64,000 nucleotides of DNA from Fodinibius salsisoli. Its GTDB lineage: Bacteria > Bacteroidota > Rhodothermia > Balneolales > Balneolaceae. Positions 1 to 64,000 of this stretch are shown in pieces (positions within the stretch are counted from its first letter, which is position 1; every line of letters begins with the position of its first letter). Under the pieces are notes generated by a model. It was given only the letters and a program-made list of their open reading frames with translations. It was not told where the DNA came from and made no database searches. The translations under genes were made by a program, and so were the position numbers. The stretch is from positions 186,001-250,000 of the forward strand of contig NZ_JAGGJA010000002.1 in the NCBI RefSeq assembly GCF_026229185.1, in the 5' to 3' direction.

Positions 1-230
1 ACTTCTTATCTAAGTTTGGTCTTCTGACACCCGAATTCCTCAAGAATTACCGGCGTCATGCCATCATTTTCTGCTTTATTCTATCTGCATTCTTAACGCC
101 TCCGGACCCTGTCTCACAAATTCTGATTGCAATTCCTCTTATTTTACTTTTCCAGCTTTCGGTATGGGTGAGTAAAATCGCCGTCCGTAAACGCAAGAAA
201 GAACTGGATAAGGCCTTCGGCGATGCTTAA
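1..230 (+). CDS. tatC: Sec-independent protein translocase TatC, C-terminal end (5' cut by window edge)
   Basis: Reading from base 3, 75 residues are open to the TAA at 228-230. The segment includes the TatC-typical stretch FLTPPDPVSQ, followed by a hydrophobic helix and a lysine/arginine-rich cytoplasmic tail (RKRKKELDKAF). TatC is the polytopic inner-membrane receptor of the twin-arginine pathway, exporting folded proteins. Only the last transmembrane helices and tail are here, so completeness cannot be judged. The next gene, a lipoprotein, is 131 bases downstream and probably has its own promoter. Confidence 0.85.
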   Translation, partial: FLSKFGLLTPEFLKNYRRHAIIFCFILSAFLTPPDPVSQILIAIPLILLFQLSVWVSKIAVRKRKKELDKAFGDA

Positions 231-361
231 AAACTTCAGAAATTAAAAAATATTCGCGCTTTCCTGCTCGTTTGAAATACGTTAACTTTAGCAGCTGCAA
301 TAATGAAAGCAACGATTGCTTTTTATTCTGAAGAAATTCAATACTACAAGTAATTTATTTG

Positions 362-952
362 ATGTATAAATTGAAGAAATCTACATTCGTTTTTTCCATC
401 CCTGCCCTGTTACTCATGTTCTTTTTACAAGCATGCGGTGATGGATCCACGGGGTACTACCAGCGCGAGTTCACCCCACCTGAGCCTTATGATGTTAGTC
501 AATCAGTGAGTGATACAACGACCGCTGATGGTCTGGAAATTCATGTGATTGAGGAAGGGTATGGCCGGATCGAAGTCATCCACCGCGACCGGGTACAGGT
601 TAAATACACAGGTCGTATTGTAGAAGAAGATGGTAGTCTTGGTGATGTTTTTGACAGCTCATACATCAACAACCAAACAGAGACGACCACTTTTAATAAC
701 TTAACACCCAATCCAATTCCTTCTGGAAATGGTGGCCAAATAAGTCCTCTTGTTGATGGATTCCGACGAGGTATCATCAAAGAAGTCTCCGAAGATACCA
801 CTAATATACTTTCGGGTATGAAAGAAGGTGAAAAAAGAGTCTTGATTATTCCACCGGCACTGGCCTATGGAGAAGCTGATGAAAACAGTAGCAGCAGTCT
901 AGCAGGCCGGACGCTCCGTTTCGATGTAGAACTGGTGCAGATTGCAGAATAA
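362..952 (+). CDS. FKBP-type peptidyl-prolyl cis-trans isomerase lipoprotein
   Basis: A 196-residue protein with a signal peptide ending in lipobox LQAC (acyl Cys25), so a periplasm-facing lipoprotein. The C-terminal half is an FKBP domain: VKYTGRI, DSS, then GMKEGEKRVLIIPPALAYGE and a final FDVELV strand. It should catalyse proline isomerisation during folding of exported proteins. A TTG lies one codon upstream of the ATG; I chose ATG at 362. The FKBP domain carries an insert (Asn/Thr-rich, around residues 100-125) between the first strands and the GFRRGI segment. It is convergent with alr, the two being separated by an inverted repeat. Confidence 0.85.
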   Translation: MYKLKKSTFVFSIPALLLMFFLQACGDGSTGYYQREFTPPEPYDVSQSVSDTTTADGLEIHVIEEGYGRIEVIHRDRVQVKYTGRIVEEDGSLGDVFDSSYINNQTETTTFNNLTPNPIPSGNGGQISPLVDGFRRGIIKEVSEDTTNILSGMKEGEKRVLIIPPALAYGEADENSSSSLAGRTLRFDVELVQIAE

Positions 953-954
953 TT

Positions 955-1016
955 GTTATTTGTTAATGGTTATTAGTGCAGGCTTTAATAGTAACTAATA
1001 ACCAGTCACAAATAAC
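955..1016. repeat. Compound inverted repeat between convergent genes (copy 1)
   Basis: Inner arms TGGTTATTAGT (967-977) and ACTAATAACCA (994-1004) are perfect. Outer arms GTTATTTGT (955-963) and ACAAATAAC (1008-1016) are also perfect. The 16-mer at 962-977 recurs exactly at 43519-43534, again inside an inverted repeat between convergent genes. It probably acts as a bidirectional 3'-end hairpin; the outer right arm touches the alr stop codon. Confidence 0.7.
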
Positions 1017-2080
1017 TAATTTACGTACTTTCTGGGAATACGCGGATCGATACTGGTAAGTATCTCATAAGGTATGGTTTTTAATTTTTGGGCCCAATCA
1101 TAGGCCGTACTTTCAGGATATAGCAACTCCACTTCCGTACCGGTCTCATAGTAATCTTCCCCGAGATAGATCATGCTGTAGTTCATGGTAATAGTTCCTA
1201 CGGCCTCGTATTCTTTCCCATTAATGCGAACCGGGATTTTACCCGTCAAATTTCGCTTCAACCCATCGGAATATCCGATCGGCAGAATACCCAAATACCC
1301 CTCTCCTGGAGCTTCCCATTCGGCGCCATAGCTTACGGTCTGCTCCTTTTGGATGGCTTTAACCTGCGCAAGATGCGTACGCCAGCTTAAAATGGGCTCC
1401 AGACCTTCAATAGCAACTTCGCCCGGTGCATATCCATAGAGTCCAATGCCCAGCCTTACCATATTAAACTGGTTAGTATCGTAGAATGCTGTACCACCGG
1501 TATTGGCAATATGGGCCGCCAAATTTTCGGGGAAATGTGAACGTATTTCTTTGAACAACTTATGTTGCTCGGCCACAAAGGCCGAACCGGGCTCATGGGC
1601 GGTAGCAAAATGGCTGTATATTCCGGTGCAAAAAAGTTCTCCTCTATCCTCGACTAAGGCTGCAATTTCCTCAGCTTCTATGGGTTGAAAACCCAGCCGG
1701 CCCATCCCGGTATCAAAATTCAGGTGATATGAGGTACCATTCGGCACCCATTCAAAATGCTCCCTCGAACTGATAGTGGCAGTCAAATTATGAATGCGAT
1801 ACTGGGTAGCAAGTGCTTGTTGAGGTACTTCAAAGACTAAAATAGGTTTCGTAATATCATGTTCGCGCAGTTCAATGCCCTCCTGAATTGCATTCACTGC
1901 AAAGGCGCCCACATGCGGATCTAAGGCCTTGGCAACTTCAACGGCACCGTGGCCATAGGCGTCGGCTTTCACGACCGCCATAATGCGCGTTTGGTTATCC
2001 AAAAATTGACTCAAAGTCTGAAAATTTTTCTGAAGCAAACTCCGATCGACTTGAACCACAGCATTAGATTTCTGAATCAT
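1016..2080 (-). CDS. alr: Alanine racemase
   Basis: A PLP-dependent fold-type III racemase of 354 aa, the usual Alr length, converting L- to D-alanine for peptidoglycan. The PLP lysine lies in AVVKADAYGHG (Lys38). The second catalytic residue is Tyr251 in VSYGAEW. The cofactor-binding segment MVRLGIGLYGY is near residues 207-217. It starts 8 bases after the stop of the upstream oxidoreductase on the same strand, so the two are probably co-transcribed. A second, more divergent racemase of this fold is at 25596-26768; this one looks like the housekeeping enzyme. Confidence 0.93.
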   Translation of the reverse strand: MIQKSNAVVQVDRSLLQKNFQTLSQFLDNQTRIMAVVKADAYGHGAVEVAKALDPHVGAFAVNAIQEGIELREHDITKPILVFEVPQQALATQYRIHNLTATISSREHFEWVPNGTSYHLNFDTGMGRLGFQPIEAEEIAALVEDRGELFCTGIYSHFATAHEPGSAFVAEQHKLFKEIRSHFPENLAAHIANTGGTAFYDTNQFNMVRLGIGLYGYAPGEVAIEGLEPILSWRTHLAQVKAIQKEQTVSYGAEWEAPGEGYLGILPIGYSDGLKRNLTGKIPVRINGKEYEAVGTITMNYSMIYLGEDYYETGTEVELLYPESTAYDWAQKLKTIPYEILTSIDPRIPRKYVN

Positions 2081-2088
2081 AAAATAGG

Positions 2089-3690
2089 TTAAAATTTAAA
2101 CCAGGATTTCTTTTTCAAATCTTTCAAAATTACATGGGCCGCGTTATAGCCTGCAGCACCAAAAACACCTCCCCCCGGGTGGCAGGAAGCGGAGGATAAA
2201 TACAGGTTCTCAATAGGCGTTTTGTACTTACTCATTTCCGGGACCGGCCGAAACATAAACATCTGGTCAAAACTCATTTCAACATGCATTACATTGCCCC
2301 GTGGCATTGCATGTTTACGCTCAATATCCAGTGGAGACTGAATATACCAGTCGATAAGCTTACCTTCCATATTAGGTGCATAGCCACAAATTACATCATA
2401 AATTTTCTGCGCCTCCCGCTCCCGAATATCGTCCCAATGCAAGCCCTCTTGCAGTTCGTAAGGGTGCCATTGGGCCCAACCATAGAGCGTATGCCCACCA
2501 CTTGGCGCCATATCAGGATCAATGTCTGAAAATGTCATAGCCAACACTGCGGGATTTTCGGGCGGTTTCTTCTTGGTATAATCACCAATAGCATTCTGCA
2601 TATACGATACGGAGGGCGCCAACAGCTGCATACCGTTGTGAATATAGGGATCTTCGGGAACCGCTTGGTAGCGTGGCAACTCTTCGACCGCACAGCGTAT
2701 CACCATACCAAATCCATTGCCCACGTTAATATTTTCTATCCTCCTGTATGTTTCGGAAGGCAAATGGTCACGCCCCACCATCTTCATCATCGTAGTCTGC
2801 ACATGAGCATTCGAAATAATGATATCTGCGTGATACTCCTTGTCTTCTGTTTGGATACCAACCGCTTTGCCCTCTTCCACTAAAATATTGGTGACCGGGG
2901 TTCCGGTAATAATTTGGCCTCCATGAGCTTCGATATAACGCGCCATAGCCTGGGTGAGCATACCGCTGCCTCCCCTGGGATGCTTGGCTCCGCTTTGATG
3001 TAACATAGCGTGCCAGCCGGCAAAATCTCCGGATGCGGGATGATCGGGCGTTGGGCCGGATTGAGCGGCAAACCAAGTCAAGGCGGCTTTCATATACGGA
3101 TTGTCGAAAGCATCATCTACCACCTTCCCATAACTGCTGAATATCTTCTGCATGCCGCTCAGCTGCTGCCCTTTCGGAAACATCGACCCATTACGAAACT
3201 GATCTTTAGCCAGCGAAGCCATAAGACCTTTGCTGCTGGGCGGACTCATAAACGCCTTTAACACGCTCCGATTGATACGCCCCCAAAACTCGACGAATTC
3301 GCGATAGTTTTCAACATCTTCCGGGGCCACCTTGGCAATAGAATCCAGCGTGCGGTCCAAATCCTTAAAAAAATGGATCACGCCCTGTCCATCGGGAACC
3401 GGGTAAGACATCATGGGATCCATCTCAATATACTCGAGGCCATATGATTCGAGCTCCAGCTCTTCAAGGATACCCGTCTGATGAATCATGATGTGCACCG
3501 AAGAGCCCACATCTATACGGAAACCTTCCGGATATTGAGGCGACTGAAACATCGTTTCTGTGCACACGGCGCCCCCCAAGGTATCACGGCGCTCTACAAC
3601 TTTCACGCTATATCCCTCCTTTGCTAAATAACAAGCAGTAACCAAGCCGTTGTGACCTGAACCTACAACTATCGCATCTTGTTTATCCAT
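2089..3690 (-). CDS. FAD-dependent oxidoreductase, phytoene dehydrogenase/PYROXD2-like
   Basis: A 533-residue flavoprotein. The N-terminus has the dinucleotide-binding motif VVGSGHNG (GxGxxG, Gly10-Gly15), followed by an acidic strand end (VVERRDTLGG). The C-terminus has the family's HPGGGVFGAAGYNAA segment contacting FAD. It belongs to the CrtI/amine-oxidase superfamily and is closest in layout to PYROXD2-like proteins. No other carotenoid gene is nearby, so a carotenoid role is not supported and the substrate is unknown. It is divergent from sppA over a 105-base shared promoter region, with alr 8 bases downstream. Confidence 0.85.
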   Translation of the reverse strand: MDKQDAIVVGSGHNGLVTACYLAKEGYSVKVVERRDTLGGAVCTETMFQSPQYPEGFRIDVGSSVHIMIHQTGILEELELESYGLEYIEMDPMMSYPVPDGQGVIHFFKDLDRTLDSIAKVAPEDVENYREFVEFWGRINRSVLKAFMSPPSSKGLMASLAKDQFRNGSMFPKGQQLSGMQKIFSSYGKVVDDAFDNPYMKAALTWFAAQSGPTPDHPASGDFAGWHAMLHQSGAKHPRGGSGMLTQAMARYIEAHGGQIITGTPVTNILVEEGKAVGIQTEDKEYHADIIISNAHVQTTMMKMVGRDHLPSETYRRIENINVGNGFGMVIRCAVEELPRYQAVPEDPYIHNGMQLLAPSVSYMQNAIGDYTKKKPPENPAVLAMTFSDIDPDMAPSGGHTLYGWAQWHPYELQEGLHWDDIREREAQKIYDVICGYAPNMEGKLIDWYIQSPLDIERKHAMPRGNVMHVEMSFDQMFMFRPVPEMSKYKTPIENLYLSSASCHPGGGVFGAAGYNAAHVILKDLKKKSWFKF

Positions 3691-3795
3691 TATGTATCAT
3701 TAATCTATTCATAACATTCGCAAAGATTTTTCGTATCCTTGAAAAGCTGTACGTGTATCTACTTCTGAATTAACATTGATCCAATTTAATCGACC

Positions 3796-5586
3796 ATGAA
3801 CTTTTTTAAAACGCTGATTGCTACAATCCTGGGAATCTTTTTATCCTTGGGGCTCATTTTAATTATTCTGTTGGTTACAATTTCCAGCAGTTCACAAGAG
3901 CCTGAACCCTATGTACGCGACAATACCGTCTTAAAAATTGGATTGCGGGGCTCCTTGCCTGCTAAAACATCCACTAACCCATTGGATAAAGTACTTGGTG
4001 AAGATACCAATAATAAGGTGTCGCTGGAAACATTAAAAGAAAATTTGACCAAGGCACAGGCTCATGAAAACATCAAAGGCGTTTGGCTTGAAATCGACTT
4101 TGTTTCAGGGGCCTGGGCCAACCTCCAGGAAGCGCATCGGCTGATTAGTGCATTCCGGGACAGCTCGGACAAATTTATCTATGCCAGCACCAATGATATT
4201 GGATATAACGAAAAAGGCTATTTTCTCGCTACAGCTGCCGATTCTATCTTCTCTCCACCAGAAACGTTTTTTGAGTTCGACGGTTTTTACAGCCAGGTCA
4301 TGTTTTATGATGGTTTATTTGAAAAGTTAGGTATCGAAGCAGAGGTAACCCGCCACGGCAAATACAAGGGAGCGGTAGAGCCGTATTACCGCAAAGAGAT
4401 GTCCGAAGAGAACGAATATCAGCTAACACAACTTTTAAACCAGGTAAATAGCACTTTTGTATCAGCGGTTAGTCAAAAGAGTGGTCGGTCTGTTGAAGAG
4501 TTAAATACCCTAATGAACGGGCAGCCGCATCTCGACTCCCACTTTGCACGAAAAGAAGGACTTATTGATTCGCTGATGTATGCTGATCAGCTGGAGGAAC
4601 TTATCAAACAACGTATTGGGCTCGAAGATGACACAGACTTTAAGACCATCTCCAACAAGCGCTATGCCCGAGTTTCGGCTTCATCTTCGGGTATGGAGAG
4701 CTCATCCCCTTCCGATAAAATAGCCGTTATCTATGCCAATGGTCCCATTATGCCAGACACCAATTCCGATAGCCCTCTGAGCAACCGGCAAATAATTACA
4801 GGAACTTTTTTCGAAGAGCAGCTGGAGAAAATTCGTAACGACGAAGATGTAAAAGCACTGGTCATCCGGGTGAACAGTCCCGGCGGCGCCGGAAGTACCT
4901 CCGATTTAATCTGGCGGAAGCTCCAGAATATGAAAGAAAAAATGCCGGTTATCGTATCAATGGGTGGAGTAGCAGCTTCGGGCGGATATTATATTTCTAT
5001 GGGGGCCGACTCTATTGTAGCTGAACCCACAACCATCACCGGCTCAATAGGTGTTTTTGCAACAAAACTTAACACCAAACAATTATTCAATGAAAAGCTG
5101 GGCTTAACCTTCGATGCTGTCAAAACCCATGAACATGCCGACTGGCTGGCCCAGAATCGTGGACTCACCCCTCCCGAAGCAAAAGCCCTTCAACAGTATG
5201 TCGATACTTTCTATCAGGCTTTTATTACTAAAGTTGCAGATTCTCGGGGTATGACGGTAGAACAAGTTGACGGACTGGCCCAGGGCCGCGTATGGACGGG
5301 GGCAGACGCCCAAGAAAATGGGTTAGTTGATGTTCTCGGCGGGTTTGACAAAGCCGTTACTATTGCTGCAGAAAAGGCCGAACTTTCTGATTATAGTCTC
5401 GAAAAATATCCAAAACCAAAGTCGTTCTATGAATTGGTCATGAGCTCAGCGAATACAAAAGCACAAGCATGGTTGAATAATAGCTGGTTCTCTTTGACAG
5501 AACTGCAGGGTATTAAGCAGAATATTTCACTGCTTAGACAGCGACACGCTTTGACGTTATTCCCTTTTGAGATCAACATACAATAA
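3796..5586 (+). CDS. sppA: Signal peptide peptidase SppA, 67K type
   Basis: A 596-aa membrane-anchored serine protease with tandem S49 domains that degrades cleaved signal peptides. An N-terminal transmembrane helix spans about residues 5-30. The general-base lysine is in GKYKGAVEPY (Lys191, N-terminal repeat). The nucleophile is Ser395 in GGVAASGGYY of the C-terminal repeat, preceded by the VNSPGG oxyanion strand near 359-364. Both catalytic residues are therefore present, in the arrangement known from E. coli SppA (Lys209/Ser409). The next gene begins 5 bases downstream, suggesting translational coupling. Confidence 0.93.
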   Translation: MNFFKTLIATILGIFLSLGLILIILLVTISSSSQEPEPYVRDNTVLKIGLRGSLPAKTSTNPLDKVLGEDTNNKVSLETLKENLTKAQAHENIKGVWLEIDFVSGAWANLQEAHRLISAFRDSSDKFIYASTNDIGYNEKGYFLATAADSIFSPPETFFEFDGFYSQVMFYDGLFEKLGIEAEVTRHGKYKGAVEPYYRKEMSEENEYQLTQLLNQVNSTFVSAVSQKSGRSVEELNTLMNGQPHLDSHFARKEGLIDSLMYADQLEELIKQRIGLEDDTDFKTISNKRYARVSASSSGMESSSPSDKIAVIYANGPIMPDTNSDSPLSNRQIITGTFFEEQLEKIRNDEDVKALVIRVNSPGGAGSTSDLIWRKLQNMKEKMPVIVSMGGVAASGGYYISMGADSIVAEPTTITGSIGVFATKLNTKQLFNEKLGLTFDAVKTHEHADWLAQNRGLTPPEAKALQQYVDTFYQAFITKVADSRGMTVEQVDGLAQGRVWTGADAQENGLVDVLGGFDKAVTIAAEKAELSDYSLEKYPKPKSFYELVMSSANTKAQAWLNNSWFSLTELQGIKQNISLLRQRHALTLFPFEINIQ

Positions 5587-5591
5587 CTGCT

Positions 5592-6443
5592 ATGCATATT
5601 GGATCACTTACCATAGAATTATTGAGCGAAGGCCGTTTTGAACTCTTTCAGGACGGCCATATCAATCGTTCTTTGAAAGAAGAATCGACAGAACCCGCAC
5701 TTAAAAATACGGCTGCTCAATATACGAGGGTAGGCATCAATCCAATATTAGTTACAAACGGTCCCTATAATATTCTGCTGGATACCGGGCTGGGTTGGGG
5801 ACTGGATTTTGCAAGCAGCTACCATGAGGTATCTAATGTGCGTACCAACCTGGCTATTTTTAAGCTTACTCCTGCTGATATTACTCACGTGATCCTCAGC
5901 CATCTGCATTACGATCATGCCGCGGGCAGTTCATTTACCAACTCAAATGCCCAAACAGAAGTTACTTTTCCAAATGCTACCTACTATCTTCAGCAGCTGG
6001 AATGGGAATATGCACTATCACAAGTTGACCAACAGGCTCAAAAGCAGGATGCCGACTATCAGCTGGATGAATTCTATCGGCTTATGGCCGATAACCGTAT
6101 CCATTTGCTAAAAGATGAGATCACTTCCGTTATGGATGGTCTTTCTGTTATCAGGACGGGGGGACATACGCCCGGCCACCAGGTGGTGCGGCTGCAGAGT
6201 GAAGGCGAGAGTGCCTATTATCCCGGTGATCTACTGCCTTCTTCTGCCCATTTGAATCACTATAAAATGCAGCACATGGATGTTGATCCTATCCGGGCTA
6301 AGAAAGAAAAAATACAGCTACTCCAAAAAGCGTATCGGGAACAGTCTATTCTCCTTTTTTATCACTCCAAACACGGGCAATCCGGTCGATTGATTCGGGA
6401 TCAGGATAAGCAATATGTTCTGGCGGATATCCCCAAGGATTGA
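5592..6443 (+). CDS. MBL-fold metallo-hydrolase
   Basis: A 283-aa metallo-beta-lactamase-fold protein. The zinc signature SHLHYDHA (His104, His106, Asp108, His109) is intact, a further metal histidine lies in GGHTPGHQ near residue 192, and a PGD segment follows. There is no signal peptide, so it is cytoplasmic. The domain resembles the lactonase/glyoxalase-II-like branch, but the substrate cannot be read from sequence. It lies 5 bases after sppA and is probably in the same operon; no functional link with signal-peptide turnover is known to me. Confidence 0.85.
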   Translation: MHIGSLTIELLSEGRFELFQDGHINRSLKEESTEPALKNTAAQYTRVGINPILVTNGPYNILLDTGLGWGLDFASSYHEVSNVRTNLAIFKLTPADITHVILSHLHYDHAAGSSFTNSNAQTEVTFPNATYYLQQLEWEYALSQVDQQAQKQDADYQLDEFYRLMADNRIHLLKDEITSVMDGLSVIRTGGHTPGHQVVRLQSEGESAYYPGDLLPSSAHLNHYKMQHMDVDPIRAKKEKIQLLQKAYREQSILLFYHSKHGQSGRLIRDQDKQYVLADIPKD

Positions 6444-6581
6444 CCATATTCTTCTGATTTTTATAGTTCTTAGCGATGACTTTTTCCAAGCGGACTGTTC
6501 CGTAACGATAAAGGCAATATTTCAGAACAAGTTTGTAAAGAAATCGTCGCTCATTGTTCTTACCTTAGAACAAGAATACGA

Positions 6582-8795
6582 ATGAAATCTTCAGACATTC
6601 CTTTAGACATAATGCCGGATATCGCGAAAGCAGAACACGTTCTTCACGAAGTTTTTGGATTTGAGGAATTTCGCTCCCTTCAGAAAGACATTATTCAAAA
6701 CGTACTTGCCAAAAATGATACCCTGGCTATCATGCCTACTGGCGGCGGAAAATCGCTGTGTTACCAAATTCCTGCACTCCTGTTTGAGAGACTTACCATC
6801 GTGGTATCTCCGCTTATTTCGCTGATGAAAGACCAGGTAGATCAGCTGACAGCGTATGGAATATCAGCTTCCACTCTAAACAGCTCCCTTTCTCTGCAGG
6901 AATATGAGCAAACCCTCGATCTCATTCGTAGTAATAAAGTGGATTTATTATATCTGGCACCGGAAACGTTGATGAAAAACAATGTATTAAATTTGGTTTC
7001 AGGCTTAGGCGTAGATTGCATAGCCATTGATGAAGCCCATTGTATTTCGGAATGGGGGCATGATTTCCGTCCCGAATACCGCCAGCTTGCAGAGGTTACC
7101 ACTCGTTTTGATGGGGCTGTTACCCTGGGCCTCACCGCCACCGCCACGCCTCAGGTTCAAAGAGATATTGCCGGCTCACTCGGGCTCAAAAATGCCAACA
7201 CCTTTGTAGCCAGCTTCAACCGGAAAAATTTGTATTTGGATGTGGCAAACAAAAATGATTCACTGCAGCAAGTGATTTATTTTCTCCAGGAGCATAAAAA
7301 TGAATCCGGTATTATTTATTGCTTTTCGCGCCGACAAGTAGATAAGCTTGCCAACGATTTGAATGCAAATGGTTTTAGCGCGCTTCCCTATCACGCCGGA
7401 CTTGAGGAAAACGAGCGTATGCGAAATCAGGATGCTTTTATTCGGGATGAAACAAACATTATTGTAGCTACTATTGCTTTTGGGATGGGCATCGACAAGC
7501 CGGATGTGCGCTTTGTAATTCACCATGATATGCCAAAAAACATTGAATCGTATTATCAGCAAATTGGGCGTGCCGGACGTGATGGCCTGCAATCTGATTG
7601 CCTGTTTTTATTTAGTTATGGAGATGCTTCCAAAATTCGATATTTCATAGAGCAAAAAGCGGAAGCTGAACAAAGGGTTGCCGAACAGCATCTGCAACAG
7701 CTAATGGAGTTTGTAGAAACAAATCAGTGCCGGCGAATAAAACTACTTGAGTATTTTGGGGAACAATTCACCCAAGAAAACTGTGGAATGTGCGATTTCT
7801 GCACTGGAAATACGCCGGAAAGAGAAAATATTACAGTCCCCGCACAAAAGTTTTTGTCAGCAATGGTGCGAACTGAGCAGCGTTTTGGCTACCATCATAT
7901 CAAAAATATCTTGGTAGGCTCTCGCCGAAAAGAAGTGCTAAAATTTAATCACGATCAGCTTTCTACCCACGGAATTGGAAAAGAATTCAGCTCACAGGAA
8001 TGGAAACAGCTCTATCGCGAGTTAATGCGGCAAGATATTATTCTTAGGGAAGTTAAACATAAAAGCCTCAAGCTGACTCCCAAAGCCATTGATATCCTTA
8101 AAGGAAAGGAACAGGTATTTGGTGTAATTGAAGAACCCGAGCAAAAAACAAAAACCCGACAGACAAAATCAGATATTGAGTCGCTGGATTTCAATCGGGA
8201 ATTGTTTGTTTTACTAAAACAGAAACGTACGGAGCTGGCGCACGAGCAAAACGTTCCACCCTATATTATTTTCCCGGATACCACCTTAATTGAAATGTCG
8301 TACTATTTTCCACAAACTAAAGAACGACTGCTGACTATTCACGGAATTGGGCGGGTGAAGGCTAAAAAATATGGTGCCGCTTTTCTGCCTGTAATTAGCT
8401 CATTTTGCGGCCAGCATGATTTAGACGAAAAACAGAAGTCAGCACAGTCAAAAATGGTCACTGTTACCAAAACGCTTTCTCAAGAAAGCCGTCCTTACCA
8501 GGTAGGCAAACTGTTTAACCAAAATAAAAGCATACCGGAAATTGCTGCTCATTTTAATGTAAAAGAAAGCACGGTACTTTCTAATCTCCTTAAATTTGTA
8601 AAAGCAGGAAATTCGGTTTCTTCGGACCGCATCCTGAAATTTTCAACTCTAAATACAGAAGAAATAGAGCAGGCAACAAAAGCCTTTGATGAACACGGGC
8701 TGGGTATGCTGCGTCCTATTTTTAAGTCGTTGAATGAGCAGGTTTCATATGATGAATTGCGCGTAATTCAGCTGTATATGATTAGCCTTAAATAA
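6582..8795 (+). CDS. recQ: ATP-dependent DNA helicase RecQ
   Basis: A 737-aa superfamily-2 3'-5' DNA helicase for recombination and fork repair. Walker A is PTGGGKS (residues 52-58) and the DEAH box is Asp150-His153. The second RecA-like lobe includes the QIGRAGRDG motif. A zinc-binding RecQ-C segment follows with four cysteines (NQCRR, then ENCGMCDFC). Next come an RQC winged helix, an HRDC domain (near RTELAHEQNVPPY) and a C-terminal helix-turn-helix extension of about 100 residues. ATG 6582 follows a 138-base gap. Confidence 0.95.
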   Translation: MKSSDIPLDIMPDIAKAEHVLHEVFGFEEFRSLQKDIIQNVLAKNDTLAIMPTGGGKSLCYQIPALLFERLTIVVSPLISLMKDQVDQLTAYGISASTLNSSLSLQEYEQTLDLIRSNKVDLLYLAPETLMKNNVLNLVSGLGVDCIAIDEAHCISEWGHDFRPEYRQLAEVTTRFDGAVTLGLTATATPQVQRDIAGSLGLKNANTFVASFNRKNLYLDVANKNDSLQQVIYFLQEHKNESGIIYCFSRRQVDKLANDLNANGFSALPYHAGLEENERMRNQDAFIRDETNIIVATIAFGMGIDKPDVRFVIHHDMPKNIESYYQQIGRAGRDGLQSDCLFLFSYGDASKIRYFIEQKAEAEQRVAEQHLQQLMEFVETNQCRRIKLLEYFGEQFTQENCGMCDFCTGNTPERENITVPAQKFLSAMVRTEQRFGYHHIKNILVGSRRKEVLKFNHDQLSTHGIGKEFSSQEWKQLYRELMRQDIILREVKHKSLKLTPKAIDILKGKEQVFGVIEEPEQKTKTRQTKSDIESLDFNRELFVLLKQKRTELAHEQNVPPYIIFPDTTLIEMSYYFPQTKERLLTIHGIGRVKAKKYGAAFLPVISSFCGQHDLDEKQKSAQSKMVTVTKTLSQESRPYQVGKLFNQNKSIPEIAAHFNVKESTVLSNLLKFVKAGNSVSSDRILKFSTLNTEEIEQATKAFDEHGLGMLRPIFKSLNEQVSYDELRVIQLYMISLK

Positions 8796-9158
8796 AAAAG
8801 GCGAACGCAAGCCCCCTTTTCTTATAATCTTTATGTTAGCTACGTCTTAACCCGACTTATTTATAAGAAGGATTTGCAAAACCCATCAGACGGCTGAGTT
8901 TGCCGTCAGGTGGGTACCTTTTAGAAGCTGTTAACCCGTCTGACCGAAAACCCAGCGGTCGGACGAGGTGATATTTTAAAACCTCCTGAAATTAGACAAA
9001 ATATATAATAGCTCAAATTTGAGAACCGGTGGAAGGCGTCAAAATTTGATTGTAGGCGGCGTTGAACTACTTCCTCATAAGCACCATCGGAGGTTTGCCT
9101 GCACAACGAAACGTTAGTGTAGTTGTGGGGAGGTCAGTAAGGGTCTTTTAAAAAATCC
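8796..9158. ncRNA. Hairpin-dense intergenic region, candidate structured RNA of unknown class
   Basis: This 363-base gap lies between the 3' ends of recQ and rho and has no credible gene. It contains many stems: TCTTATAA (8820-8827) with TTATAAGA (8861-8868); a 14-bp stem 8881-8894/8902-8915 with one mismatch and one wobble; a 10-bp stem 8937-8946/8956-8965 with one wobble; 9013-9022/9039-9049 with a one-base bulge; CACAAC/GTTGTG (9102-9107/9122-9127); and CAGTAAGG/CCTTACTG (9135-9142/9157-9164), which overlaps the rho stop. I looked for RNase P, tmRNA, SRP and common riboswitch signatures and found none. The strand is unknown. It could be a string of terminators rather than one RNA. Confidence 0.35.
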
Positions 9159-10619
9159 TTACTGATTCATAGAAATCAGGAACTCTTCATTGTCTTTGGT
9201 TCCCTTCATCTTATCCAGTACAAACTCCATGGCTTCGAAGGCATTCATACGATTTAAATAACGACGAAGCAGAACGACTTTTTCTTTTTCGGATTCGGGA
9301 ACAATCAGTTCTTCGCGGCGGGTACCACTCTTGAATACATCAATCGCCGGATAAATTCTGCGCTCCGACAAGTTTCGATCGAGAACAAGTTCCATGTTAC
9401 CCGTTCCTTTGAACTCTTCAAAGATCAGGTCATCCATACGCGAGCCGGTCTGAACCAGAGCAGTTGCTAAGATTGTCAGGCTACCGCCATCCTCAATATT
9501 ACGCGCCGAGCTGAACAGCTGGCGGGGTGCTTTTAGCGCTTCCGAATCAACTCCGCCCGACATGGTACGTCCGGATGAAGGCTGACAAACGTTATAGGCA
9601 CGGGCTAAGCGTGTAATTGAATCCATAAGGATGAGTACGTCATGCCCACTTTCAACCAAGCGCTTTGATTTCTCAAACACAATTTCTGAGAGGCCAACAT
9701 GATTTTCCGGCCGCTCATCAAAGGTTGAGGCCACCACTTCGGCGTTATCCACATTCCGATTCATCTCGGTAACTTCCTCCGGCCGTTCATCAATCAGGAG
9801 TATAATGACCTTGGTCTCCGGATTATTTTCGTTCACAGCATTGGCGATGTTACGCAGGATGGTCGTTTTACCGGTCTTGGGCTGAGCGACAATAAGCCCC
9901 CGCTGTCCTTTTCCAATAGGTGCAAACAAATCAATAGTACGGGTGGTATATTCGGTCGGCTTGTGCTCCAGTTTGAACCGATCCTCAGGATAGATGGGTA
10001 ACAGATCTTCGAAATCTTCCCGATTATCCATATCCGTAGGAATCTTGCCATTAACCCCGTCAACACGGAGTAGAGCAAAATAACGTTCGCCTACTTTAGG
10101 AGGACGGATAATACCAATGACACAATCTCCTTGCTTCAAGCGGAATCGCTTAATCTGCGAAGGGGATACATAAATATCGTCAGGGCTTGCCTTGTAGTTA
10201 TAATTGACCGATCGCAAGAAACCATAGCCATCCGGCAAAATCTCAAGGGTTCCTTCCTGTATAAGATAGGGTCCTAACTTCGGCTGAATCTCCTCAAGTC
10301 GTTCTTCCAGCGTTGGAGCATCCGATTCGGGCAGGATATCGTGCACATTTTTTTTCTTTTTCTTCTTTTTGCCCCCCTTGCGCCGACCTTGTTTCGAATT
10401 ATTTTTACTATTACTGTTGCTGTGGTCGTTGCCGTTATTTCGAGCTCGTGCCTTATCGCGTACTGATTGACTAATGCGATCGATAAGTTGCTGTTTACGC
10501 AATCCTGAAACAGATGATAATCCCTGTTCGCGTGCTAATTTTTTAAGTTCTTTGACCGTTTTGTTTGGCAAAGCATCAATTTGCTCTAACGTAACTCCAT
10601 CGGTCTGATAATCCGACAT
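9159..10619 (-). CDS. rho: Transcription termination factor Rho
   Basis: A hexameric RNA-dependent ATPase, 486 aa. An N-terminal SAP-like Rho_N domain (about 8-50) is followed by a low-complexity Asn/Ser- then Lys-rich linker (about 56-90) containing seven consecutive lysines. Then come the RNA-binding cold-shock domain (DGYGFLRS) and the ATPase core, with Walker A QPKTGKTT (246-253) and downstream DERPEEV. The linker accounts for its being longer than E. coli Rho (419 aa); such insertions are common in Bacteroidota and high-GC Gram-positives. Its stop lies in an 8-bp hairpin arm. The upstream gene folC is 143 bases away on the same strand. Confidence 0.96.
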
Positions 10620-10762
10620 AATAATCTTGTTCTATAATTTGGTATGCGTTGCGATGAATAAAAGGTTCTTACAATCTTATACTAAGCTGTAAAAGAGAAT
10701 TGATTTACGCTGCAATAAATTAAATAAAGGGCGTAATCTCAGTTAGATATGAAATTATCGGT

Positions 10763-12031
10763 TTAAGCGAAATTTTTGATCCAATCCCGAACCGTTGCAT
10801 AAAAGTAAAAACTTCCAGCAAAAATTACTAATTCCGAATCAAACTCTTCAAGTAATTGTCGTTGTTGATTCAATCGGGTCGGAAAAGCCATCATTTGCGG
10901 CAACCATCTTTTGATATCCTCAACAGATGCCGCTCGCTCTGTGTTAAGTGAATAATAATAGATATTTTTGAATTCTGAAAATTCTTCCATCACTTTAGGT
11001 GTTATTTTATCACGCATCAGCGATAGAATTAATACTGCGCTGCCAATCTCTCCCACAGATGAAACCGACTCTCTTAACTTCTGTACAGCTTCAATATTGT
11101 GTGCCCCATCGAAATACCACTGTTTTGTCTCTGACAGCTTTTCAAATCGGCCGTAACCAACATTCAATTGCTTCAAAGCCTGCCCAAATTGTTGCTGGGT
11201 TACCGAAAGTTGATCGTTCAACACCCGGGTAACCTGCCAGGCAACAGCAACATTAAAAGCTTGAACAGGCGCTTTCAAGGCCGTGGAAAAGGTTATTTCG
11301 CCCTCATTAACCGTTATTTTCACCTTACCTCCAGTCATATACTCTGGTTTCAGATCAGTAATCGAAAAAATATCTGCATCTTTGTTTTCCACTACCTTTC
11401 TGATGGCTCCTTCCGCTTCTTGTGCAAGCTGGCCTACCACTACGGGTCTCCCTGCTTTGATAATACCCCCCTTTTCTCGGGCTACTTTTTCCAGACTGCC
11501 TCCCAATATATCGGTATGATCCAGGGAAATGCTTGTAATGACGCTGACTAATGGATCAATGATGTTCGTTGCATCCAACCGGCCACCCAACCCTACTTCT
11601 ATAATTCCCAAATCAACTTGTAATTTAGCAAACCACCAGAAAGCTATGGCAGTGCTAATCTCAAAATAGGTAAGCCTATATTCTTCAACTTTATCGTGGA
11701 ACTCCCTAAAAAACTGCAGGAGCTCTTCATCCGGGATGGGTTGCCCATCAACGATAAAACGCTCGTTAAAACGAAATATATGGGGCGAAGTATACTTGCC
11801 AACGCTCACGCCCCCTTCCCGGTAAACAGCCTCTAATATGCTGCATGTACTGCCTTTTCCATTGGTGCCTGCTACATGAACGGAGGAAAAATCATCCTGT
11901 GGATTACCGATAGCCTCACAAAATTTTCTAAACCTTGAAAGGCCAAAGTCGGTTGCTTTGGTGAGATCGGACTGAAATTTTGGAATTTCTGACAGGTATT
12001 GTTCTACATCATCGATCGATAAAAATGACAT
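10763..12031 (-). CDS. folC: Bifunctional dihydrofolate/folylpolyglutamate synthase
   Basis: A 422-aa Mur-ligase-family enzyme adding glutamate to dihydropteroate and folates. The ATP-binding P-loop is GTNGKGS (residues 55-61), followed by KYTSPHI, the conserved T-S-P-H contact, and the LGGRLDATN segment. A TTG one codon upstream gives a longer reading; I chose the ATG at 12031. It is divergent from pyrD, whose ATG is 89 bases away, so both promoters share a short region. Confidence 0.94.
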   Translation of the reverse strand: MSFLSIDDVEQYLSEIPKFQSDLTKATDFGLSRFRKFCEAIGNPQDDFSSVHVAGTNGKGSTCSILEAVYREGGVSVGKYTSPHIFRFNERFIVDGQPIPDEELLQFFREFHDKVEEYRLTYFEISTAIAFWWFAKLQVDLGIIEVGLGGRLDATNIIDPLVSVITSISLDHTDILGGSLEKVAREKGGIIKAGRPVVVGQLAQEAEGAIRKVVENKDADIFSITDLKPEYMTGGKVKITVNEGEITFSTALKAPVQAFNVAVAWQVTRVLNDQLSVTQQQFGQALKQLNVGYGRFEKLSETKQWYFDGAHNIEAVQKLRESVSSVGEIGSAVLILSLMRDKITPKVMEEFSEFKNIYYYSLNTERAASVEDIKRWLPQMMAFPTRLNQQRQLLEEFDSELVIFAGSFYFYATVRDWIKNFA

Positions 12032-12120
12032 CAAAGATCTATTGAAAAGTTAAAATTTCATTCTTAGCTCAAAGCTCATTACTTTGACAGCTACTTCAAG
12101 AAAGTTTGTTTACAGATATT

Positions 12121-13206
12121 ATGCTATATAATTCGTTGGTGAAGCCCTTGTTATTTCAGCTTGAAGCTGAACAGGCCCACGATTTGACTAACCAGTTTGC
12201 ACAGAAAGCTTCTAAAAGTTCTTTGTTGCAATCATTAGCAAAAGCGATTTACAATTTTCAGTCGCCGCGCCTGTGCCAAAATATCTGGGGACTGAAATTC
12301 AGAAATCCCCTGGGATTGGCTGCCGGTTTCGACAAGAACGGCAAAGTTCCTGAAATAATGCAAGCACTGGGATTTGGTTTTGTTGAAATAGGTAGCATTA
12401 CCGGTAATCCATCAACAGGAAATCCCAAGCCCCGTATGTTCAGGCTACCGCAAGATCGGGCCCTGATCAATCGTATGGGGCTCAACAACGACGGAGCAAA
12501 AACGGTCGTTAAACGGTTAAAAAATAAGAAATTATCCATTCCCCTGGGAGTTAATATTGCCAAAACCCATGACCCCAAGGTACTGGGCGACTTAGCTATC
12601 CGAGACTACGTTCATAGTTTTCAAGAAGCTAAAAAAGTAGCCGATTATATAACGGTTAATATTTCTTGCCCGAATACGACCGAAGGTAAAACATTCGAAG
12701 ATCCCGCGGCCCTGGAAGAGTTACTTTCAGCCCTCAATATCCGGGATGATGCACGTTTGGTTCCGACCCTGGTTAAAGTTTCATCCGATTTAAATCACGA
12801 TCAGCTATTGGCGCTACTGGATGTGTGTGAAGATCACCGGGTTCACGGATATGTGGCTTGCAATACCTCTTCCCAACGCGAGAACCTGACCACCTCCCCT
12901 TCTGAAATAAAACGGATTGGCCGCGGTGGACTGAGCGGTTCACCCATTGCTGCCAAGAGTATACGCATCATAGGCTGGATAAGCGATGCGACAAAAGGAC
13001 AAAAGCCCATTATTGGCGTCGGTGGCATAGACTCTTTTTCGACGGCTCTCAATATGATGCTGGCGGGAGCAGATTTGTTGCAGGTTTATTCTGGCCTCAT
13101 CTATGAGGGACCAGGCCTTATCAAATCTATAAACCGACAGCTTTTGGGCCAGCTCAAAGAGCTCAATGTTGATTCTATTCACCAGCTCGTAACGGCCTCT
13201 GGTTAG
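12121..13206 (+). CDS. pyrD: Dihydroorotate dehydrogenase, class-2 architecture with active-site Cys
   Basis: A 361-aa FMN enzyme of pyrimidine synthesis. The amphipathic N-terminal helix (LVKPLLFQLEAEQAHDLT) and overall length fit the membrane-associated, quinone-linked class 2. Conserved blocks include NPLGLAAGFDKNG, NRMGLNNDG and the C-terminal VYSGLIYEGP. The motif around the catalytic base reads NISCPNT (Cys183), whereas E. coli Ser175 and human Ser215 sit in NISSPNT/NVSSPNT; Cys is typical of class 1. A TTG five codons upstream was rejected in favour of ATG 12121, which matches the usual class-2 start. The stop abuts the stop of the convergent CHAD gene with no gap. Confidence 0.93.
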   Translation: MLYNSLVKPLLFQLEAEQAHDLTNQFAQKASKSSLLQSLAKAIYNFQSPRLCQNIWGLKFRNPLGLAAGFDKNGKVPEIMQALGFGFVEIGSITGNPSTGNPKPRMFRLPQDRALINRMGLNNDGAKTVVKRLKNKKLSIPLGVNIAKTHDPKVLGDLAIRDYVHSFQEAKKVADYITVNISCPNTTEGKTFEDPAALEELLSALNIRDDARLVPTLVKVSSDLNHDQLLALLDVCEDHRVHGYVACNTSSQRENLTTSPSEIKRIGRGGLSGSPIAAKSIRIIGWISDATKGQKPIIGVGGIDSFSTALNMMLAGADLLQVYSGLIYEGPGLIKSINRQLLGQLKELNVDSIHQLVTASG

Positions 13207-14157
13207 CTATGTGGTCTCCAGTTCTTCTGTTCGGGGCAAACTGCTGTTCTCGACTTCTTGCTGGTGGGCCTTCCACCATAATTTAATCCGATCACAAAAG
13301 TCGGATGGCGAATCATAATAAAATTTTTGTGCTTTTAACAGGGTATGCTTTCTCATGAAATCCTGATGTTTCTCCAGCATCGCCTCGAAGAGCATCCGTT
13401 CTTCAGTATCTGAAAACGGCTTTTCTAGCTCTTGTGCAAGTATCTTGAGATTGTGTAAATCGTGGAGCGTGCCCGTATAATCTGTAATATCATGTAGCTC
13501 TTCTTCCAGTACGTCCATCACCTGTGGCCATAACCGATTCAGAATATCAATATGATAGCGAAGGTATTTTACCCTTTTGCGCCAGTCATGAAAGTCCTCC
13601 ACTTCCCCGGTCTTTGCTACATTCTTTAAGCCTTTATAACCCCGCTTATAGGTACGTTTGAGACTCGGACGAATATCCTTAAACTGCTGCACATCAATAG
13701 ACCAGTCCGGGATCTCATCTATTTTTGCTTCCACCTTTTGTTGAATTTCTTCAAGCCGATTATCTTCCCCAAATACTTTCTCAGCCAACTGGTCGCGGGA
13801 GGCATGAATGCCCTTTTCAAGGTCTTGAAACGATTTCTTATATAACTGTGACTCATATTGTGTTTCGAGGACCTCCAGGGTTTCAAGGTGTGCTGTAAGA
13901 TCACGAACGTCTGATACCTTGCGGCCAAGATCCCGAAACCATTTATTTTCACGATCATAAAAATCAATATGATCACGCACCAGTCGCAGACAGGCCCGGA
14001 TCTTTTTAAATGCCTTCCGGCTCTCGTGAACGGCTTTGTGCTGCTCTTCTTCCGTATCTGATTTTCTTAGATACTTTAAAGCAGTTTCACACTCTTCCAC
14101 CATTAACCGCTTTAGTCCTTCCGAAAAATCCTCTTTATAACGTAACTGAATACTCAT
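13207..14157 (-). CDS. CHAD domain protein
   Basis: A 316-aa protein made of an alpha-helical CHAD domain. Conserved His/Arg/Lys positions are visible in VHESRKAFKKIRA near the N-terminus and in DFHDWRKRVKYLRYH in the second half. CHAD domains bind polyphosphate and often accompany CYTH triphosphatases; no CYTH domain is present here or nearby. There is no signal peptide. It is likely a polyphosphate-associated protein. Its stop codon starts at the base after the pyrD stop, so the two transcripts must overlap at their 3' ends. Confidence 0.85.
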   Translation of the reverse strand: MSIQLRYKEDFSEGLKRLMVEECETALKYLRKSDTEEEQHKAVHESRKAFKKIRACLRLVRDHIDFYDRENKWFRDLGRKVSDVRDLTAHLETLEVLETQYESQLYKKSFQDLEKGIHASRDQLAEKVFGEDNRLEEIQQKVEAKIDEIPDWSIDVQQFKDIRPSLKRTYKRGYKGLKNVAKTGEVEDFHDWRKRVKYLRYHIDILNRLWPQVMDVLEEELHDITDYTGTLHDLHNLKILAQELEKPFSDTEERMLFEAMLEKHQDFMRKHTLLKAQKFYYDSPSDFCDRIKLWWKAHQQEVENSSLPRTEELETT

Positions 14158-14292
14158 CTGGTAATTACTAACATGTTGAATATGAATTTAACAGTAATAA
14201 CATATTTGTCTCTTCTGGTCAAGAATAATTGGATTTCTTAACCTTTTTTTAATCCAATTCTTCTAAAAATTTGGCTTGCCAGCAATATCAGG

Positions 14293-16872
14293 CTAAAGGT
14301 TAATTGGAAAAGAAACTTCACAGCGAACCATAGTTATATCTTTATCCGGTGGTGATAGTTTAAACTTCAGTGCGCCATCAAATGCTTCTTCAAGCGCATC
14401 TTCAATCCCCAGTGTGGTAGGAGGAGAAACCAACGAATATGATTGTATTGCCCCCGTCGGGCTGATTAAAAATTCATACACTACCTCTCCGGAGAGCGAG
14501 GCCTCATCAACGTTTTCCGGCCAGCTGATGCCCTCCATAAAACGCTGCATGTTTGGTTGAACCTGTACGGTGATACCTTCTTCTTTGCAGGTTGGCCACT
14601 CTTCCTCCCCAGACTCCGTTGATATTTTAAGTTCCTGCTGCAAGGCCGCCACTTGTGATTGATAGGCCGACCCCGAAAAAAGGCTATCATGCTCGGTAAG
14701 CACCGTTCGCACACTGTCCCACTGGATAGAACGATATGGTTCCTTTTCCAATAGCAAACTAAGTGGAAAATGAATATTTGCTTTCGCTTCAGCCTCTGTA
14801 GAATCAGTGGGCATAGTTTCTGTTGATAATATTTCCGTTAGCTGTTGATAGTATTTAGCCTTCTGTACGTACTCTTCAATGGCTTTAAAATGAATATCCG
14901 GAGCTAACCCTGATGTTTGATTATCGAGAGCTAAGGAACGAAGCTGTCGGGGTCTCAACAAAGCTTCCGATGTTTGAATCCGCTGATAAGCCTTGCGCAA
15001 ACGGCTGCTATCCGTTTCAGTATATGCCAGTTGTGTTCCATTTGGGGCAACAGCACTCGCATACTCTGAGTTGGGGAACTCTTCAATAATCCTCTTCTGC
15101 CAGTACTGAACGCTATCGGTCTCTGAGTCAGCTTTAAAAAGCTCGTGCAGGGCATACATTGCCCGGGCACGAAGTCCACTATCATGGTGAATCTTACTCT
15201 GGATAACTTTCCGGTAGTATTTTTTTGCGCTGTCGGGCTTGTTAAAATTCAAATGAAATATATTGCCCAACTGGTATTCGGCATGCAGCTGCTCTTTCTG
15301 TAACTGCATCCGTTCTTCTTCCGTTTTAGGTATGGATTCTAAATCTGGCTCCAGGGTAACCTGTGGGCTACCCTCTGATTCTTCTTTTTCTGGAGGCAGA
15401 TTATTGTCACGGATATTCGAGGCCTGACTTAAAGCTTCCTGCCGGCGCCAGTTATCCACTAATGGTCGCCTGCCCCACAGATCCTGAAACTCACTCTTCT
15501 CTTGGTTAAGTGAACTTTGATTTTTATGATTTAAGAATCCGTAAAGAGTCGAGTTATTGTTATCGTCCTCTTCTTCCCCTTGTAATGCCTGTCGATTTTG
15601 CAATCTATTCTCTTCGCTTTCCTGCTGCTCCTCAAGCAGTTGTTGACTCTTTCGATATTTAACTTCTTCAATAACGGAATCTAACTTTTCCGGGGATAGT
15701 GCCCCCAACCACAAGAGACTGTCAGCCCGCTCGATAGATACTTTCAGGTCGGCATATTGGCGATAACTCCCCATTAGGTCAGCCCCTCTGTTATCCTGAT
15801 TGAGTAAGGAAGAAGAGGTATCAAAATAGGCCGTTGCCATGGTAAAGTCCTGATAGTCGTCACTATACAACCGGCCCATCTGATAATAAGTATCGGCCTG
15901 CAAGCTGCGTTCAGTGCCCTTATTTTCGGCATATAACAAATCGCGATATAATGTCTCCGCCTCCTGCGGTTTATCTTGCTCCTGCAGAATATGGGCAATT
16001 TTGAAGGTCAACTGATTGCGACGGTCAACGTATTTGTCATTTCTTTCCAACCGGCGATATATCGCCAATGCAGCTTCCAGGTTTCCCTGCTTTCGCGCAA
16101 CATCGGCCTGTTTAATGTTGGCCCAATAAGTATATTCTGTACCGGGAAAATATGAGGGGACCTGTTCATAGGCGTACCGAGCCTCACCAAACCGGTTCTC
16201 CCTTTCAAGCATCTGTCCATAGAGAAAGTATGTGCGGCCGCGCAGCCGCCTATCAGAAAGAGTTGAAAGAGCCTTTGACAATACCTCTGATGCTTCTTCC
16301 CAGTCTTCGAGCATGGCGTAATACTCACCGAGCAGAACCTGAAGCTCAGCCCTGGTTTGGGCATCCCATTCACGGGGATACCCTTGTAGCAATGGATCCA
16401 GATACGCTATACCTCCCTCATAATCCTTGAGATCAAGCAGTGCTCTTCCTTTCCAGATTGCGGCCTGCTGCATTAAGGAAACGTTTGCATCGGATGCACT
16501 GAGCTCATCAAATCGTTTAATAGCCGTGATAAATTCAGTCAGATAATAATGAGACTTACCCATCAGCAGCAAGGCATCATCGGCCCACTTAGACTCTGGA
16601 TGCTCCTGAAGGACCGACACACATTTTTTAACAGCTTGTTCAAAGGATTCACTGCCAACCGAAACAGGCGAATGATGGATAGGAGCAGGGCGTTCCGGAT
16701 CCAGGCTAATTTTCTGATCTTCTACCACTTTGCGCCCTTCCTCAAAATACTCGTTGGCGTTGTAGTAGGTATTATAGTAGGTCGTAAAATTTGTCCATCC
16801 TCTTTTGAGAGCACTCCCACATCCGGATACCCAAACGGAGAATAATACTATGAACAAACATCTTTTAACCAT
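14293..16872 (-). CDS. Large TPR lipoprotein, SprE/PorW-like, with TonB-like C-terminus
   Basis: An 859-aa lipoprotein (signal peptide, lipobox VSGC, acyl Cys about residue 18). It begins with a Tyr/Asn-rich segment, NFTTYYNTYYNANEYFEEG, that strongly resembles the start of SprE/PorW proteins of the type IX secretion and gliding system. Tetratricopeptide-type repeats (about 85-380 and 535-640) are separated by a charged, Glu/Gln-rich linker (about 410-535). The last 75 residues resemble the TonB C-terminal fold, with GEVVYEFLISPTGAI and a closing beta strand. A type IX role is inference; no other por/gld gene is visible. The end is 135 bases upstream of the CHAD gene start. Confidence 0.75.
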   Translation of the reverse strand: MVKRCLFIVLFSVWVSGCGSALKRGWTNFTTYYNTYYNANEYFEEGRKVVEDQKISLDPERPAPIHHSPVSVGSESFEQAVKKCVSVLQEHPESKWADDALLLMGKSHYYLTEFITAIKRFDELSASDANVSLMQQAAIWKGRALLDLKDYEGGIAYLDPLLQGYPREWDAQTRAELQVLLGEYYAMLEDWEEASEVLSKALSTLSDRRLRGRTYFLYGQMLERENRFGEARYAYEQVPSYFPGTEYTYWANIKQADVARKQGNLEAALAIYRRLERNDKYVDRRNQLTFKIAHILQEQDKPQEAETLYRDLLYAENKGTERSLQADTYYQMGRLYSDDYQDFTMATAYFDTSSSLLNQDNRGADLMGSYRQYADLKVSIERADSLLWLGALSPEKLDSVIEEVKYRKSQQLLEEQQESEENRLQNRQALQGEEEDDNNNSTLYGFLNHKNQSSLNQEKSEFQDLWGRRPLVDNWRRQEALSQASNIRDNNLPPEKEESEGSPQVTLEPDLESIPKTEEERMQLQKEQLHAEYQLGNIFHLNFNKPDSAKKYYRKVIQSKIHHDSGLRARAMYALHELFKADSETDSVQYWQKRIIEEFPNSEYASAVAPNGTQLAYTETDSSRLRKAYQRIQTSEALLRPRQLRSLALDNQTSGLAPDIHFKAIEEYVQKAKYYQQLTEILSTETMPTDSTEAEAKANIHFPLSLLLEKEPYRSIQWDSVRTVLTEHDSLFSGSAYQSQVAALQQELKISTESGEEEWPTCKEEGITVQVQPNMQRFMEGISWPENVDEASLSGEVVYEFLISPTGAIQSYSLVSPPTTLGIEDALEEAFDGALKFKLSPPDKDITMVRCEVSFPINL

Positions 16873-17034
16873 CTCTATTTATGATATGGCATATTTATAA
16901 TAGACTAATAGATAATTTTAACAGTTTCTGAGGTGGATTGCAGATATTTTTCATCCCAAAAGAGCATGAGAATTATCCTACTTAGGATTAAAACTTATCT
17001 GCAAGTTTCCTATTTATGATAGCCTCTACGACTA

Positions 17035-18471
17035 TCATTCTTCGATGGTACTCACCTTAATCATATTGGTACGTCCCTTTTTGGCAATCGGCATACCCGT
17101 GGCAATGATGACTCGTTCACCTGACTGTGTAAGTCCATGCGCCTTTAGATAGTTTTCCATCATCCGAACACTTTTGTCGGTATCGAAGATCTCATCTATT
17201 TTTACCGGCTGTACTCCCCAAACTAACCCCAGCTGTCGACGAACTTCGTCACTCTCGGTAAAAGCAACTAACGGCACACGAGGACGGAATTTGGCAATCC
17301 GCCGCGCCGTGGTGCCCGAATGGGTAATAGTGCTGATGACTTGCGCCTCAACATTATCAGCTAACAGCACGCAGGAATAGGCTAACGATTCAATGACCTG
17401 TTTTTCCTTCCACTCCGGTTGTCGGTAGTCAAGGCTTCGATAAATATTCGGATCATTCCCTTCTACCGAGCGGCAAATTTTATCCATAGTCTCTACGGCC
17501 TCTACCGGGTATTTACCGGCAGCCGTTTCGCCAGAGAGCATTACGGCATCGGTGCCATCGAGCACCGCATTGGCAACATCCGAACTTTCTGCGCGGGTGG
17601 CGCGGGCATTTTCTATCATAGAATCAAGCATCTGGGTGGCGGTAATTACCGGCTTGCCCGCTTTTCGGCATTTTTCAATAATTTTCTTCTGGACAAGCGG
17701 TACTTTTTCGCTGGCTATTTCGATACCCAAGTCGCCACGGGCAACCATAATACCGTTCGATTCCTCAATAATATCATCAATAACTTCAATCGCTTCGGGC
17801 TTCTCTATTTTTGCAATAATGCCGGCATTTGAGTCCTCCGCACGTACTCTCGAAATCACATCCTGAATATCATTTGCCGAACGCACAAACGACATTGCAA
17901 AGTAGTCTACTCCTTTGGAAGCTGCGAATTCCAGATCCTTAATGTCCTTCTCCGTCAGTGACGACATGGAGATATCCACATCGGGCAGGTTTACCCCTTT
18001 GCGCGATTTTAGCAGTCCGCCGACGATAACCTGCGCAACCAGGGAATCTTCATTCTTCTTAATCACTTTAAGCTCAATAAGCCCGTCATCGATGAGGATA
18101 CGATTCCCCTCCGAAGCGTCTTCAACAAGGTTGGGATAATCTACAGGAATCTGCTCTGGCGTACCCTCAATATTTTCCGGAGTGATGGTAATATACTCTT
18201 TCTCTGATACCTCCTGGCCTCCATCTTTCATAGTTCCAACGCGAATTTTGGGGCCCTGTAAATCCGCTAAAATAGGCAGGCTTACATCATACCGTTCCGC
18301 AACGGTTCGTATTTTTTCAATTACTTCTGCATGCTGTTCGTGCGTACCATGCGAAAAGTTGATACGCGCTACATTCATGCCGCTCTGTACCAGTTCGTCA
18401 ATTTTTTCTTCCGTATTACTGCTGGGCCCAAGGGTACAAACAATTTTTGTTCGCCGTTCGCCTGTATTCAT
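17035..18471 (-). CDS. pyk: Pyruvate kinase
   Basis: A 478-aa glycolytic enzyme transferring phosphate from phosphoenolpyruvate to ADP. Signature blocks: RTKIVCTLGPSS at the N-terminus, NFSHG, the active-site stretch IIAKIEKPEAIEVIDDII with the catalytic Lys, ARGDLGIE, and KPVITATQMLDSMI. The C-terminal allosteric domain is complete and ends at SGERVIIATG. A 7-bp hairpin overlaps the stop codon but has no T-run. It is a stand-alone gene with 231 bases upstream to the SusD terminator region. Confidence 0.96.
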   Translation of the reverse strand: MNTGERRTKIVCTLGPSSNTEEKIDELVQSGMNVARINFSHGTHEQHAEVIEKIRTVAERYDVSLPILADLQGPKIRVGTMKDGGQEVSEKEYITITPENIEGTPEQIPVDYPNLVEDASEGNRILIDDGLIELKVIKKNEDSLVAQVIVGGLLKSRKGVNLPDVDISMSSLTEKDIKDLEFAASKGVDYFAMSFVRSANDIQDVISRVRAEDSNAGIIAKIEKPEAIEVIDDIIEESNGIMVARGDLGIEIASEKVPLVQKKIIEKCRKAGKPVITATQMLDSMIENARATRAESSDVANAVLDGTDAVMLSGETAAGKYPVEAVETMDKICRSVEGNDPNIYRSLDYRQPEWKEKQVIESLAYSCVLLADNVEAQVISTITHSGTTARRIAKFRPRVPLVAFTESDEVRRQLGLVWGVQPVKIDEIFDTDKSVRMMENYLKAHGLTQSGERVIIATGMPIAKKGRTNMIKVSTIEE

Positions 18472-18637
18472 CTGCTTCTGTATAACTCTAAAATTCTAAG
18501 TTGACTGTAATTCGTGACCCCAAGAGATAAATAAGAATCTCATGGATCGCAAGAAATCGTTTTAATGTATGAAATAAAAATTGGAAACGATATTGTGAAA
18601 CTATTATCACCATACCGGCGAATATTCTCTTATAAAT

Positions 18638-18674
18638 AAAAAAAGCCGCCCCCCTGAGATTGGGAGCGGCTTTG
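18638..18674 (-). terminator. Intrinsic terminator of the susC1-susD1 operon
   Basis: On the minus strand, about 30 bases after the SusD stop, AAAGCCGC pairs with GCGGCTTT around a G/C-rich interior, followed by a run of T. This is a canonical Rho-independent terminator. Confidence 0.85.
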
Positions 18675-18702
18675 GAAATATTAATAAAGATTATAGATAT
18701 AT

Positions 18703-20160
18703 CTATTCTTCAAAAGACATTGGTTGATCACGGGTTGGTAGAGGGTCAGGCACATTAGGGTTAGAAGCAATCTCTTCACTGGAAAGTGGTAAACGGCGAA
18801 TTATAGTACCCAGTTGGGCTTGGACGGGAACTTCTAATTCCGGTACTTTTGTTCTTCGCCACAAAGTCCAATTTTCGGGCACTTTTTCAAAGACATCAAC
18901 CCAATGCTGTTCCTGAATGATAGTCACTTTTTCAGACTGATTTCCAAGATCATAATCTGAAAGAATAGAAGAAACAAAGTTATCTTCATCTTCTTGTGCT
19001 ATCTCGCCTTCAAGTCCATCAAAGTAGCTTATACTTGCCCGGATACCTGCCTCTAATTTACTTCGTGCTTCGATAACTTGCCCTTCTTTGGCCAAGAACT
19101 CAGCTTCATGCAATAGAGTTTCAGAAGCCGTAAGAATACGGCCTGGAAATTCCGGACGTATTATATCAGCCCCCACTAATGATACTCCTGATGTAAAATT
19201 AGCGCCATTTTGTACACCTACAAAAGTATCCTCATCGTTGTTAGTTTGAAAGTAGGTAGAAATACGAGGATCATCATTCTCACTCATCAGGTCCAAAATG
19301 GTATCAGATGCATATAAGAAAAGGGGATCACCGCCAGCAAAGTCTGCATGAAGCTGATAGACCTGGTTTTCTCTCTGCTCATCAGAAGAATAAGGGAATT
19401 CAGCATTATTGATATTACTCCTAATTAGGTTAGGATTATCAATAAGAGGCTGGATTTCAGAAGCAATAGATGGATCTGTATTATACTGAAGCATTAGTAC
19501 CCGTAGTTTTAAAGAATTTGCAAACTGTAACCACTGATTCATATCCCCTCCATATATCAAATCTCCATTTTCTATAGGAGCTAACTCAGAATCAGGATCA
19601 ATTCTACTAATAGCTTCATCAATACGATCAACTATTCCATCCAGTATATCCTGCTGATCATCAAAAGCCGGATTTGCAATATCTTCTTTAAGTGCTTCGT
19701 TGAATGGCACATCACCAAAAAGCACTGTTAGGTAGTAATAGGTATAAGCCTGCACAAGACGGGCCTGTGCAATTGCATTACCTCTAACCTGTTCAGCCTC
19801 TTGAGCATCCTTTACAAAAAGCTCTAGATTATTTAACACATTGGTATAAATAGCTCCAAAATTATTGGTTACTGTGAAGTCTGAAGACCCAACGATGTAA
19901 CGATCGGGTTCTGTGAATACACCTGCTGAACTATTAGAAGCCCAAGTCTGAGCAAAAAATGAGACTGCAGGACCTAACTCAATATTTCGATTAGACTGGA
20001 GCACCGTTATTGCCTCGGTAAACAAAGGGTCACCAGGAGCTTCAGTCGCTGCATTCGGGTCATCGTTTACATCTAAAAAATTATCGCAACTAGAGCTCAT
20101 TATAAATAGCATTATGAGCAAACAGTATTGTAGTGATCTATATATAGTTTGACGTATCAT
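18703..20160 (-). CDS. SusD/RagB family outer-membrane lipoprotein (SusD-like type 2)
   Basis: A 485-aa surface lipoprotein with signal peptide and lipobox ending SSSC, followed by DNFLDVNDDPN, the typical start of SusD-like proteins of the PF12771 type. The C-terminus has the family's EQHWVDVFEKVPENWTLWRRT-like block. It caps the SusC barrel and binds the imported ligand at the surface. It lies 48 bases after susC1 and is followed by a strong terminator, so the two form a two-gene operon. The substrate is unknown; relatives of this SusD type often go with peptide or unknown ligands rather than a dedicated glycan operon. The pair looks AT-richer than neighbouring genes by eye. Confidence 0.88.
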   Translation of the reverse strand: MIRQTIYRSLQYCLLIMLFIMSSSCDNFLDVNDDPNAATEAPGDPLFTEAITVLQSNRNIELGPAVSFFAQTWASNSSAGVFTEPDRYIVGSSDFTVTNNFGAIYTNVLNNLELFVKDAQEAEQVRGNAIAQARLVQAYTYYYLTVLFGDVPFNEALKEDIANPAFDDQQDILDGIVDRIDEAISRIDPDSELAPIENGDLIYGGDMNQWLQFANSLKLRVLMLQYNTDPSIASEIQPLIDNPNLIRSNINNAEFPYSSDEQRENQVYQLHADFAGGDPLFLYASDTILDLMSENDDPRISTYFQTNNDEDTFVGVQNGANFTSGVSLVGADIIRPEFPGRILTASETLLHEAEFLAKEGQVIEARSKLEAGIRASISYFDGLEGEIAQEDEDNFVSSILSDYDLGNQSEKVTIIQEQHWVDVFEKVPENWTLWRRTKVPELEVPVQAQLGTIIRRLPLSSEEIASNPNVPDPLPTRDQPMSFEE

Positions 20161-20208
20161 AATAGTATTGTATTCTTAAATTCAAAATTGGATACCAAGC
20201 ACGCTAAA

Positions 20209-23200
20209 TCAGAACGAAAGTTGAATATTAGCACCGACGCTTTTCACATTCGGTATGTTATTAAACTCTACTCCCTGTCCAATCACACCGGACCCAAACA
20301 CATTAGTTTCCGGATCTATATGTGGTGCTGCGGCCCATATTAGCCATAAATTACGCCCTTCAACCGAAATACTTGCACTTGAAAGAGGAGTATGCTGGAG
20401 CCACCTTCGCGGGAGGGTGTATCCAAATTTAACTTCTCGAAGTTTTACATAAGAGGCGTCATATGCTACCTCTTCGAATACAGAACCTTGGTAGAGATTT
20501 TGGTAATATTCTTCAATACTGCTAACCGGAACATCGTTTTCTCGGAAGGTTCCATCACCATTGGCAATGACCCCTCCATCATCGATAAATTCGCCATCCT
20601 CTCCTACTTGCTCCCTAAGGGCTCCTGTCTCTTCGGCCAACCCATCAAAAAACAGATCCTGAACAGTACCCGAGACAACTGTACCGCCCTGTTTTATATC
20701 GATGAGGAAGCTCAGATTGAACCCCTTGAAATCAAAAGAATTATTTATTCCAAGAAGATAATCGGGAGCTTGGGGCCCATATCGTATTTCTCCGCCCGGT
20801 ACCCTGAGGCCAGTATCTTCATCAATTAAGATATCTCCATTGTCATTTCGTGCCCAACCGATACCGTATAAACCGAGTGCCTCACCCGGCACTGCCTTAA
20901 CTCTCAGACCGTTGAAACCCGAATTAATTTGCAGCTCATTGACTCCAGGCGCCAACTTCTCAACAGTTTGATTATTTTTTGTAAAATTAAATGTGGAAGT
21001 CCATTGGAAATCGCGAGTTCGGATAGGAGTAACATCGAATAAAGCCTCAATACCCTGATTTTGCACTTCTCCAATATTCGTTCTCCTGGCGTCAAAACCA
21101 GTTGATAGGGGCCTTGGGATAGAAATAATCTGATCCCTTGTCTCATTATTATAGAATGTAAAATCTAATCCGAGACGACCATCAAAAAATTGTAATTCTG
21201 TTCCAACCTCTATGGATACTTGACGTTGTGGTTTAAGATTAGAGGGTGGAATAACATTGGTAGCATCAAATGCTAAAGCGCCGTCGAATGGAAATCCAAG
21301 AGTAGTACCAAACTGACCAAAAGCATCATTGTCAGGAAAATACCTAAAGGCTAACTGATAAGGAGCTTCGTCACTTCCTACCTCAGCTATACTAGCTCGT
21401 AATTTCCCGTAAGAAAGTATATCTCCACCAAAATCGAGTGCCTCAGTGAAAATAAAGCTGACATTTGCTGAAGGGTAAAAGAAAGACCTATTTTCTTTTG
21501 GCAGAGTGGAACTCCAGTCATTACGACCCGTCACATTTAAATATAAATAGTCCTGATAACCAAAAGTTGCATCAAAAAATAATGCTACAAGACGCTGCTC
21601 TGACAGGTCATTCGTAGGACTATTCGATAACGCACTTGGAAAACTATAAAGGCCTGGTACAGCTAAATTAGTTGACACATTAGAAAATATCTCTGTTTTC
21701 CGTGTATTAAGGTTTCCTCCCAATGTCGCATTAAAATTAATGTCTTGAGAAAGTTGACGATCAATACCAATCAAAAGATTAGCATCAATCTGCCGTTCTT
21801 GTATCCTATCAGTAGAGAAACCTCCAGTTAGTCTTCCTAATGTACCTACAACATCAGGCCGGCTACGGTTATCGGTATAAAAATCAATCCCCACCCGACC
21901 TGTTACATCCAACCAGTCAAGAGGAGAATAAGTAATATTACTACTCCCGAAAATACGTTCCACATCATTGTCAAGTCCATTATTTCTAGTAATAAAAAAC
22001 GGGTTATTCGTCATATCTGTCAATGATATCTGCTCTCCCGTATTTTCATCTATTATATTATCCCGCAGCAAGCCAGTATTTATGGTACGAGGTAAGGAAA
22101 ATATGGTTTGTATAATGGCATTAGGACTATTGCCACCTTGTACTGCTCGACCATTTGTTTCAGAAAATGTATAATTTACTGTAGCACGGGCCTGCAATTT
22201 ATCATTAAATTGTTGCCCTGCATTTAATGATAAATTAGTACGCTGAAGCTCACTTTCAGGGATAATACCCTCTGACTGGGTATTTGTCACTCCCAGACGA
22301 AAATCTCCGCCAGCTTCATTTGCACCTGCAATCGATATACTGTTGATAGTTTCCATACCATTCTGGAAAAAGTTCTCAACATTGTTTGGATTGGATTGTA
22401 AAGCAACCTGTTCTCCACGGAAATCCATGATAGGTTCCCCTTCGCTGTCTACATCCTGTCCTTCAATTCTTGGCCCCCAACCATTTAGATCTTGATTATC
22501 ATACTCACCACCACTTCCTTGAGCAAAAGTATTCTGGAAGTCAGGTAATCGTAACGGGCTGTTAGACCTCACTGAAGAATTAAATGTAACCTTGGTCCCC
22601 CCCTGGTCACTTCCTCTCTTTGTTGTTATAAGAATAACACCATTTTGAGCACGTTGTCCATAAAGTGCCGCTGCCGATGCACCTTTCAAAACGCTAATAC
22701 TTTCGATATCATCAGGATTTATATCTGATGCCCGATTTCCAACATCAACGGCTCCCCCTGATAAGCGTGTGGCAGAAGCTGTACCTGCAACAATATTAGA
22801 ATTCGATACCGGTACACCATCCACAACAAATAGTGGTTGTGTATTACCAGTTAAGGTTGAATTTCCTCGAATGACAATACGAGAAGATCCACCAATAGTA
22901 CCTGACTGGCTTCCTATATCTACACCAGAAACCTTGCCAGAAAGAGAATTCAATAAATTGGTATCTCTCGCCTTTGTTATTTCTTCACCAGATACTGACG
23001 CAATACTGGTACCGATTTCGCGTGATTGCCGTTCAATTTGTTGAGCAGTTACAATTATGTCATCTAACCCAATTAAATCAGGTTCAAGTTGGATGTTGAG
23101 ATCAGTCTCGCCAGCTTCTACCTCACGATTTAATGCTTTATATCCCACAAATGTAACTCGTAAGGTATAAGTACCTGGAGCAAGATTATCGATAGAGAAC

Positions 23201-23379
23201 TGCCCATCAATATTTGTTGATGTACCACGTTCAATACTTGGTATATAGACATTGGCACCAACAACTACTTCGTCAGTTTGACTATCAGTAATAGTCCCAG
23301 AAATAGAACTATTCTGTGCAACCGAAATGAGACAAGTAGATAATAAAACTATCCCTGTTAGTAGTAGCTTTCTAAACAT
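20209..23379 (-). CDS. SusC/RagA TonB-linked outer-membrane transporter (SusC1)
   Basis: A 1056-aa TonB-dependent barrel. Signal peptide ending VAQ; a carboxypeptidase-regulatory-like beta domain (GTITDSQTDEVVVGANV to FVGYKAL); the plug domain with QPLFVVDGVPV and VLKGASAAALYG; then a 22-strand-type barrel ending in LSF, a terminal Phe typical of BAM substrates. There is no STN signalling domain, so it is not coupled to a FecR anti-sigma factor. It is a close paralogue of SusC3 (59121-62261), sharing long identical stretches in the N-terminal and plug regions. A perfect inverted repeat lies 28-56 bases upstream. Confidence 0.93.
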   Translation of the reverse strand: MFRKLLLTGIVLLSTCLISVAQNSSISGTITDSQTDEVVVGANVYIPSIERGTSTNIDGQFSIDNLAPGTYTLRVTFVGYKALNREVEAGETDLNIQLEPDLIGLDDIIVTAQQIERQSREIGTSIASVSGEEITKARDTNLLNSLSGKVSGVDIGSQSGTIGGSSRIVIRGNSTLTGNTQPLFVVDGVPVSNSNIVAGTASATRLSGGAVDVGNRASDINPDDIESISVLKGASAAALYGQRAQNGVILITTKRGSDQGGTKVTFNSSVRSNSPLRLPDFQNTFAQGSGGEYDNQDLNGWGPRIEGQDVDSEGEPIMDFRGEQVALQSNPNNVENFFQNGMETINSISIAGANEAGGDFRLGVTNTQSEGIIPESELQRTNLSLNAGQQFNDKLQARATVNYTFSETNGRAVQGGNSPNAIIQTIFSLPRTINTGLLRDNIIDENTGEQISLTDMTNNPFFITRNNGLDNDVERIFGSSNITYSPLDWLDVTGRVGIDFYTDNRSRPDVVGTLGRLTGGFSTDRIQERQIDANLLIGIDRQLSQDINFNATLGGNLNTRKTEIFSNVSTNLAVPGLYSFPSALSNSPTNDLSEQRLVALFFDATFGYQDYLYLNVTGRNDWSSTLPKENRSFFYPSANVSFIFTEALDFGGDILSYGKLRASIAEVGSDEAPYQLAFRYFPDNDAFGQFGTTLGFPFDGALAFDATNVIPPSNLKPQRQVSIEVGTELQFFDGRLGLDFTFYNNETRDQIISIPRPLSTGFDARRTNIGEVQNQGIEALFDVTPIRTRDFQWTSTFNFTKNNQTVEKLAPGVNELQINSGFNGLRVKAVPGEALGLYGIGWARNDNGDILIDEDTGLRVPGGEIRYGPQAPDYLLGINNSFDFKGFNLSFLIDIKQGGTVVSGTVQDLFFDGLAEETGALREQVGEDGEFIDDGGVIANGDGTFRENDVPVSSIEEYYQNLYQGSVFEEVAYDASYVKLREVKFGYTLPRRWLQHTPLSSASISVEGRNLWLIWAAAPHIDPETNVFGSGVIGQGVEFNNIPNVKSVGANIQLSF

Positions 23380-23407
23380 AGATAACCTCTTATTTTGTTA
23401 TTATTGG

Positions 23408-23435
23408 ATATGTTAGACCAACGTTTCTAACATAT
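23408..23435 (-). promoter_or_regulatory. Perfect 10-bp inverted repeat in the susC1 leader
   Basis: ATATGTTAGA (23408-23417), an 8-base spacer and TCTAACATAT (23426-23435) form a perfect dyad 28 bases before the susC1 start. It could be an operator or an mRNA hairpin; there is no T-run. SusC3 has a different perfect repeat at a comparable place. Confidence 0.5.
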
Positions 23436-23775
23436 TTGTTACAATCCCTTCAACCTCTAAAGGGACCTATAATTACTTACCCTATTAATATCAATCTTAT
23501 TCTAAAAAATAATAATTTTACAAATTGCAAAATAAGACCCTTGCTAGATAAGTTGCAATATATAACCTATAATATCAATTACTTATATCAGACGTTAAAA
23601 AATTGCCCTAATTTAAGTCATGAGTTATATTTAAAACATTTACCTTGTGCGTTTCGTTCAACCTAACATTTTTATATATATAAAATCATAATCCGACTCC
23701 GTACCTATCATATACGAACTGTTACTTTGTTTGGATTTATCTCCCCATTTTTTTCATCCAACCCCTAGCTATATT

Positions 23776-23824
23776 TGTATTACAATACAGCCATCGGTCT
23801 GTGCAAATCACATAATCATGTGAT
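23776..23824 (+). promoter_or_regulatory. Two short palindromes upstream of the GWxTD gene
   Basis: TGTATT-AC-AATACA (23776-23789) and ATCACAT-AATC-ATGTGAT (23807-23824) are both perfect dyads, placed about 110-155 bases before the gene start. They look like transcription-factor sites. The second has the arm sequence of Crp/Fnr sites but in inverted order, so no factor is assigned. Confidence 0.35.
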
Positions 23825-23931
23825 GAAAATTATCACAGATAAATTTTATTCTTAGCTATATCGTTTCTACATTGGTTACGAGTAGGTTTGAGTGCTTAGT
23901 TAATAGTTCTTTTAATACCGGAATATCTGCT

Positions 23932-25344
23932 ATGAAAAATTTATCACAACACGTTCTGTTGCTTTTATTTATTTTCGCCATTTCCTGCAGCACTTCAAGG
24001 AATTTGGATATCGAACGCGGTACCGGATACAATTTTAGAGCTGGTCATCCGGAATTTCGCACTTCAGTTTATGGATATATTGATGAAGAAAAGGGATCCA
24101 CTTTGGATATTAGAGCTGAAATAGTAAAAGGCAGCCTCATATATAAGGAAGAAAATGATACCCTTCAGGCACGAATATCGATTGAGTACCAGGTGCAGGA
24201 CCTGGAAAATTCCGGTAATATACTAGTATCAGAGCAGTTGGAGAGAACAGTTAAAAGCACAGAACAGTCTATCAACGCTACCCGAGAAACCCTTGACCTG
24301 CAATTTAGCCATCAAATTGATCCCAGCCATTATAAGATATTGATTAGTGTCACAGACTTAAATACAAACAAGAATATTACCCAGTCGGTTGAAACCGCGA
24401 TACCGGAAACGCAGGAGGGCCAATACAATCTCTCTAATATCCAGATGTACGGAAAAATTAACGATATAGGCAGTTGGGAGCCCATCAATACTTACGATGT
24501 ACAAAGCAAAATCGACTCTCTTCGGTTCGTCTTTCAGGTCATAAGCCCGCAGTCGGACCAGCGCATGCAGATCCGTTCCCGACTGCTTCAATTCGAGTCG
24601 GATACGCTTTACCCCCGCCCCATGCACTATTCCAATTACAGCCCTTCATCTATTGAATACAAGGGTATCGATTACGATGAAGAAACCGAGTTACAATCCA
24701 GTCAACGAATATTAACGGATTATACCAGTACCTTTATTGAATATAAATTTGCTAACCAGGATCGGGGAAATTACCGTTTTCAGGTTAATGCCCAACGAGG
24801 TGAGGAAGAAGAATTATTTAAGGCCAGAGACTTCGGGATCAAAAGCAGAAATTACCCGGCTATTAGCTCGGCCAAAGAGCTTGCTCGTCCTCTTATCTAT
24901 TTAATGGGAGAAGGCGATCATGAAGAACTTATGGAAATATCGAATTCCGATTCCCTCAAAAAAGCGGTGGATAAGTTTTGGCTCAAAAATATTGGAAATA
25001 CCAATCAAGCCCGACAAGTTATCGAAAAGTATTACCAGCGGGTTGAAGAAGCCAATAAACAATTTTCTAACTTTAAGGAAGGATGGAAAACCGATCTAGG
25101 CATGATTTATATCCTGTTTGGCCCGCCATGGTACACCGAAGACCATTTGAAAGAACTTATCTGGTATTACTCCTATAATCACAGCGACCCGGAATATTCT
25201 TACTATTTTGATCAGCCCAAGTTGAAGAACAAGTACTTTCCGTTCTTTCATTTCCTCTTTAACCGCAGCAACTTCTATTATACCGTCCAGTATCAGCAGC
25301 GACAACTCTGGCTGAGCGGACAGATACTGACCCGACAGATTTAG
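23932..25344 (+). CDS. GWxTD domain lipoprotein
   Basis: A 470-aa lipoprotein with signal peptide and lipobox ISCS (acyl Cys about residue 19). The C-terminal third has the domain-naming motif GWKTD, then LGMIYILFGPPWYTED, and ends in a Tyr-rich segment (WYYSYNHSDPEYSYYF). GWxTD proteins are widespread in the FCB superphylum; their function is not established. A TTG-initiated extension from 23872 was rejected because ATG 23932 begins a proper signal peptide. The gene is monocistronic and convergent with the second alanine racemase. Confidence 0.83.
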   Translation: MKNLSQHVLLLLFIFAISCSTSRNLDIERGTGYNFRAGHPEFRTSVYGYIDEEKGSTLDIRAEIVKGSLIYKEENDTLQARISIEYQVQDLENSGNILVSEQLERTVKSTEQSINATRETLDLQFSHQIDPSHYKILISVTDLNTNKNITQSVETAIPETQEGQYNLSNIQMYGKINDIGSWEPINTYDVQSKIDSLRFVFQVISPQSDQRMQIRSRLLQFESDTLYPRPMHYSNYSPSSIEYKGIDYDEETELQSSQRILTDYTSTFIEYKFANQDRGNYRFQVNAQRGEEEELFKARDFGIKSRNYPAISSAKELARPLIYLMGEGDHEELMEISNSDSLKKAVDKFWLKNIGNTNQARQVIEKYYQRVEEANKQFSNFKEGWKTDLGMIYILFGPPWYTEDHLKELIWYYSYNHSDPEYSYYFDQPKLKNKYFPFFHFLFNRSNFYYTVQYQQRQLWLSGQILTRQI

Positions 25345-25405
25345 ATAATATAAATCTCATCCAAAAAACCTTATTTCTGTCGTTTATCGTCCTTTCAGGC
25401 TGTAT

Positions 25406-25486
25406 CACAGAGTTGTACAAAGGAGATACAGAGTTACTCAAAGAAGGATTTTGTGGTTCTCAGTGTCTGCTCAGTGATTCTTTGTG
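25406..25486. repeat. Imperfect palindromic repeat, decayed
   Basis: CACAGAGTTGTACAAAGGAG on the left and its imperfect complement ending TTTGTG on the right form a long, mismatched inverted repeat with arms of about 40 bases. Its CACAGAG/CTCTGTG-type composition matches a family of dispersed intergenic palindromes I know from FCB genomes; the family name is not certain. It lies between two convergent genes. A second short dyad (GAGTTGTACTC near 25498, GAGTATAACTC near 25543) follows. Confidence 0.45.
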
Positions 25487-25595
25487 AAATCAAGCTCAGA
25501 GTTGTACTCCCGCTTTATGAGAAATCCTCTTATAGAAGAACGAGAGTATAACTCCCATGGAGCTAAAAATATCTTTAGCATAAGGTTTTCTTCAA

Positions 25596-26768
25596 TCAAA
25601 CGATATAACGAGGCAGGGTTGAAGGAATCTGTACCAGTACCTCGTAATTCATAAAGTTGCGCATCTCGCTGAAGGAGGCTACCGTCATTTCCTGGTCACC
25701 CTGTTTCCCGATGATGACCACTTCGTCTCCCTTTTGGACGTTGGAGATATCCGTAATATCAACAGTGAGCAGGTTCATGTTTACCAGCCCGGCTACCGGG
25801 GCGCGCTCTCCGTTGATCAATACAATGCCTACGTTGGTCAGGTTGCGTCCGAATCCATGGCTGTAGCCGATGGGCACGGTAGCTATCTGCTGATTACGAC
25901 TGGTTAGATAGGTATTTCCATATCCAATAAACTCGCCCGCGGGCACTCTTTTTGTACTCATTACTTCGCTTTTCCAGCTGATGACCCGTTCCAGTGGATC
26001 TTCGTGCTTGGCATTAATCTCAGGATACTTTTTGACAAAATTCATATAAGTTTCCCGATTGGGCCAAAATCCATACTGTGCAATGCCAATGCGTACCATA
26101 TCCATAATCGTCTCGGGATAATTTAAAGTAGATGCCGAGCACGCAGTATGATAATTTTCAGCATCAATACCCTGCTCTTCGAACCAAGAGGTATATTCCT
26201 CAAATCGATCAATTTGTTCTTGAATGCGCACATAATTCCCGACGCTTTCAGCCCCGGCATAATGGGTACATAACCCATCAATTTGCAAATATTCACTGTG
26301 ATCTTTAATAAGCTGAGCTGTTTCACCAAACTGGTCTGAATCCAGCCCGAGCCGGTTCATGCCGGTCTCCAGATGTAGATGAACACGCGCCGGTTTGCCA
26401 ATCCGTTTAGCTTCTTCTGCTGCTGCTTTCAGGCGATCCAGCTCAAAAATAAAGAAGGAAACATCATGCTCGATAGCCCAGGCAATAACATCATTCCTGA
26501 TCATTCCCATAATCATAACGTGTGTATCTTCATGGGTTGAAGCACGACAGGCTTTGCGGGCTTCATCGGAGCTGAATACCGAAAAATGCCGGATGCCACA
26601 CTCTTCTGCGAGTGGCACGAAATAGTCTATACCATGCCCGTAAGCATTCCCTTTGATCACTGAACTAAATACCACATCCTCTCCCACATAATTTTTGAGA
26701 AAGGAAATGTTTTTCTGCAATGAAGATTTACTTAACTCCACATAGCAAGGGGAAAATTCATCTTTCAT
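25596..26768 (-). CDS. Second alanine racemase-fold PLP enzyme
   Basis: A 390-aa fold-type III racemase. The PLP lysine is Lys39 in SSVIKGNAYGHG and the catalytic tyrosine is Tyr283 in EFIGYGNTY; MVRIGIAQYGF contacts the cofactor phosphate. The lysine environment differs from the canonical VKADAYGHG, and the protein is some 36 residues longer than the alr product at 1016-2080, so a different or broader substrate is plausible. Its ATG lies 2 bases after the stop of the upstream M20 amidohydrolase, a strong sign of a shared operon. A small-molecule D-amino-acid role fits better than cell-wall synthesis, but this is inference. Confidence 0.85.
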   Translation of the reverse strand: MKDEFSPCYVELSKSSLQKNISFLKNYVGEDVVFSSVIKGNAYGHGIDYFVPLAEECGIRHFSVFSSDEARKACRASTHEDTHVMIMGMIRNDVIAWAIEHDVSFFIFELDRLKAAAEEAKRIGKPARVHLHLETGMNRLGLDSDQFGETAQLIKDHSEYLQIDGLCTHYAGAESVGNYVRIQEQIDRFEEYTSWFEEQGIDAENYHTACSASTLNYPETIMDMVRIGIAQYGFWPNRETYMNFVKKYPEINAKHEDPLERVISWKSEVMSTKRVPAGEFIGYGNTYLTSRNQQIATVPIGYSHGFGRNLTNVGIVLINGERAPVAGLVNMNLLTVDITDISNVQKGDEVVIIGKQGDQEMTVASFSEMRNFMNYEVLVQIPSTLPRYIV

Positions 26769-26770
26769 TC

Positions 26771-27925
26771 TTATGAGTTAATCTCTTTTATAATTTGCAT
26801 GAACATCAATGTGCCGGTGTGAATTACCTCGTCGGGGAAATCGTAGGTTTCGGCATGCAGGGCAGCATGGTTCTCTCCGATACCCAATCCAAACATGGCT
26901 CCCGGAATTTCCCGACTAAAGTGCCCAAAATCTTCAGACCAGCTAAACGGAGCTTCTTTCTCCCGGATATCAAGTTCCTGGACTTCGGCCGCTTTTCGAA
27001 TAATGTCAACCGCTTTCGGGGCATTCTTCGTGGCAGAAAACGGTTCAACCCACCGATGATCTATGGAGAGGTCGTATGTTTGGGCGATGCCTTCCGCAAT
27101 GTTAAGACAGCGTTCTTGCAGCGATGTCAGGAGTTCATCGTCGTAGGTGCGCAAAGTAGCACGAACGGTTGCTTGTCCCGGCGAAGTGCCAAACGCGCGC
27201 TCCCCGAGCTCTGCATTGATGACGGTTACCTTGGTTGCCTCATCCAGCGCACTGTAATATTGGGGCACTGCTGATAGTGCCTGGACCAATTGAGCCATGG
27301 CCATAGCAGGGCTTCGCCCTTCCTCGGGATGAGCAGCGTGCGCCGTTTCCCCCTGAAACTCTACCTCAAGACCTACCGAAGCAGCCGCAAAAACCTGATC
27401 TCGAACTACAATACGATGAGGCTCATACCCGGGAAGGTTATGCAGAGCAAAGCAGTAGTCGGGTTCCAACGATTGGAATACTTGATCCTTGAGCACCCGC
27501 TCTGCCCCCCTTCCAGTCTCTTCCGAAGGTTCAAAAAGCAACGAAACGGTCCCCTTGGATGGACGTTCAGCGGCCATAAGCATAGCCACCCCACAGATAA
27601 TCGCCATGTGTCCATCATGTCCGCATTTGTGGCCTACCCCATCCGACTTCGATCGGTATTCAGTTTCAATCTCATCAGAAATGGGGAGTGCATCCAGCTC
27701 GCACCGGAGCAGAATATGTTCTCCATCTGAAGCCCCCCGATAAGTTGCTATGATGCCATGGCCTCCGACACCATTGTATATTTCATCCGGTTTGGCTTTT
27801 TCCGTTAAGAAAGACTCAATGGCCTGAGCCGTACGATTTTCTGATCCTGATACTTCAGCAATCGAGTGCAAGTACTGTCGGAAGGAAGTAAGCTGGGGAA
27901 GGTGTGTTTCAATATCAAAAGTCAT
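26771..27925 (-). CDS. M20 family metallo-amidohydrolase (N-acyl-amino-acid hydrolase type)
   Basis: A 384-aa dinuclear-metal amidohydrolase. The motif GHKCGHDGHM (Cys101, His103, Asp104) and FEPSEETGRGA (Glu135-Glu136) are intact, and a dimerisation domain with TAHAAHPEEGRSP occupies the middle. Members cleave N-acyl groups, hippurate or aminobenzoyl-glutamate from amino acids. There is no signal peptide, so it is cytoplasmic. It is 2 bases from the racemase downstream, so one can propose deacylation followed by racemisation, or the reverse. Confidence 0.88.
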   Translation of the reverse strand: MTFDIETHLPQLTSFRQYLHSIAEVSGSENRTAQAIESFLTEKAKPDEIYNGVGGHGIIATYRGASDGEHILLRCELDALPISDEIETEYRSKSDGVGHKCGHDGHMAIICGVAMLMAAERPSKGTVSLLFEPSEETGRGAERVLKDQVFQSLEPDYCFALHNLPGYEPHRIVVRDQVFAAASVGLEVEFQGETAHAAHPEEGRSPAMAMAQLVQALSAVPQYYSALDEATKVTVINAELGERAFGTSPGQATVRATLRTYDDELLTSLQERCLNIAEGIAQTYDLSIDHRWVEPFSATKNAPKAVDIIRKAAEVQELDIREKEAPFSWSEDFGHFSREIPGAMFGLGIGENHAALHAETYDFPDEVIHTGTLMFMQIIKEINS

Positions 27926-28146
27926 TCAATGACGTAGCTTTCTGGTAAGATTTGAAATAACTATTAAGAAGTTAATTTTCAAGCAAAATTGCCAATCAGG
28001 TTGCAGGTAAAAGCTGTGGTTTCTGATCGTCCGGGTCAAGGATTAATTCCAGAAATTCCGATCTCTAGCTTTCAGTATCCAACATCTAAACTCCAGCTTC
28101 CAAACTCTCAACTTAATACTTTACTCTTCTAACTTAAGACTTTCCG

Positions 28147-28743
28147 TTAATATAACTGTCCCAAAATAATCCGGGGATCAGGATAAATTCCCAGTGCTTG
28201 CTCGTGTCCTTCATCGGAGACCACGCCGGGCATATCCGCTTTACCGGGATCTTCAATCGATAACTGAAAATGCAGGTGCGGCACCCATCCTCCATTTACT
28301 TCTTCCGAACCAAGATCTGCAATATGCTGCCCTTTTTGTACCTGCTCACCTACCGAAACTTGCTGCAGAGAAGCACGGGTCAGATGACCGTACAAGGCAA
28401 ATACTTCGGTCGAATCTATCGTATATTTAATAACTATCGTTGGACCATAATCGCCCGGCTGATTATTGTCTTTCATGTATACTACTTTTCCATCGGCAAA
28501 TGAATACACCGAGGCGCCGGCTTCGGTCCAGATATCGATGCCCATATGGATATCCCGGCTGCTTTTGTAATGGGGGGCAACATACATCTCTTTGCGTTTC
28601 TCATTGTAGCGGCCAATGCCCCACTTTTTGCTGCGAATAAACTCCGGATTGTAGCCCTCTGTAAAATCGAACAGATACATTTCTTCGGGATCGTCCGGGT
28701 AGTCCATTACGTTGGCAAAGTCGATAGTAGACAGGGTCTTCAT
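28147..28743 (-). CDS. Leaderless M23 peptidase-like protein
   Basis: A 198-aa LytM/M23 domain with apparently intact zinc ligands: HMGIDIW (His and Asp) and HLHFQL (His-x-His), with LYGHL between. There is no signal peptide or membrane segment, so it should be cytoplasmic, which is odd for a peptidoglycan endopeptidase. The segments PGDYGPTIVI and NGGWVPHLHFQL match, as I recall, the M23 domain of large proteins that also carry an APH kinase and a class-III aminotransferase; here it stands alone close to two class-III aminotransferase genes. A TTG three codons upstream was rejected; ATG 28743 overlaps the stop of a short upstream frame (ATGA). Confidence 0.78.
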   Translation of the reverse strand: MKTLSTIDFANVMDYPDDPEEMYLFDFTEGYNPEFIRSKKWGIGRYNEKRKEMYVAPHYKSSRDIHMGIDIWTEAGASVYSFADGKVVYMKDNNQPGDYGPTIVIKYTIDSTEVFALYGHLTRASLQQVSVGEQVQKGQHIADLGSEEVNGGWVPHLHFQLSIEDPGKADMPGVVSDEGHEQALGIYPDPRIILGQLY

Positions 28744-29021
28744 AAATGGCAATGATTCAAAAAGTTAAGAGTCTGGCGCAAAGAATCGGGTGGTCCAATA
28801 TCCCAGTTATGGCTTTTAGTTTCCAGTAAAAGAAAATAAAGAATCTTATTCAGGGCTTCTTTCTTATCCATTAGCAATGGACTTAGTAGTCCACAGAGCC
28901 TGGAGTGGTAAGTCCAGTCGGTATGGGTAGTTATCCAGTCGCTGTGGCGGGACGAGTACGAGGCCTCATCGAGCGATTGCTTTTTCGTCTGATGAATGAA
29001 ATGAGCAACCTTCATTTTCAT
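28740..29021 (-). CDS. Possible small ORF, 93 aa, unrecognised
   Basis: This frame ends with a TGA that overlaps the M23 ATG (ATGA), the arrangement of translationally coupled genes. The protein (MKMKVAHFIHQTKKQ start) has no recognised domain, signal peptide or repeats, and its His/Ser/Leu-rich composition is not clearly protein-like. It fills most of the 359-base space upstream of the M23 gene. It may be real or a chance frame; the overlap is the only positive evidence. Confidence 0.25.
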   Translation of the reverse strand: MKMKVAHFIHQTKKQSLDEASYSSRHSDWITTHTDWTYHSRLCGLLSPLLMDKKEALNKILYFLLLETKSHNWDIGPPDSLRQTLNFLNHCHL

Positions 29022-29060
29022 TGGGAGAGCCTAATACATAATGGGATAAGACGGTAAAGA

Positions 29061-29088
29061 TAAAGCCCACCTTAGATCCGGTGAGCCT
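29061..29088 (-). terminator. Intrinsic terminator of the symporter-GNAT-racemase operon
   Basis: On the minus strand GCTCACC pairs with GGTGGGC (29080-29086 and 29065-29071, one wobble), followed by TTTATCTTT, about 17 bases after the racemase stop. It separates this operon from the M23/M20/racemase genes downstream. Confidence 0.7.
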
Positions 29089-29102
29089 CATCTACCTCAA
29101 CA

Positions 29103-30173
29103 TTATTCTACAATTTTATCAATATAATCGGAATTCATAATTCCAAGAGCTCCCATGTATTTCATGCGGAAGCGGATAAAATCTCCCACTTCATAACCGG
29201 CCGCATTGTCTCCCACATCCAGGATGAGCATATCAGAGCTGGCATCGGCGACTTTCACATTATCCTCCACATTAATCAGATGATCCGGATTGATATCCAG
29301 ATAGCCAATATCCAGGATAGCCCGGTAGGATGTTTCACCATAGTCATCTTTGTCAATATCCGCTACTTTGCCCTGTGGATTCTTACCTAAATCGCCACTG
29401 GGTACTTTGGGCTTTTCCGCAATTTCAATAACCTGGGTGTACAGCTCCAGCACATCATTATGCATGCCCTCGATGGTACCGTCAGCAAAGAGGTCTTTGC
29501 CAAAAAAGAGAGCTTCGCCCACCCGAAAGTGGTTAATGCCCTTAGGAAGCTGGTTGCGCAGCAACAATGGAATGGTCACGGTTGTTCCACCTGATACAAG
29601 TGGAATCGTTTTATCAAACTGCAGCTCGATAATCTGCTTGTAGAGCGAGAGCTGAATTAGCTTATCTTCATCCGGCATCACCCCGTGCATGCAGTTCAGG
29701 TTGGTGCCAATACCCAATACTTCTAAATTCTCAAGCTTAAAGACCTTTTCGTAGAAATCGATCAGGTTTTCACGGATGACCCCCTCGCGCAGGTCGCCCA
29801 TCTCAATCATAATGATCACCTTGTGCACCTTGCCCTGCTTTTGTGCCTCTTCGGAAAGGGCATGCAAGGTGGAAAGCTCCGTATTGAGACTGGCATCCGC
29901 ATACTTAACCACCGATTCGATAATATCCTTGGGGGGCGGCTTGATATAGGTGGTCATGGTATCCGGATCGATCTCCTTGATCTTACGCAGGTTGCTGATC
30001 CGCGAGTCGTGCATCTCCCCGATACCAAGGTCAGCTACTTCTTTTAGGTACTCTTCATGACCGCAAAGCAGCTTGGTTGTGATCCCCCACTTGATGTCGT
30101 TCTTCTTGAAGAGGTTATCGAGAAAATTATAATTATCGCGCAGTTTGTCTCGATATAATTTTAAATAGGCCAT
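29103..30173 (-). CDS. Alanine/ornithine racemase family PLP enzyme
   Basis: A 356-aa PLP barrel protein of the Orr/YhfX-like family. The presumed PLP lysine is Lys34 in GITTKLLCGH. IMIEMGDLREG, NLNCMHGVMPD and HFRVGEALFFG are conserved blocks of this family. Ornithine racemase (Orr) of clostridial ornithine fermentation belongs here; the exact substrate cannot be read from sequence. It starts 3 bases after the GNAT stop and ends at a terminator, as the last gene of a three-gene operon with the sodium symporter. Ornithine aminotransferase is divergently encoded next to the operon, supporting an ornithine or lysine substrate. Confidence 0.85.
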   Translation of the reverse strand: MAYLKLYRDKLRDNYNFLDNLFKKNDIKWGITTKLLCGHEEYLKEVADLGIGEMHDSRISNLRKIKEIDPDTMTTYIKPPPKDIIESVVKYADASLNTELSTLHALSEEAQKQGKVHKVIIMIEMGDLREGVIRENLIDFYEKVFKLENLEVLGIGTNLNCMHGVMPDEDKLIQLSLYKQIIELQFDKTIPLVSGGTTVTIPLLLRNQLPKGINHFRVGEALFFGKDLFADGTIEGMHNDVLELYTQVIEIAEKPKVPSGDLGKNPQGKVADIDKDDYGETSYRAILDIGYLDINPDHLINVEDNVKVADASSDMLILDVGDNAAGYEVGDFIRFRMKYMGALGIMNSDYIDKIVE

Positions 30174-30176
30174 ACC

Positions 30177-30617
30177 CTATTTCTTAAGTCGCATTTCTAA
30201 ATATTCATTAGTAAACCCGTACTTTTCATACAGATGTATAGCAGGGTTATCAGCCTCTACATGTAAGGCAATATCACCGTCTGTAGCATCAATGATCTTT
30301 TCCATAAGCTGCTTGCCCAGCCCCTGCCCTCGGGCCTCTGCATGAACAGCAATATACACCAAAATATGCTCAGGAATAAATCCACTCATGTTGGTATGAT
30401 TGATAATAACCGCTCCCATAATGGTTTCTTCCTCATGAGCGACCAAGATAAAACCATCCTGGCCAGGACCATCACCATAAGCATAGCTGATGCACTTTAA
30501 AATAAGCTTCTTTTTATCGCCATATTCATCCAGATGTTCGTGCAAAAAGCTGGCTATATCTTCCCTGCTAAATACGGTAGGGTTTTTCGTATCTGAATAT
30601 ATGATATCAAATTGCAT
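30177..30617 (-). CDS. GNAT family N-acetyltransferase
   Basis: A 146-aa acetyltransferase. The acetyl-CoA-binding loop is visible as EARGQGLGKQLM (the Q/R-x-x-G-x-G/A type), followed by ALHVEADNPAIHLYEKYGF, the typical motif-B end. Reading from an in-frame TTG at 30626 would add three residues; the ATG at 30617 is preferred. It is sandwiched between a sodium:solute symporter (10 bases upstream) and a racemase (3 bases downstream), so acetylation of the imported or racemised amino acid is possible. Confidence 0.82.
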   Translation of the reverse strand: MQFDIIYSDTKNPTVFSREDIASFLHEHLDEYGDKKKLILKCISYAYGDGPGQDGFILVAHEEETIMGAVIINHTNMSGFIPEHILVYIAVHAEARGQGLGKQLMEKIIDATDGDIALHVEADNPAIHLYEKYGFTNEYLEMRLKK

Positions 30618-30627
30618 ATTCGACAAA

Positions 30628-32115
30628 TTATACCTGTTTACTATACTGATATGTTGTATCTGAAGATTCTTCCATTTGTTCCTTTTGCCGGTCGGGAAAT
30701 AGCAACGACAAACTTACAAACGCAATAGCCGAAACGGTAATTCCAAACACATTAGCATCCAGCCCGGCCGGCAGCTGTTGCAAAAATACTTCCAGCGATA
30801 CGGTAGTTGCCCCGCCAAGAATCATGGCAGCCAAGGCACCTACACTGCTGCTTTTTTCCCAATAGAATGCTCCAATAATGGGTACAAATAATCCGGATAC
30901 CATAAATGCGTACGAGTAAAGCATTAAATCCAACACATTGGTCATCATGCTTGCGATTAAGATCGCTCCCATCCCAATAATAAAGGTGGTAACTTGTGAA
31001 AACCGCAAAAAGGTATCGCTTTCGTGATCTACATCCTTAAAATAACCAATTATATCGGAAACTACATTTCCGGATGCTGCCATCAGGCAGCTGTCGGCTG
31101 TAGAAAGAATAGCTGAAAAATAGGCGCTCATCATAATGCCCATTAGTCCCACGGGTAGCACGGTTCGCAGCAGCATGGGCAAGCCGGTCTCTGGATCGGT
31201 ATCAGCGATATTTTCAGCTCCCAGGTAGTCAAACATCCCCTGCGATGCGGCTACTTTGGCAAACAGTCCCAGGGCTACGCCCATGAAGGCCATAACAGGC
31301 CACTCGAAGACACCGGCCAGATACCATGCTCTTTTAGCCGTTTTTTCGTCATTACAGGCGTAAATTCGCTGGTAGAGCGTCATCCCCACAAACCATATCG
31401 GGATGATGGTGACGGCCCAGTATACTACCTTTTGCCAAGTCATATTGCTCATCGAGAGCAATGCAGGATCGACGGTCTGAGAAATGGCTTCCCATCCACC
31501 CACCGCCGTATATGAAATAGGAATACCAATAAAGACAAGACCGACCATCAGGATGGCCCATTGCACCGTATCCGTATAAATAACGGCTTTGAGTCCGCCC
31601 ATCACCGTGTAAATAACGGCAATAGATCCCATAATAATTAAAGCTGTTTGCAGATCGAGCTGGGCAAATGTTCCCTGAGCAAGCTTAGCGCCTGCTAAAA
31701 TCTGGGAACTGGTAAACCCGGCATATCCTACCGCCGAAATAATGCCGGCAATAAGAGCTACTTCGGGAGTAAAGTAATGTTTAAAAACCTCAGGAAAGGT
31801 ATAGGCTTTATCAAAAACAGGATTTCCCTTCACTTTGGGAATGAGGAACACGGCCGCCAGCCACGCGCCTAAAAGACCGGTAAAAAGCATCCAGGATCCG
31901 GAAATACCCATTACAAAGCCAAGACCGCCCAAACCGATGGAAAAGCCACCACCAACGTCGGTAGCAACAACGGAGAGCCCGATATGGAGGCTACTCATAT
32001 TGCGGCCTCCCACATAATAGTCTTCAGCACCCTCATTTCTGTTCAAAAAGAAGAGCCCAAAGCCCAACATTGCCAGCATGTAGCAGGCAAAGATCGTTAG
32101 GTCAATCCAGTGCAT
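30628..32115 (-). CDS. Sodium:solute symporter (SSS family)
   Basis: A 495-aa membrane protein with about 13 hydrophobic helices. It has the SSS features YYVGGRNMSSL after helix 1, the GGGFSIGLGGLGF segment of helix 2, and a Ser-rich helix-8-type segment (SAYFSAILSTADSCLMAASG) where the second sodium ion binds in LeuT-fold symporters. Family substrates include proline, pantothenate, sugars and urea. The racemase and GNAT in the same operon suggest an amino acid or derivative. The leader carries an intrinsic terminator about 50 bases before the start. Confidence 0.9.
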   Translation of the reverse strand: MHWIDLTIFACYMLAMLGFGLFFLNRNEGAEDYYVGGRNMSSLHIGLSVVATDVGGGFSIGLGGLGFVMGISGSWMLFTGLLGAWLAAVFLIPKVKGNPVFDKAYTFPEVFKHYFTPEVALIAGIISAVGYAGFTSSQILAGAKLAQGTFAQLDLQTALIIMGSIAVIYTVMGGLKAVIYTDTVQWAILMVGLVFIGIPISYTAVGGWEAISQTVDPALLSMSNMTWQKVVYWAVTIIPIWFVGMTLYQRIYACNDEKTAKRAWYLAGVFEWPVMAFMGVALGLFAKVAASQGMFDYLGAENIADTDPETGLPMLLRTVLPVGLMGIMMSAYFSAILSTADSCLMAASGNVVSDIIGYFKDVDHESDTFLRFSQVTTFIIGMGAILIASMMTNVLDLMLYSYAFMVSGLFVPIIGAFYWEKSSSVGALAAMILGGATTVSLEVFLQQLPAGLDANVFGITVSAIAFVSLSLLFPDRQKEQMEESSDTTYQYSKQV

Positions 32116-32153
32116 ATATGTAGTTGTAATCCATCAAATTGGATTTCTATCTA

Positions 32154-32188
32154 ATAAAAAAACCCTTGAGCAATTAGGCTCAAGGGTT
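32154..32188 (-). terminator. Intrinsic terminator in the leader of the symporter operon
   Basis: AACCCTTGAGC (32161-32171), loop AATTAG, GCTCAAGGGTT (32178-32188): a perfect 11-bp stem. On the minus strand it is followed directly by seven T. It lies 46 bases upstream of the symporter ATG on the same strand, and no gene ends upstream of it on that strand. So it is either an attenuator in the leader or the end of a short RNA started in 32189-32368. Confidence 0.7.
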
Positions 32189-32368
32189 AAAATTTATTGT
32201 GCATAAATATATCCTACTTTAGGCGGAATTTCCAACTTTGCCAATATTTCCAAGCATGCAATGTCTTGTTGGTCTTTGATAAAACTATTTTTCCCTGAAA
32301 AAGATATTTGCCTTCTCTTTTTAAGATCCTATTTTCTAAGCTCATTTACATTTTTAAACAATTATTCT

Positions 32369-33604
32369 ATGACTACCACCGAACAAGCCATTTCTTTGGA
32401 AGATCAATATGGAGCTCACAACTATCATCCTTTACCTGTTGTTGTCGCCCAGGCCGACGGCGTACATGTCTGGGATCCGGAGGGGAATCGGTATTATGAT
32501 TTTCTATCGGCCTATTCGGCGGTCAATCAAGGACACTGCCATCCACGAATTGTTAAAGCCCTTAAAGCACAGGCAGAAAAACTGACCCTTGTTTCCCGTG
32601 CCTTTTACAGTGATCAGCTGGGAGCATATGAGAAGTTTATGCACGATCTTTTTGGGTATGACAAACTTTTGCCTATGAATACCGGGGCCGAAGGAGTTGA
32701 GACGGCCATTAAATTGTGCCGTAAATGGTCGTATGAGAAGAAGAACCTTACTCCCGAAAAGGCTACCATCGTAGTGGCTAAAGGGAACTTCCACGGCCGA
32801 ACAACCAGCATTATCTCCTTTTCCAATGATCCTGTAGCCCGGAAAAATTTTGGTCCCTACACCCCTGGCTTCTCCTCCATTCCTTATAACGATCTGGATG
32901 CTTTGGAAGCCGCACTACAAGAAAAGGATGTTGCTGGATTTTTAGTTGAGCCCATCCAGGGTGAAGCCGGCGTGATTGTACCCGATGAAGGATATCTGAA
33001 AAAGGCATCCGAACTTTGCCAAAAGTATGACGTTCTTTTTATCGCTGATGAAATTCAAACAGGCATTGCCCGAACGGGGGAAATGCTGTGTGTGGATCAT
33101 GAAAATGTGCGTCCTGATATCGTTATTCTGGGCAAAGCCCTTTCTGGGGGTGCCTACCCTGTCTCGGCGGTGTTAGCAGATGATAATATTATGGAGTGTC
33201 TGCGTCCCGGAGAACATGGTTCTACCTACGGTGGGAACCCGCTGGCTTGTGCCGTGGCGATGGAGGCACTAAAAGTGATTCAGGACGAAGAGCTTGCTGA
33301 AAATGCGGAACAACTTGGCGAATTTTTCCGCGATGAAATGAAAAAACTTATTGATGAGACAGACCTGGTAAATCTTGTTCGTGGCAAAGGACTACTCAAT
33401 GCCATTGTTATTAATGATACTGAGGACAGCGATACGGCGTGGAACATCTGCCTAAAACTTAAGGCAAATGGCTTGCTGGCCAAGCCAACTCACGGTAACA
33501 TCATCCGTTTTGCTCCTCCTCTGGTTATGACCAAAGAGCAGCTTGCAGACTGTGTGTCTATAATTGGTGAAACCATCAAAGAATACGAAGAGGTAGAGGC
33601 GTAA
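32369..33604 (+). CDS. rocD: Ornithine aminotransferase (ornithine--oxo-acid transaminase)
   Basis: A 411-aa class-III PLP aminotransferase. It transfers the delta-amino group of ornithine to 2-oxoglutarate, giving glutamate semialdehyde/pyrroline-5-carboxylate. The N-terminus ([13 protein letters not shown]) is the OAT hallmark including the substrate tyrosine. Other features are [28 protein letters not shown] (Asp227) and the PLP lysine Lys256 in LGKALSGG. A longer frame from 32261 was rejected because homology starts at ATG 32369. A clear terminator follows. It is divergent from the symporter-racemase operon. Confidence 0.93.
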
Positions 33605-33637
33605 CTCGCACTTTATTTGTAGAAAACAGAGCAGCTC

Positions 33638-33675
33638 AAAGCCCTCAGTTTGTAAAATCTCTGAGGGCTTTTCTA
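33638..33675 (+). terminator. Intrinsic terminator of rocD
   Basis: AAAGCCCTCAG (33638-33648) and CTGAGGGCTTT (33661-33671) form a perfect 11-bp stem ending in TTTTCT, 33 bases after the rocD stop. Confidence 0.85.
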
Positions 33676-33858
33676 TTGCCAAACAGTAAGTATGCTACAG
33701 ATGCATGTTTTACTGCTGGCCGATATTTTATAACTCTTTATCAAGTACTTAGATCTGAAACCCATCCAAAAACAACTGAATATTATTTTAATTACTTGCT
33801 TTATATGCTAATATCCATACAGTAAATTACTATTTACTATAAACTAAAAAGATAAAAA

Positions 33859-34095
33859 ATGAAATCAGGTTATAGATCAGCTGGATTATTAATCTTTGGA
33901 ATAGTATTTCTATTATCTATCAAGAGTTGTTCATCTTTCATGCAGTCTGCTCGAAAATTTGGCGGAAATAATCACGGTGCCTGTGCTAAGCATAATGGCG
34001 TCAACTGCAAGGCTGGAGCAGATACCGATGGCTCGGTAATCTGTTATGATGGGTACCGGGATTCTGGATACAGCTATTCAAGTGTCTGTAATTAG
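33859..34095 (+). CDS. Small Cys-rich lipoprotein, function unknown
   Basis: A 78-aa product with a hydrophobic leader and lipobox-like SIKSC (acyl Cys about residue 23). It is followed by a short domain with four cysteines in the pattern ACAKHNGVNCKAG, then DGSVICYDGYRDS and a terminal SSVCN. This C-x-x-H-x-GV-x-C, then DGSVIC-x-DG motif looks familiar from small secreted bacterial proteins, but I cannot name the family. The 183 bases upstream, after the rocD terminator, are AT-rich and likely hold its own promoter. The codon content and leader make it a real gene. Confidence 0.65.
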   Translation: MKSGYRSAGLLIFGIVFLLSIKSCSSFMQSARKFGGNNHGACAKHNGVNCKAGADTDGSVICYDGYRDSGYSYSSVCN

Positions 34096-34103
34096 CTATA
34101 TGG

Positions 34104-34367
34104 TCAAAGGATGAGTTTAATGCTTGAAACCAGAATAGTAAGTCCACTGTACCGGATTACTAACTCAACTATGCACTTTTGAGTTGCTTCTCCCGACTCA
34201 GTCTCAAATTCTTCGGTATACGCTATTTTCTGTGGGTGATATTTTATAGTCCATCCTTTTCTGCCTAATTTGTTATTTGAGAGTATCCACCGTTTGAGGT
34301 TCGAAGTAGACCTTATATAAATTATGTCGTCTTTATGAGAATGAAGTGTGTAGATAGTAAACTTCTT
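34104..34367 (-). pseudogene. Decayed GIY-YIG nuclease (UPF0213/YhbQ-like)
   Basis: An 88-codon open frame without ATG. It reads KKFTIYTLHS, then IIYIRSTSNLKRW, then GRKGWTIKYHP and IAYTEEFETESGEATQK. This follows the layout of small GIY-YIG proteins (a Y-x-Y/YIG pair, N-L-x-R-R, a GWT block, VYTEEF, S-EA-x-x-RE), but the YIG glycine is Arg, the Arg-Arg is Arg-Trp, and the RE-K helix at the end is scrambled. The start region runs into the tRNA terminator. It is a remnant rather than a working gene. Such genes are often found beside tRNA genes in Bacteroidota. Confidence 0.6.
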
Positions 34368-34382
34368 TCCCTCTCTTGTAAT

Positions 34383-34420
34383 AAAAAAGGCGACTCTCTG
34401 GTTACAGAAAGTCGCCTTTT
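34383..34420 (-). terminator. Terminator of the tRNA gene
   Basis: AAAAGGCGACT (34385-34395) and AGTCGCCTTTT (34410-34420) form a perfect 11-bp stem; on the minus strand it is followed by TTTAT and lies 6 bases after the tRNA 3' end. Confidence 0.85.
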
Positions 34421-34426
34421 ACTTAG

Positions 34427-34499
<73 letters not shown>

Positions 34500-34613
34500 A
34501 TGTGAATGCCTATAATAAGGCTTGACATGGGTACTTGTCAATAGTAAATTCAAATTTATTTCCTTTCCCTATTTAGAGCTAAAAATGAATGTCTAAAGCT
34601 AAAAAAGAGGCTT

Positions 34614-35939
34614 ATGTCCATCACAGAAGAAGTTTCAGCAACGCAAGTGCACAATGTACTCTCCAAACACCTCCTCACTGACGGTTATGATTTTGTCTTA
34701 GATCTGGAAAACAGTGCGGAAGCGTATCTTTATGATGCCAGAACCGGAGATCGATACCTCGATTTCTTCACCTTTTTTGCCTCGAATCCTTTGGGAATGA
34801 ACCATCCCAAAATTGCCAATGACGCCTTTCGTCAAAAAATTGGCCAGGTTGCCCTTAATAAACCTTCTAACTCTGATATTTATACCGAAGAACTGGCTGA
34901 ATTTGTCGATACCTTCGACCGAGTGGGCATTCCGGATTATCTACCTCATTCCTTTTTTATTTCAGGTGGGGCGCTGGCGGTAGAAAATGCCCTTAAAGTG
35001 GCTTTTGATTGGAAAGTGCAGAAAAATTTTGAGAAAGGATATCGCCAGGAAAAAGGCCATAAAGTACTACACTTCGAGAAGGCATTCCATGGCCGCAGTG
35101 GGTACACCATGTCATTAACGAATACCGATCCAAAGAAAGTTAGATATTTTCCAAAATTTGACTGGCCCAGGATTATTGCTCCCGCGATGACTTATCCTGC
35201 TACAGCTGAGCATATTAAACAGACCGCCGCACAAGAAGAACGAGCCATTGCCCAAGCCGAGCGTTATTTTGAGATTCACAAAGACGATATCGCTTGTATC
35301 ATTATCGAGCCCATCCAGGGTGAAGGCGGCGACAACCATTTCCGGAAAGAGTTCCACCAGGCTCTCCGTGATTTGGCCGACAGACATGAAGCCCTGTTGA
35401 TCTACGACGAAGTGCAAACCGGTGTGGGACTGACCGGAAAATTTTGGGCTCACGAACATTATGTTAAACCCGATATTCTGGCCTTCGGAAAAAAAGCCCA
35501 GGTTTGTGGTATTTTAGCCGGTAACCGGATTGATGAAGTTAAAGATAACTGCTTCAACGTATCCTCACGGATCAACTCTACCTGGGGTGGTAACCTTGTG
35601 GATATGGTTCGTTTCCAACGCATCCTTGAAGTTATTGAAGAAGACGATCTGGTTGAAAACGCCGCTCAAACAGGCGATTATCTGCTCCAGAACATTCAGG
35701 GCTTAGCCGACCAGTTTGAAGCTGTTACTAATGCCCGTGGTAAAGGACTCTTCTGCGCTATTGACCTTCCTAACAGTCACATTCGAGATAAAGTAGTAAA
35801 AGAGTGCTTTAAAAATAAGCTGATGATTCTTGCTTGTGGTACCCATACCATCCGCTTCCGTCCACCACTGACGGTTGAGAAGCATCATATTGATGAAGGG
35901 ATGAATATCATTGAGGAATCCCTGAAATCGGTTATTTAA
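34614..35939 (+). CDS. lat: L-lysine 6-transaminase
   Basis: A 441-aa class-III aminotransferase of the lysine epsilon-aminotransferase (LAT) family. It takes the epsilon-amino group of lysine to 2-oxoglutarate, giving aminoadipate semialdehyde, which cyclises to piperideine-6-carboxylate. Family blocks are FFTFFASNPLGMNHP, SGGALAVENALK, FHGRSGYTMSLTNTDP, IEPIQGEGGDNHFR, YDEVQTG and FGKKAQVCG (PLP lysine 293 or 294, the equivalent of Lys300 of the mycobacterial enzyme). No aldehyde dehydrogenase follows, so the next step must be encoded elsewhere. It starts 114 bases after the tRNA on the opposite strand. Confidence 0.92.
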   Translation: MSITEEVSATQVHNVLSKHLLTDGYDFVLDLENSAEAYLYDARTGDRYLDFFTFFASNPLGMNHPKIANDAFRQKIGQVALNKPSNSDIYTEELAEFVDTFDRVGIPDYLPHSFFISGGALAVENALKVAFDWKVQKNFEKGYRQEKGHKVLHFEKAFHGRSGYTMSLTNTDPKKVRYFPKFDWPRIIAPAMTYPATAEHIKQTAAQEERAIAQAERYFEIHKDDIACIIIEPIQGEGGDNHFRKEFHQALRDLADRHEALLIYDEVQTGVGLTGKFWAHEHYVKPDILAFGKKAQVCGILAGNRIDEVKDNCFNVSSRINSTWGGNLVDMVRFQRILEVIEEDDLVENAAQTGDYLLQNIQGLADQFEAVTNARGKGLFCAIDLPNSHIRDKVVKECFKNKLMILACGTHTIRFRPPLTVEKHHIDEGMNIIEESLKSVI

Positions 35940-36028
35940 AGTGTTATTTGCCAAAAGATGCTGCCCATAACTTTTCAATCATCACAGGTTGCATCTTTTT
36001 GTTGTAAAGAGTAAATAACTTAATAGAG

Positions 36029-36076
36029 TTTGTAAAACTTGACTTGTCAAATGACAAGATAGAGTAGTTTTACAAA
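36029..36076 (+). promoter_or_regulatory. Compound palindrome, candidate operator of the AhpD-like gene
   Basis: Inner dyad CTTGTCA-AA-TGACAAG (36043-36058) sits inside outer perfect 11-bp arms TTTGTAAAACT (36029-36039) and AGTTTTACAAA (36066-36076). It ends 30 bases before the gene's ATG. The TTGACT within it could serve as a promoter element. It resembles the operator of a dimeric repressor such as MarR/HxlR or a redox sensor; the factor is unknown. Confidence 0.5.
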
Positions 36077-36106
36077 TACCTTCTTTAAAAATTAAATAAA
36101 TGCTTT

Positions 36107-36658
36107 ATGGCTCATATTGACCTCAATAATGACAATCCTGGAATTGTGGGACTCTTTCACTTCCGTCCTGATACAGCCAACCCGCTGTGTCAACTGGCGG
36201 AAACATTATTGCGTGGCCCCTCGCCTCTATCAAGTGCCGAGCGAGAAATGATCGCTTCCTATGTTTCCTATCAGAATAACTGCCACTTTTGTCATACTTC
36301 TCACGGAGCTTCGGCAGCCCATCATGTAGATGGGGATCTTTCCCTCATTGATGATATTAAGAACGACTTTGAAGAGACCGAAGTAACGCCAAAGTTTCGG
36401 GCTCTGCTGGATATCGCCAGGAAGGTGCAGCAAAGTGGCCGTGAGGTTGCAGACGAGCATATCCAGAAAGCCAAAGCGGAAGGAGCTACGGATCGTGAAA
36501 TCCATGATACGGTGCTCATAGCAGCAGCTTTTTGCATGTATAATCGCTATGTGGACGGACTGGGAACCTGGGCTCCCAAAGAAAACGAAGCCTATAATGA
36601 GATGGGCAAAATGATGGCCCACGAAGGATATATGCGAGATCGTCCCGAGCTGGATTAA
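36107..36658 (+). CDS. AhpD-like carboxymuconolactone decarboxylase family protein
   Basis: A 183-aa helical protein of the AhpD/CMD family. The redox motif is C-x-x-C-x-x-x-H in NCHFCHTSH (Cys59, Cys62, His66), preceded by the Glu of SSAEREM (residue 45 or so) as in AhpD peroxidase-type enzymes. It probably acts in peroxide or thiol redox defence; a decarboxylase role is not supported. A compound palindrome lies just upstream. Its stop overlaps the stop of the convergent SDR gene by three bases. Confidence 0.83.
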   Translation: MAHIDLNNDNPGIVGLFHFRPDTANPLCQLAETLLRGPSPLSSAEREMIASYVSYQNNCHFCHTSHGASAAHHVDGDLSLIDDIKNDFEETEVTPKFRALLDIARKVQQSGREVADEHIQKAKAEGATDREIHDTVLIAAAFCMYNRYVDGLGTWAPKENEAYNEMGKMMAHEGYMRDRPELD

Positions 36659-37374
36659 ACCATCTGGTGCGATTCTGGCTGCAGTACCATTTCATTGAGC
36701 ACCGAGTCTTCCGGCTGATTGGCAGCATAATAAACCGCTTTGCCAACTTCTTCGGGAGTCAGCATTTTATCTTTACGAACACGCATATCAACCTTGGGGC
36801 TGTCCCACATAGGGGTATCTACACCGCCAAGGTGCATAAGCGTAAATTTGACACCGCTGCGTTGGTGCTCTTTTATGAGTGATTTGGTAAAGCCGGTTAC
36901 CGCAAATTTGGAAGCCGAATATACCGACGAATTTTTCATCGGATATTTTCCCACGCTGCCGGGAAACATAACCACACGACCTTTTTTCTCCGTAGCCATA
37001 TAGCGGACAACCGTCTGTGTCACCAAAAAAGTCCCAAAAATATTAGTCTCAAACATCTCTTTGGCATCATCCGGTTTTATATCCAACAAAGGCTGGATGA
37101 CCGCTGTGCCAAAGGCATTGACCAGCACATCAATAGGCCCCAGATCTTGGGTTATTTCCCGAACCATATTCGAAACCGAGGACAAATCGGTCACCTCCAC
37201 GCCAATGACATAGGCCTCTTTTCCAGATTCATTAATTTCCTTGGCAATACTTTCAGCCCTCTCTTGATCACGAGCAGCGAGGACCACAGTGGCCCCACCT
37301 TTTGCAAAGGTACGTGCACACGCTTCTCCAATACCACCCGAACCGCCGACGATAAGAACAATTTTATCTTTCAT
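36655..37374 (-). CDS. Short-chain dehydrogenase/reductase (SDR)
   Basis: A 239-aa classical SDR with cofactor motif GGSGGIG (residues 10-16), the catalytic Ser140, and Tyr152 and Lys156 in VYSASKFAV; the basic residue after the second strand (AARDQER) suggests NADP(H). Substrate unknown. It could reduce or oxidise a semialdehyde-related intermediate of the neighbouring aminotransferases, but nothing in the sequence shows this. The gene overlaps the AhpD-like gene by 4 bases at the 3' ends. Confidence 0.88.
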   Translation of the reverse strand: MKDKIVLIVGGSGGIGEACARTFAKGGATVVLAARDQERAESIAKEINESGKEAYVIGVEVTDLSSVSNMVREITQDLGPIDVLVNAFGTAVIQPLLDIKPDDAKEMFETNIFGTFLVTQTVVRYMATEKKGRVVMFPGSVGKYPMKNSSVYSASKFAVTGFTKSLIKEHQRSGVKFTLMHLGGVDTPMWDSPKVDMRVRKDKMLTPEEVGKAVYYAANQPEDSVLNEMVLQPESHQMV

Positions 37375-37475
37375 GATAACTATAGTTGACCACTCATTTA
37401 CACAGATTATTTCTCTTTAATAATATATTGAAACCACTTTCAGGGGTTAAACCATAACCTTTAGAGCCAACCACC

Positions 37476-37543
37476 CTTTTCCCCTCCTTCATAAGGAGGG
37501 GAAAAGCTATGATCTCACTGTTTCTCCCCTTATGAAGGGGAGA
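37476..37543. repeat. Tandem hairpin element, REP-like
   Basis: CTTTTCCCCTCCTT-CAT-AAGGAGGGGAAAAG (37476-37506) is a perfect 14-bp stem. A second hairpin TCTCCCCTT-ATG-AAGGGGAGA (37523-37543) follows 16 bases on. The two stems share the CCCCT(CC)TT/AAGG(AG)GGG theme and the loops are reverse-complementary (CAT/ATG). The pair lies in the gap between SDR and purL and resembles dispersed REP/BIME-type intergenic elements of FCB genomes. It may also end the purL transcript. Confidence 0.65.
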
Positions 37544-37593
37544 TCAAGAGAGGTTGAATAATCATAATGGGCATATTTCAATTCCTAAACACG

Positions 37594-39837
37594 CTACTTC
37601 TGTTGCATCGCCTGCTCAATTACACCTTCGTACAGTTCCGTAACCTCGTCCACAGGTATTTCTAATACCCCTTCAATATTAAGCACCGGATCAGTTCCAA
37701 CGGTACCCAATGCAGTGAAAGGAATATCATGATTGGAGAAGTGATCTTCTAATGTTGCCTTACCATCAGCTGGACAGCTAACAACCACGCCCGATTGTGC
37801 TTCACTGTAGAGCACTTCATGTTTATTGTCGCCCAGGGCATCCACAGACACCGTTGCTCCTTTCCGGGCAAAAAGCGCCATTTCAGCAAGCGTAATCGCC
37901 AGCCCACCATCTGAAATATCATGCACAGCATTTACCTTCTTGGCTTGAATGGCTTCCAGGAGCGCTTCCTGCAAGCTTCCCTCAAACTCGAGATCTATTT
38001 CCGGGGCATCGCCCGTTGTCAGGTCATGCAAAGTATGCAGATATTCACTACCCCCCAGACCATTCCGCTCGGCACCAATGTAGTAAATAAGGTCCGACTC
38101 TTGCTTGAATTCCGGTGTCATTCGATCATTTTCCAAGTCTTCGATCAGACCCAGCATGCCAATAACCGGTGTGGGGAACACAGCCATCTTGGGATTTTCA
38201 TTATAGAAGCTGACGTTTCCTCCTGTTACCGGCGTATTGAAGGTACGGCACGCTTCGCTCATGCCGGCCAGGGCCTCTTTGAATGTCCAGTACACTTCCG
38301 GTTTATATGGATTACCAAAATTCAGGCAATTCGTTATGGCCATCGGCTTAGCGCCACTGCAGACCACATTTCTTGCCGCCTCAGCAACAGCAATTTGTCC
38401 GCCGCGCCGTGGGTTCAAATACACATATCGGCCGTTACAATCCGTTTTAACAGCCAACCCTTTATTGGTTCCTTTAATCCGAACAACTCCAGAATCGGAT
38501 GCTCCCGGACCGTTCACCGTATTCGTTCGCACCATGGTATCATACTGTTCAAAAACCCAGCGCTTAGAGGCCACATTGGGTGATTGCAATAATGTCTCGA
38601 GGATTTCTTTGTGATCAGAAGGATGATCCAGGCTATCTATATCGAAAGACTGCGTTTCTTCCAGGTATTCCGGCTTCTTCGTCTCACGCTCATAACGCGG
38701 AGCTCCTCCGCCCAGTACCAGGCTGTCGGCCGGGATATCCGCTTTCACTTCACCATCTTTATGATAGGTTACATTTTCATCATCGGTTACTTCTCCAATA
38801 ACGACGGCATTAAGATCCCATTTTTCATAAATATCAATAATTTCTTGCTCACGTCCCTTCTCAGCAACGACTAACATCCGCTCTTGACTCTCGGAGAGCA
38901 GCAGCTCGTAGGCCGTCATGCCTTTTTCACGTGCGGGCACCTTATCCAAGTCGATATTCATACCGCTTTTACCTTTAGCACTCATCTCGGAAGAGGAACA
39001 ACTAATACCCGCCGCTCCCATATCCTGGATGCCGACGAGACCGCCATTTTTGATCACTTCCAGCGTGGCTTCCAGCAGCAGCTTCTCTGAGAAAGGGTCC
39101 CCCACCTGCACACTCGGGCGTTTTTCTTCACTTTCTTCGCTAATTTCTTCGGAAGCAAATGTCGCCCCGTGGATGCCGTCCCGTCCGGTTTCAGAACCCA
39201 CAATAATGACGGGGTTACCCGCACCTTTGGCAATGGCCGATGCGGTACGATCGGCTTTCACAATGCCTACACTCATGGCGTTAACAAGCGGATTCCCTTC
39301 ATATTTTTCATCGAAATAAATTTCGCCCCCTACTGTTGGCACGCCAAAGGAATTACCGTAATCGGAAATACCCCGAACAACACCATCCAGCAGAAATCGG
39401 ACGCGGGGGGTATCCAGATCACCAAAACGAAGCGAATTGAGGCTTGCAACGGGACGCGCCCCCATCGTAAAAATATCGCGATGGATACCGCCGACTCCTG
39501 TCGCTGCGCCCTCATAAGGCTCAATAGCCGATGGATGGTTATGGCTCTCCACCTTAAACACACAGCCCAGTCCATCTCCAATATCCACCAGTCCGGCATT
39601 TTCTTCTCCGGCCCCTACCAACATTTGCGGACCTTCATTGGGCAGTTTTTTTATTTCAAGAATGGAGTTTTTATATGAGCAGTGTTCACTCCACATCACA
39701 GAGTACACCCCTAATTCGGTAAATGTGGGTGTCCGCCCCAAATACTCCTTAATCATCTCGAACTCTTCCTCGGTAAGTCCGTGATCTTTTGCTAATTCCA
39801 GTGTTACTTCGGGTTCTGTTATGGCGGTATTCGACAT
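37594..39837 (-). CDS. purL: Phosphoribosylformylglycinamidine synthase subunit PurL
   Basis: A 747-aa protein, the length of the small, three-subunit-type PurL that works with PurQ and PurS. It catalyses the ATP-dependent fourth step of purine synthesis. Visible are [13 protein letters not shown] with the catalytic His, [33 protein letters not shown]-like and [16 protein letters not shown] segments, and a second half with [12 protein letters not shown] and DISDGGLA. There is no glutaminase domain. No purQ or purS is in the window. Confidence 0.95.
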
Positions 39838-39939
39838 ATTAATTTTACTTAGAAAATAAAGTTTATCATTGGTAAAAGCATTACAAGGAGGTATAAGAAC
39901 ATATGGGATATAAGATGCTTCCCTATCCCCTTATTTTCT

Positions 39940-40644
39940 TTATATCCTTATATAATTACTTAAATCATTAAAATCACTAAAAACGAACTGGGCTTTCTTC
40001 TGCTTTGCTGAGTCCCCGTTTTGGGTAAACCAGGCCGTATCCCAGCCAAAATTTGTGGCCCCTTCAATGTCAGATCTATAAGAATCTCCTACGTACAGGA
40101 TATCATTTTTATCCAAACCGGTTTGACGGGTAGCATATTCAAAAACTTTTGGATCTGGTTTCAACGCTCCTACATCCTCCGAAATAACTACATGCTCTGC
40201 CGAACGATACAATCCAAAATCATCCAGTTTTTTGCGCTGTGTTTCAGCAAAGCCATTCGTTAAAATTCCGACCGGATACTTTTGGACAACGCGCTGATAT
40301 AAGGCCTCGGCGCCCTCTATCCACTGCCAGTGGTTCCGGTAGCAAGCAATGTAGTATTGACCAATCCGGGCATAGTCCGAAGAATCCAGATTGAGCTTCT
40401 CTAATGTCTGCTCAAATCGATTTCGCTGCAACTCCTGCCGGCTGATCTCACCGCCACTATATTGCGCCCACTGCATACTATTCACTTGGTGATAGATATC
40501 AATGAGTGCTTCAGTATTCGTCTCTTTAAAAAGCGAAAAATGAGCATGCACATCTAAGAGTGCGGCTCGTTCTGCAGAACGGTGATCCAGAAGCGTATCA
40601 TCCAGATCGAAATAAATAAATTTATAGGCCAAGACCTTTAGCAT
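39940..40644 (-). CDS. HAD-family hydrolase, YjjG-like nucleotidase
   Basis: A 234-aa haloacid-dehalogenase phosphatase. Motif I is FDLDDTLLD (Asp13, Asp15), motif II is ILTNG, the motif III lysine lies in GALKPDPKVF, and motif IV is YVGDSYRSDIEGA. The helical cap sits between motifs I and II. The closest layout is the YjjG type, which dephosphorylates non-canonical pyrimidine nucleotides; the assignment to that activity is by similarity. It follows purL's divergent side by about 100 bases with no sign of an operon. Confidence 0.83.
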   Translation of the reverse strand: MLKVLAYKFIYFDLDDTLLDHRSAERAALLDVHAHFSLFKETNTEALIDIYHQVNSMQWAQYSGGEISRQELQRNRFEQTLEKLNLDSSDYARIGQYYIACYRNHWQWIEGAEALYQRVVQKYPVGILTNGFAETQRKKLDDFGLYRSAEHVVISEDVGALKPDPKVFEYATRQTGLDKNDILYVGDSYRSDIEGATNFGWDTAWFTQNGDSAKQKKAQFVFSDFNDLSNYIRI

Positions 40645-40821
40645 TTAACAATTATGGTAATATTTGGCCCAAAGATAGGAATTAGATTGCTAAGAATTAA
40701 AAATGAAAAAGTAAAAATGATCTGATAGTTTTCAATGGTTGAGAAATGAGACAATGGCTGTATCTATTTTCTCTTCCTTTCGTATATTGAGACCGATAAA
40801 CCCTAAATTAAGAATAAACCT

Positions 40822-41409
40822 ATGAATATTAAGACTCTCATCGGAATTGGCGCAGTTGTTTTGTTGGTAATTTATGGTATCAACATTAATAATGGATTGG
40901 TGGAAAAGCAGGAAACGGTGAATCAATCCTGGGCACAGGTCGAGAATCAGTATCAGCGACGCGCAGATTTGGTTCCTAACTTAGTCAATACGGTAAAAGG
41001 GGCCGCCGACTTTGAGCAGGAGACGCTGACGGATGTCATTGAAGCCCGCAGTAAAGCTTCTTCGATCCAGTTGAATGCTGATGATCTCAACAATCCCCAA
41101 AGAATTCAACAGTTTCAACAGGCCCAGCAGCAGCTCTCAGGGGCGCTTTCCCGCCTGATGGTTACCGTGGAACGCTATCCAGAGCTTAAGGCCAACCAAA
41201 ATTTCCGTGATTTGCAAACGCAACTGGAAGGCACCGAAAATCGGATCGCCACGGAACGTCAACGATTCAACGAGGCAGTGCAAACGTATAATACCGATAT
41301 TCAAAAATTTCCAACGAACGTCTTTGCGGGTATCCTTGGTTTTGATGACAAGGCTTACTTTGAAGCGGATGAGGGCGCCAGCGAAGCTCCGGAAGTTGAT
41401 TTTAATTAG
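40822..41409 (+). CDS. lemA: LemA family protein
   Basis: A 195-aa membrane-anchored coiled-coil protein. An N-terminal transmembrane segment (about 4-22) is followed by the LemA signature [22 protein letters not shown] and an alpha-helical hairpin; it ends [19 protein letters not shown]. The function of LemA is not settled. It heads a four-gene operon with two TPM-domain proteins, a pairing seen in many bacteria. Spacings are 23, 25 and 36 bases. Confidence 0.92.
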
Positions 41410-41432
41410 TTTTCATTTAGCCTATTGTAGAT

Positions 41433-41867
41433 ATGCCATCAAAAGATCTCCTTACGAAAAAGCAAGAGCAGCAAGTCATTGAAGCTATACAGGAAGCGGA
41501 AAAACGAACATCCGGCGAAATACGAATCCATATTGAACAAAGCTCTGATCAGGAGCCGCTGCAACGAGCTGCTTATATTTTTCATGAGCTTGGGATGGAT
41601 CAAACAACGCTGCAGAACGGGGTTCTCATCTATATTGCGGATGAGGATCACCAGGCAGCGATTTATGCCGGCAAAGGGATCCATGAACAGGTCGAAGATG
41701 ACTACTGGAGTACGATCCTGGATCAGCTGATTGCCCATTTCAAGAAACAAGAGTTTGAACAGGGCATTGAAGAAACAGTCCGCCGAGTAGGCCAAAAACT
41801 TGCTGACCTTTTTCCTCCTGATGGCAGAGCTACCAACGAACTCTCGGATGAAATCAGTTACACCTAA
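41433..41867 (+). CDS. TPM domain protein (short)
   Basis: A 144-aa protein consisting of one TPM domain (named after TLP18.3, Psb32 and MOLO-1). Visible are EAEKRTSGEIRIHIE, NGVLIYIADEDHQAAIYAGKGI and the C-terminal helix. It has no signal peptide or membrane segment, unlike its partner at 42721-43506. It is part of the lemA operon. Some TPM domains have weak acid-phosphatase activity; the role here is unknown. Confidence 0.85.
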   Translation: MPSKDLLTKKQEQQVIEAIQEAEKRTSGEIRIHIEQSSDQEPLQRAAYIFHELGMDQTTLQNGVLIYIADEDHQAAIYAGKGIHEQVEDDYWSTILDQLIAHFKKQEFEQGIEETVRRVGQKLADLFPPDGRATNELSDEISYT

Positions 41868-41892
41868 TTTTTGATTAATAACCTGAGTCTAT

Positions 41893-42684
41893 ATGCTTAA
41901 AAAGAATTTTATTTCCCTGTTCCTCTCCCTGATCTTGGTTGCCATATCTCAACCAGCGCATAGCCAAAGCCAGCCTGCTGAGCGTCAATTTTTCCAGATT
42001 AAAGTCTATCATTTTGACAACATCAGCCAGCAAGAACGCACTGACCAGTTTCTAAATACTGCTTATCTTCCGGCCCTGCACCGTGCCGGGATAAAGCAGG
42101 TAGGCGTTTTTAAACCCGTGGAGCAAGACACTGCGGCTCTCCGCACCTATGTGCTCATCCCCTTCTCTTCCCTGGATAAATTTGAGGCCCTTGCGGCAAC
42201 CCTACAAAATGATTCACAATTCTCGAGTGATGGTCAGGAATATTTGGAAGCGACATATGATCATCCGCCCTATAACCGCATCAAGTCTATTTTACTAAAA
42301 TCGTTTAAGGATGCGCCTACTTTGATGGAATCAACCCTTCCAGCTCCTAAAACAAAACGAATATATGAGTTGCGAAGCTACGAAAGCCCGACCGAAGCAC
42401 TGAATATCAACAAGGTAGATATGTTTAATGCCGGCGGCGAAATCGATATCTTTAACCGATTGGATTTTAACTCCATTTTCTATGGCAATGTCTTGGTTGG
42501 TGATGCGATGCCCAACCTGATGTATATGACATCTTTTAAAGATATGGCAAGTCGTGACAAACACTGGGATCAATTTGGTTCGGATGCTCAGTGGGAGCAA
42601 CTCTCTTCGATGGAGAAGTACCAAAATAATGTGTCGCATGCCGACATCCATCTGCTGCACGCCACCTCCTACTCCGATATATAA
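41893..42684 (+). CDS. Secreted NIPSNAP family protein
   Basis: A 263-aa protein with a signal peptide (cleavage likely after HSQS, near residue 26) and two NIPSNAP-type ferredoxin-like repeats. The second is clear from IYELRSYESPTEALNINKVDMF and the closing HADIHLLHATSYSDI. NIPSNAP proteins are poorly understood; bacterial ones are often secreted. It sits inside a lemA-TPM operon, an unusual place for it. Confidence 0.82.
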   Translation: MLKKNFISLFLSLILVAISQPAHSQSQPAERQFFQIKVYHFDNISQQERTDQFLNTAYLPALHRAGIKQVGVFKPVEQDTAALRTYVLIPFSSLDKFEALAATLQNDSQFSSDGQEYLEATYDHPPYNRIKSILLKSFKDAPTLMESTLPAPKTKRIYELRSYESPTEALNINKVDMFNAGGEIDIFNRLDFNSIFYGNVLVGDAMPNLMYMTSFKDMASRDKHWDQFGSDAQWEQLSSMEKYQNNVSHADIHLLHATSYSDI

Positions 42685-42720
42685 TTCTTAAGTTCTCTTT
42701 AGTAATACCCTTTCATATTT

Positions 42721-43506
42721 ATGAAATATCCTAAACGCTCACTATTAACCTTACTGCTGTTTCTTGGAATTACTGCTTTTGCCTTTGGCCAAAACCTTCC
42801 CTCCCAGCCAACGGGTCATGTCAATGATTTCGCCAACATGCTTAACAGCAGTGAGCAGCAGCAGCTTGAGACCAAGCTTCGCAATTACCGGGATACCACA
42901 ACCACCGTTATTGCAGTAGCAACGCTCAAGAGTCTAAACGGTATTTCGATTGAGGAAACGGCGACCACCCTCTTTAACGAATGGAATTTATGGGAAGGCG
43001 ATAAAGATAATGGGGTACTGATTCTTATTGCTCAACAGGAACGAAAAATGCGGATTGAAGTTGGGTATGGGCTTGAGGGGGCCATCCCTGACGTGATGGC
43101 CGGCCGTATTATCCGCGAGATTCTTTCTCCCAGCTTCAAACAAAGTGCGTATTACTCAGGACTTGATCGGGCTACTTCTGCTCTTATACAACTTGCCAGC
43201 GGCGAATATACCGGGCAACTGGCCAAAGAAAACTCCTCTACCCTGGATGGAGATACGATTTCATTTATCATCAACCTGCTTTTTATCATTTTCGTGATCT
43301 ACTTCTCCTCGCGTCGTAAAGGCGGTAAAGGAGGTGGCAAGGGAGGCAAACGCCGCACCCTGGGGCCCGGTGGATTTATCTTTCTCGGAGGCGGTGGTTT
43401 TGGTTCCGGCGGCGGATTTGGAGGGGGCTCCGGCGGCGGATTCGGCGGCTTCAGCGGAGGCGGTGGATTTGGCTCCGGTGGCGGTGGTGCCAGCGGAGGC
43501 TGGTGA
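42721..43506 (+). CDS. TPM domain membrane protein with Gly-rich tail (YgcG-like)
   Basis: A 261-aa protein: signal peptide (ending AFGQ), periplasmic TPM domain (NDFANMLNSSEQQQLE through the conserved RKMRIEVGYGLEGAIPD), a transmembrane helix (TISFIINLLFIIFVIYF) and a very Gly/Ser-rich tail from about residue 200 that ends GASGGW. This is the YgcG/BatZ-like arrangement that usually goes with LemA. It is the last gene of the operon, followed by an 18-bp inverted repeat. Confidence 0.88.
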   Translation: MKYPKRSLLTLLLFLGITAFAFGQNLPSQPTGHVNDFANMLNSSEQQQLETKLRNYRDTTTTVIAVATLKSLNGISIEETATTLFNEWNLWEGDKDNGVLILIAQQERKMRIEVGYGLEGAIPDVMAGRIIREILSPSFKQSAYYSGLDRATSALIQLASGEYTGQLAKENSSTLDGDTISFIINLLFIIFVIYFSSRRKGGKGGGKGGKRRTLGPGGFIFLGGGGFGSGGGFGGGSGGGFGGFSGGGGFGSGGGGASGGW

Positions 43507-43518
43507 TTTTGGGTTATA

Positions 43519-43589
43519 GTTAATGGTTATTAGTCGTTAAGAAGGGCAAGACTGCCCAATATTTGCCCAATTTCTTAACGACTAATAAC
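43519..43589. repeat. 18-bp perfect inverted repeat between convergent genes (copy 2)
   Basis: GTTATTAGTCGTTAAGAA (43526-43543) and its perfect complement (43572-43589) flank a 28-base loop that contains a small GGGC/GCCC stem. The 16-mer at 43519-43534 is identical to 962-977. It lies between the TPM and DUF4998 genes and probably forms a bidirectional 3'-end hairpin. Confidence 0.75.
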
Positions 43590-43615
43590 TAACAACCAAT
43601 AAATGCGGTAATCTA

Positions 43616-44872
43616 TTATTGGAGTTCTATGATTCTCAATGCAACTTCAGAAATACGTACATTTTGCCGGGTTCCTTCCATTGTGCCAACAATACCAATT
43701 GCTATATCTGATTCTTGGTTTAAAGTAAATTCGATCTCAGTACTTGGCATTTCCAAAAATTTGTGATTTAGAGCATTACTTTCGAGGTCAGCAATATTTG
43801 GCAGCGTATTACCTTTAGCTGCTGCTAAATACACTTCAGCCTGGGGACTCGTTCCCAAACCAAGTGCTTTTCCAGGATCATTATCATTAAAAAAGGCACT
43901 AAAGGTATATGTCCCTGCGGGCAGCGTTATTTCCTGGTAAACCTTTCCATCAGTAATTGTCATCTCACTGCTACTCCAACGCTCAAAGCCAAGGTGTCCC
44001 GGGCCATTGTAATTATCAAATCCTCCAACCAAGCTGCCATCTTGCGCCGTTCGAGTTTTTACTGCTGTATTCGCCTCCCAATCTTTTATATTACCCCATC
44101 GTGAGCCATCCCATTTTCCATGCTCAAAATCAGGGCCGGAATTTGCTAACTGGACCTGTTCTGCTTTAGTGGTCACATCGTTGGTAGAAAAGGTATCAAT
44201 GGCCAGAGAATCAGGAACATAATACGTACTATGATTAAATCCATTGCCTAAGGCATAATTTTTTAACACAGTAGAATCTTGTTCTCTGGGCACTATTATA
44301 GCATGCTCCATTCCTGAATCGTCCATATAATTAAGCTGAGTATCAAATAAATCAGAGCTGCTTGGTGGCCCCCAAACCACAGTAAGTTTATTCTTCATTA
44401 CATTAAATGAAGAACTTGAGACAAGCCGTGGAAGTAGTGTTTGTTGGTAGGCATCACCATAAACTTGTCCTGTAACTTCTGTACTAACGGAGGCATTGCC
44501 ATCATTATCAAAATTTATAAACTGAAAGGTATATACCCCTTCAGCTATATTATTAATCTCTACACTCAACGTATCTGAAATACTGGTCGCTTTAGCAGCT
44601 TCAACATCTACGATAACAGAGTCCGTTTTATTTCTCCAATATATTTTGGTAGTGGCTATCGCAGGATCCGATACTATCCAGTTTAACTTTACTCTATTTT
44701 TACCTGGTGCAAACATAACTGAATCAGATTTAGCAGGATATATTATTTCTCCTCCCTCTATAAAATCCTGATAGGGATCATTCATTGAGGTACAGGATAC
44801 GGAGCAAATAATAAGAGCCATCGCTGCTATGTAACCACCCATTTTTTGAAATTTATTGTAGAAACGTTTCAT
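43616..44872 (-). CDS. Surface lipoprotein, DUF4998-DUF5013 type
   Basis: A 418-aa lipoprotein with a signal peptide and lipobox VSCT. The N-terminal part (DPYQDFIEGGEIIYPAKSD, then GKNRVKLNW and repeated fibronectin-like strands) is a DUF4998-type module; the C-terminal 150 residues form a DUF5013-like jelly-roll/carbohydrate-binding module. Such proteins are SusE/F-like surface binders of SusCD operons. It is the last gene of the sigma-regulated operon, 63 bases after its upstream neighbour. The ligand is unknown. Confidence 0.78.
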   Translation of the reverse strand: MKRFYNKFQKMGGYIAAMALIICSVSCTSMNDPYQDFIEGGEIIYPAKSDSVMFAPGKNRVKLNWIVSDPAIATTKIYWRNKTDSVIVDVEAAKATSISDTLSVEINNIAEGVYTFQFINFDNDGNASVSTEVTGQVYGDAYQQTLLPRLVSSSSFNVMKNKLTVVWGPPSSSDLFDTQLNYMDDSGMEHAIIVPREQDSTVLKNYALGNGFNHSTYYVPDSLAIDTFSTNDVTTKAEQVQLANSGPDFEHGKWDGSRWGNIKDWEANTAVKTRTAQDGSLVGGFDNYNGPGHLGFERWSSSEMTITDGKVYQEITLPAGTYTFSAFFNDNDPGKALGLGTSPQAEVYLAAAKGNTLPNIADLESNALNHKFLEMPSTEIEFTLNQESDIAIGIVGTMEGTRQNVRISEVALRIIELQ

Positions 44873-44935
44873 AATTGTACAGTCTTTAAATTCATTTTAC
44901 TTGTCTATACCCAGCTGATTTGTCATCCCTGAACT

Positions 44936-46150
44936 TTATTCATAGGTCTCCTGAATCTGCCCCCAGAAGGTAAGCTCTGCGATTCCAAATCCGCCCCCGT
45001 TTTTAGCTTCATCCCATGTATTTACCATTTTAAACCGAATGTATCGAACCGCCGGAGCTTCAGCGGCATTAGGAAAGTTCATATCGCGCCCCAAAACTTC
45101 TGCATACTCTATATCTCCCTGGGTGACCTCACCGGGAGGTGACTCCGACGGTTTTTGAGCCTCAAATGTCCCCAGCTTCGTCCAACTCAGGAAACTGCCA
45201 TCTTCACCCGGATCATTGGTACCCCATATTTCAAACTTCTTGGGTTCTCCTGGTCCATAGGAACCTCCCGCACGGGCATGGAATTTTAGTCTGTTCAATT
45301 TTGCTTTCACTCCTAAATCAAAGGTGAACCAAATAGGATAACTATCGGGCGATGGGAAAAAGACCGGATCTGCTATGTTTGTTGTTTCATCCCAAATATC
45401 TGTCATACCGGTACCACAGCAGTGCTGGTCGTTATAATCAGTCGATAGATCAAGCGATGTAAAACCAGACTTGGGTATCAATTCTTCAAATAAAGGGGTG
45501 AGTTCAGTAAAAAGTGTATCCGAATAGTTGTTAAATCCATCATTCAAATAAACACCGAAGCGTATACTTTCAGAGGGAAATCCACGTACAGAAAACTGTC
45601 CATTTTTACTTTTCGAGTAGAATTTTTCTACCTCCGTTATTTCACCGAGGGAATCTTCAGCAAGAATAGAAAATGTTATATTTCCACTATACTCATTTTC
45701 AAAGGAAATAGACGCCCCGCCGAAGGCTTCGCTAAAAGCGAGTGTTTTAAAAGTACTGGACAAGGGGGAAATCAGGGGTTTTATATCAACACTTACTGGC
45801 TCAGATTCTTTTTCTGCACGGTTAACAGCATATAGATTAATAGTATAGGCTGCGGTATCAGCAAAACCCTTAATTGTTAGTTGATCGGTATATAAGGAAG
45901 ATTTTTTTTCTATGGTTCTGTCCTCCCCCAGTTTAGCCACCGCTTTTACATATAAAACCTCTTGGTTTTGGGGTATATCATAGCTAATTCTGGCTCCCCC
46001 ATGTAAATTTTCGACTTGCACATTCGTCACCTTATCCGGCGTAGCTGTATCAGCATCTTTATTCGGACCATGGATACTGCTTTCACTGCAACCTGACAAT
46101 ATAAAAAATGCTGAAACTATGAGATTTATTGATAATATTCGCAATTTCAT
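44936..46150 (-). CDS. Surface lipoprotein, DUF4959-DUF5126-DUF5000 type
   Basis: A 404-aa lipoprotein (lipobox LSGC, acyl Cys about residue 21). It starts with a DUF4959-type Ig-like module (DKVTNVQVENLHGGARISYDIP), then a second Ig-like module (LAFSEAFGGASISFEN, DUF5126-like), then a DUF5000-type discoidin/galactose-binding domain (DIWDETTNIADPVF, PIWFTFDLGVKAKLNRLKFHARAG). It is expected to bind glycan at the cell surface next to SusCD. It lies 37 bases after susD2, in the same operon. Confidence 0.83.
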   Translation of the reverse strand: MKLRILSINLIVSAFFILSGCSESSIHGPNKDADTATPDKVTNVQVENLHGGARISYDIPQNQEVLYVKAVAKLGEDRTIEKKSSLYTDQLTIKGFADTAAYTINLYAVNRAEKESEPVSVDIKPLISPLSSTFKTLAFSEAFGGASISFENEYSGNITFSILAEDSLGEITEVEKFYSKSKNGQFSVRGFPSESIRFGVYLNDGFNNYSDTLFTELTPLFEELIPKSGFTSLDLSTDYNDQHCCGTGMTDIWDETTNIADPVFFPSPDSYPIWFTFDLGVKAKLNRLKFHARAGGSYGPGEPKKFEIWGTNDPGEDGSFLSWTKLGTFEAQKPSESPPGEVTQGDIEYAEVLGRDMNFPNAAEAPAVRYIRFKMVNTWDEAKNGGGFGIAELTFWGQIQETYE

Positions 46151-46187
46151 AATACTATAATATTTGACTTAAGAATAAATATCCGCT

Positions 46188-48119
46188 TTACCAGCCTGGG
46201 TTTTGAGTCAGTTTGGTGTTGGTCAGTAACGCCTCTTCGCTAATGGGCCACAGGTAATCACGAGCCGTAAACTTCTGCTGAAAGAACGTCCTGGGCCTAT
46301 AGTAAGCCTTTTCTTCTACCTGATTGATGCTCCATCCGGATAGTGGTTGGTTTAAAACAAGAGAAGCTTCCTTCCACCTTCGTAAATCCCAAAACCGCTT
46401 TGCTTCAAAGGCCAGCTCAATCATACGCTCCTGATGGATGATATCACGCATGCCCTCTTTGGTTTTAAATTTATTGGGATCTACGGAATACTTGGTCCAG
46501 GCATCCTGAACGGATGGTAATCCCGCTCGCTCCCTTATACGATTTACATAATCATATACATCCGGTCCCGGCCCATCGACTTCGTTTTTGGCTTCAGCAT
46601 GCAAAAGGTAAAGATCAGTTAACCTAAGCACCGGCCACGGATAACTTTTCGTATTAAAGCTACTCCGCGATACAACCGTCTGGTAATGGAATAGCTTTTT
46701 AGGCCAATATCCCGACATAGAAAAACGTCCGATGTGTTGTTCTGAGGCAGGTTGTCCCTTTTTGGACTGGATATACAATTGCTCATTGCTTTTATCGTCA
46801 TAATGACCCTGCCCATACCATATCGCCCCGTCAAATCCTAAACTGGCATAAAACCGCGGCTCTCTATTAAAATTCATATTCGCCGTTATGTAGCCGGGTT
46901 TCAGGTAAAAACGGTCTTGTTCAGTAATGGTCTTAAAATTATATCTGCTCCCATATTCCCAGGTTTTATCTTCCTCGATAGGCACACCATTATCGCTGTA
47001 GAACAGCTCAACAACATGAAACGGTACTCCAAACCTCCCCCAGGGATTTGTATTATCCTTTACGTATGCTGGCTCAATACCACGAGGCGCGGCATCACGC
47101 TGGAGGCTATAGGTACTATTATCGGTATTAGCCCATATAATTTCCGAGTTCCATTGTTCGGTAACACTGGTTCTCACATTCAGCTTATATTTAGTGCTAT
47201 CACTAATACCGGTATTACCAACCGAAGATTCAAAATAATGCAGCGAATGTCCCATCTGTTCAGCAAAATCAATGGCCTCTTGTGTAGCCACCAATGCACT
47301 ATCCCATTTCGCAGGATCATACTCTTGATTAAACATGATTTCTCCGTCTTTGTTAGCAAATCCGGCATAATCCTGATTACCATTAAATAAAGGACTGGCC
47401 GCCGTCACTAAGACCTTTGCCTTAATACCATAGGCGATTGTTTTAGTTATGCGGCCTAAGTTAGCTTCCTGATTCGTTATTTCATCGGGCAGGTCGGTAA
47501 TAGCCTTATCCAATAGCTGAACAATATAGCTAAATACTTCATCCACGGGCTCCCGTGTCACTCGAACCCCTTCCGTAGATTCAGAAACAGAAATGTTCTC
47601 TTTAGGCAATACTATCGGCCCATACATGCGAGTCAGATAGAACAAATAGTAGGCTTTTAAGAACTTTGCCTCTGCAGCCCATTGCGCTTTTTCTGTCTCG
47701 GTCATATCTGGAACCGAACCGATATTCTCTATAAAAATATTGGCTTGCCGGACCCCTTCATATAGATCAGTACCTCCGTTCTGGCCTTCCCAGTAATTTA
47801 AGTAGGGATCTACAACGGACTGATTTCCCTGCATTACCTGAGATCCGGAATTTCCATCATAGGTTGGTGTAAACACCAATTCATCACTCGCCAGAAAACC
47901 TGGATTATTACTCGCGCTGGCTTGGTCAGGCATATACGAATAACAAGTATATAAGAAGCGTTTAGCATCGGCACGCAATGCAAAGGCATTATCTTCGATC
48001 GTTGCTACATTATCGGGTACCACGTCCAAATAATCACAAGAAGTTAAGGCCCCTGAAAATACAATAAGTAGAAGGGGTAATAGAATTTGCTTATTCATAG
48101 TTTCTATTTCTTTATACAT
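46188..48119 (-). CDS. SusD/RagB family outer-membrane lipoprotein (SusD2)
   Basis: A 643-aa classical SusD homologue with lipobox LTSC before DYLDVVPDN. It has N-terminal TPR-like helices and the conserved C-terminal FEAKRFWDLRRWKEA and LWPIS blocks. The ATG at 48119 overlaps the susC2 stop (TAATG), but a second in-frame ATG at 48098 begins a cleaner signal peptide and may be the real start. It forms the ligand-capping lid of SusC2 and belongs to the sigma/FecR-controlled operon. Confidence 0.9.
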   Translation of the reverse strand: MYKEIETMNKQILLPLLLIVFSGALTSCDYLDVVPDNVATIEDNAFALRADAKRFLYTCYSYMPDQASASNNPGFLASDELVFTPTYDGNSGSQVMQGNQSVVDPYLNYWEGQNGGTDLYEGVRQANIFIENIGSVPDMTETEKAQWAAEAKFLKAYYLFYLTRMYGPIVLPKENISVSESTEGVRVTREPVDEVFSYIVQLLDKAITDLPDEITNQEANLGRITKTIAYGIKAKVLVTAASPLFNGNQDYAGFANKDGEIMFNQEYDPAKWDSALVATQEAIDFAEQMGHSLHYFESSVGNTGISDSTKYKLNVRTSVTEQWNSEIIWANTDNSTYSLQRDAAPRGIEPAYVKDNTNPWGRFGVPFHVVELFYSDNGVPIEEDKTWEYGSRYNFKTITEQDRFYLKPGYITANMNFNREPRFYASLGFDGAIWYGQGHYDDKSNEQLYIQSKKGQPASEQHIGRFSMSGYWPKKLFHYQTVVSRSSFNTKSYPWPVLRLTDLYLLHAEAKNEVDGPGPDVYDYVNRIRERAGLPSVQDAWTKYSVDPNKFKTKEGMRDIIHQERMIELAFEAKRFWDLRRWKEASLVLNQPLSGWSINQVEEKAYYRPRTFFQQKFTARDYLWPISEEALLTNTKLTQNPGW

Positions 48120-51100
48120 TAAAATGATGCTTTAATACCTGCACTAAAAACCCTCTGGACCGGGTAGCCTAATCCATTTCCAGCCATCTCAGGATCCCAA
48201 AGTTTAAATTTGCTGAAGGTCAATAAGTTTGATCCGGTGAGGTAAACTCGTAGGTTTCGCATGGATAGCGACTCTGTTAGTTCTAACGGAAGATTATAAC
48301 CCAGCTCTAACTGTTTTAACCTTAAGAAACTGCCATCTCTCATAAACCAAGTGCTTCGTTGAAAGTTATTTTCATTTCCAGCACTATTATTGGCACTCAA
48401 GCGTGGCCATAACGCATATACATCCTGATCTTCTCTTGACCAGTGATCATCAGCATAGGCCTTTAGCAGCTGATTGCCACCTACGAAGGGCGCTGTACCG
48501 CTGGCATTAATCCAGAAGGATGAACGAGCCGATCCCTGGAAAAAGGCCGAAAGGTCAAAACTTTTATAGCCCAGAGAAAAACCAAATCCATACACAATCT
48601 CAGGCGTGGTAGGATAGCCAAGAGGTACTTGGTCCAGCTTAGTTATCCTGCCGTCTCCGTTGACATCCCGGTATTTAATATCTCCACCTCCATATTCTCC
48701 AAAGCTTTGTTCTGGGGAATTTGCAGCCTCGTTATCATCCACGAACAGGCGTTCTGCTATATATCCATAGACTTGGTCAATAGGATTGCCAATGCGTGAC
48801 TTCCAGGGGGTGTCGCTATAATCATTTTCCTCATACTTCGTGTATTTATTGGTTGCATAGGTGAAATTACCACGCAGCTTGACGTAAAAATCTCTGCTGA
48901 GAAATTTTGAATAATTCAAGGATGCATCAAACCCATGGCTTTTGGCCGCACCTATGTTGGCCTGTGGGGTAGCCGAAAGTCCCATTGAAGTTGGTATAGA
49001 CTCTCTCGACATTAAAATATTATTCCGGTTTTCTTCGAAATAATCGGCTTCCAGCTCAAATTGATCAAACAACCCTAATCGAATGCCTACATCAATCTTG
49101 GTCCCTTCTTCCCAGGTAATAGCTGAATTGCCATACCGTGATATTGAGACTCCCGGCAGGCTTTCATTTCTTTCCCGACCGAAGGTGTACCCTTGGCTAT
49201 TATCTCGAATATTAACATTGGAAAGATACAGAAAGCGGTCTGATGGATTCCCAATTGCATCATTACCTACCAAGCCATATGTAGCGCGGATTTTGAGATT
49301 AGTTATCGCTTTACTAAGAGGTTCCCAAAAGTTTTCATTTGATATATTCCACGACAGCCCCAATGAGGGGAAGAAGCCAAACCGATGGCTTTTATCGAAC
49401 CGCTCAGAACCATTATATCCAAAGTTAAAAGTGGCGTAGTATCGGCTGTCGTAGTTATAGGTTGCGCTTCCGGAAATGCCCAAATTTCGCTGCGGTAATG
49501 AAGTCTGCAGATCTGTTGGGCTTCCTTCAAGTTCATTTCTCATTCTGAAGACTAATAGTCCACCTATACTATGTTTTTCTGCGAGAGTATTGCTATACCG
49601 TAGTTTAGATTGCAATTTAAAGTCTGAACTAACCTGCTTTGACTCAGGGTTATATCGTAGTGAAGGATTCCCTTCATCTTCATTCAATAAATTAAGATTA
49701 AAGCTTTGCCTACTACCGCCCAACGCAGGTGAGGCTTCGTACCAGTATGGAGTCGTACTTCTTTGTATTTCGAAGTAGCTATATCTTGATACAAACACGC
49801 GGGCATCCAATGTTAAATTCTTTATGAATGAGAAGTTGTGTTTTATTCCAAACTGAGCATTCAGGTTCGTCCGGGAATAGTTCCGATAGCCCTTCACCAT
49901 TTCCGCATATGGATTGGTCATGAAGCCTCCACCCTCTGCTTCGTAATTTCCATATAGAATATGATTTACATACTGAGTGTTTTCCGTTTTGGGATAAACA
50001 GCAGGAAAACGCACTGGATTGGACCGGGCGACCATCTCATAAATTTCGGTACCGGACTTTAAGGGCCCCGTGTAGTCATCAAATGAACCACTAAGTTTCG
50101 TATCTAATTGCGTATTTTCAGAGAGCTTCACATCTACATTCGTACGCAATGAATAGCTTTTTAAGTCAATGTTGCTATTGTAATTATTGATAGGATCAAC
50201 TTTTAGCACACCGTTATCTTGGTTTACAGCACCAGCTACATAATAGTTTGCGACATCTCCCCCACCACTTATATCCAGATGCAACCTCTGATTCATGGTG
50301 TGATCTTTAAAAAGATCATCTTTCCAATTCGTAGCTGGATATAAGTAAGGGTTGGCACCAGCCTCCGTTTTATCGATTTTGCGTAATGAATAAGGCCGTA
50401 CCCCCAATGGGTCGCGCGTTGCTACAGCCTCATTATTGAGCCTCATATACTGAACCGGATCTGCAAACTGTATTTCCTCGGTTGGCATAGAAATTGAGTT
50501 CTCTAAACGAAAATCGACTTGGGTACTTCCAGGCCGGCCTTCTTTGGTGCGAACCAATATCACTCCATTGGCAGCCCGACTTCCATAAACGGCCGTTGAA
50601 GTTGCATCTTTAAGGATCGAAAAGTTTTCAATATTATCGGGTTGTAATCGGGCCAGATCTGTACTGCTGCTTTCAATACCATCGATCAAAATAAGCGGAT
50701 CCTTCTTGTAGCCGAAGGAAGTAACGCCCCTCACAAAAAACTGAGCATTATCTTGACCCGGTTCTCCACTCCGTTGGTAGGATATTATGCCTGAGGCCCG
50801 ACCAGCTAAGGTCGTAGTCAGGTTGCTTGTAGGTACTTCCGCCAACTCATTGGCACTTACTGAAGTTACCGCTCCAACTACATCTTCTCTCCTTTCCTCT
50901 TCCCCAAAGGCAGTTACCACCACTTCGTCACCTTCAACAACTTTAGGCTCCAAGGCAACGTTAACTTTCGTCCGCCCATTAATCGGCTCTTCTTTCGTTT
51001 GATAGCCCACAAAAGAAAACATGAGGGTATCCTGCAAGGAGGGAACAGTAAGTTCAAAGCGGCCTTCACTGTCGGTAGATATACCAGTAGTCGTACCCTT

Positions 51101-51670
51101 CACTGATACGTTAACAGCTGGCAATGTTTCTCCTGATTGGGAATCAGTTACAGTTCCGGCGACTTGTTCCTGTGTTACCGATACCTGGAGTTTGCTTTGC
51201 CTATTTATTAATACCAGCTGCCCATTAGCAGAAACAGCAAAACGCAGGTTGGTACCTCTCAACACCTTCCATAAAGCATCCTCAATAGTTCCATCCTCCA
51301 TTTCTAATGTCACTTTCTTGTCCAAAGAAGTTAACTGTGTATTGTAAGACAGCTTTAAGTCGGCTTTGCTGGCAATTTTTTTTATACCTTCTAACACCGA
51401 TACTTCATTTAAATGAAGTGAAATTGTATTATTCAATACAGACTCATGATCAATATCCGAGGTCACTTGTTCATCAAACATAAGCTCGATCGACCCCGCT
51501 GAAGCCACAGGCAGTTCACCTTCCTGCCTTTCTTGTCCCTGTGCTGATAATACCAGCACACACACTGCCATCCATACTAAAATGATTTGAATGCTTATCC
51601 GGTATAGGTCAGTTCTCTGTTCCTTATCTGTCATATCTAAACCGCTACTTTTTACTGTTTGTTCATCCAT
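48119..51670 (-). CDS. SusC/RagA TonB-linked transporter with STN signalling domain (SusC2)
   Basis: An 1183-aa receptor-transporter. After the signal sequence comes an STN domain (about 60-145: LNEVSVLEGIKKIASKADLK, ALWKVLRGTNLRF) that contacts FecR, then a carboxypeptidase-like beta domain (GTVTDSQSGETLPAVNV), a plug (DPLILIDGIES, ILKDATSTAVYGSRAANGV) and a barrel ending AGIKASF with a terminal Phe. A frame extending to 51709 overlaps fecR; ATG 51670, 10 bases after the fecR stop, is preferred. Ligand binding should release the sigma factor through FecR. Confidence 0.9.
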   Translation of the reverse strand: MDEQTVKSSGLDMTDKEQRTDLYRISIQIILVWMAVCVLVLSAQGQERQEGELPVASAGSIELMFDEQVTSDIDHESVLNNTISLHLNEVSVLEGIKKIASKADLKLSYNTQLTSLDKKVTLEMEDGTIEDALWKVLRGTNLRFAVSANGQLVLINRQSKLQVSVTQEQVAGTVTDSQSGETLPAVNVSVKGTTTGISTDSEGRFELTVPSLQDTLMFSFVGYQTKEEPINGRTKVNVALEPKVVEGDEVVVTAFGEEERREDVVGAVTSVSANELAEVPTSNLTTTLAGRASGIISYQRSGEPGQDNAQFFVRGVTSFGYKKDPLILIDGIESSSTDLARLQPDNIENFSILKDATSTAVYGSRAANGVILVRTKEGRPGSTQVDFRLENSISMPTEEIQFADPVQYMRLNNEAVATRDPLGVRPYSLRKIDKTEAGANPYLYPATNWKDDLFKDHTMNQRLHLDISGGGDVANYYVAGAVNQDNGVLKVDPINNYNSNIDLKSYSLRTNVDVKLSENTQLDTKLSGSFDDYTGPLKSGTEIYEMVARSNPVRFPAVYPKTENTQYVNHILYGNYEAEGGGFMTNPYAEMVKGYRNYSRTNLNAQFGIKHNFSFIKNLTLDARVFVSRYSYFEIQRSTTPYWYEASPALGGSRQSFNLNLLNEDEGNPSLRYNPESKQVSSDFKLQSKLRYSNTLAEKHSIGGLLVFRMRNELEGSPTDLQTSLPQRNLGISGSATYNYDSRYYATFNFGYNGSERFDKSHRFGFFPSLGLSWNISNENFWEPLSKAITNLKIRATYGLVGNDAIGNPSDRFLYLSNVNIRDNSQGYTFGRERNESLPGVSISRYGNSAITWEEGTKIDVGIRLGLFDQFELEADYFEENRNNILMSRESIPTSMGLSATPQANIGAAKSHGFDASLNYSKFLSRDFYVKLRGNFTYATNKYTKYEENDYSDTPWKSRIGNPIDQVYGYIAERLFVDDNEAANSPEQSFGEYGGGDIKYRDVNGDGRITKLDQVPLGYPTTPEIVYGFGFSLGYKSFDLSAFFQGSARSSFWINASGTAPFVGGNQLLKAYADDHWSREDQDVYALWPRLSANNSAGNENNFQRSTWFMRDGSFLRLKQLELGYNLPLELTESLSMRNLRVYLTGSNLLTFSKFKLWDPEMAGNGLGYPVQRVFSAGIKASF

Positions 51671-51680
51671 TTTTCTTGTT

Positions 51681-52724
51681 CTATTTGCTATCCGAAAAGG
51701 TAATCTCACGACCTTCCCTCTCGTATTTCATATCCAGCGATAATGCAATTACTGTTAATACTTCTGCTAATGGTTCATCTTCAAAGGAAGCTGACAACCG
51801 CCGGCTGGCCAACCCAGTATCCGCTATGGTAATATTAATGTTGTACCAACGCTCTAACCGGGTAACTACATCTTTTAACGGCCGATCATTGAACATCAAA
51901 ACTTTATCTTTCCATGCAATCAGTTCTCTTATACTCCCTTCTCCTCTTTCAATGATATTTCCCGAAGGATGGTAGGTTACCCATTGGTTTTTTGTTAGGA
52001 AAACAGGTTCATACTTACCATCATCATTTTCTTCTACCTTTTCTTTACTTACTGCCACTTTTCCCTCAGCAACGGCTACCTGTACTTTTTCACCAGATTT
52101 ATAAGCATTGATATTAAATGAGGTGCCCAAAACTTTTGTTACGGTATTCCCCGCGTGTACGATAAATGGGCGAGAAGTATCTCTGACAACCGAAAAGAAA
52201 GCCTCTCCCTCGAGATATATTTCGCGCTTATTGCGACTAAATTTTGAAGGATAACGCAAAGAACTTCCGGCATTTAAGTATATCACTGAACCGTCACCAA
52301 ACCGGAAAGTCGCTTTTTGTCCAGCCGATAATGTTCGTTCTTTATACGTTAGGGAGGTATTTTCCTCAAGGGGAGTTTGCATATAATAAAATCCTACTCC
52401 CCCGGCGGTAAGAATAAGCAAAATGATGGCTGCTACCCTCAACCAACTATTGGTTTTAATACCTTGAGCAGGTCGAATGTCCTTTCTCCCTGTAGCACCT
52501 TCTTGCTTATCTGGCTTAATGTTACTGAAGAGCTGTTTTTTTATCTCTTCAGTATCGGCATAGGATTGCTTCTTTTCGTGACGGATATCTTTTGCTATCC
52601 TTTCCAATAAAGAAACATTCTCGGGATCTTGATCAAGCCAATTCTCGATCGCCTGCACTTCATTGGGTGTGCAAAGACCTAATAGATAATTAACTAAAAG
52701 TTGTCGGTTTGGCAGATCTTGCAT
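51681..52724 (-). CDS. FecR family anti-sigma factor
   Basis: A 347-aa inner-membrane protein. A cytoplasmic N-terminal domain (1-90) holds the sigma factor; a single membrane helix follows (about 96-116, LRVAAIILLILTAGGVGFYY); the periplasmic FecR domain (GSVIYLNAGSSLRYP, GEAFFSV, VLGTSFNI) comes next; the C-terminal DUF4974 (FNDRPLKDVVTRLERWYN, SFEDEPLAEVL) should meet the STN domain of SusC2. It is encoded between the sigma factor and susC2, the standard order. Confidence 0.93.
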   Translation of the reverse strand: MQDLPNRQLLVNYLLGLCTPNEVQAIENWLDQDPENVSLLERIAKDIRHEKKQSYADTEEIKKQLFSNIKPDKQEGATGRKDIRPAQGIKTNSWLRVAAIILLILTAGGVGFYYMQTPLEENTSLTYKERTLSAGQKATFRFGDGSVIYLNAGSSLRYPSKFSRNKREIYLEGEAFFSVVRDTSRPFIVHAGNTVTKVLGTSFNINAYKSGEKVQVAVAEGKVAVSKEKVEENDDGKYEPVFLTKNQWVTYHPSGNIIERGEGSIRELIAWKDKVLMFNDRPLKDVVTRLERWYNINITIADTGLASRRLSASFEDEPLAEVLTVIALSLDMKYEREGREITFSDSK

Positions 52725-52991
52725 ATGAGTCTTTTGCTAAAATTCACTTATATAATCCTATTAAAACCCTAACCCCTGAGGTGAAAAATATTTTAATTAT
52801 TGCCCCTACATCCTGATAAAGGCGTTTATGAAATAATTTAGAAATTGATCTCCACATTCCGTGCATATCAGTGCGTGGGTAAAAAATCAGGACGGAGAAA
52901 TCAGTATTTATTTACTTTAGTAGGCGGGACTTTTGAAACTGTAGTAAACGAGTGGGTTATAAATAGATGGCGCCTGATGTAGACAAGACTA

Positions 52992-53516
52992 TTAGTTGTT
53001 TTGGGAGAATTCTCTGAGCTCTTGTCTCAAAATTTGCAAGGCTTTACTGATGTGCGTTTCTACCGTCTTGATGGAAATGTCCATTACTTCTGCAATTTCA
53101 GAATAGGTCAGCCCTTCTTCCCTACTTAACAGGTAGGCCTTCCGGGCACGCAGCGATATTTTAGAATGTGCAACCCGATAAGCCTCCTGAATATCAATCG
53201 GATTAACTACAGGTTCATCCTGAGACTGCTTTTCAGTAAGTTTCTCAAGGTTCTCTTCTAACCAATTGTCGTAATTATTCTCTTTTTTCAATCTTTTTAA
53301 CGCATGATTCCGGGCTGTCTTAAGCAAGTAACTTTTAAATGAAGGATGGTCAAAATTAATAGAATCTCTTTTCTGCCACATCTTAAGAAATACATCCTGC
53401 GCCCAATCTTGAACAAGTGCTTGATTAGATGTATAGGTGTACAAAAAAGACACCACGTCATTAATATACTGATCAAATAATTCTTCAAACTGTTTTCTTC
53501 CCAACATCTGTTTCAA
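52992..53516 (-). CDS. ECF RNA polymerase sigma factor (FecI-like)
   Basis: A 174-aa sigma-70 family protein with only regions 2 and 4. Region 2: LFDQYINDVVSFLYTYTSN to WAQDVFLKMWQKR. Region 4: YLLSREEGLTYSEIAEVMDIS with the helix-turn-helix KTVETHISKALQILR. It should direct transcription of its own operon when released by FecR. The 267 bases between it and fecR are unusually long and probably contain the sigma-dependent promoter for fecR-susC2. A candidate vegetative promoter lies 59 bases upstream. Confidence 0.93.
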   Translation of the reverse strand: MKQMLGRKQFEELFDQYINDVVSFLYTYTSNQALVQDWAQDVFLKMWQKRDSINFDHPSFKSYLLKTARNHALKRLKKENNYDNWLEENLEKLTEKQSQDEPVVNPIDIQEAYRVAHSKISLRARKAYLLSREEGLTYSEIAEVMDISIKTVETHISKALQILRQELREFSQNN

Positions 53517-53574
53517 TCTTACTGATTGCAGCTATTAACTTTCCCTACCTTTTATCTAAATTCGTTTCCCCAAA

Positions 53575-53605
53575 CAAATATCATAACGTTTCATAACAAA
53601 ACAAT
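53575..53605 (-). promoter_or_regulatory. Candidate Bacteroidota-type promoter for the ECF sigma gene
   Basis: On the minus strand ATTG (53602-53605), a 19-base spacer and GATATTTG (53575-53582) match the Bacteroidota sigma-A consensus TTTG-N19-TAnnTTTG at all but two positions. It lies about 59 bases upstream of the sigma-gene ATG. Confidence 0.4.
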
Positions 53606-53817
53606 AAATAATATTTTTGTTTCAAAAATGAAAATTTATATTACTTTTCATTTCAAAAGGATTATTTCATTTTATCCTTAAATATTCTATTCCTAATTAT
53701 TAAATGAGGATAAAAGGTGGGATATTTAATACTTATCTTGGTATAGAAATAAAAAGAAGGGGTATATAACTTATAACAAAAGCTCTTAAAAAATTTTGAG
53801 CCAAATTACATAAAAGT

Positions 53818-53854
53818 ATAAAACCCTATCGTCTTTAGTACGACAGGGTTTTAG
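53818..53854 (-). terminator. Terminator of the tetR-fadE operon
   Basis: AAAACCCTaTCGT (53820-53832) pairs with ACGAcAGGGTTTT (53840-53852) with one mismatch; on the minus strand it lies 25 bases after the fadE stop and ends in TTTT. Confidence 0.7.
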
Positions 53855-53877
53855 TTATGTTAATAACAACTTTTTAT

Positions 53878-56349
53878 TTAGTTATTCTGCTCCATTGCTG
53901 GTGCAGCCGGGGTTTGGTTTTGATATTCTTCCAGGGTAAACTCATCGACCTGAACCACATCCACGCGAGCATCTTCTGCTTTGCGTATTAAGTCAGCTTC
54001 TTCCGAACTGATAATTCCTTTCTCTTCAGCCTGGTCAATTACAAAGCGAGGCTGTGTTTTGGGCAGTTCTTTTTTCTTTGTAGCCACATATATCTTCTTA
54101 TAGACCTCTTCAGCATCAACCAGCGCCTGGAGCGCATATTCATAACGTCCCATTGCCTGGCTTTTCTCTTCGGGCAGAAAAATATCGCTGGTCAAACGAT
54201 CGCGCTGCTCACCCGGCTGCTGCATGGCCTGGGCTACTTTATGCCCCAGCTTGTCGGAAGGCATGGTGCCGATCCGATTCATTCGTGACCAAAGAGCAAT
54301 TGGCCCACGAAACAGCCAGCTTAGGCCGGGAACCTGAATCTCGCGGTACAACGCATCAAAGGCTTCCTGGATTTGAGCAAATGCATATTCCATGGACCAT
54401 TCAAAAAAGATACGATCTTCCTCTCGCTGGCCTTCGGCATCATAACGTCGAAGGGTCGCTGTAGCTAAGTACATCCAGCTGAGGATATCCGCAAAACGAC
54501 CACTTATTTTTTCTTTTATTTTTAATCCGCCTCCATAGGAACCCAGTGCAATGTCAGCCAGAAAGGCGAACGAAGAGGACGCCCAGGAGAGTTTTTTATA
54601 ATACTTAGAAGCTGGGCCACTCACCGGCGACGAAGCAATAGCTCCACGTGTCAACGTCATTAATAAAGCACGTGATTTATTTCTGGCTACATGGCCAATA
54701 TGTTTCCAGAAGGCCTCGTCAAAAGCTTTTACATCTCCTTTCGTTAAAGCATCAATTTCATCAAAAGCATAGGGATGACAGCGGATAGCCCCCTGGCCAA
54801 AAATCATCAGACTTCGCGTTAAGATATTGGCTCCCTCTACCGTAATCGCAATAGGCATAGCCGTATATTGATTAGCAAAAATATTACGGGGCCCCCGAGA
54901 AATTCCTGCTCCTCCCTGGATATCCATGGCATCGTTAATAATCTGGCGACCCAATTCAGTAAAGTTATATTTTGCTATAGCCGTAACCACCGCTGGCTTT
55001 TCCCCCATATCCAGTCCAGCGCAGGTATAACGGCGAGCCGCATCCATCAGGTAGGTAAACCCACCGATGCGGGCCATCGGCTCCTCGATTCCTTCAAACT
55101 TTCCAATATTGATTCCAAACTGTCGACGGATGGCGGTATAAGCTCCCAAAGCACGAGTAGCTACTTTAGCTCCACCGAGGCTTTGGGCTGGCAGTGAAAT
55201 ACCTCGTCCTACTCCCAGTGATTCCATAAGCATTCGCCAACCGTTACCGGCCTGTTTCGGCCCACCAATAATCTGATCAACTGAAACAACAGCATTATCA
55301 CCGTTAATGGGACAATTGTAAAAAGGAATACCCATCGGATCGTGACGCCGACCCAGCCGGATCCCTTCGGTATCGCTTGGAATCAGTGCACAGGTAATAC
55401 CCAAATCTTTGCCTTTGCCCAGATGGTTTTCCGGATCTTCAAGTTTAAATGCCAGCCCAATAATCGTTGAAATGGCTGCCAGTGTAATATATCGCTTTTC
55501 AAAGTTTAGGCGTATATAGAGCTCACCATCATCTCCCTTAAAAACTTCCCCTTCGGCCGTCATAGCGCCGGCATCTGAACCCGCAGTGGGTTCGGTGAGT
55601 GCAAAGCACGGCATCTCTTCACCGGTAGCTAAGCGGGGCAAATAATGATCTTTCTGTTCCTCCGTTCCATAGTGCATCAAAAGCTCAGCTGGTCCCAGGG
55701 AGTTAGGTACCATCACCGTGGTGGCCAGCGGTCCGGATCGGGAGGCTAACTTAGCAATAATAGCACTATGGGCGCTGGCTGAAAACTCCAAGCCTCCATA
55801 TTTTTCTGGAATGATCAGGCCAAAGAACTTATGCTCTCGCATAAATTTCCAAACTTTGTCCGTAAATCCTTTTCGAACAAAAATGTCCCAGTCCTGAACC
55901 ATGCTGCACAGCTCTTCAACCGGACCTTCTAAAAAAGCACGCTCCTTCTCCGTTAACTCAGGATAGGATTCATTGGCCAATCGATTTAAATCTGGTTTAC
56001 CTGAAAAAAGCTCGGCATCCACCCAAACATTGCCGGCTTCAATCGCCGTACGCTCGGTCTCCGAGATGGCGGGTAAAAAATTTAGCGCATCCAGTAATTT
56101 CATTAATGGGCCCGTTACAGCCACGCGCCGAATAGCCTTGATATTAAATATCAAAACCAGGGCCCCAAAAACGATAAAGAGCCAGGCCGGGGCAGAAAAT
56201 CCCCATAACGCTATAAAGCCTGCAATGGCCCATATCCAAAGAGGTGTTCCCCAGAAAGCTAACAATGTTGCTATAACAATTATGCTCACAATAACTGCCC
56301 AGAGTGGATACTGAAACAGGAAGCCTAAACTTTCATTTAACCAATTCAT
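53878..56349 (-). CDS. fadE: Acyl-CoA dehydrogenase, FadE type
   Basis: An 823-aa membrane-anchored acyl-CoA dehydrogenase, close in length to E. coli FadE (814). Two hydrophobic helices (about 15-35 and 38-72) are followed by the N-terminal helical, beta (FALTEPTAGSDAGAM) and C-terminal FAD domains (DIQGGAGISRGPRN), then a FadE-specific C-terminal extension (DUF1974, with WLFRGPIALWSRMNRIG). It catalyses the first step of fatty-acid beta-oxidation. It starts 22 bases after the tetR stop, so the regulator probably controls it. Confidence 0.93.
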   Translation of the reverse strand: MNWLNESLGFLFQYPLWAVIVSIIVIATLLAFWGTPLWIWAIAGFIALWGFSAPAWLFIVFGALVLIFNIKAIRRVAVTGPLMKLLDALNFLPAISETERTAIEAGNVWVDAELFSGKPDLNRLANESYPELTEKERAFLEGPVEELCSMVQDWDIFVRKGFTDKVWKFMREHKFFGLIIPEKYGGLEFSASAHSAIIAKLASRSGPLATTVMVPNSLGPAELLMHYGTEEQKDHYLPRLATGEEMPCFALTEPTAGSDAGAMTAEGEVFKGDDGELYIRLNFEKRYITLAAISTIIGLAFKLEDPENHLGKGKDLGITCALIPSDTEGIRLGRRHDPMGIPFYNCPINGDNAVVSVDQIIGGPKQAGNGWRMLMESLGVGRGISLPAQSLGGAKVATRALGAYTAIRRQFGINIGKFEGIEEPMARIGGFTYLMDAARRYTCAGLDMGEKPAVVTAIAKYNFTELGRQIINDAMDIQGGAGISRGPRNIFANQYTAMPIAITVEGANILTRSLMIFGQGAIRCHPYAFDEIDALTKGDVKAFDEAFWKHIGHVARNKSRALLMTLTRGAIASSPVSGPASKYYKKLSWASSSFAFLADIALGSYGGGLKIKEKISGRFADILSWMYLATATLRRYDAEGQREEDRIFFEWSMEYAFAQIQEAFDALYREIQVPGLSWLFRGPIALWSRMNRIGTMPSDKLGHKVAQAMQQPGEQRDRLTSDIFLPEEKSQAMGRYEYALQALVDAEEVYKKIYVATKKKELPKTQPRFVIDQAEEKGIISSEEADLIRKAEDARVDVVQVDEFTLEEYQNQTPAAPAMEQNN

Positions 56350-56371
56350 AATATGCTCTCCAAACTTAATG

Positions 56372-56998
56372 TTAGATTCTATCTAATTCTTCTGCCTCTA
56401 ATGAGGTTTTCTGCCTATAACTACTAATGATATGATCGATTGCTTCTTCGATAAACTCTTCCTGATCGATGCGCGTATCAAGGCGTTTAGACAGTACGAC
56501 CGACAATACGCCATGAAGTTGCGCCCAAAAGGTGTAAGAGGCAATGCGGGGCTTCTTTTCATCCACGATGCCTTCTGCGATTCCTTCTTGTAAAACCTGC
56601 AAGACCAGCTTATATCCTTTGCGGGCTTTCCGAAACTTTTCTTTGGGATAGCGGGTCATTTCATCGGAGCTAACCAAATATATAATCTGGTATTCTCGAG
56701 GATGGGTGAGTGCAAAATTAACGTAGGCCCATGCCAGCTTTTCTAATTTGTTTATCGGACCACCCTTCTCCGGAAGAGCTAACTTCAAACTTTCATTAAG
56801 CCGTTCAATAGCTGCTTCTATCAAAGAATGAACCAAGTTATCCTTACCTTCAAAATGAAGATAAATACTGGTTGCACTCACCCCGATTTTGCGAGCAATT
56901 TTGCGGAGTGACAGGTTGCGATATCCTTCTGAGAGCAAAACTTCTCGGGCTGCTTCTATAATCTGAAGCTTTAAATTCTGTTTTTTCACCTCTTCCAT
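56372..56998 (-). CDS. TetR/AcrR family transcriptional regulator
   Basis: A 208-aa dimeric repressor. The N-terminal helix-turn-helix reads LSLRKIARKIGVSATSIYLHFEGKDNLV (about 28-55 here in parts), followed by a TetR_C-type ligand domain (YVNFALTHPREYQIIYLVS). It is in an operon with fadE, so an acyl-CoA-sensing role like FadR-type TetR proteins is likely but not shown. A longer frame starting further upstream was not preferred. Confidence 0.88.
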   Translation of the reverse strand: MEEVKKQNLKLQIIEAAREVLLSEGYRNLSLRKIARKIGVSATSIYLHFEGKDNLVHSLIEAAIERLNESLKLALPEKGGPINKLEKLAWAYVNFALTHPREYQIIYLVSSDEMTRYPKEKFRKARKGYKLVLQVLQEGIAEGIVDEKKPRIASYTFWAQLHGVLSVVLSKRLDTRIDQEEFIEEAIDHIISSYRQKTSLEAEELDRI

Positions 56999-57198
56999 AA
57001 TCCTTGGTTAACAGCGTTAAGTAGTAATTAAACATTTCTGGAAGGATAAAGCAATCGGATGGTAAATTTTTAATTTTTGGAGAACCTGCAGTCTTATGAA
57101 CTTTTCTTATAAGCTATAAACAATTAGCGGCAGCCTTGAATACGAATCATGGATAGAGCAAGAAGTGAACGTACTTAATGCTTGAGAAGGAAGGGATA

Positions 57199-57297
57199 AT
57201 GAGCCCCGGTATTTACAAGTATATTGAGGTATATCTATGTATAGAAAGCTCCATTTACTGGATTTTAGACATACAATATCGCAAATACCGGGCTCAT
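57199..57297. repeat. 15-bp inverted repeat with 68-base interior
   Basis: ATGAGCCCCGGTATTT (57199-57214) and AAATACCGGGCTCAT (57283-57297) are complementary except for one extra C. The 68-base AT-rich interior has no gene. This could be a structured RNA, a miniature mobile element remnant or a regulatory cruciform; I see no target-site duplication. Confidence 0.5.
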
Positions 57298-57562
57298 AAG
57301 GTTATCTATGTAAAATATGCACGGTGCCTTAATAGCAACACAATGCACGGTGAAACACAAGACATCTTCATTACTTATATAAACAACAGATTGAGGTTGT
57401 AATCTTGTCGCTTATATTTAGGGCTAAGTAACTGTATGCCTTATCCTTCAATAGCTAATTAACCGATAGTGGGTCTGGCTAAAAACAATTTTGTGATCAA
57501 ACGCTGCATGCTGGGTTAAAGTGGTTTTACTGTTTGTTATTTACAGAACGCTCTCCGGCTGA

Positions 57563-57592
57563 AATAAAAAAGCCACCCCTTGTGGGGTGGCT
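57563..57592 (-). terminator. Intrinsic terminator of the susC3-susD3 operon
   Basis: AGCCACCCC (57571-57579), loop TTGT, GGGGTGGCT (57584-57592): a perfect 9-bp stem, followed on the minus strand by TTTTTTATTT, about 30 bases after the SusD3 stop. Confidence 0.9.
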
Positions 57593-57621
57593 CCATGACT
57601 AAAGTTATCCAACCTCAAGCA

Positions 57622-59097
57622 TTAGTTTTGATCCCACCAAACGGGCACTTCGAGGGCCGGGAAGCCTCCGGGAATGCCGGTATCTGATACATTACTCGCA
57701 TTATTTTGCAATTCAGAATCTGGGTAAGGGAACCGAAGAGGGATTATTCCGGAAGGCGTCTGAACTTGGTTGGTAACAGGTTCAATTTCCGGATAGCCCG
57801 TTCTTCGCCAGTCATTATATGCTTCAAACTTTAAGAAGTTGGCAATGTACTTTTGCCTGATAATCTCTTCCAGAGCATTAGCCGAAACCGCTAATAGTGG
57901 CAGCGAAGCAATATATATAGCGGCCTCTGTATCCTCAACTCCCAGCTTGTCCATCGAAGCTGTAATCCCCTCAATGTAAATAGGCTGGGCAGCAGTGGCC
58001 CCGGAGGTAATGAGCGTAGCCTCAGCTTCAATGAACTTGGCTTCAGCATAGCTAATCCAATTAAGAGGAGCATCCGGGGCGCTATAAAACAATCCTATAG
58101 AAGAGATGTTAACGGCCCCTACGCCCTCCTCCCCATTGTCATGTCCTTCGTATACCGGATTCGAACCATCAAATCCTGCTACCAAGCCCTGACCGTCTAC
58201 AGCTCCCACCGGACGTGCCTGGATAGCTAATCGTGGATCGTTAAGAGATTGGAGTAACGATACATGATGATTGCTCAGCTGATTCCGGGTATCCCACTTG
58301 CCATCAATAACAAATTGATACCAAGGATTTTCCTGCCCCGCCGTATCAAAATATTGGAAGTCCGCATCGTCGGCATTGCTTTCAAAACCATTTTGCAAGG
58401 CTGCCAAAGCCGCATTTGCTTGTTCGGTGGCATCATAACCAGGTGCGTTGGTTAAATGCAGGTTAAAACGCGCAATCAGCGTGTGGGTTAACTTCTCCCA
58501 TTTCGCCATGTCCCCACCGTATAACAAGTCATCGTTACCCGGAGATTGTGGACTTGGTTGACCAAAGTCATTAAGGGCACTATTTAGCAAATCAAAAATA
58601 GTCGAATATATTTCTTCCTGGCTATCATAGGCCGGTGTGGAGATAGATGGATCAAATGCTTCCGTGTAGGGTGCATCTCCCCACAGATCAGTTATGATTG
58701 CAATATTCCATGCCAAAATAACTTTGGCTATCCCTGCATAGGCAAAATTACCGTTTTGAGTAGCTAACTCATTTAAGCCGGTAGCACTATTCATCACGTC
58801 GATGTAGGAGGCATTCCAAAGATTATTGACATCTGACGAGTTTACATCATAATTATCGGCACTTGGTGGCACGCCATTATAGGAGGTCTGTTGAACCCAC
58901 TGTGTTGTCGTTCGGGCCGGCGTATTGCCAATCACTTCATAGCTAAAGTTTCCAAGCAATCCCGAGAGCTGTAAATTTTCTGGCACCTGGTTCGGGGCCG
59001 TAGGATCTTCATTTACATCCAGAAAATCGTTACAGGCTCCAGCTCCCACAATGACTGCAATAAGCATCAGTTGTGTTACAATTTTTGATAGTTTCAT
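57622..59097 (-). CDS. SusD/RagB family outer-membrane lipoprotein (SusD3, SusD-like type 2)
   Basis: A 491-aa lipoprotein (lipobox GAGAC) whose mature start NDFLDVNEDPT parallels SusD1's DNFLDVNDDPN. Further features match the PF12771-type SusD: ILAWNIAIITDLWGDAPYTEAF, DLLYGGDMAKWEKL and, near the end, KFEAYNDWRRTGYPE. It is the partner of SusC3, 23 bases downstream of it, and the operon ends at a strong terminator. It is a clear paralogue of SusD1 (18703-20160). The substrate is unknown. Confidence 0.9.
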   Translation of the reverse strand: MKLSKIVTQLMLIAVIVGAGACNDFLDVNEDPTAPNQVPENLQLSGLLGNFSYEVIGNTPARTTTQWVQQTSYNGVPPSADNYDVNSSDVNNLWNASYIDVMNSATGLNELATQNGNFAYAGIAKVILAWNIAIITDLWGDAPYTEAFDPSISTPAYDSQEEIYSTIFDLLNSALNDFGQPSPQSPGNDDLLYGGDMAKWEKLTHTLIARFNLHLTNAPGYDATEQANAALAALQNGFESNADDADFQYFDTAGQENPWYQFVIDGKWDTRNQLSNHHVSLLQSLNDPRLAIQARPVGAVDGQGLVAGFDGSNPVYEGHDNGEEGVGAVNISSIGLFYSAPDAPLNWISYAEAKFIEAEATLITSGATAAQPIYIEGITASMDKLGVEDTEAAIYIASLPLLAVSANALEEIIRQKYIANFLKFEAYNDWRRTGYPEIEPVTNQVQTPSGIIPLRFPYPDSELQNNASNVSDTGIPGGFPALEVPVWWDQN

Positions 59098-59120
59098 AAT
59101 TTTAATTCCCTCTGACTTGT

Positions 59121-62100
59121 TTAAAATGAGACATTTAAGCTTACCACAATACTTCTGGAGCTTGGTGTTACAGCATGATAAAAACCTTGTGCATTACCAG
59201 CACCCAGCAAACTGCCTTCCGGATCCAGATAAGAGAAGTCACTATCAATCCATAAGTTGCGCCCGATCCCCTTTACCGTAAGCGATTTAAAGGGAGTTTG
59301 GGCAAGCAAGGAGTTTGGCAATCGGTAAGCGAGGCTCAGTTCTCTTAATTTTATGAAACCGCCATCTTCAACCAGGTTTTCAAACGAGTTGGTATAGTGG
59401 GTTTGATAATATGTTTGATCACGGGTAATCTCTACATCATTGGGTTCCCCCGTATTTACATTAACGCCCGGATAGGTATAGGTTGATCCCCTGTTTCCCG
59501 TTATTCCAGCGGTCCCATAGAAGACAGAATAGAAGAGGTCAAAATTCAGGATATCTCCTCCCTGCCGTTTATCAAATAAGGCCGAAAGCTCAACGCCTTT
59601 ATACCTAAAGGTGGTTCGTAAGTTGCTGGTCCAGTCGGGCTGTACATTACCAATGGGTCCTGTTTCACCGGAAATAATGGGTAGGCCGTTGTCTCCAATG
59701 ATAAGTTGTCCTTCGTCATTCCGTTCATAACGAGTACCCCAGATGACACCATAACCTCCTTTAGTGGGCTCAATACGAATCTGAGGATTGGTAAAACCAC
59801 CTAAGAAGATATTTTCGACTCCGGGAGCCAATTCAACAACCTCTGAAGTATTTTTGGCAAAATTAAACTGTAAGTCCCACTGAAAATCGTTGGTTTCGAT
59901 GGGCCTGCCCCCCAGTGACATCTCCACCCCGTAGTTTTTGATTTCGCCGGCATTTAGCAATCGGCTCTCAAAACCTGTGGCTGAAGATACCGGGACTTCA
60001 AAAATCTGATCCCGCGTTATCCGGTCATAGTAGGAAAAGTCTACATTGGCACGTCCTTCAAAAAACCGAAGGTCCAGTCCCACCTCATACTCGGTGGATA
60101 TCTCGGGTTTAAGGTCCGGATTACCAAGAGAGCTGCTTAAAGTATATCCATTAATGCCATTGAATGGATAGTTGATAACGCCTCGAACGCCATCGCCGGG
60201 CGCAGCCTGGTTAAAGTTTGTTGAAAGAGAATAAACAGGTGCATCGTTTCCTATTTGAGAAAGAGACATTCGTAGTTTCCCAAAAGTGAAAAATGAATTA
60301 TCGAATAAGTCTAAGGCATCTGTAAATACAAATCCAAGGCTGGCTGATGGATAGAAATAAGAATTCTTATCATCGGGCAAAGTGGAGGACCAGTCATTTC
60401 GGCCTGTTAAGGTCAGGTAAATATAATCTCGGTAATCGAGTGTGGCCTGGCCATAAACGCTGTAGAGCCTTTGTTCTTCTACGACTTCATCTGCTGTAAC
60501 AACATCGGCATTAGAAATGTGGAAGAAGTCCGGCACATTCAGATTTGTTCCCTCTACGAGCTCATAATCATATTGCCGAACATTGATGTTATTACCTACT
60601 AACAGTTCGGCTGAGAAATCTTCATTCAGGTCTTGAGAGGCCGTCAGGGTTAAGTCGGAATTAACCTGTGATCGATTGATTTTTTGATCAAACATACTGC
60701 CATTCGGCGTGCCGCGTGTTCCTACATTCACCTTACCCTTCCGTTTATCAGAATAGGTGTCAATGCCAATACGTTCAGTAAGAGACAGCCATGGCAACAG
60801 GTCGTACTTCAGCTCTGTTCGTGCAATAAACCGATCCACATCGCTGGTAAACCCATTATTTTCGGACAACCAGAACGGATTATTGAAGGCAGAAGAATTC
60901 ATCCGCTGTGTACCATCTTCGAATTGTACATCCTTTATATTAAAGTTGATAGGCGCAAAATTTAGGCCAAACAAATAAGCCTGCGTGCCATTACCTTCCG
61001 CCAGCCAATCATTTTGGGTATTCGTATATGTAACCGAAGTTTGCACATTAAGATCATCACCAAACTGAGTGCCAAACTTACCAGTCAGGCTCGTTCGGTC
61101 AAGCTTGGTTTCGGGCACGATGCCACTTTGGTTGAGGTTACTTGCTGAAAAGAAGTAGTTCCCCCGTTCCGTTCCACCGGATAAGTTAAGGGCGTTCTCG
61201 GCGGTAATCCCTGTTTGATAAAAATCTTCTCTGGGATCATAGATATTAACTTCACCAATATCACTGATCACCTGTTGACTAATCTCATCCTTATGGGGGC
61301 CCCAGCTTCTGGTAGTCTGTGGATTGGGATTTTCACCCGGATATCCGGGTTCGGTATAACCTCCTCTTTCTCGCGGCAGACCATTGGAATAGAACCCTTC
61401 AATTCCCAGCGTATACTCATTCTGGAATCCATCGGTAATGGCATCTGCCCAACCTACCGAACTTTTCAACTCGATGCGGGGAGCTTGACCGACCGTTCCT
61501 TGTTTGGTCGTAATAATGACGGCTCCATTGGCAGCCCTGGATCCGTATAAAGCAGTAGCACTGGCTCCTTTGAGGACACTTATATCTTTAATAATGCTTG
61601 GGTCGATATCTAAACTGCGGTTCGACGTTCCCCCCGTAAATACCGCATTCCCTGCGGGGTTATCATCCTCTTCATTACTAATAGGAATACCGTCAACTAC
61701 AAACAGCGGCTGGTTATTCCCTAACAGAGAAGAGTTTCCCCTGATAATAATTCTGGATGATGCTCCCGGTTGGCCACTGGAGCTATTGATTTGTACGCCT
61801 GCCACTTTACCCGCCAGGGCATTAACCAAGTTGGCTTCCGGCGCTTCCGATACCGAGGCTCCATCCACTTCCTGGACGGCATATCCAACAGCCCGTGCTT
61901 GTCGCTCAATACCCAGCGCAGTAACCACTACTTCATCGAGATTCAGCGCACCCGATCGTAAGGCAACATCCTGTTCCAGCATTTCACCAGCCGTTATGGT
62001 AATCTGTTGACTATGCGTTTTATAGCCAACAAATGTAACTCGTAGTGTATAAGTGCCAGGTTCAATATTTTTGATTGCATAACGCCCCTCAACATTAGTA

Positions 62101-62261
62101 GCTGCACCACGATTAGGTTCTACTAATAAAACATTTGCACCTGGGACTACTTCACCCGTTTCTTCGTCGGTAACCGTTCCTTCTATACTACCGCTTTGCG
62201 CCCATAGTACCGGCACAAAAAAGAGTATAAAACATAAGGTCGATAGTAACTTTTTAAACAT
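59121..62261 (-). CDS. SusC/RagA TonB-linked outer-membrane transporter (SusC3)
   Basis: A 1046-aa barrel: signal peptide ending WAQ, carboxypeptidase-like beta domain (GTVTDEETGEVVPGANV, TLRVTFVGYKTH), plug (QPLFVVDGIPI, VLKGASATALYGSRAANGA) and barrel closing with VSLNVSF. No STN domain, so it is not sigma-coupled. The TLRVTFVGYK and SSRI-IIRGNS blocks are almost identical to SusC1. The kinase and LytTR regulator genes are immediately upstream on the same strand. The 229-base leader holds tandem direct repeats and an inverted repeat. Confidence 0.93.
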   Translation of the reverse strand: MFKKLLSTLCFILFFVPVLWAQSGSIEGTVTDEETGEVVPGANVLLVEPNRGAATNVEGRYAIKNIEPGTYTLRVTFVGYKTHSQQITITAGEMLEQDVALRSGALNLDEVVVTALGIERQARAVGYAVQEVDGASVSEAPEANLVNALAGKVAGVQINSSSGQPGASSRIIIRGNSSLLGNNQPLFVVDGIPISNEEDDNPAGNAVFTGGTSNRSLDIDPSIIKDISVLKGASATALYGSRAANGAVIITTKQGTVGQAPRIELKSSVGWADAITDGFQNEYTLGIEGFYSNGLPRERGGYTEPGYPGENPNPQTTRSWGPHKDEISQQVISDIGEVNIYDPREDFYQTGITAENALNLSGGTERGNYFFSASNLNQSGIVPETKLDRTSLTGKFGTQFGDDLNVQTSVTYTNTQNDWLAEGNGTQAYLFGLNFAPINFNIKDVQFEDGTQRMNSSAFNNPFWLSENNGFTSDVDRFIARTELKYDLLPWLSLTERIGIDTYSDKRKGKVNVGTRGTPNGSMFDQKINRSQVNSDLTLTASQDLNEDFSAELLVGNNINVRQYDYELVEGTNLNVPDFFHISNADVVTADEVVEEQRLYSVYGQATLDYRDYIYLTLTGRNDWSSTLPDDKNSYFYPSASLGFVFTDALDLFDNSFFTFGKLRMSLSQIGNDAPVYSLSTNFNQAAPGDGVRGVINYPFNGINGYTLSSSLGNPDLKPEISTEYEVGLDLRFFEGRANVDFSYYDRITRDQIFEVPVSSATGFESRLLNAGEIKNYGVEMSLGGRPIETNDFQWDLQFNFAKNTSEVVELAPGVENIFLGGFTNPQIRIEPTKGGYGVIWGTRYERNDEGQLIIGDNGLPIISGETGPIGNVQPDWTSNLRTTFRYKGVELSALFDKRQGGDILNFDLFYSVFYGTAGITGNRGSTYTYPGVNVNTGEPNDVEITRDQTYYQTHYTNSFENLVEDGGFIKLRELSLAYRLPNSLLAQTPFKSLTVKGIGRNLWIDSDFSYLDPEGSLLGAGNAQGFYHAVTPSSRSIVVSLNVSF

Positions 62262-62301
62262 GTATGCCCCCTTAAATTTATTTATATAGATTTGATACCC
62301 A

Positions 62302-62333
62302 TTTTAAGACCTTTATCTTATTTTGTCTTAAAA
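62302..62333 (-). promoter_or_regulatory. Perfect inverted repeat in the susC3 leader
   Basis: TTTTAAGAC (62302-62310), a 14-base spacer and GTCTTAAAA (62325-62333), about 41-72 bases before the susC3 start. Likely a leader hairpin or operator; there is no T-run on the minus strand. Confidence 0.45.
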
Positions 62334-62420
62334 CCGATATATCCCTGAGGTAATTCTTCAAGGTTTATCTTTAAATAAATTTATAGGAGAGATAGTCAGC
62401 GTTAAATCAAATTAAGATGA

Positions 62421-62460
62421 GAAGGGTAATAGTGTGACGAGAAGAGAAATAGTGTGATAA
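62421..62460 (-). promoter_or_regulatory. Tandem 20-bp direct repeat, candidate LytTR operator
   Basis: Two adjacent 20-base units (62421-62440 and 62441-62460) agree at 16 of 20 positions and share the exact core AATAGTGTGA (62428-62437 and 62448-62457; TCACACTATT on the minus strand). The 20-base period puts both cores on the same DNA face. LytTR regulators typically bind direct repeats about two turns apart. On the minus strand a possible TTTGATT...TATAAA promoter follows about 17 bases downstream. Confidence 0.5.
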
Positions 62461-62490
62461 ATCTACACGACCCAAACAAACCTTATTCCT

Positions 62491-63249
62491 TCAACTAAAA
62501 CGATCTAATAGCTCCTTGTAATTTCTACTCATCGTTAATTTTTCGCCGTTATCCATGACTACCTTATAATCCCCATGAAACCATTTTTCGAGTTCTTTTA
62601 CCTTCTCGACATTGACAATTGTTGACCTGTGGATCCGGAAAAATAAGTTTGAATCCAATTTCTCTACCATATTGGTCATGGTCTCCCTGATTAAATGTTT
62701 TTTTGAGGAGGTATGGATACGAACATAATTACCTGCTGCTTCTATCCAGACGATGTCTTCAGACTTGAGGAAAGAATAATGATCTGATGATTTTACCAGG
62801 ATCCGCGACAAGGGCTCATCATTATGCACGAATTTCAGCAGCTGATCCACCTTTTCATCTATATTAGATTGCGCTTCCCGAGCTATAATATTCTTGACAC
62901 GTCCTAAGGCTTCATTAAACCGACTTTTACTGAAGGGTTTCATCAGATAATCCAGGGCATGAACTTCAAAGGCTTTCAGCGCATATTCATTATAAGCTGT
63001 CACAAAAATCGTAGCCGGCATCAGGTCGGTTTCAATATGTTGAAGCACCTCAAATCCATTAATTTCAGGCATCTGGATGTCCAGAAACAGAAGATCCGGA
63101 TTCTTTTCATGTATCTGTTCAATTGCTTCCACACCATTTTTACAAACCGCTGTTATATCAATCTCTTTGTCTTCTTTAAGCAGTTTTTCCAATCGTCTGC
63201 AAGCGAGAAGTTCATCATCTACGATGATCGTTCTTATTTGGCTCTCCAT
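62491..63249 (-). CDS. LytTR-type response regulator
   Basis: A 252-aa response regulator. The receiver domain has acidic Asp11-Asp12 (IIVDDE), phospho-acceptor Asp57 in LLFLDIQMPEINGF and the switch lysine in YLMKPF. The output domain (about 145-250) is LytTR: SLLKSEDIVWIEAAGNYVRIH-like, SSKKHLIRETM and FFRIHRSTIVN. It is encoded 11 bases after the kinase gene. Its obvious target is the susC3-susD3 operon 229 bases downstream. Confidence 0.93.
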   Translation of the reverse strand: MESQIRTIIVDDELLACRRLEKLLKEDKEIDITAVCKNGVEAIEQIHEKNPDLLFLDIQMPEINGFEVLQHIETDLMPATIFVTAYNEYALKAFEVHALDYLMKPFSKSRFNEALGRVKNIIAREAQSNIDEKVDQLLKFVHNDEPLSRILVKSSDHYSFLKSEDIVWIEAAGNYVRIHTSSKKHLIRETMTNMVEKLDSNLFFRIHRSTIVNVEKVKELEKWFHGDYKVVMDNGEKLTMSRNYKELLDRFS

Positions 63250-63260
63250 AATACTATCGG

Positions 63261-64000
63261 TTATTTCTCATTTTTTTTGAACGGAAATTCGATATACACT
63301 TTTAAGCCTCCGAGTGGGGAGTCCATGAGCTCGAACGTTGAATTGTGATACAGTTGGTTTAATCGCTGTTTAATATTTTCAAGCCCGATACCATCGACGT
63401 TAACTGAATTTTCCAACCCCGGACCATCGTCTTCAACAGCTATACTCAGCAATCCATTCTGTTTTTGGGCTGAAATCCGAATCTTCCCCGGCTGCATCTT
63501 ATGAGATATACCGTGTTTTACGGCATTTTCAACTAATGGTTGCAGTAAGAAACTGGGCACCAATCCATGGAGCGTATCCTCATCAATTTCCTTTTCTATA
63601 TGTAAACGATCGCTGAACCGGGTTTTCTCAATCTCAAGATAAGTGCCGGTAAATTCAAGTTCGTCCACCAGCGGTACCTGCTGATCATCTACTCGGTTAA
63701 TTGAGGTTCTTAAAAAACGTTTGAGTAATTTCAGTACCCTTCTGGCTTTAGTTGGTGCTTCATAAATTAGCGAATTGATACTATGAAGTGTATTAAATAA
63801 GAAATGAGGATGTAGCTGGACCTTTAGAATGTGCAGGCGTATGGAGGCAAGTTCTGCCTCCAAATGGGCATTCCTGAGCTGCCGTTCTCTATAGCGCTCA
63901 TAATATCTCCTGGAATAGTAGGCTCCAATAATTAACCAATATCCAAAAGGATCTACCATGCCTAGCCAGTTCATAATCACCGGCACAGATTCCATGAAAC
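63261..64000 (-). CDS. LytS/YehU-type sensor histidine kinase (5' end beyond window)
   Basis: At least 246 codons, open to the right edge; ATG 63995 is only the first Met seen, and the usual N-terminal membrane helices are probably outside. The phospho-accepting His is in QLHPHFLFNTLHSI (the second His), preceded by a coiled-coil linker. The ATP-binding lobe has LLQPLVENAVKHGI (N box) and VEDDGPGL, GIGLENIKQRL (G boxes). It is the partner of the LytTR regulator and the first visible gene of the kinase-regulator-susC-susD block. Confidence 0.9.
   Translation of the reverse strand, partial: FMESVPVIMNWLGMVDPFGYWLIIGAYYSRRYYERYRERQLRNAHLEAELASIRLHILKVQLHPHFLFNTLHSINSLIYEAPTKARRVLKLLKRFLRTSINRVDDQQVPLVDELEFTGTYLEIEKTRFSDRLHIEKEIDEDTLHGLVPSFLLQPLVENAVKHGISHKMQPGKIRISAQKQNGLLSIAVEDDGPGLENSVNVDGIGLENIKQRLNQLYHNSTFELMDSPLGGLKVYIEFPFKKNEK

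What the first reader, a model, noticed from the sequence alone, without database searches (positions are those of the whole stretch)
28147..28743. Cytoplasmic M23 peptidase-like protein that normally occurs as a fusion domain
The protein has intact M23 zinc ligands but no export signal. Its PGDYGPTIV and NGGWVPHLHFQL segments match, from memory, the M23 module of large APH kinase-M23-class-III aminotransferase fusions. Here it is a separate gene in a neighbourhood with two class-III aminotransferases and two racemases. It may act on a small D-amino-acid-containing molecule, not on murein.
Basis: partly seen in the sequence, partly recalled or inferred. Interest (0 to 1): 0.5.

Follow-up and report, generated by a model that had tools for sequence, protein, structure and literature searches.

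The report
Cytosolic M23 hydrolase in racemase operon
A small enzyme of a family known for cutting bacterial cell walls stays inside the cell here, sits in a conserved gene cluster with two amino-acid racemases, and has close relatives in archaea that have no such wall, so it probably cuts a small amino-acid molecule instead.

Summary
The gene is real: 28147-28743, minus strand, 198 aa, with the full M23 catalytic set (H66, D70, H120, H156, H158) and no export signal. In-frame stops lie just upstream, so no signal peptide was missed. "Normally a fusion domain" is wrong. In 247 Bacteroidota genomes, 71 have the family: 48 standalone, 22 fused. The 36 marine group II/III archaeal loci found are all standalone. 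In the window's order the gene sits in an SSF-GNAT-racemase(Orr)-M23-M20-Alr gene row, and among 58 genomes it co-occurs with Orr almost perfectly. Outside the order the link is thin: 2 of 30 standalone Bacteroidota loci have M20 or Alr beside M23, and the other five genes also cluster without M23. Best reading: a cytosolic zinc hydrolase that frees an amino compound, probably with a D-residue, for PLP enzymes. Substrate and activity are untested. The module is known from databases; the standalone cytosolic branch with its operon and archaeal members makes it a new variant of a known kind.

The parts
28147..28743 (-). M23 metallohydrolase, standalone form of the PRK06148 middle module, 198 aa, cytosolic
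29103..30173 (-). Orr-like PLP racemase (NF040742, 316 bits, below the 480 cut-off)
   Evidence: co-occurrence
30177..30626 (-). GNAT N-acetyltransferase
30628..32115 (-). Sodium:solute symporter (SSF), likely importer
26771..27925 (-). M20 amidohydrolase (TIGR01891, 232 bits; nearest solved chain YxeP)
25596..26768 (-). Alanine racemase (TIGR00492, 269 bits, above cut-off)
32261..33604 (+). Ornithine aminotransferase (TIGR01885, 675 bits), divergent; next to the cluster only in part of the order
34614..35939 (+). L-lysine 6-aminotransferase (TIGR03251, 699 bits); as above

Best explanation
A cytosolic zinc hydrolase of the PRK06148-type M23 branch. Shown: fold, ligands, lack of export signal, gene order, archaeal relatives. 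Inferred: the SSF symporter imports a small amino-acid conjugate or short peptide; the M23 enzyme cuts an amide bond in it, most likely next to a D-residue, as murein M23 enzymes do; the M20 enzyme removes a remaining acyl or amino-acyl group; Alr and the Orr-like racemase turn the freed D-amino acids (D-Ala; perhaps D-ornithine or D-lysine) into L-forms for ordinary catabolism (OAT and LAT nearby); GNAT may acetylate an intermediate. In the fusion proteins the same module would free an amino alcohol or hydroxy-amine for the attached kinase and phospholyase. The common role would be releasing an amine for a PLP enzyme.
For: Catalytic set intact, PF01551 above cut-off; model pLDDT 94.4, nearest fold the lysostaphin catalytic domain Z 15.1. 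No signal in 132 of 133 standalone members by a crude hydropathy test, against 4 of 5 canonical M23 of the same genome that show one. Gene row in 39 M23-bearing loci (window and 38 relatives): same strand within -100..400 bp for SSF-GNAT 37, GNAT-Orr 38, Orr-M23 36, M23-M20 33, M20-Alr 32. M23 and Orr co-occur in 39 of 58 genomes, M23 alone in 1, Orr alone in 3, neither in 15. Recurrence in another gene context: M23-M20-Alr in Litoribacter (L141), M23-Alr overlapping in G122 (L159). 36 of the 80 kept loci are marine group II/III archaea, all standalone. The fusion's C-terminal domain is nearest to human ethanolamine-phosphate phospho-lyase, 492 bits.
Against: Outside the order only 2 of 30 standalone Bacteroidota loci looked at have M20 or Alr beside M23, and none of the archaeal, Bdellovibrio-type or myxobacterial loci do. 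In 13 Orr loci outside the order M23 is never adjacent, though GNAT is in 13, SSF in 9 and M20-Alr in 4; two of those four genomes (G168, G118) are not among the genomes with the family. Outside the order the M23-Orr co-occurrence is weak: 8 of 19 Orr genomes against 48 of 213 without Orr (p 0.09). The archaeal neighbours are housekeeping genes. In the window itself the gaps around M23 are long (362 and 221 bp). No substrate evidence exists.
Confidence: 0.45

Rival explanations
1. It recycles imported murein stem-peptide fragments in the cytosol: a DD-endopeptidase freed from export, giving D-Ala to Alr and diamino acids to the Orr-like racemase.
For: Murein M23 chemistry next to D-Ala; Alr and Orr in the gene row; members in Bdellovibrio-type and myxobacterial genomes, groups I recall as feeding on bacteria.
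Against: Archaea without murein keep it in a fixed chromosomal place; no muropeptide permease or recycling gene was seen in the row; most members have no such neighbours.
Confidence: 0.2
2. It is the key breakdown step on an N-acetylated modified amino acid, as in the Bacillus yxe pathway: import, acetylation by GNAT, breakdown, deacetylation by M20.
For: The row has importer, GNAT and M20; the M20 is nearest to YxeP among solved chains; the yxe pathway has this order of steps (abstract and passages of PMC9706529 seen).
Against: yxe uses a monooxygenase, not a hydrolase, and has no racemases; the five other genes occur as a cluster without M23.
Confidence: 0.15
3. The domain is a catalytically idle binding or regulatory module, like EnvC-type LytM factors.
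For: The fused form suggests a structural role between two enzymes; the nearest folds include EnvC, which I recall as non-catalytic.
Against: HxGxD and HxH are kept in 123 of 124 standalone and 27 of 28 fused distinct rows.
Confidence: 0.12
4. It is an ordinary exported murein hydrolase whose export route was missed.
For: The M23 fold; the solved relatives hit are mostly cell-wall enzymes or phage proteins.
Against: No signal, no upstream room; best similarity to the fusion module; archaeal relatives.
Confidence: 0.04

Closest known systems
M23 module of PRK06148 / NF004799 (APH kinase-M23-class III phospholyase fusion)
   Same: Best family match; shared signature NG-x-W-x-PHLH-x-Q just before and over the catalytic HxH (113 of 124 standalone, 22 of 28 fused distinct rows).
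   Different: No kinase or phospholyase part; 115 bits against a whole-protein cut-off of 1128; its own clade is all standalone.
Murein M23 peptidases (lysostaphin, LytM, MepM, DipM)
   Same: Fold and zinc/catalytic residues.
   Different: No export signal; GPHLHxE-type end replaced by NGGWxPHLHFQ; N- and C-terminal additions to the ~130-residue core.
Bacillus yxe (scm) pathway for S-(2-succino)cysteine
   Same: Importer, GNAT and M20 deacetylase in one cluster (PMC9706529, abstract and passages).
   Different: Key step there is a monooxygenase or lyase; no racemases, no M23.
VanX-type cytosolic D-Ala-D-Ala dipeptidase (M15; recalled, no call)
   Same: Would be the same kind of act: a cell-wall peptidase fold used on a small D-dipeptide inside the cell.
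   Different: A different peptidase family; no VanX comparison was run.

Membership tests
Peptidase family M23 (PF01551) | Profile score above the curated cut-off | tested here: met
   66.2 bits against 28.7
Peptidase family M23 (PF01551) | H-x3-D and H-x-H zinc/catalytic motifs plus the second catalytic His | tested here: met
   H66, D70, H120, H156, H158
Peptidase family M23 (PF01551) | LytM fold | tested here: met
   pLDDT 94.4; Z 15.1, rmsd 2.3 over 134 residues to 4qpb_B
Exported murein hydrolases of M23 | Signal peptide or membrane anchor | tested here: not met
   (hydropathy and upstream stops; no SignalP available)
Exported murein hydrolases of M23 | Murein hydrolysis | not testable with these tools
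   Needs an assay
PRK06148 / NF004799 fusion family | Whole-protein score above 1128 bits with kinase and class III parts | tested here: not met
   115.1 bits, one module
PRK06148 / NF004799 fusion family | Homology of the M23 module | tested here: met
   Best family by 69 bits; joint tree
Ornithine racemase Orr (NF040742), for the neighbour 29103-30173 | Score above the curated cut-off | tested here: not met
   316.3 bits against 480; so Orr-like only
yxe/scm-type acetylation pathway | GNAT and M20 deacetylase with an importer around a key breakdown enzyme | tested here: inconclusive
   GNAT, M20 and an importer are present; substrates unknown

The most novel reading that the evidence does not exclude
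M23, held to be a family of cell-wall enzymes, has an intracellular branch spread over bacteria and murein-less archaea that works on a small amino-acid metabolite, alone, in a racemase operon, or built into a kinase-phospholyase fusion.
Probability: 0.5. Interest if true: 0.65.

Novelty: new variant of a known kind. Interest (0 to 1): 0.5.

Why it matters
Automatic annotation names M23 proteins as peptidoglycan peptidases. A cytosolic branch with its own signature, found in archaea without murein and fused to phospholyases in other phyla, would mean many such names are wrong. It would also give a way to find the missing step of a widespread D-amino-acid or amine salvage pathway.

Tried and rejected
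A missed upstream start was rejected (stop 8 codons upstream). Loss of catalytic residues was rejected. An antisense or artefact ORF was rejected (71% identity in a congener). The idea that class-III aminotransferases are part of the core was dropped: they adjoin the cluster only in part of the order. Archaeal neighbours gave no pathway. Neighbours of 28 fusion loci gave no steady partner (two unannotated families recur in 5 loci each). Single origin of the fusion: not rejected, not shown (AU p 0.55); direction of fusion or fission unresolved (weak root, long outgroup branches). Promoter scan at chance level (14 against 13.1). A perfect palindrome near the SSF start has its core in none of the 234 loci fetched. 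Solved-structure search for Orr found nothing. Paper searches showed no listed title on a cytosolic M23 branch; only open-licence full texts are held. The paper I recall as describing the tri-functional fusions (Veiga-da-Cunha 2012) is not held, so that statement is recalled.

The tree used 14 of the 38 loci L031-L068 and left out L073-L087, L090, L091, L092, L096, L105, L131, L144 and L145; L073 is not a family member. L069 is labelled standalone because the deposited plasmid gene is split; it was moved to the fused side. Orr loci: 13 of 19 outside the order were fetched.

Full report
What is there. The gene runs from 28743 to 28147 on the minus strand and codes for 198 aa. It scores 66.2 bits with PF01551. 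Its catalytic set is complete: H66-x3-D70, H120, H156-x-H158. The AlphaFold model made from 56 sequences has mean pLDDT 94.4. Its nearest solved folds are murein M23 domains, lysostaphin 4qpb_B at Z 15.1 over 134 residues, so about 60 of 198 residues lie outside the shared core.

Not exported. The in-frame codons before the ATG hold a stop at codon -8 and three more within 60 codons, so no signal peptide was overlooked. By a plain hydropathy test (best 12-mer in the first 45 residues, generous starts) 1 of 133 standalone relatives passes 2.0, against 4 of 5 other M23 proteins of this genome. SignalP was not available.

Nearest family. NCBIfam gives NF004799/PRK06148 at 115.1 bits, aligned to positions 410-572 of 1015, and the next family, a Pgp6 murein peptidase, at 46.2. 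A Desulfobacterales fusion protein (L150) has a C-terminal domain nearest to human ethanolamine-phosphate phospho-lyase (492 bits) among solved chains. Against the plasmid collection the window protein finds fusion genes of Sinorhizobium, Ruegeria and Phyllobacterium at about 29-38% identity. That a bi- or tri-functional fusion of this kind led to the naming of hydroxylysine kinase and the phospholyases is recalled; that paper is not held.

Standalone or fused. In 247 Bacteroidota genomes 71 carry the family, one match each. By open-frame length 48 are standalone, 22 are fused (over 900 aa) and 1 is 425 aa. Among the 80 best loci in named genomes, 36 are marine group II/III archaea and 1 a Woesearchaeon, all standalone, and 5 are fusions; these 80 are the closest to the query, not a fair sample. 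The archaeal genes keep a fixed setting with phosphoglucose-isomerase-like (32 loci) and NMD3 (30 loci) genes, so they are not contamination. In the tree the window lies in a 57-row all-standalone clade of Balneolales, archaea, Bdellovibrio-type and myxobacterial rows (SH-aLRT 100). Whether the fusion arose once is open (AU p 0.55).

Family signature. The motif NG-x-W-x-PHLH-x-Q is in 113 of 124 standalone and 22 of 28 fused distinct rows. It is absent from the 3 canonical M23 proteins of the same genome that show both HxGxD and HxH.

Gene neighbourhood. The genome belongs to the genus of Aliifodinibius salipaludis as grouped by the tool: L074 and G003 match in contig length and place. Across the window and 38 relatives of the same order that bear M23, the row SSF-GNAT-Orr-M23-M20-Alr is kept: same strand within -100..400 bp in 37, 38, 36, 33 and 32 of 39 for the five successive pairs, medians -14, 3, 57, 83 and 10 bp. 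In the window the gaps beside M23 are longer, 362 and 221 bp. In 58 genomes M23 and Orr are both present in 39 and both absent in 15. M23 alone is in G022 (a fragment at a contig end). Orr alone is in G018, G035 and G052; in G052 the contig ends inside Orr. Relatedness inflates the Fisher p of 4e-10, so I use it only as a description.

Beyond the order. Litoribacter has M23-M20-Alr in a row, and G122 has M23 overlapping Alr: 2 of 30 standalone Bacteroidota loci. In 13 Orr loci outside the order GNAT is beside or near Orr in 13, SSF in 9, M20 and Alr in 4, M23 in none. In two of those four (G120, G185) M23 lies elsewhere in the genome; in the other two (G168, G118) the genome was not among the 71 with the family. 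So M23 is an optional addition to a five-gene pathway, tied most closely to the M20-Alr half.

Reading. Steps shown: cytosolic zinc-hydrolase anatomy, gene row, spread. Steps inferred: import by SSF, cutting of an amide by M23, removal of a remaining group by M20, racemisation by Alr and the Orr-like enzyme, entry into ornithine/lysine catabolism by OAT and LAT. GNAT and M20 recall the yxe pathway, where a substrate is acetylated, broken and deacetylated (PMC9706529, abstract and passages). The D-residue is inferred from the racemases and from the habit of murein M23 enzymes to cut beside D-Ala (established knowledge). Murein itself is an unlikely target because archaea without it keep the gene and the protein has no evident way out of the cell; salvage of murein fragments remains a rival for the bacterial members.

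Verdict. The reading 'normally a fusion domain' is wrong; 'acts on a small molecule, perhaps with a D-amino acid' is the best current guess without direct proof. The module is in databases, so this is a new variant of a known kind.

Noticed in passing
1016-2080 (-): A second alanine racemase (TIGR00492, 299 bits); the genome has only these two Ala_racemase_C genes, both in this window.
   Followed up: partly
32161-32188: Perfect 11-bp inverted repeat with 6-base loop between the divergent SSF and OAT genes; possibly an operator or terminator; the core is in none of 234 loci.
   Followed up: partly
28740-29021 (-): A 93-aa open frame fills the unusually long Orr-M23 gap and overlaps the M23 start; not seen in relatives.
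   Followed up: no
L223, L225, L230, L231: A five-gene set SSF, GNAT, Orr-like, M20, Alr recurs in Bacteroidota without M23 in two gene orders; looks like an undescribed amino-acid pathway.
   Followed up: partly
L141:5897-12850: In Litoribacter the M23-M20-Alr row lies beside an aldehyde dehydrogenase and a BhcB/threo-3-hydroxyaspartate ammonia-lyase-like gene.
   Followed up: no
L174-L182 (fusion loci, class-level relatives): Two neighbour families (c6 about 480 aa, c7 about 430 aa) recur beside the fusion gene in 5 loci each.
   Followed up: no
LR756511.1:258074-258604 (hit H81): A 595-kb uncultured phage record encodes a relative at 28.6% identity over 87% of the protein.
   Followed up: no
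L069 (S. meliloti pSymB): The fusion gene is split into several annotated pieces in this record, perhaps by sequencing errors.
   Followed up: no

Follow-up and report, generated by a model that had tools for sequence, protein, structure and literature searches.

A tandem repeat between a LytTR regulator gene and susCD in Fodinibius salsisoli as the putative operator of a LytS/LytTR system with a degenerate second kinase

SusCD operons are usually discussed together with ECF/FecR, SusR-like or hybrid two-component control. In the window considered here, i.e., the whole stretch of 64,000 nucleotides of Fodinibius salsisoli DNA that was analysed, susCD lies downstream of a LytTR response regulator gene and a short tandem repeat occupies the intergenic region, which raises the question of whether the repeat is the site through which the regulator acts on the importer. 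The comparison of related genomes makes it highly probable that the repeat is the operator of the adjoining regulator, which would control susCD, likely by activation; on the best reading, further putative sites often precede the regulatory operon itself. Such an operator is of an ordinary kind, and the less expected part is the module of kinase, pseudokinase and LytTR regulator beside SusCD. Hybrid two-component and ECF sigma/FecR systems likewise place a dedicated regulator beside susCD, but here a separate kinase and a LytTR regulator are found in place of the fused hybrid or the sigma/anti-sigma pair; the ECF/FecR pair present in the window (51681-53516) is a separate locus.

On the contig, read 5' to 3' on the minus strand, the order is HK2 (375 aa), HK1, LytTR, intergenic region, SusC and SusD (Table 1). 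The sequence-only reading had described the LytTR gene, a LytS-type kinase at the edge, SusC and SusD, and this layout stands, all genes being on the minus strand; the window edge falls within HK1, and HK2 was therefore outside its view. The second, degenerate kinase is thus an addition to that reading, as is the motif found upstream of the regulatory genes in several related operons. The receiver of the regulator is intact (LFLDIQMP and DYLMKPF), and HK1 carries PF06580 (81.6 bits) and PF02518 (HATPase, 34.1 bits), several hydrophobic segments, the PHFLFN His and the N box. The kinase domains of HK1, the receiver and LytTR domains of the regulator and the paired putative target repeats identify a LytS/LytTR two-component system, and the SusC/RagA transporter with its SusD lipoprotein identifies a SusCD importer. 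The genome holds three LytTR domains only; a second LytTR protein, whose N-terminal region is unrecognised by Pfam, is encoded about 6 kb away (L044:11654-12490). A PUL-type reading was rejected, since the next genes past the kinases code for a methyltransferase and a PNPOx-like protein and not for glycoside hydrolases.

Table 1. Position, strand and supporting evidence of the features at the locus.
Feature	Coordinates	Strand	Basis
SusD-like lipoprotein, 491 aa	57622..59097	-	PF12771, 242.2 bits
SusC/RagA TonB-dependent transporter, 1046 aa	59121..62261	-	TIGR04056, 614.7 bits
Possible susC promoter, TTTAAC (62406-62401) N15 TATAAAT (62385-62379)	62379..62406	-	Alignment with G035, G038 and G040
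Possible degenerate half-site 3, CTCATCTTAA, 20 bp further, in phase	62412..62421	-	Sequence reading and orthologous intergenic alignment
Putative LytTR half-site 2, CTCGTCACAC, 20 bp from half-site 1	62432..62441	-	Same basis as half-site 1
Putative LytTR half-site 1 (distal), TTTATCACAC	62452..62461	-	Repeat analysis, pair tests and genome searches
LytTR response regulator, 252 aa	62491-63249	-	Receiver PF00072, 86 bits; LytTR PF04397, 97.3 bits
HK1, active-type LytS-family histidine kinase, 366 aa	63261..64000, runs past the window end	-	Domain search and motifs

The repeat consists of two adjoining 20-nt units (62416-62435 and 62436-62455), near-identical on the coding (minus) strand (TTTATCACACTATTTCTCTT CTCGTCACACTATTACCCTT), with 17 of 20 positions shared (85%) and a spacing of exactly 20. 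When the 229-bp LytTR-susC intergenic region was shuffled 20,000 times with its dinucleotides preserved, 5 shuffles produced such a tandem, and the two adjoining units with a shared core that had been noticed by eye are thus borne out. Read on the minus strand, the repeat has the form TTTATCACAC-N10-CTCGTCACAC (62461-62432), and the full array is TTTATCACAC TATTTCTCTT CTCGTCACAC TATTACCCTT CTCATCTTAA; its degenerate third unit keeps the 20-bp phase, so that the array slightly overruns positions 62421-62460, where the repeat had been placed, at both ends. In the whole 64-kb window, one other tandem with 18-24-nt spacing reaches 17/20 (43401-43450, 24-nt spacing, TCCGGCGGCGGATT), which is probably a Gly-rich coding stretch. 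A repetitive or mobile element was considered and rejected: a search of 128 genomes from the order found the exact tandem once, and in the rest of the own genome single units are matched at the level of the controls. LytTR binding sites generally comprise two 9-11-nt repeats with an 11-13-nt spacer (PMC4847170). With half-sites of about 9-10 nt and a start-to-start distance of 20-21 bp, the array falls at the short end of this range, in agreement with the earlier statement that LytTR proteins bind paired direct repeats about two turns apart.

Matches to the regulator at E<=1e-45 were found in 16 of the 128 genomes of the order. The order HK2-HK1-LytTR followed by SusC is seen in G035, G038, G040 and G065; in G072 LytTR is followed by a SusC start and has no adjoining kinase, G105 has kinase-LytTR-SusC, and G034, G039, G107 and G004 have the kinase pair and LytTR with no SusC directly downstream. 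A half-site, GTCACATT, is common to the aligned LytTR-to-SusC intergenic regions, 23-132 bp past the LytTR stop codon. Its summed distance over five such regions from five genera is 2, against 10.9 +/- 1.3 in shuffles (0/2000 as low), whereas upstream of five SusC orthologues (58-66% identical) without a LytTR neighbour the summed distance is 9, reached in 408/2000 shuffles, i.e., background. Moreover, when six bases of the proximal copy were compared at 36 offsets with the window excluded, offsets 41 and 20 gave the greatest self-similarity. The motif goes with the regulator and not with the SusC type: G038 and G040 keep it despite a very different SusC (218-234 bits vs 1465 in G035), and G039 keeps it without any SusC. 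Because the relatives keep the motif with the regulator and are without it where the importer lacks the regulator, the repeat is very probably the docking site of the regulator.

The pairing of half-sites was assessed with the consensus TTCRTCACAY at a spacing of 20 or 21 bp in 18 LytTR-linked regions, either LytTR-to-susC intergenic or upstream of kinase genes. Pairs were significant at p<=0.05 in 13 of the 18 and at p<=0.005 in nine, figures to be read with the fact that the consensus derives partly from regions later tested, so that G105 and the whole-genome searches offer the fairest check. In G105, which belongs to another family and was unused for the consensus, the pair has a p of 0.004. 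Of 64 other promoter regions at these loci that served as controls, one reached p<=0.05 and none p<=0.005, and 0/5 of the SusC orthologues without LytTR had a significant pair. The signal is uneven among the relatives: the pair is not significant in G029, where LytTR adjoins SusC (p 0.495), nor in G040 (p 0.30), where a single half-site is significant. A whole-genome search covering 11 genomes (about 41 Mb) gave four matches with no more than one mismatch, every one of them at the LytTR locus of G065; when up to two mismatches were allowed there were 13 matches, of which 8, including the repeat of the window, fall at LytTR loci. These results make it very improbable that the repeat reflects chance or a decaying simple tandem duplication without function; a recent 20-bp duplication could produce the 17/20 identity, but the orthologues share half-site and spacing though their full 20-bp units are dissimilar, and the control regions are at background.

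A large regulon was considered and rejected, as most matches with three mismatches look like coding sequence and in many genomes they are about as frequent as matches to the reversed control pattern; further targets are not claimed. A LytTR motif at the level of the phylum was also rejected, being not significant over 99 and 111 regions from more distant LytTR loci, and the claim is confined to the order. Similar-looking GTCCC/GCCAC pairs were noticed by eye at the wider LytTR loci.

Several genomes also have TTCRTCACAY pairs ahead of the kinase genes. In G065 the array in this position is TTCGTCACAC-N10-TTCATCACAC-N11-TTCGTCACTT; in the closest relative of the regulator (G034, 63% identical), which has no SusC neighbour, the pair upstream of the kinases is weak (p 0.035), as is that of the own kinase operon (p 0.068). 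Such matches, together with the occurrence of the module without an adjoining SusC in G039 and G034, would be expected if the repeat served another purpose, the regulatory operon being the sole true target or the ligand being another DNA-binding protein, and LytTR did not control susCD. This explanation is improbable, because the site lies between LytTR and SusC in the window and in G035, G038, G065, G072 and G105, and SusC orthologues without the regulator are also without the site. The same distribution supports the proposal, already made from the window, of a SusCD importer under LytS/LytTR control, with the motif beside orthologous LytTR genes and absent at LytTR-less SusC orthologues; conservation in orthologous loci, named in the sequence-only reading as a check, was found for both the half-site and its 20-21 bp pairing. 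Two minor observations concern the same upstream regions: in G004 (L046:12451-12582) half-site arrays occur on both strands, one facing a divergent ankyrin-like gene, and in G065 (L116:3698-3862) a small open frame with a lipobox-like LSCG lies just upstream of the kinase genes and could encode a small lipoprotein.

A promoter had also been proposed downstream of the repeat. The TTTAAC-N15-TATAAAT element is plausible in this role and its counterpart in the intergenic alignment of G035, G038 and G040 is TTTAAC/TTTAAG-N16-TAATAT, but it was not picked up by a sigma-70 consensus scan. In these three orthologues the proximal half-site stops about 5 nt short of the -35-like element and leaves the -10 free. 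The good pair of the window is separated from the putative -35 by about 25 bp, 20 bp more than in the orthologues, unless the degenerate third copy, which occupies the proximal slot, is the one used; a shift phased by two helical turns would fit a helical-face constraint, although this is a single case. The position of the sites bears on the sign of control. Occupancy of the operator might repress susC or block read-through from the regulator gene, given that LytTR and susC flank the array on one strand and that sequence alone does not fix the sign; this is unlikely, as the placing in the orthologues, clear of the -10, resembles that of LytTR activator sites (PMC6193735). In the 5' leader of susC, a strong hairpin is seen at 62295-62340 (z -3.4 in the window), with hairpins also in G040 (z -4.3) and G065 (z -2.8) and weak ones in G035 and G038, the sequences differing in each.

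For activation by the LytTR regulator, the following mechanism can be proposed. The inner-membrane LytS-type kinase and its degenerate partner would phosphorylate the regulator in response to a signal that is probably nutrient-related; two regulator molecules would then occupy the pair of TTCRTCACAY half-sites, on one face of the DNA and two helical turns apart, and from this position upstream of the susC promoter would most likely activate the transcription of susCD. Autoregulation is suggested as well, since several relatives also carry the motif ahead of the regulatory operon. A LytTR-controlled SusCD with a defined and conserved putative operator provides a promoter that can be tested at once and a motif with which to look for further cases.

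The degenerate partner, HK2, is encoded just beyond position 64000 (L044:7366-8493, on the same contig), and a domain search returns PF06580 alone (44 bits). Its phospho-accepting His and ATP-binding (N/G) motifs are lost, as expected of a histidine pseudokinase. The condition is general: in 12/12 kinase-pair/LytTR operons examined, nine in the order and three of other families (L182, L183 and L195), one kinase of the pair is without the PHFLFN His and the N-box Asn and the other keeps both, PHFLFN being replaced in the degenerate kinases by PDFLL, PEIIY, PYLMI, PQFLF and others. The relatives of HK2 within the order are 18-44% identical to it, and conservation over so wide a divergence argues that HK2 is kept for a function and is not decaying. 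The degenerate gene comes first in the nine operons of the order. In the other three it comes second, their LytTR proteins group in a supported clade of their own, and a large secreted protein with a pectinesterase domain is encoded downstream; that gene order is reversed in these other families, beside pectinesterase genes, suggests that the pairing arose more than once. There is about an even chance that the locus encodes a three-component system of LytS, pseudo-LytS and LytTR, in which the dead kinase is a dedicated partner, as heterodimer co-sensor or activity switch, and the output is the SusCD importer. No paper on LytS-family pseudokinases or on LytTR control of SusC was found in a literature search that misses most subscription papers. 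DivL of Caulobacter and a ChrS variant of Corynebacterium are reported to resemble kinases and to retain a role in signalling although they lack normal catalysis (PMC4211667, PMC9491836); they belong to other kinase families, whereas the PF06580 pseudokinase shares an operon with an active-type paralogue and LytTR. A conserved pseudokinase beside an active-type kinase is a natural case for how dead kinases tune two-component signalling.

Among the known systems, BtsS/BtsR and YpdA/YpdB of Escherichia coli are alike in having a LytS-type kinase, a receiver-LytTR regulator, direct repeats about two turns apart and a transporter as target (PMC5552118, PMC4847170). They differ in that the target here is a SusCD pair and a second, degenerate kinase is encoded; furthermore, the YpdB half-site (GGCATTTCAT) is different from TTCRTCACAY, and the regulator of the window scores 178.8 bits on the BtsR model NF008677, below the cut-off of 246, and so is not a BtsR equivalog. 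In the LRS HdrRM and BrsRM of Streptococcus mutans, LytTR direct repeats likewise precede the -35 element by a few bp, and there they mediate autoregulation (PMC6193735). In LRS, however, the partner of the LytTR protein is a membrane inhibitor protein and not a kinase (PMC6193735), while the locus described here is a full two-component system; with its receiver domain and adjoining kinase, the regulator falls outside the LRS. Congeneric species carry short open frames, about 120 aa long, that match the LytTR domain and lie beside SusCD genes (L051:9390-9773, L053:9292-9648 and L055:9155-9520).
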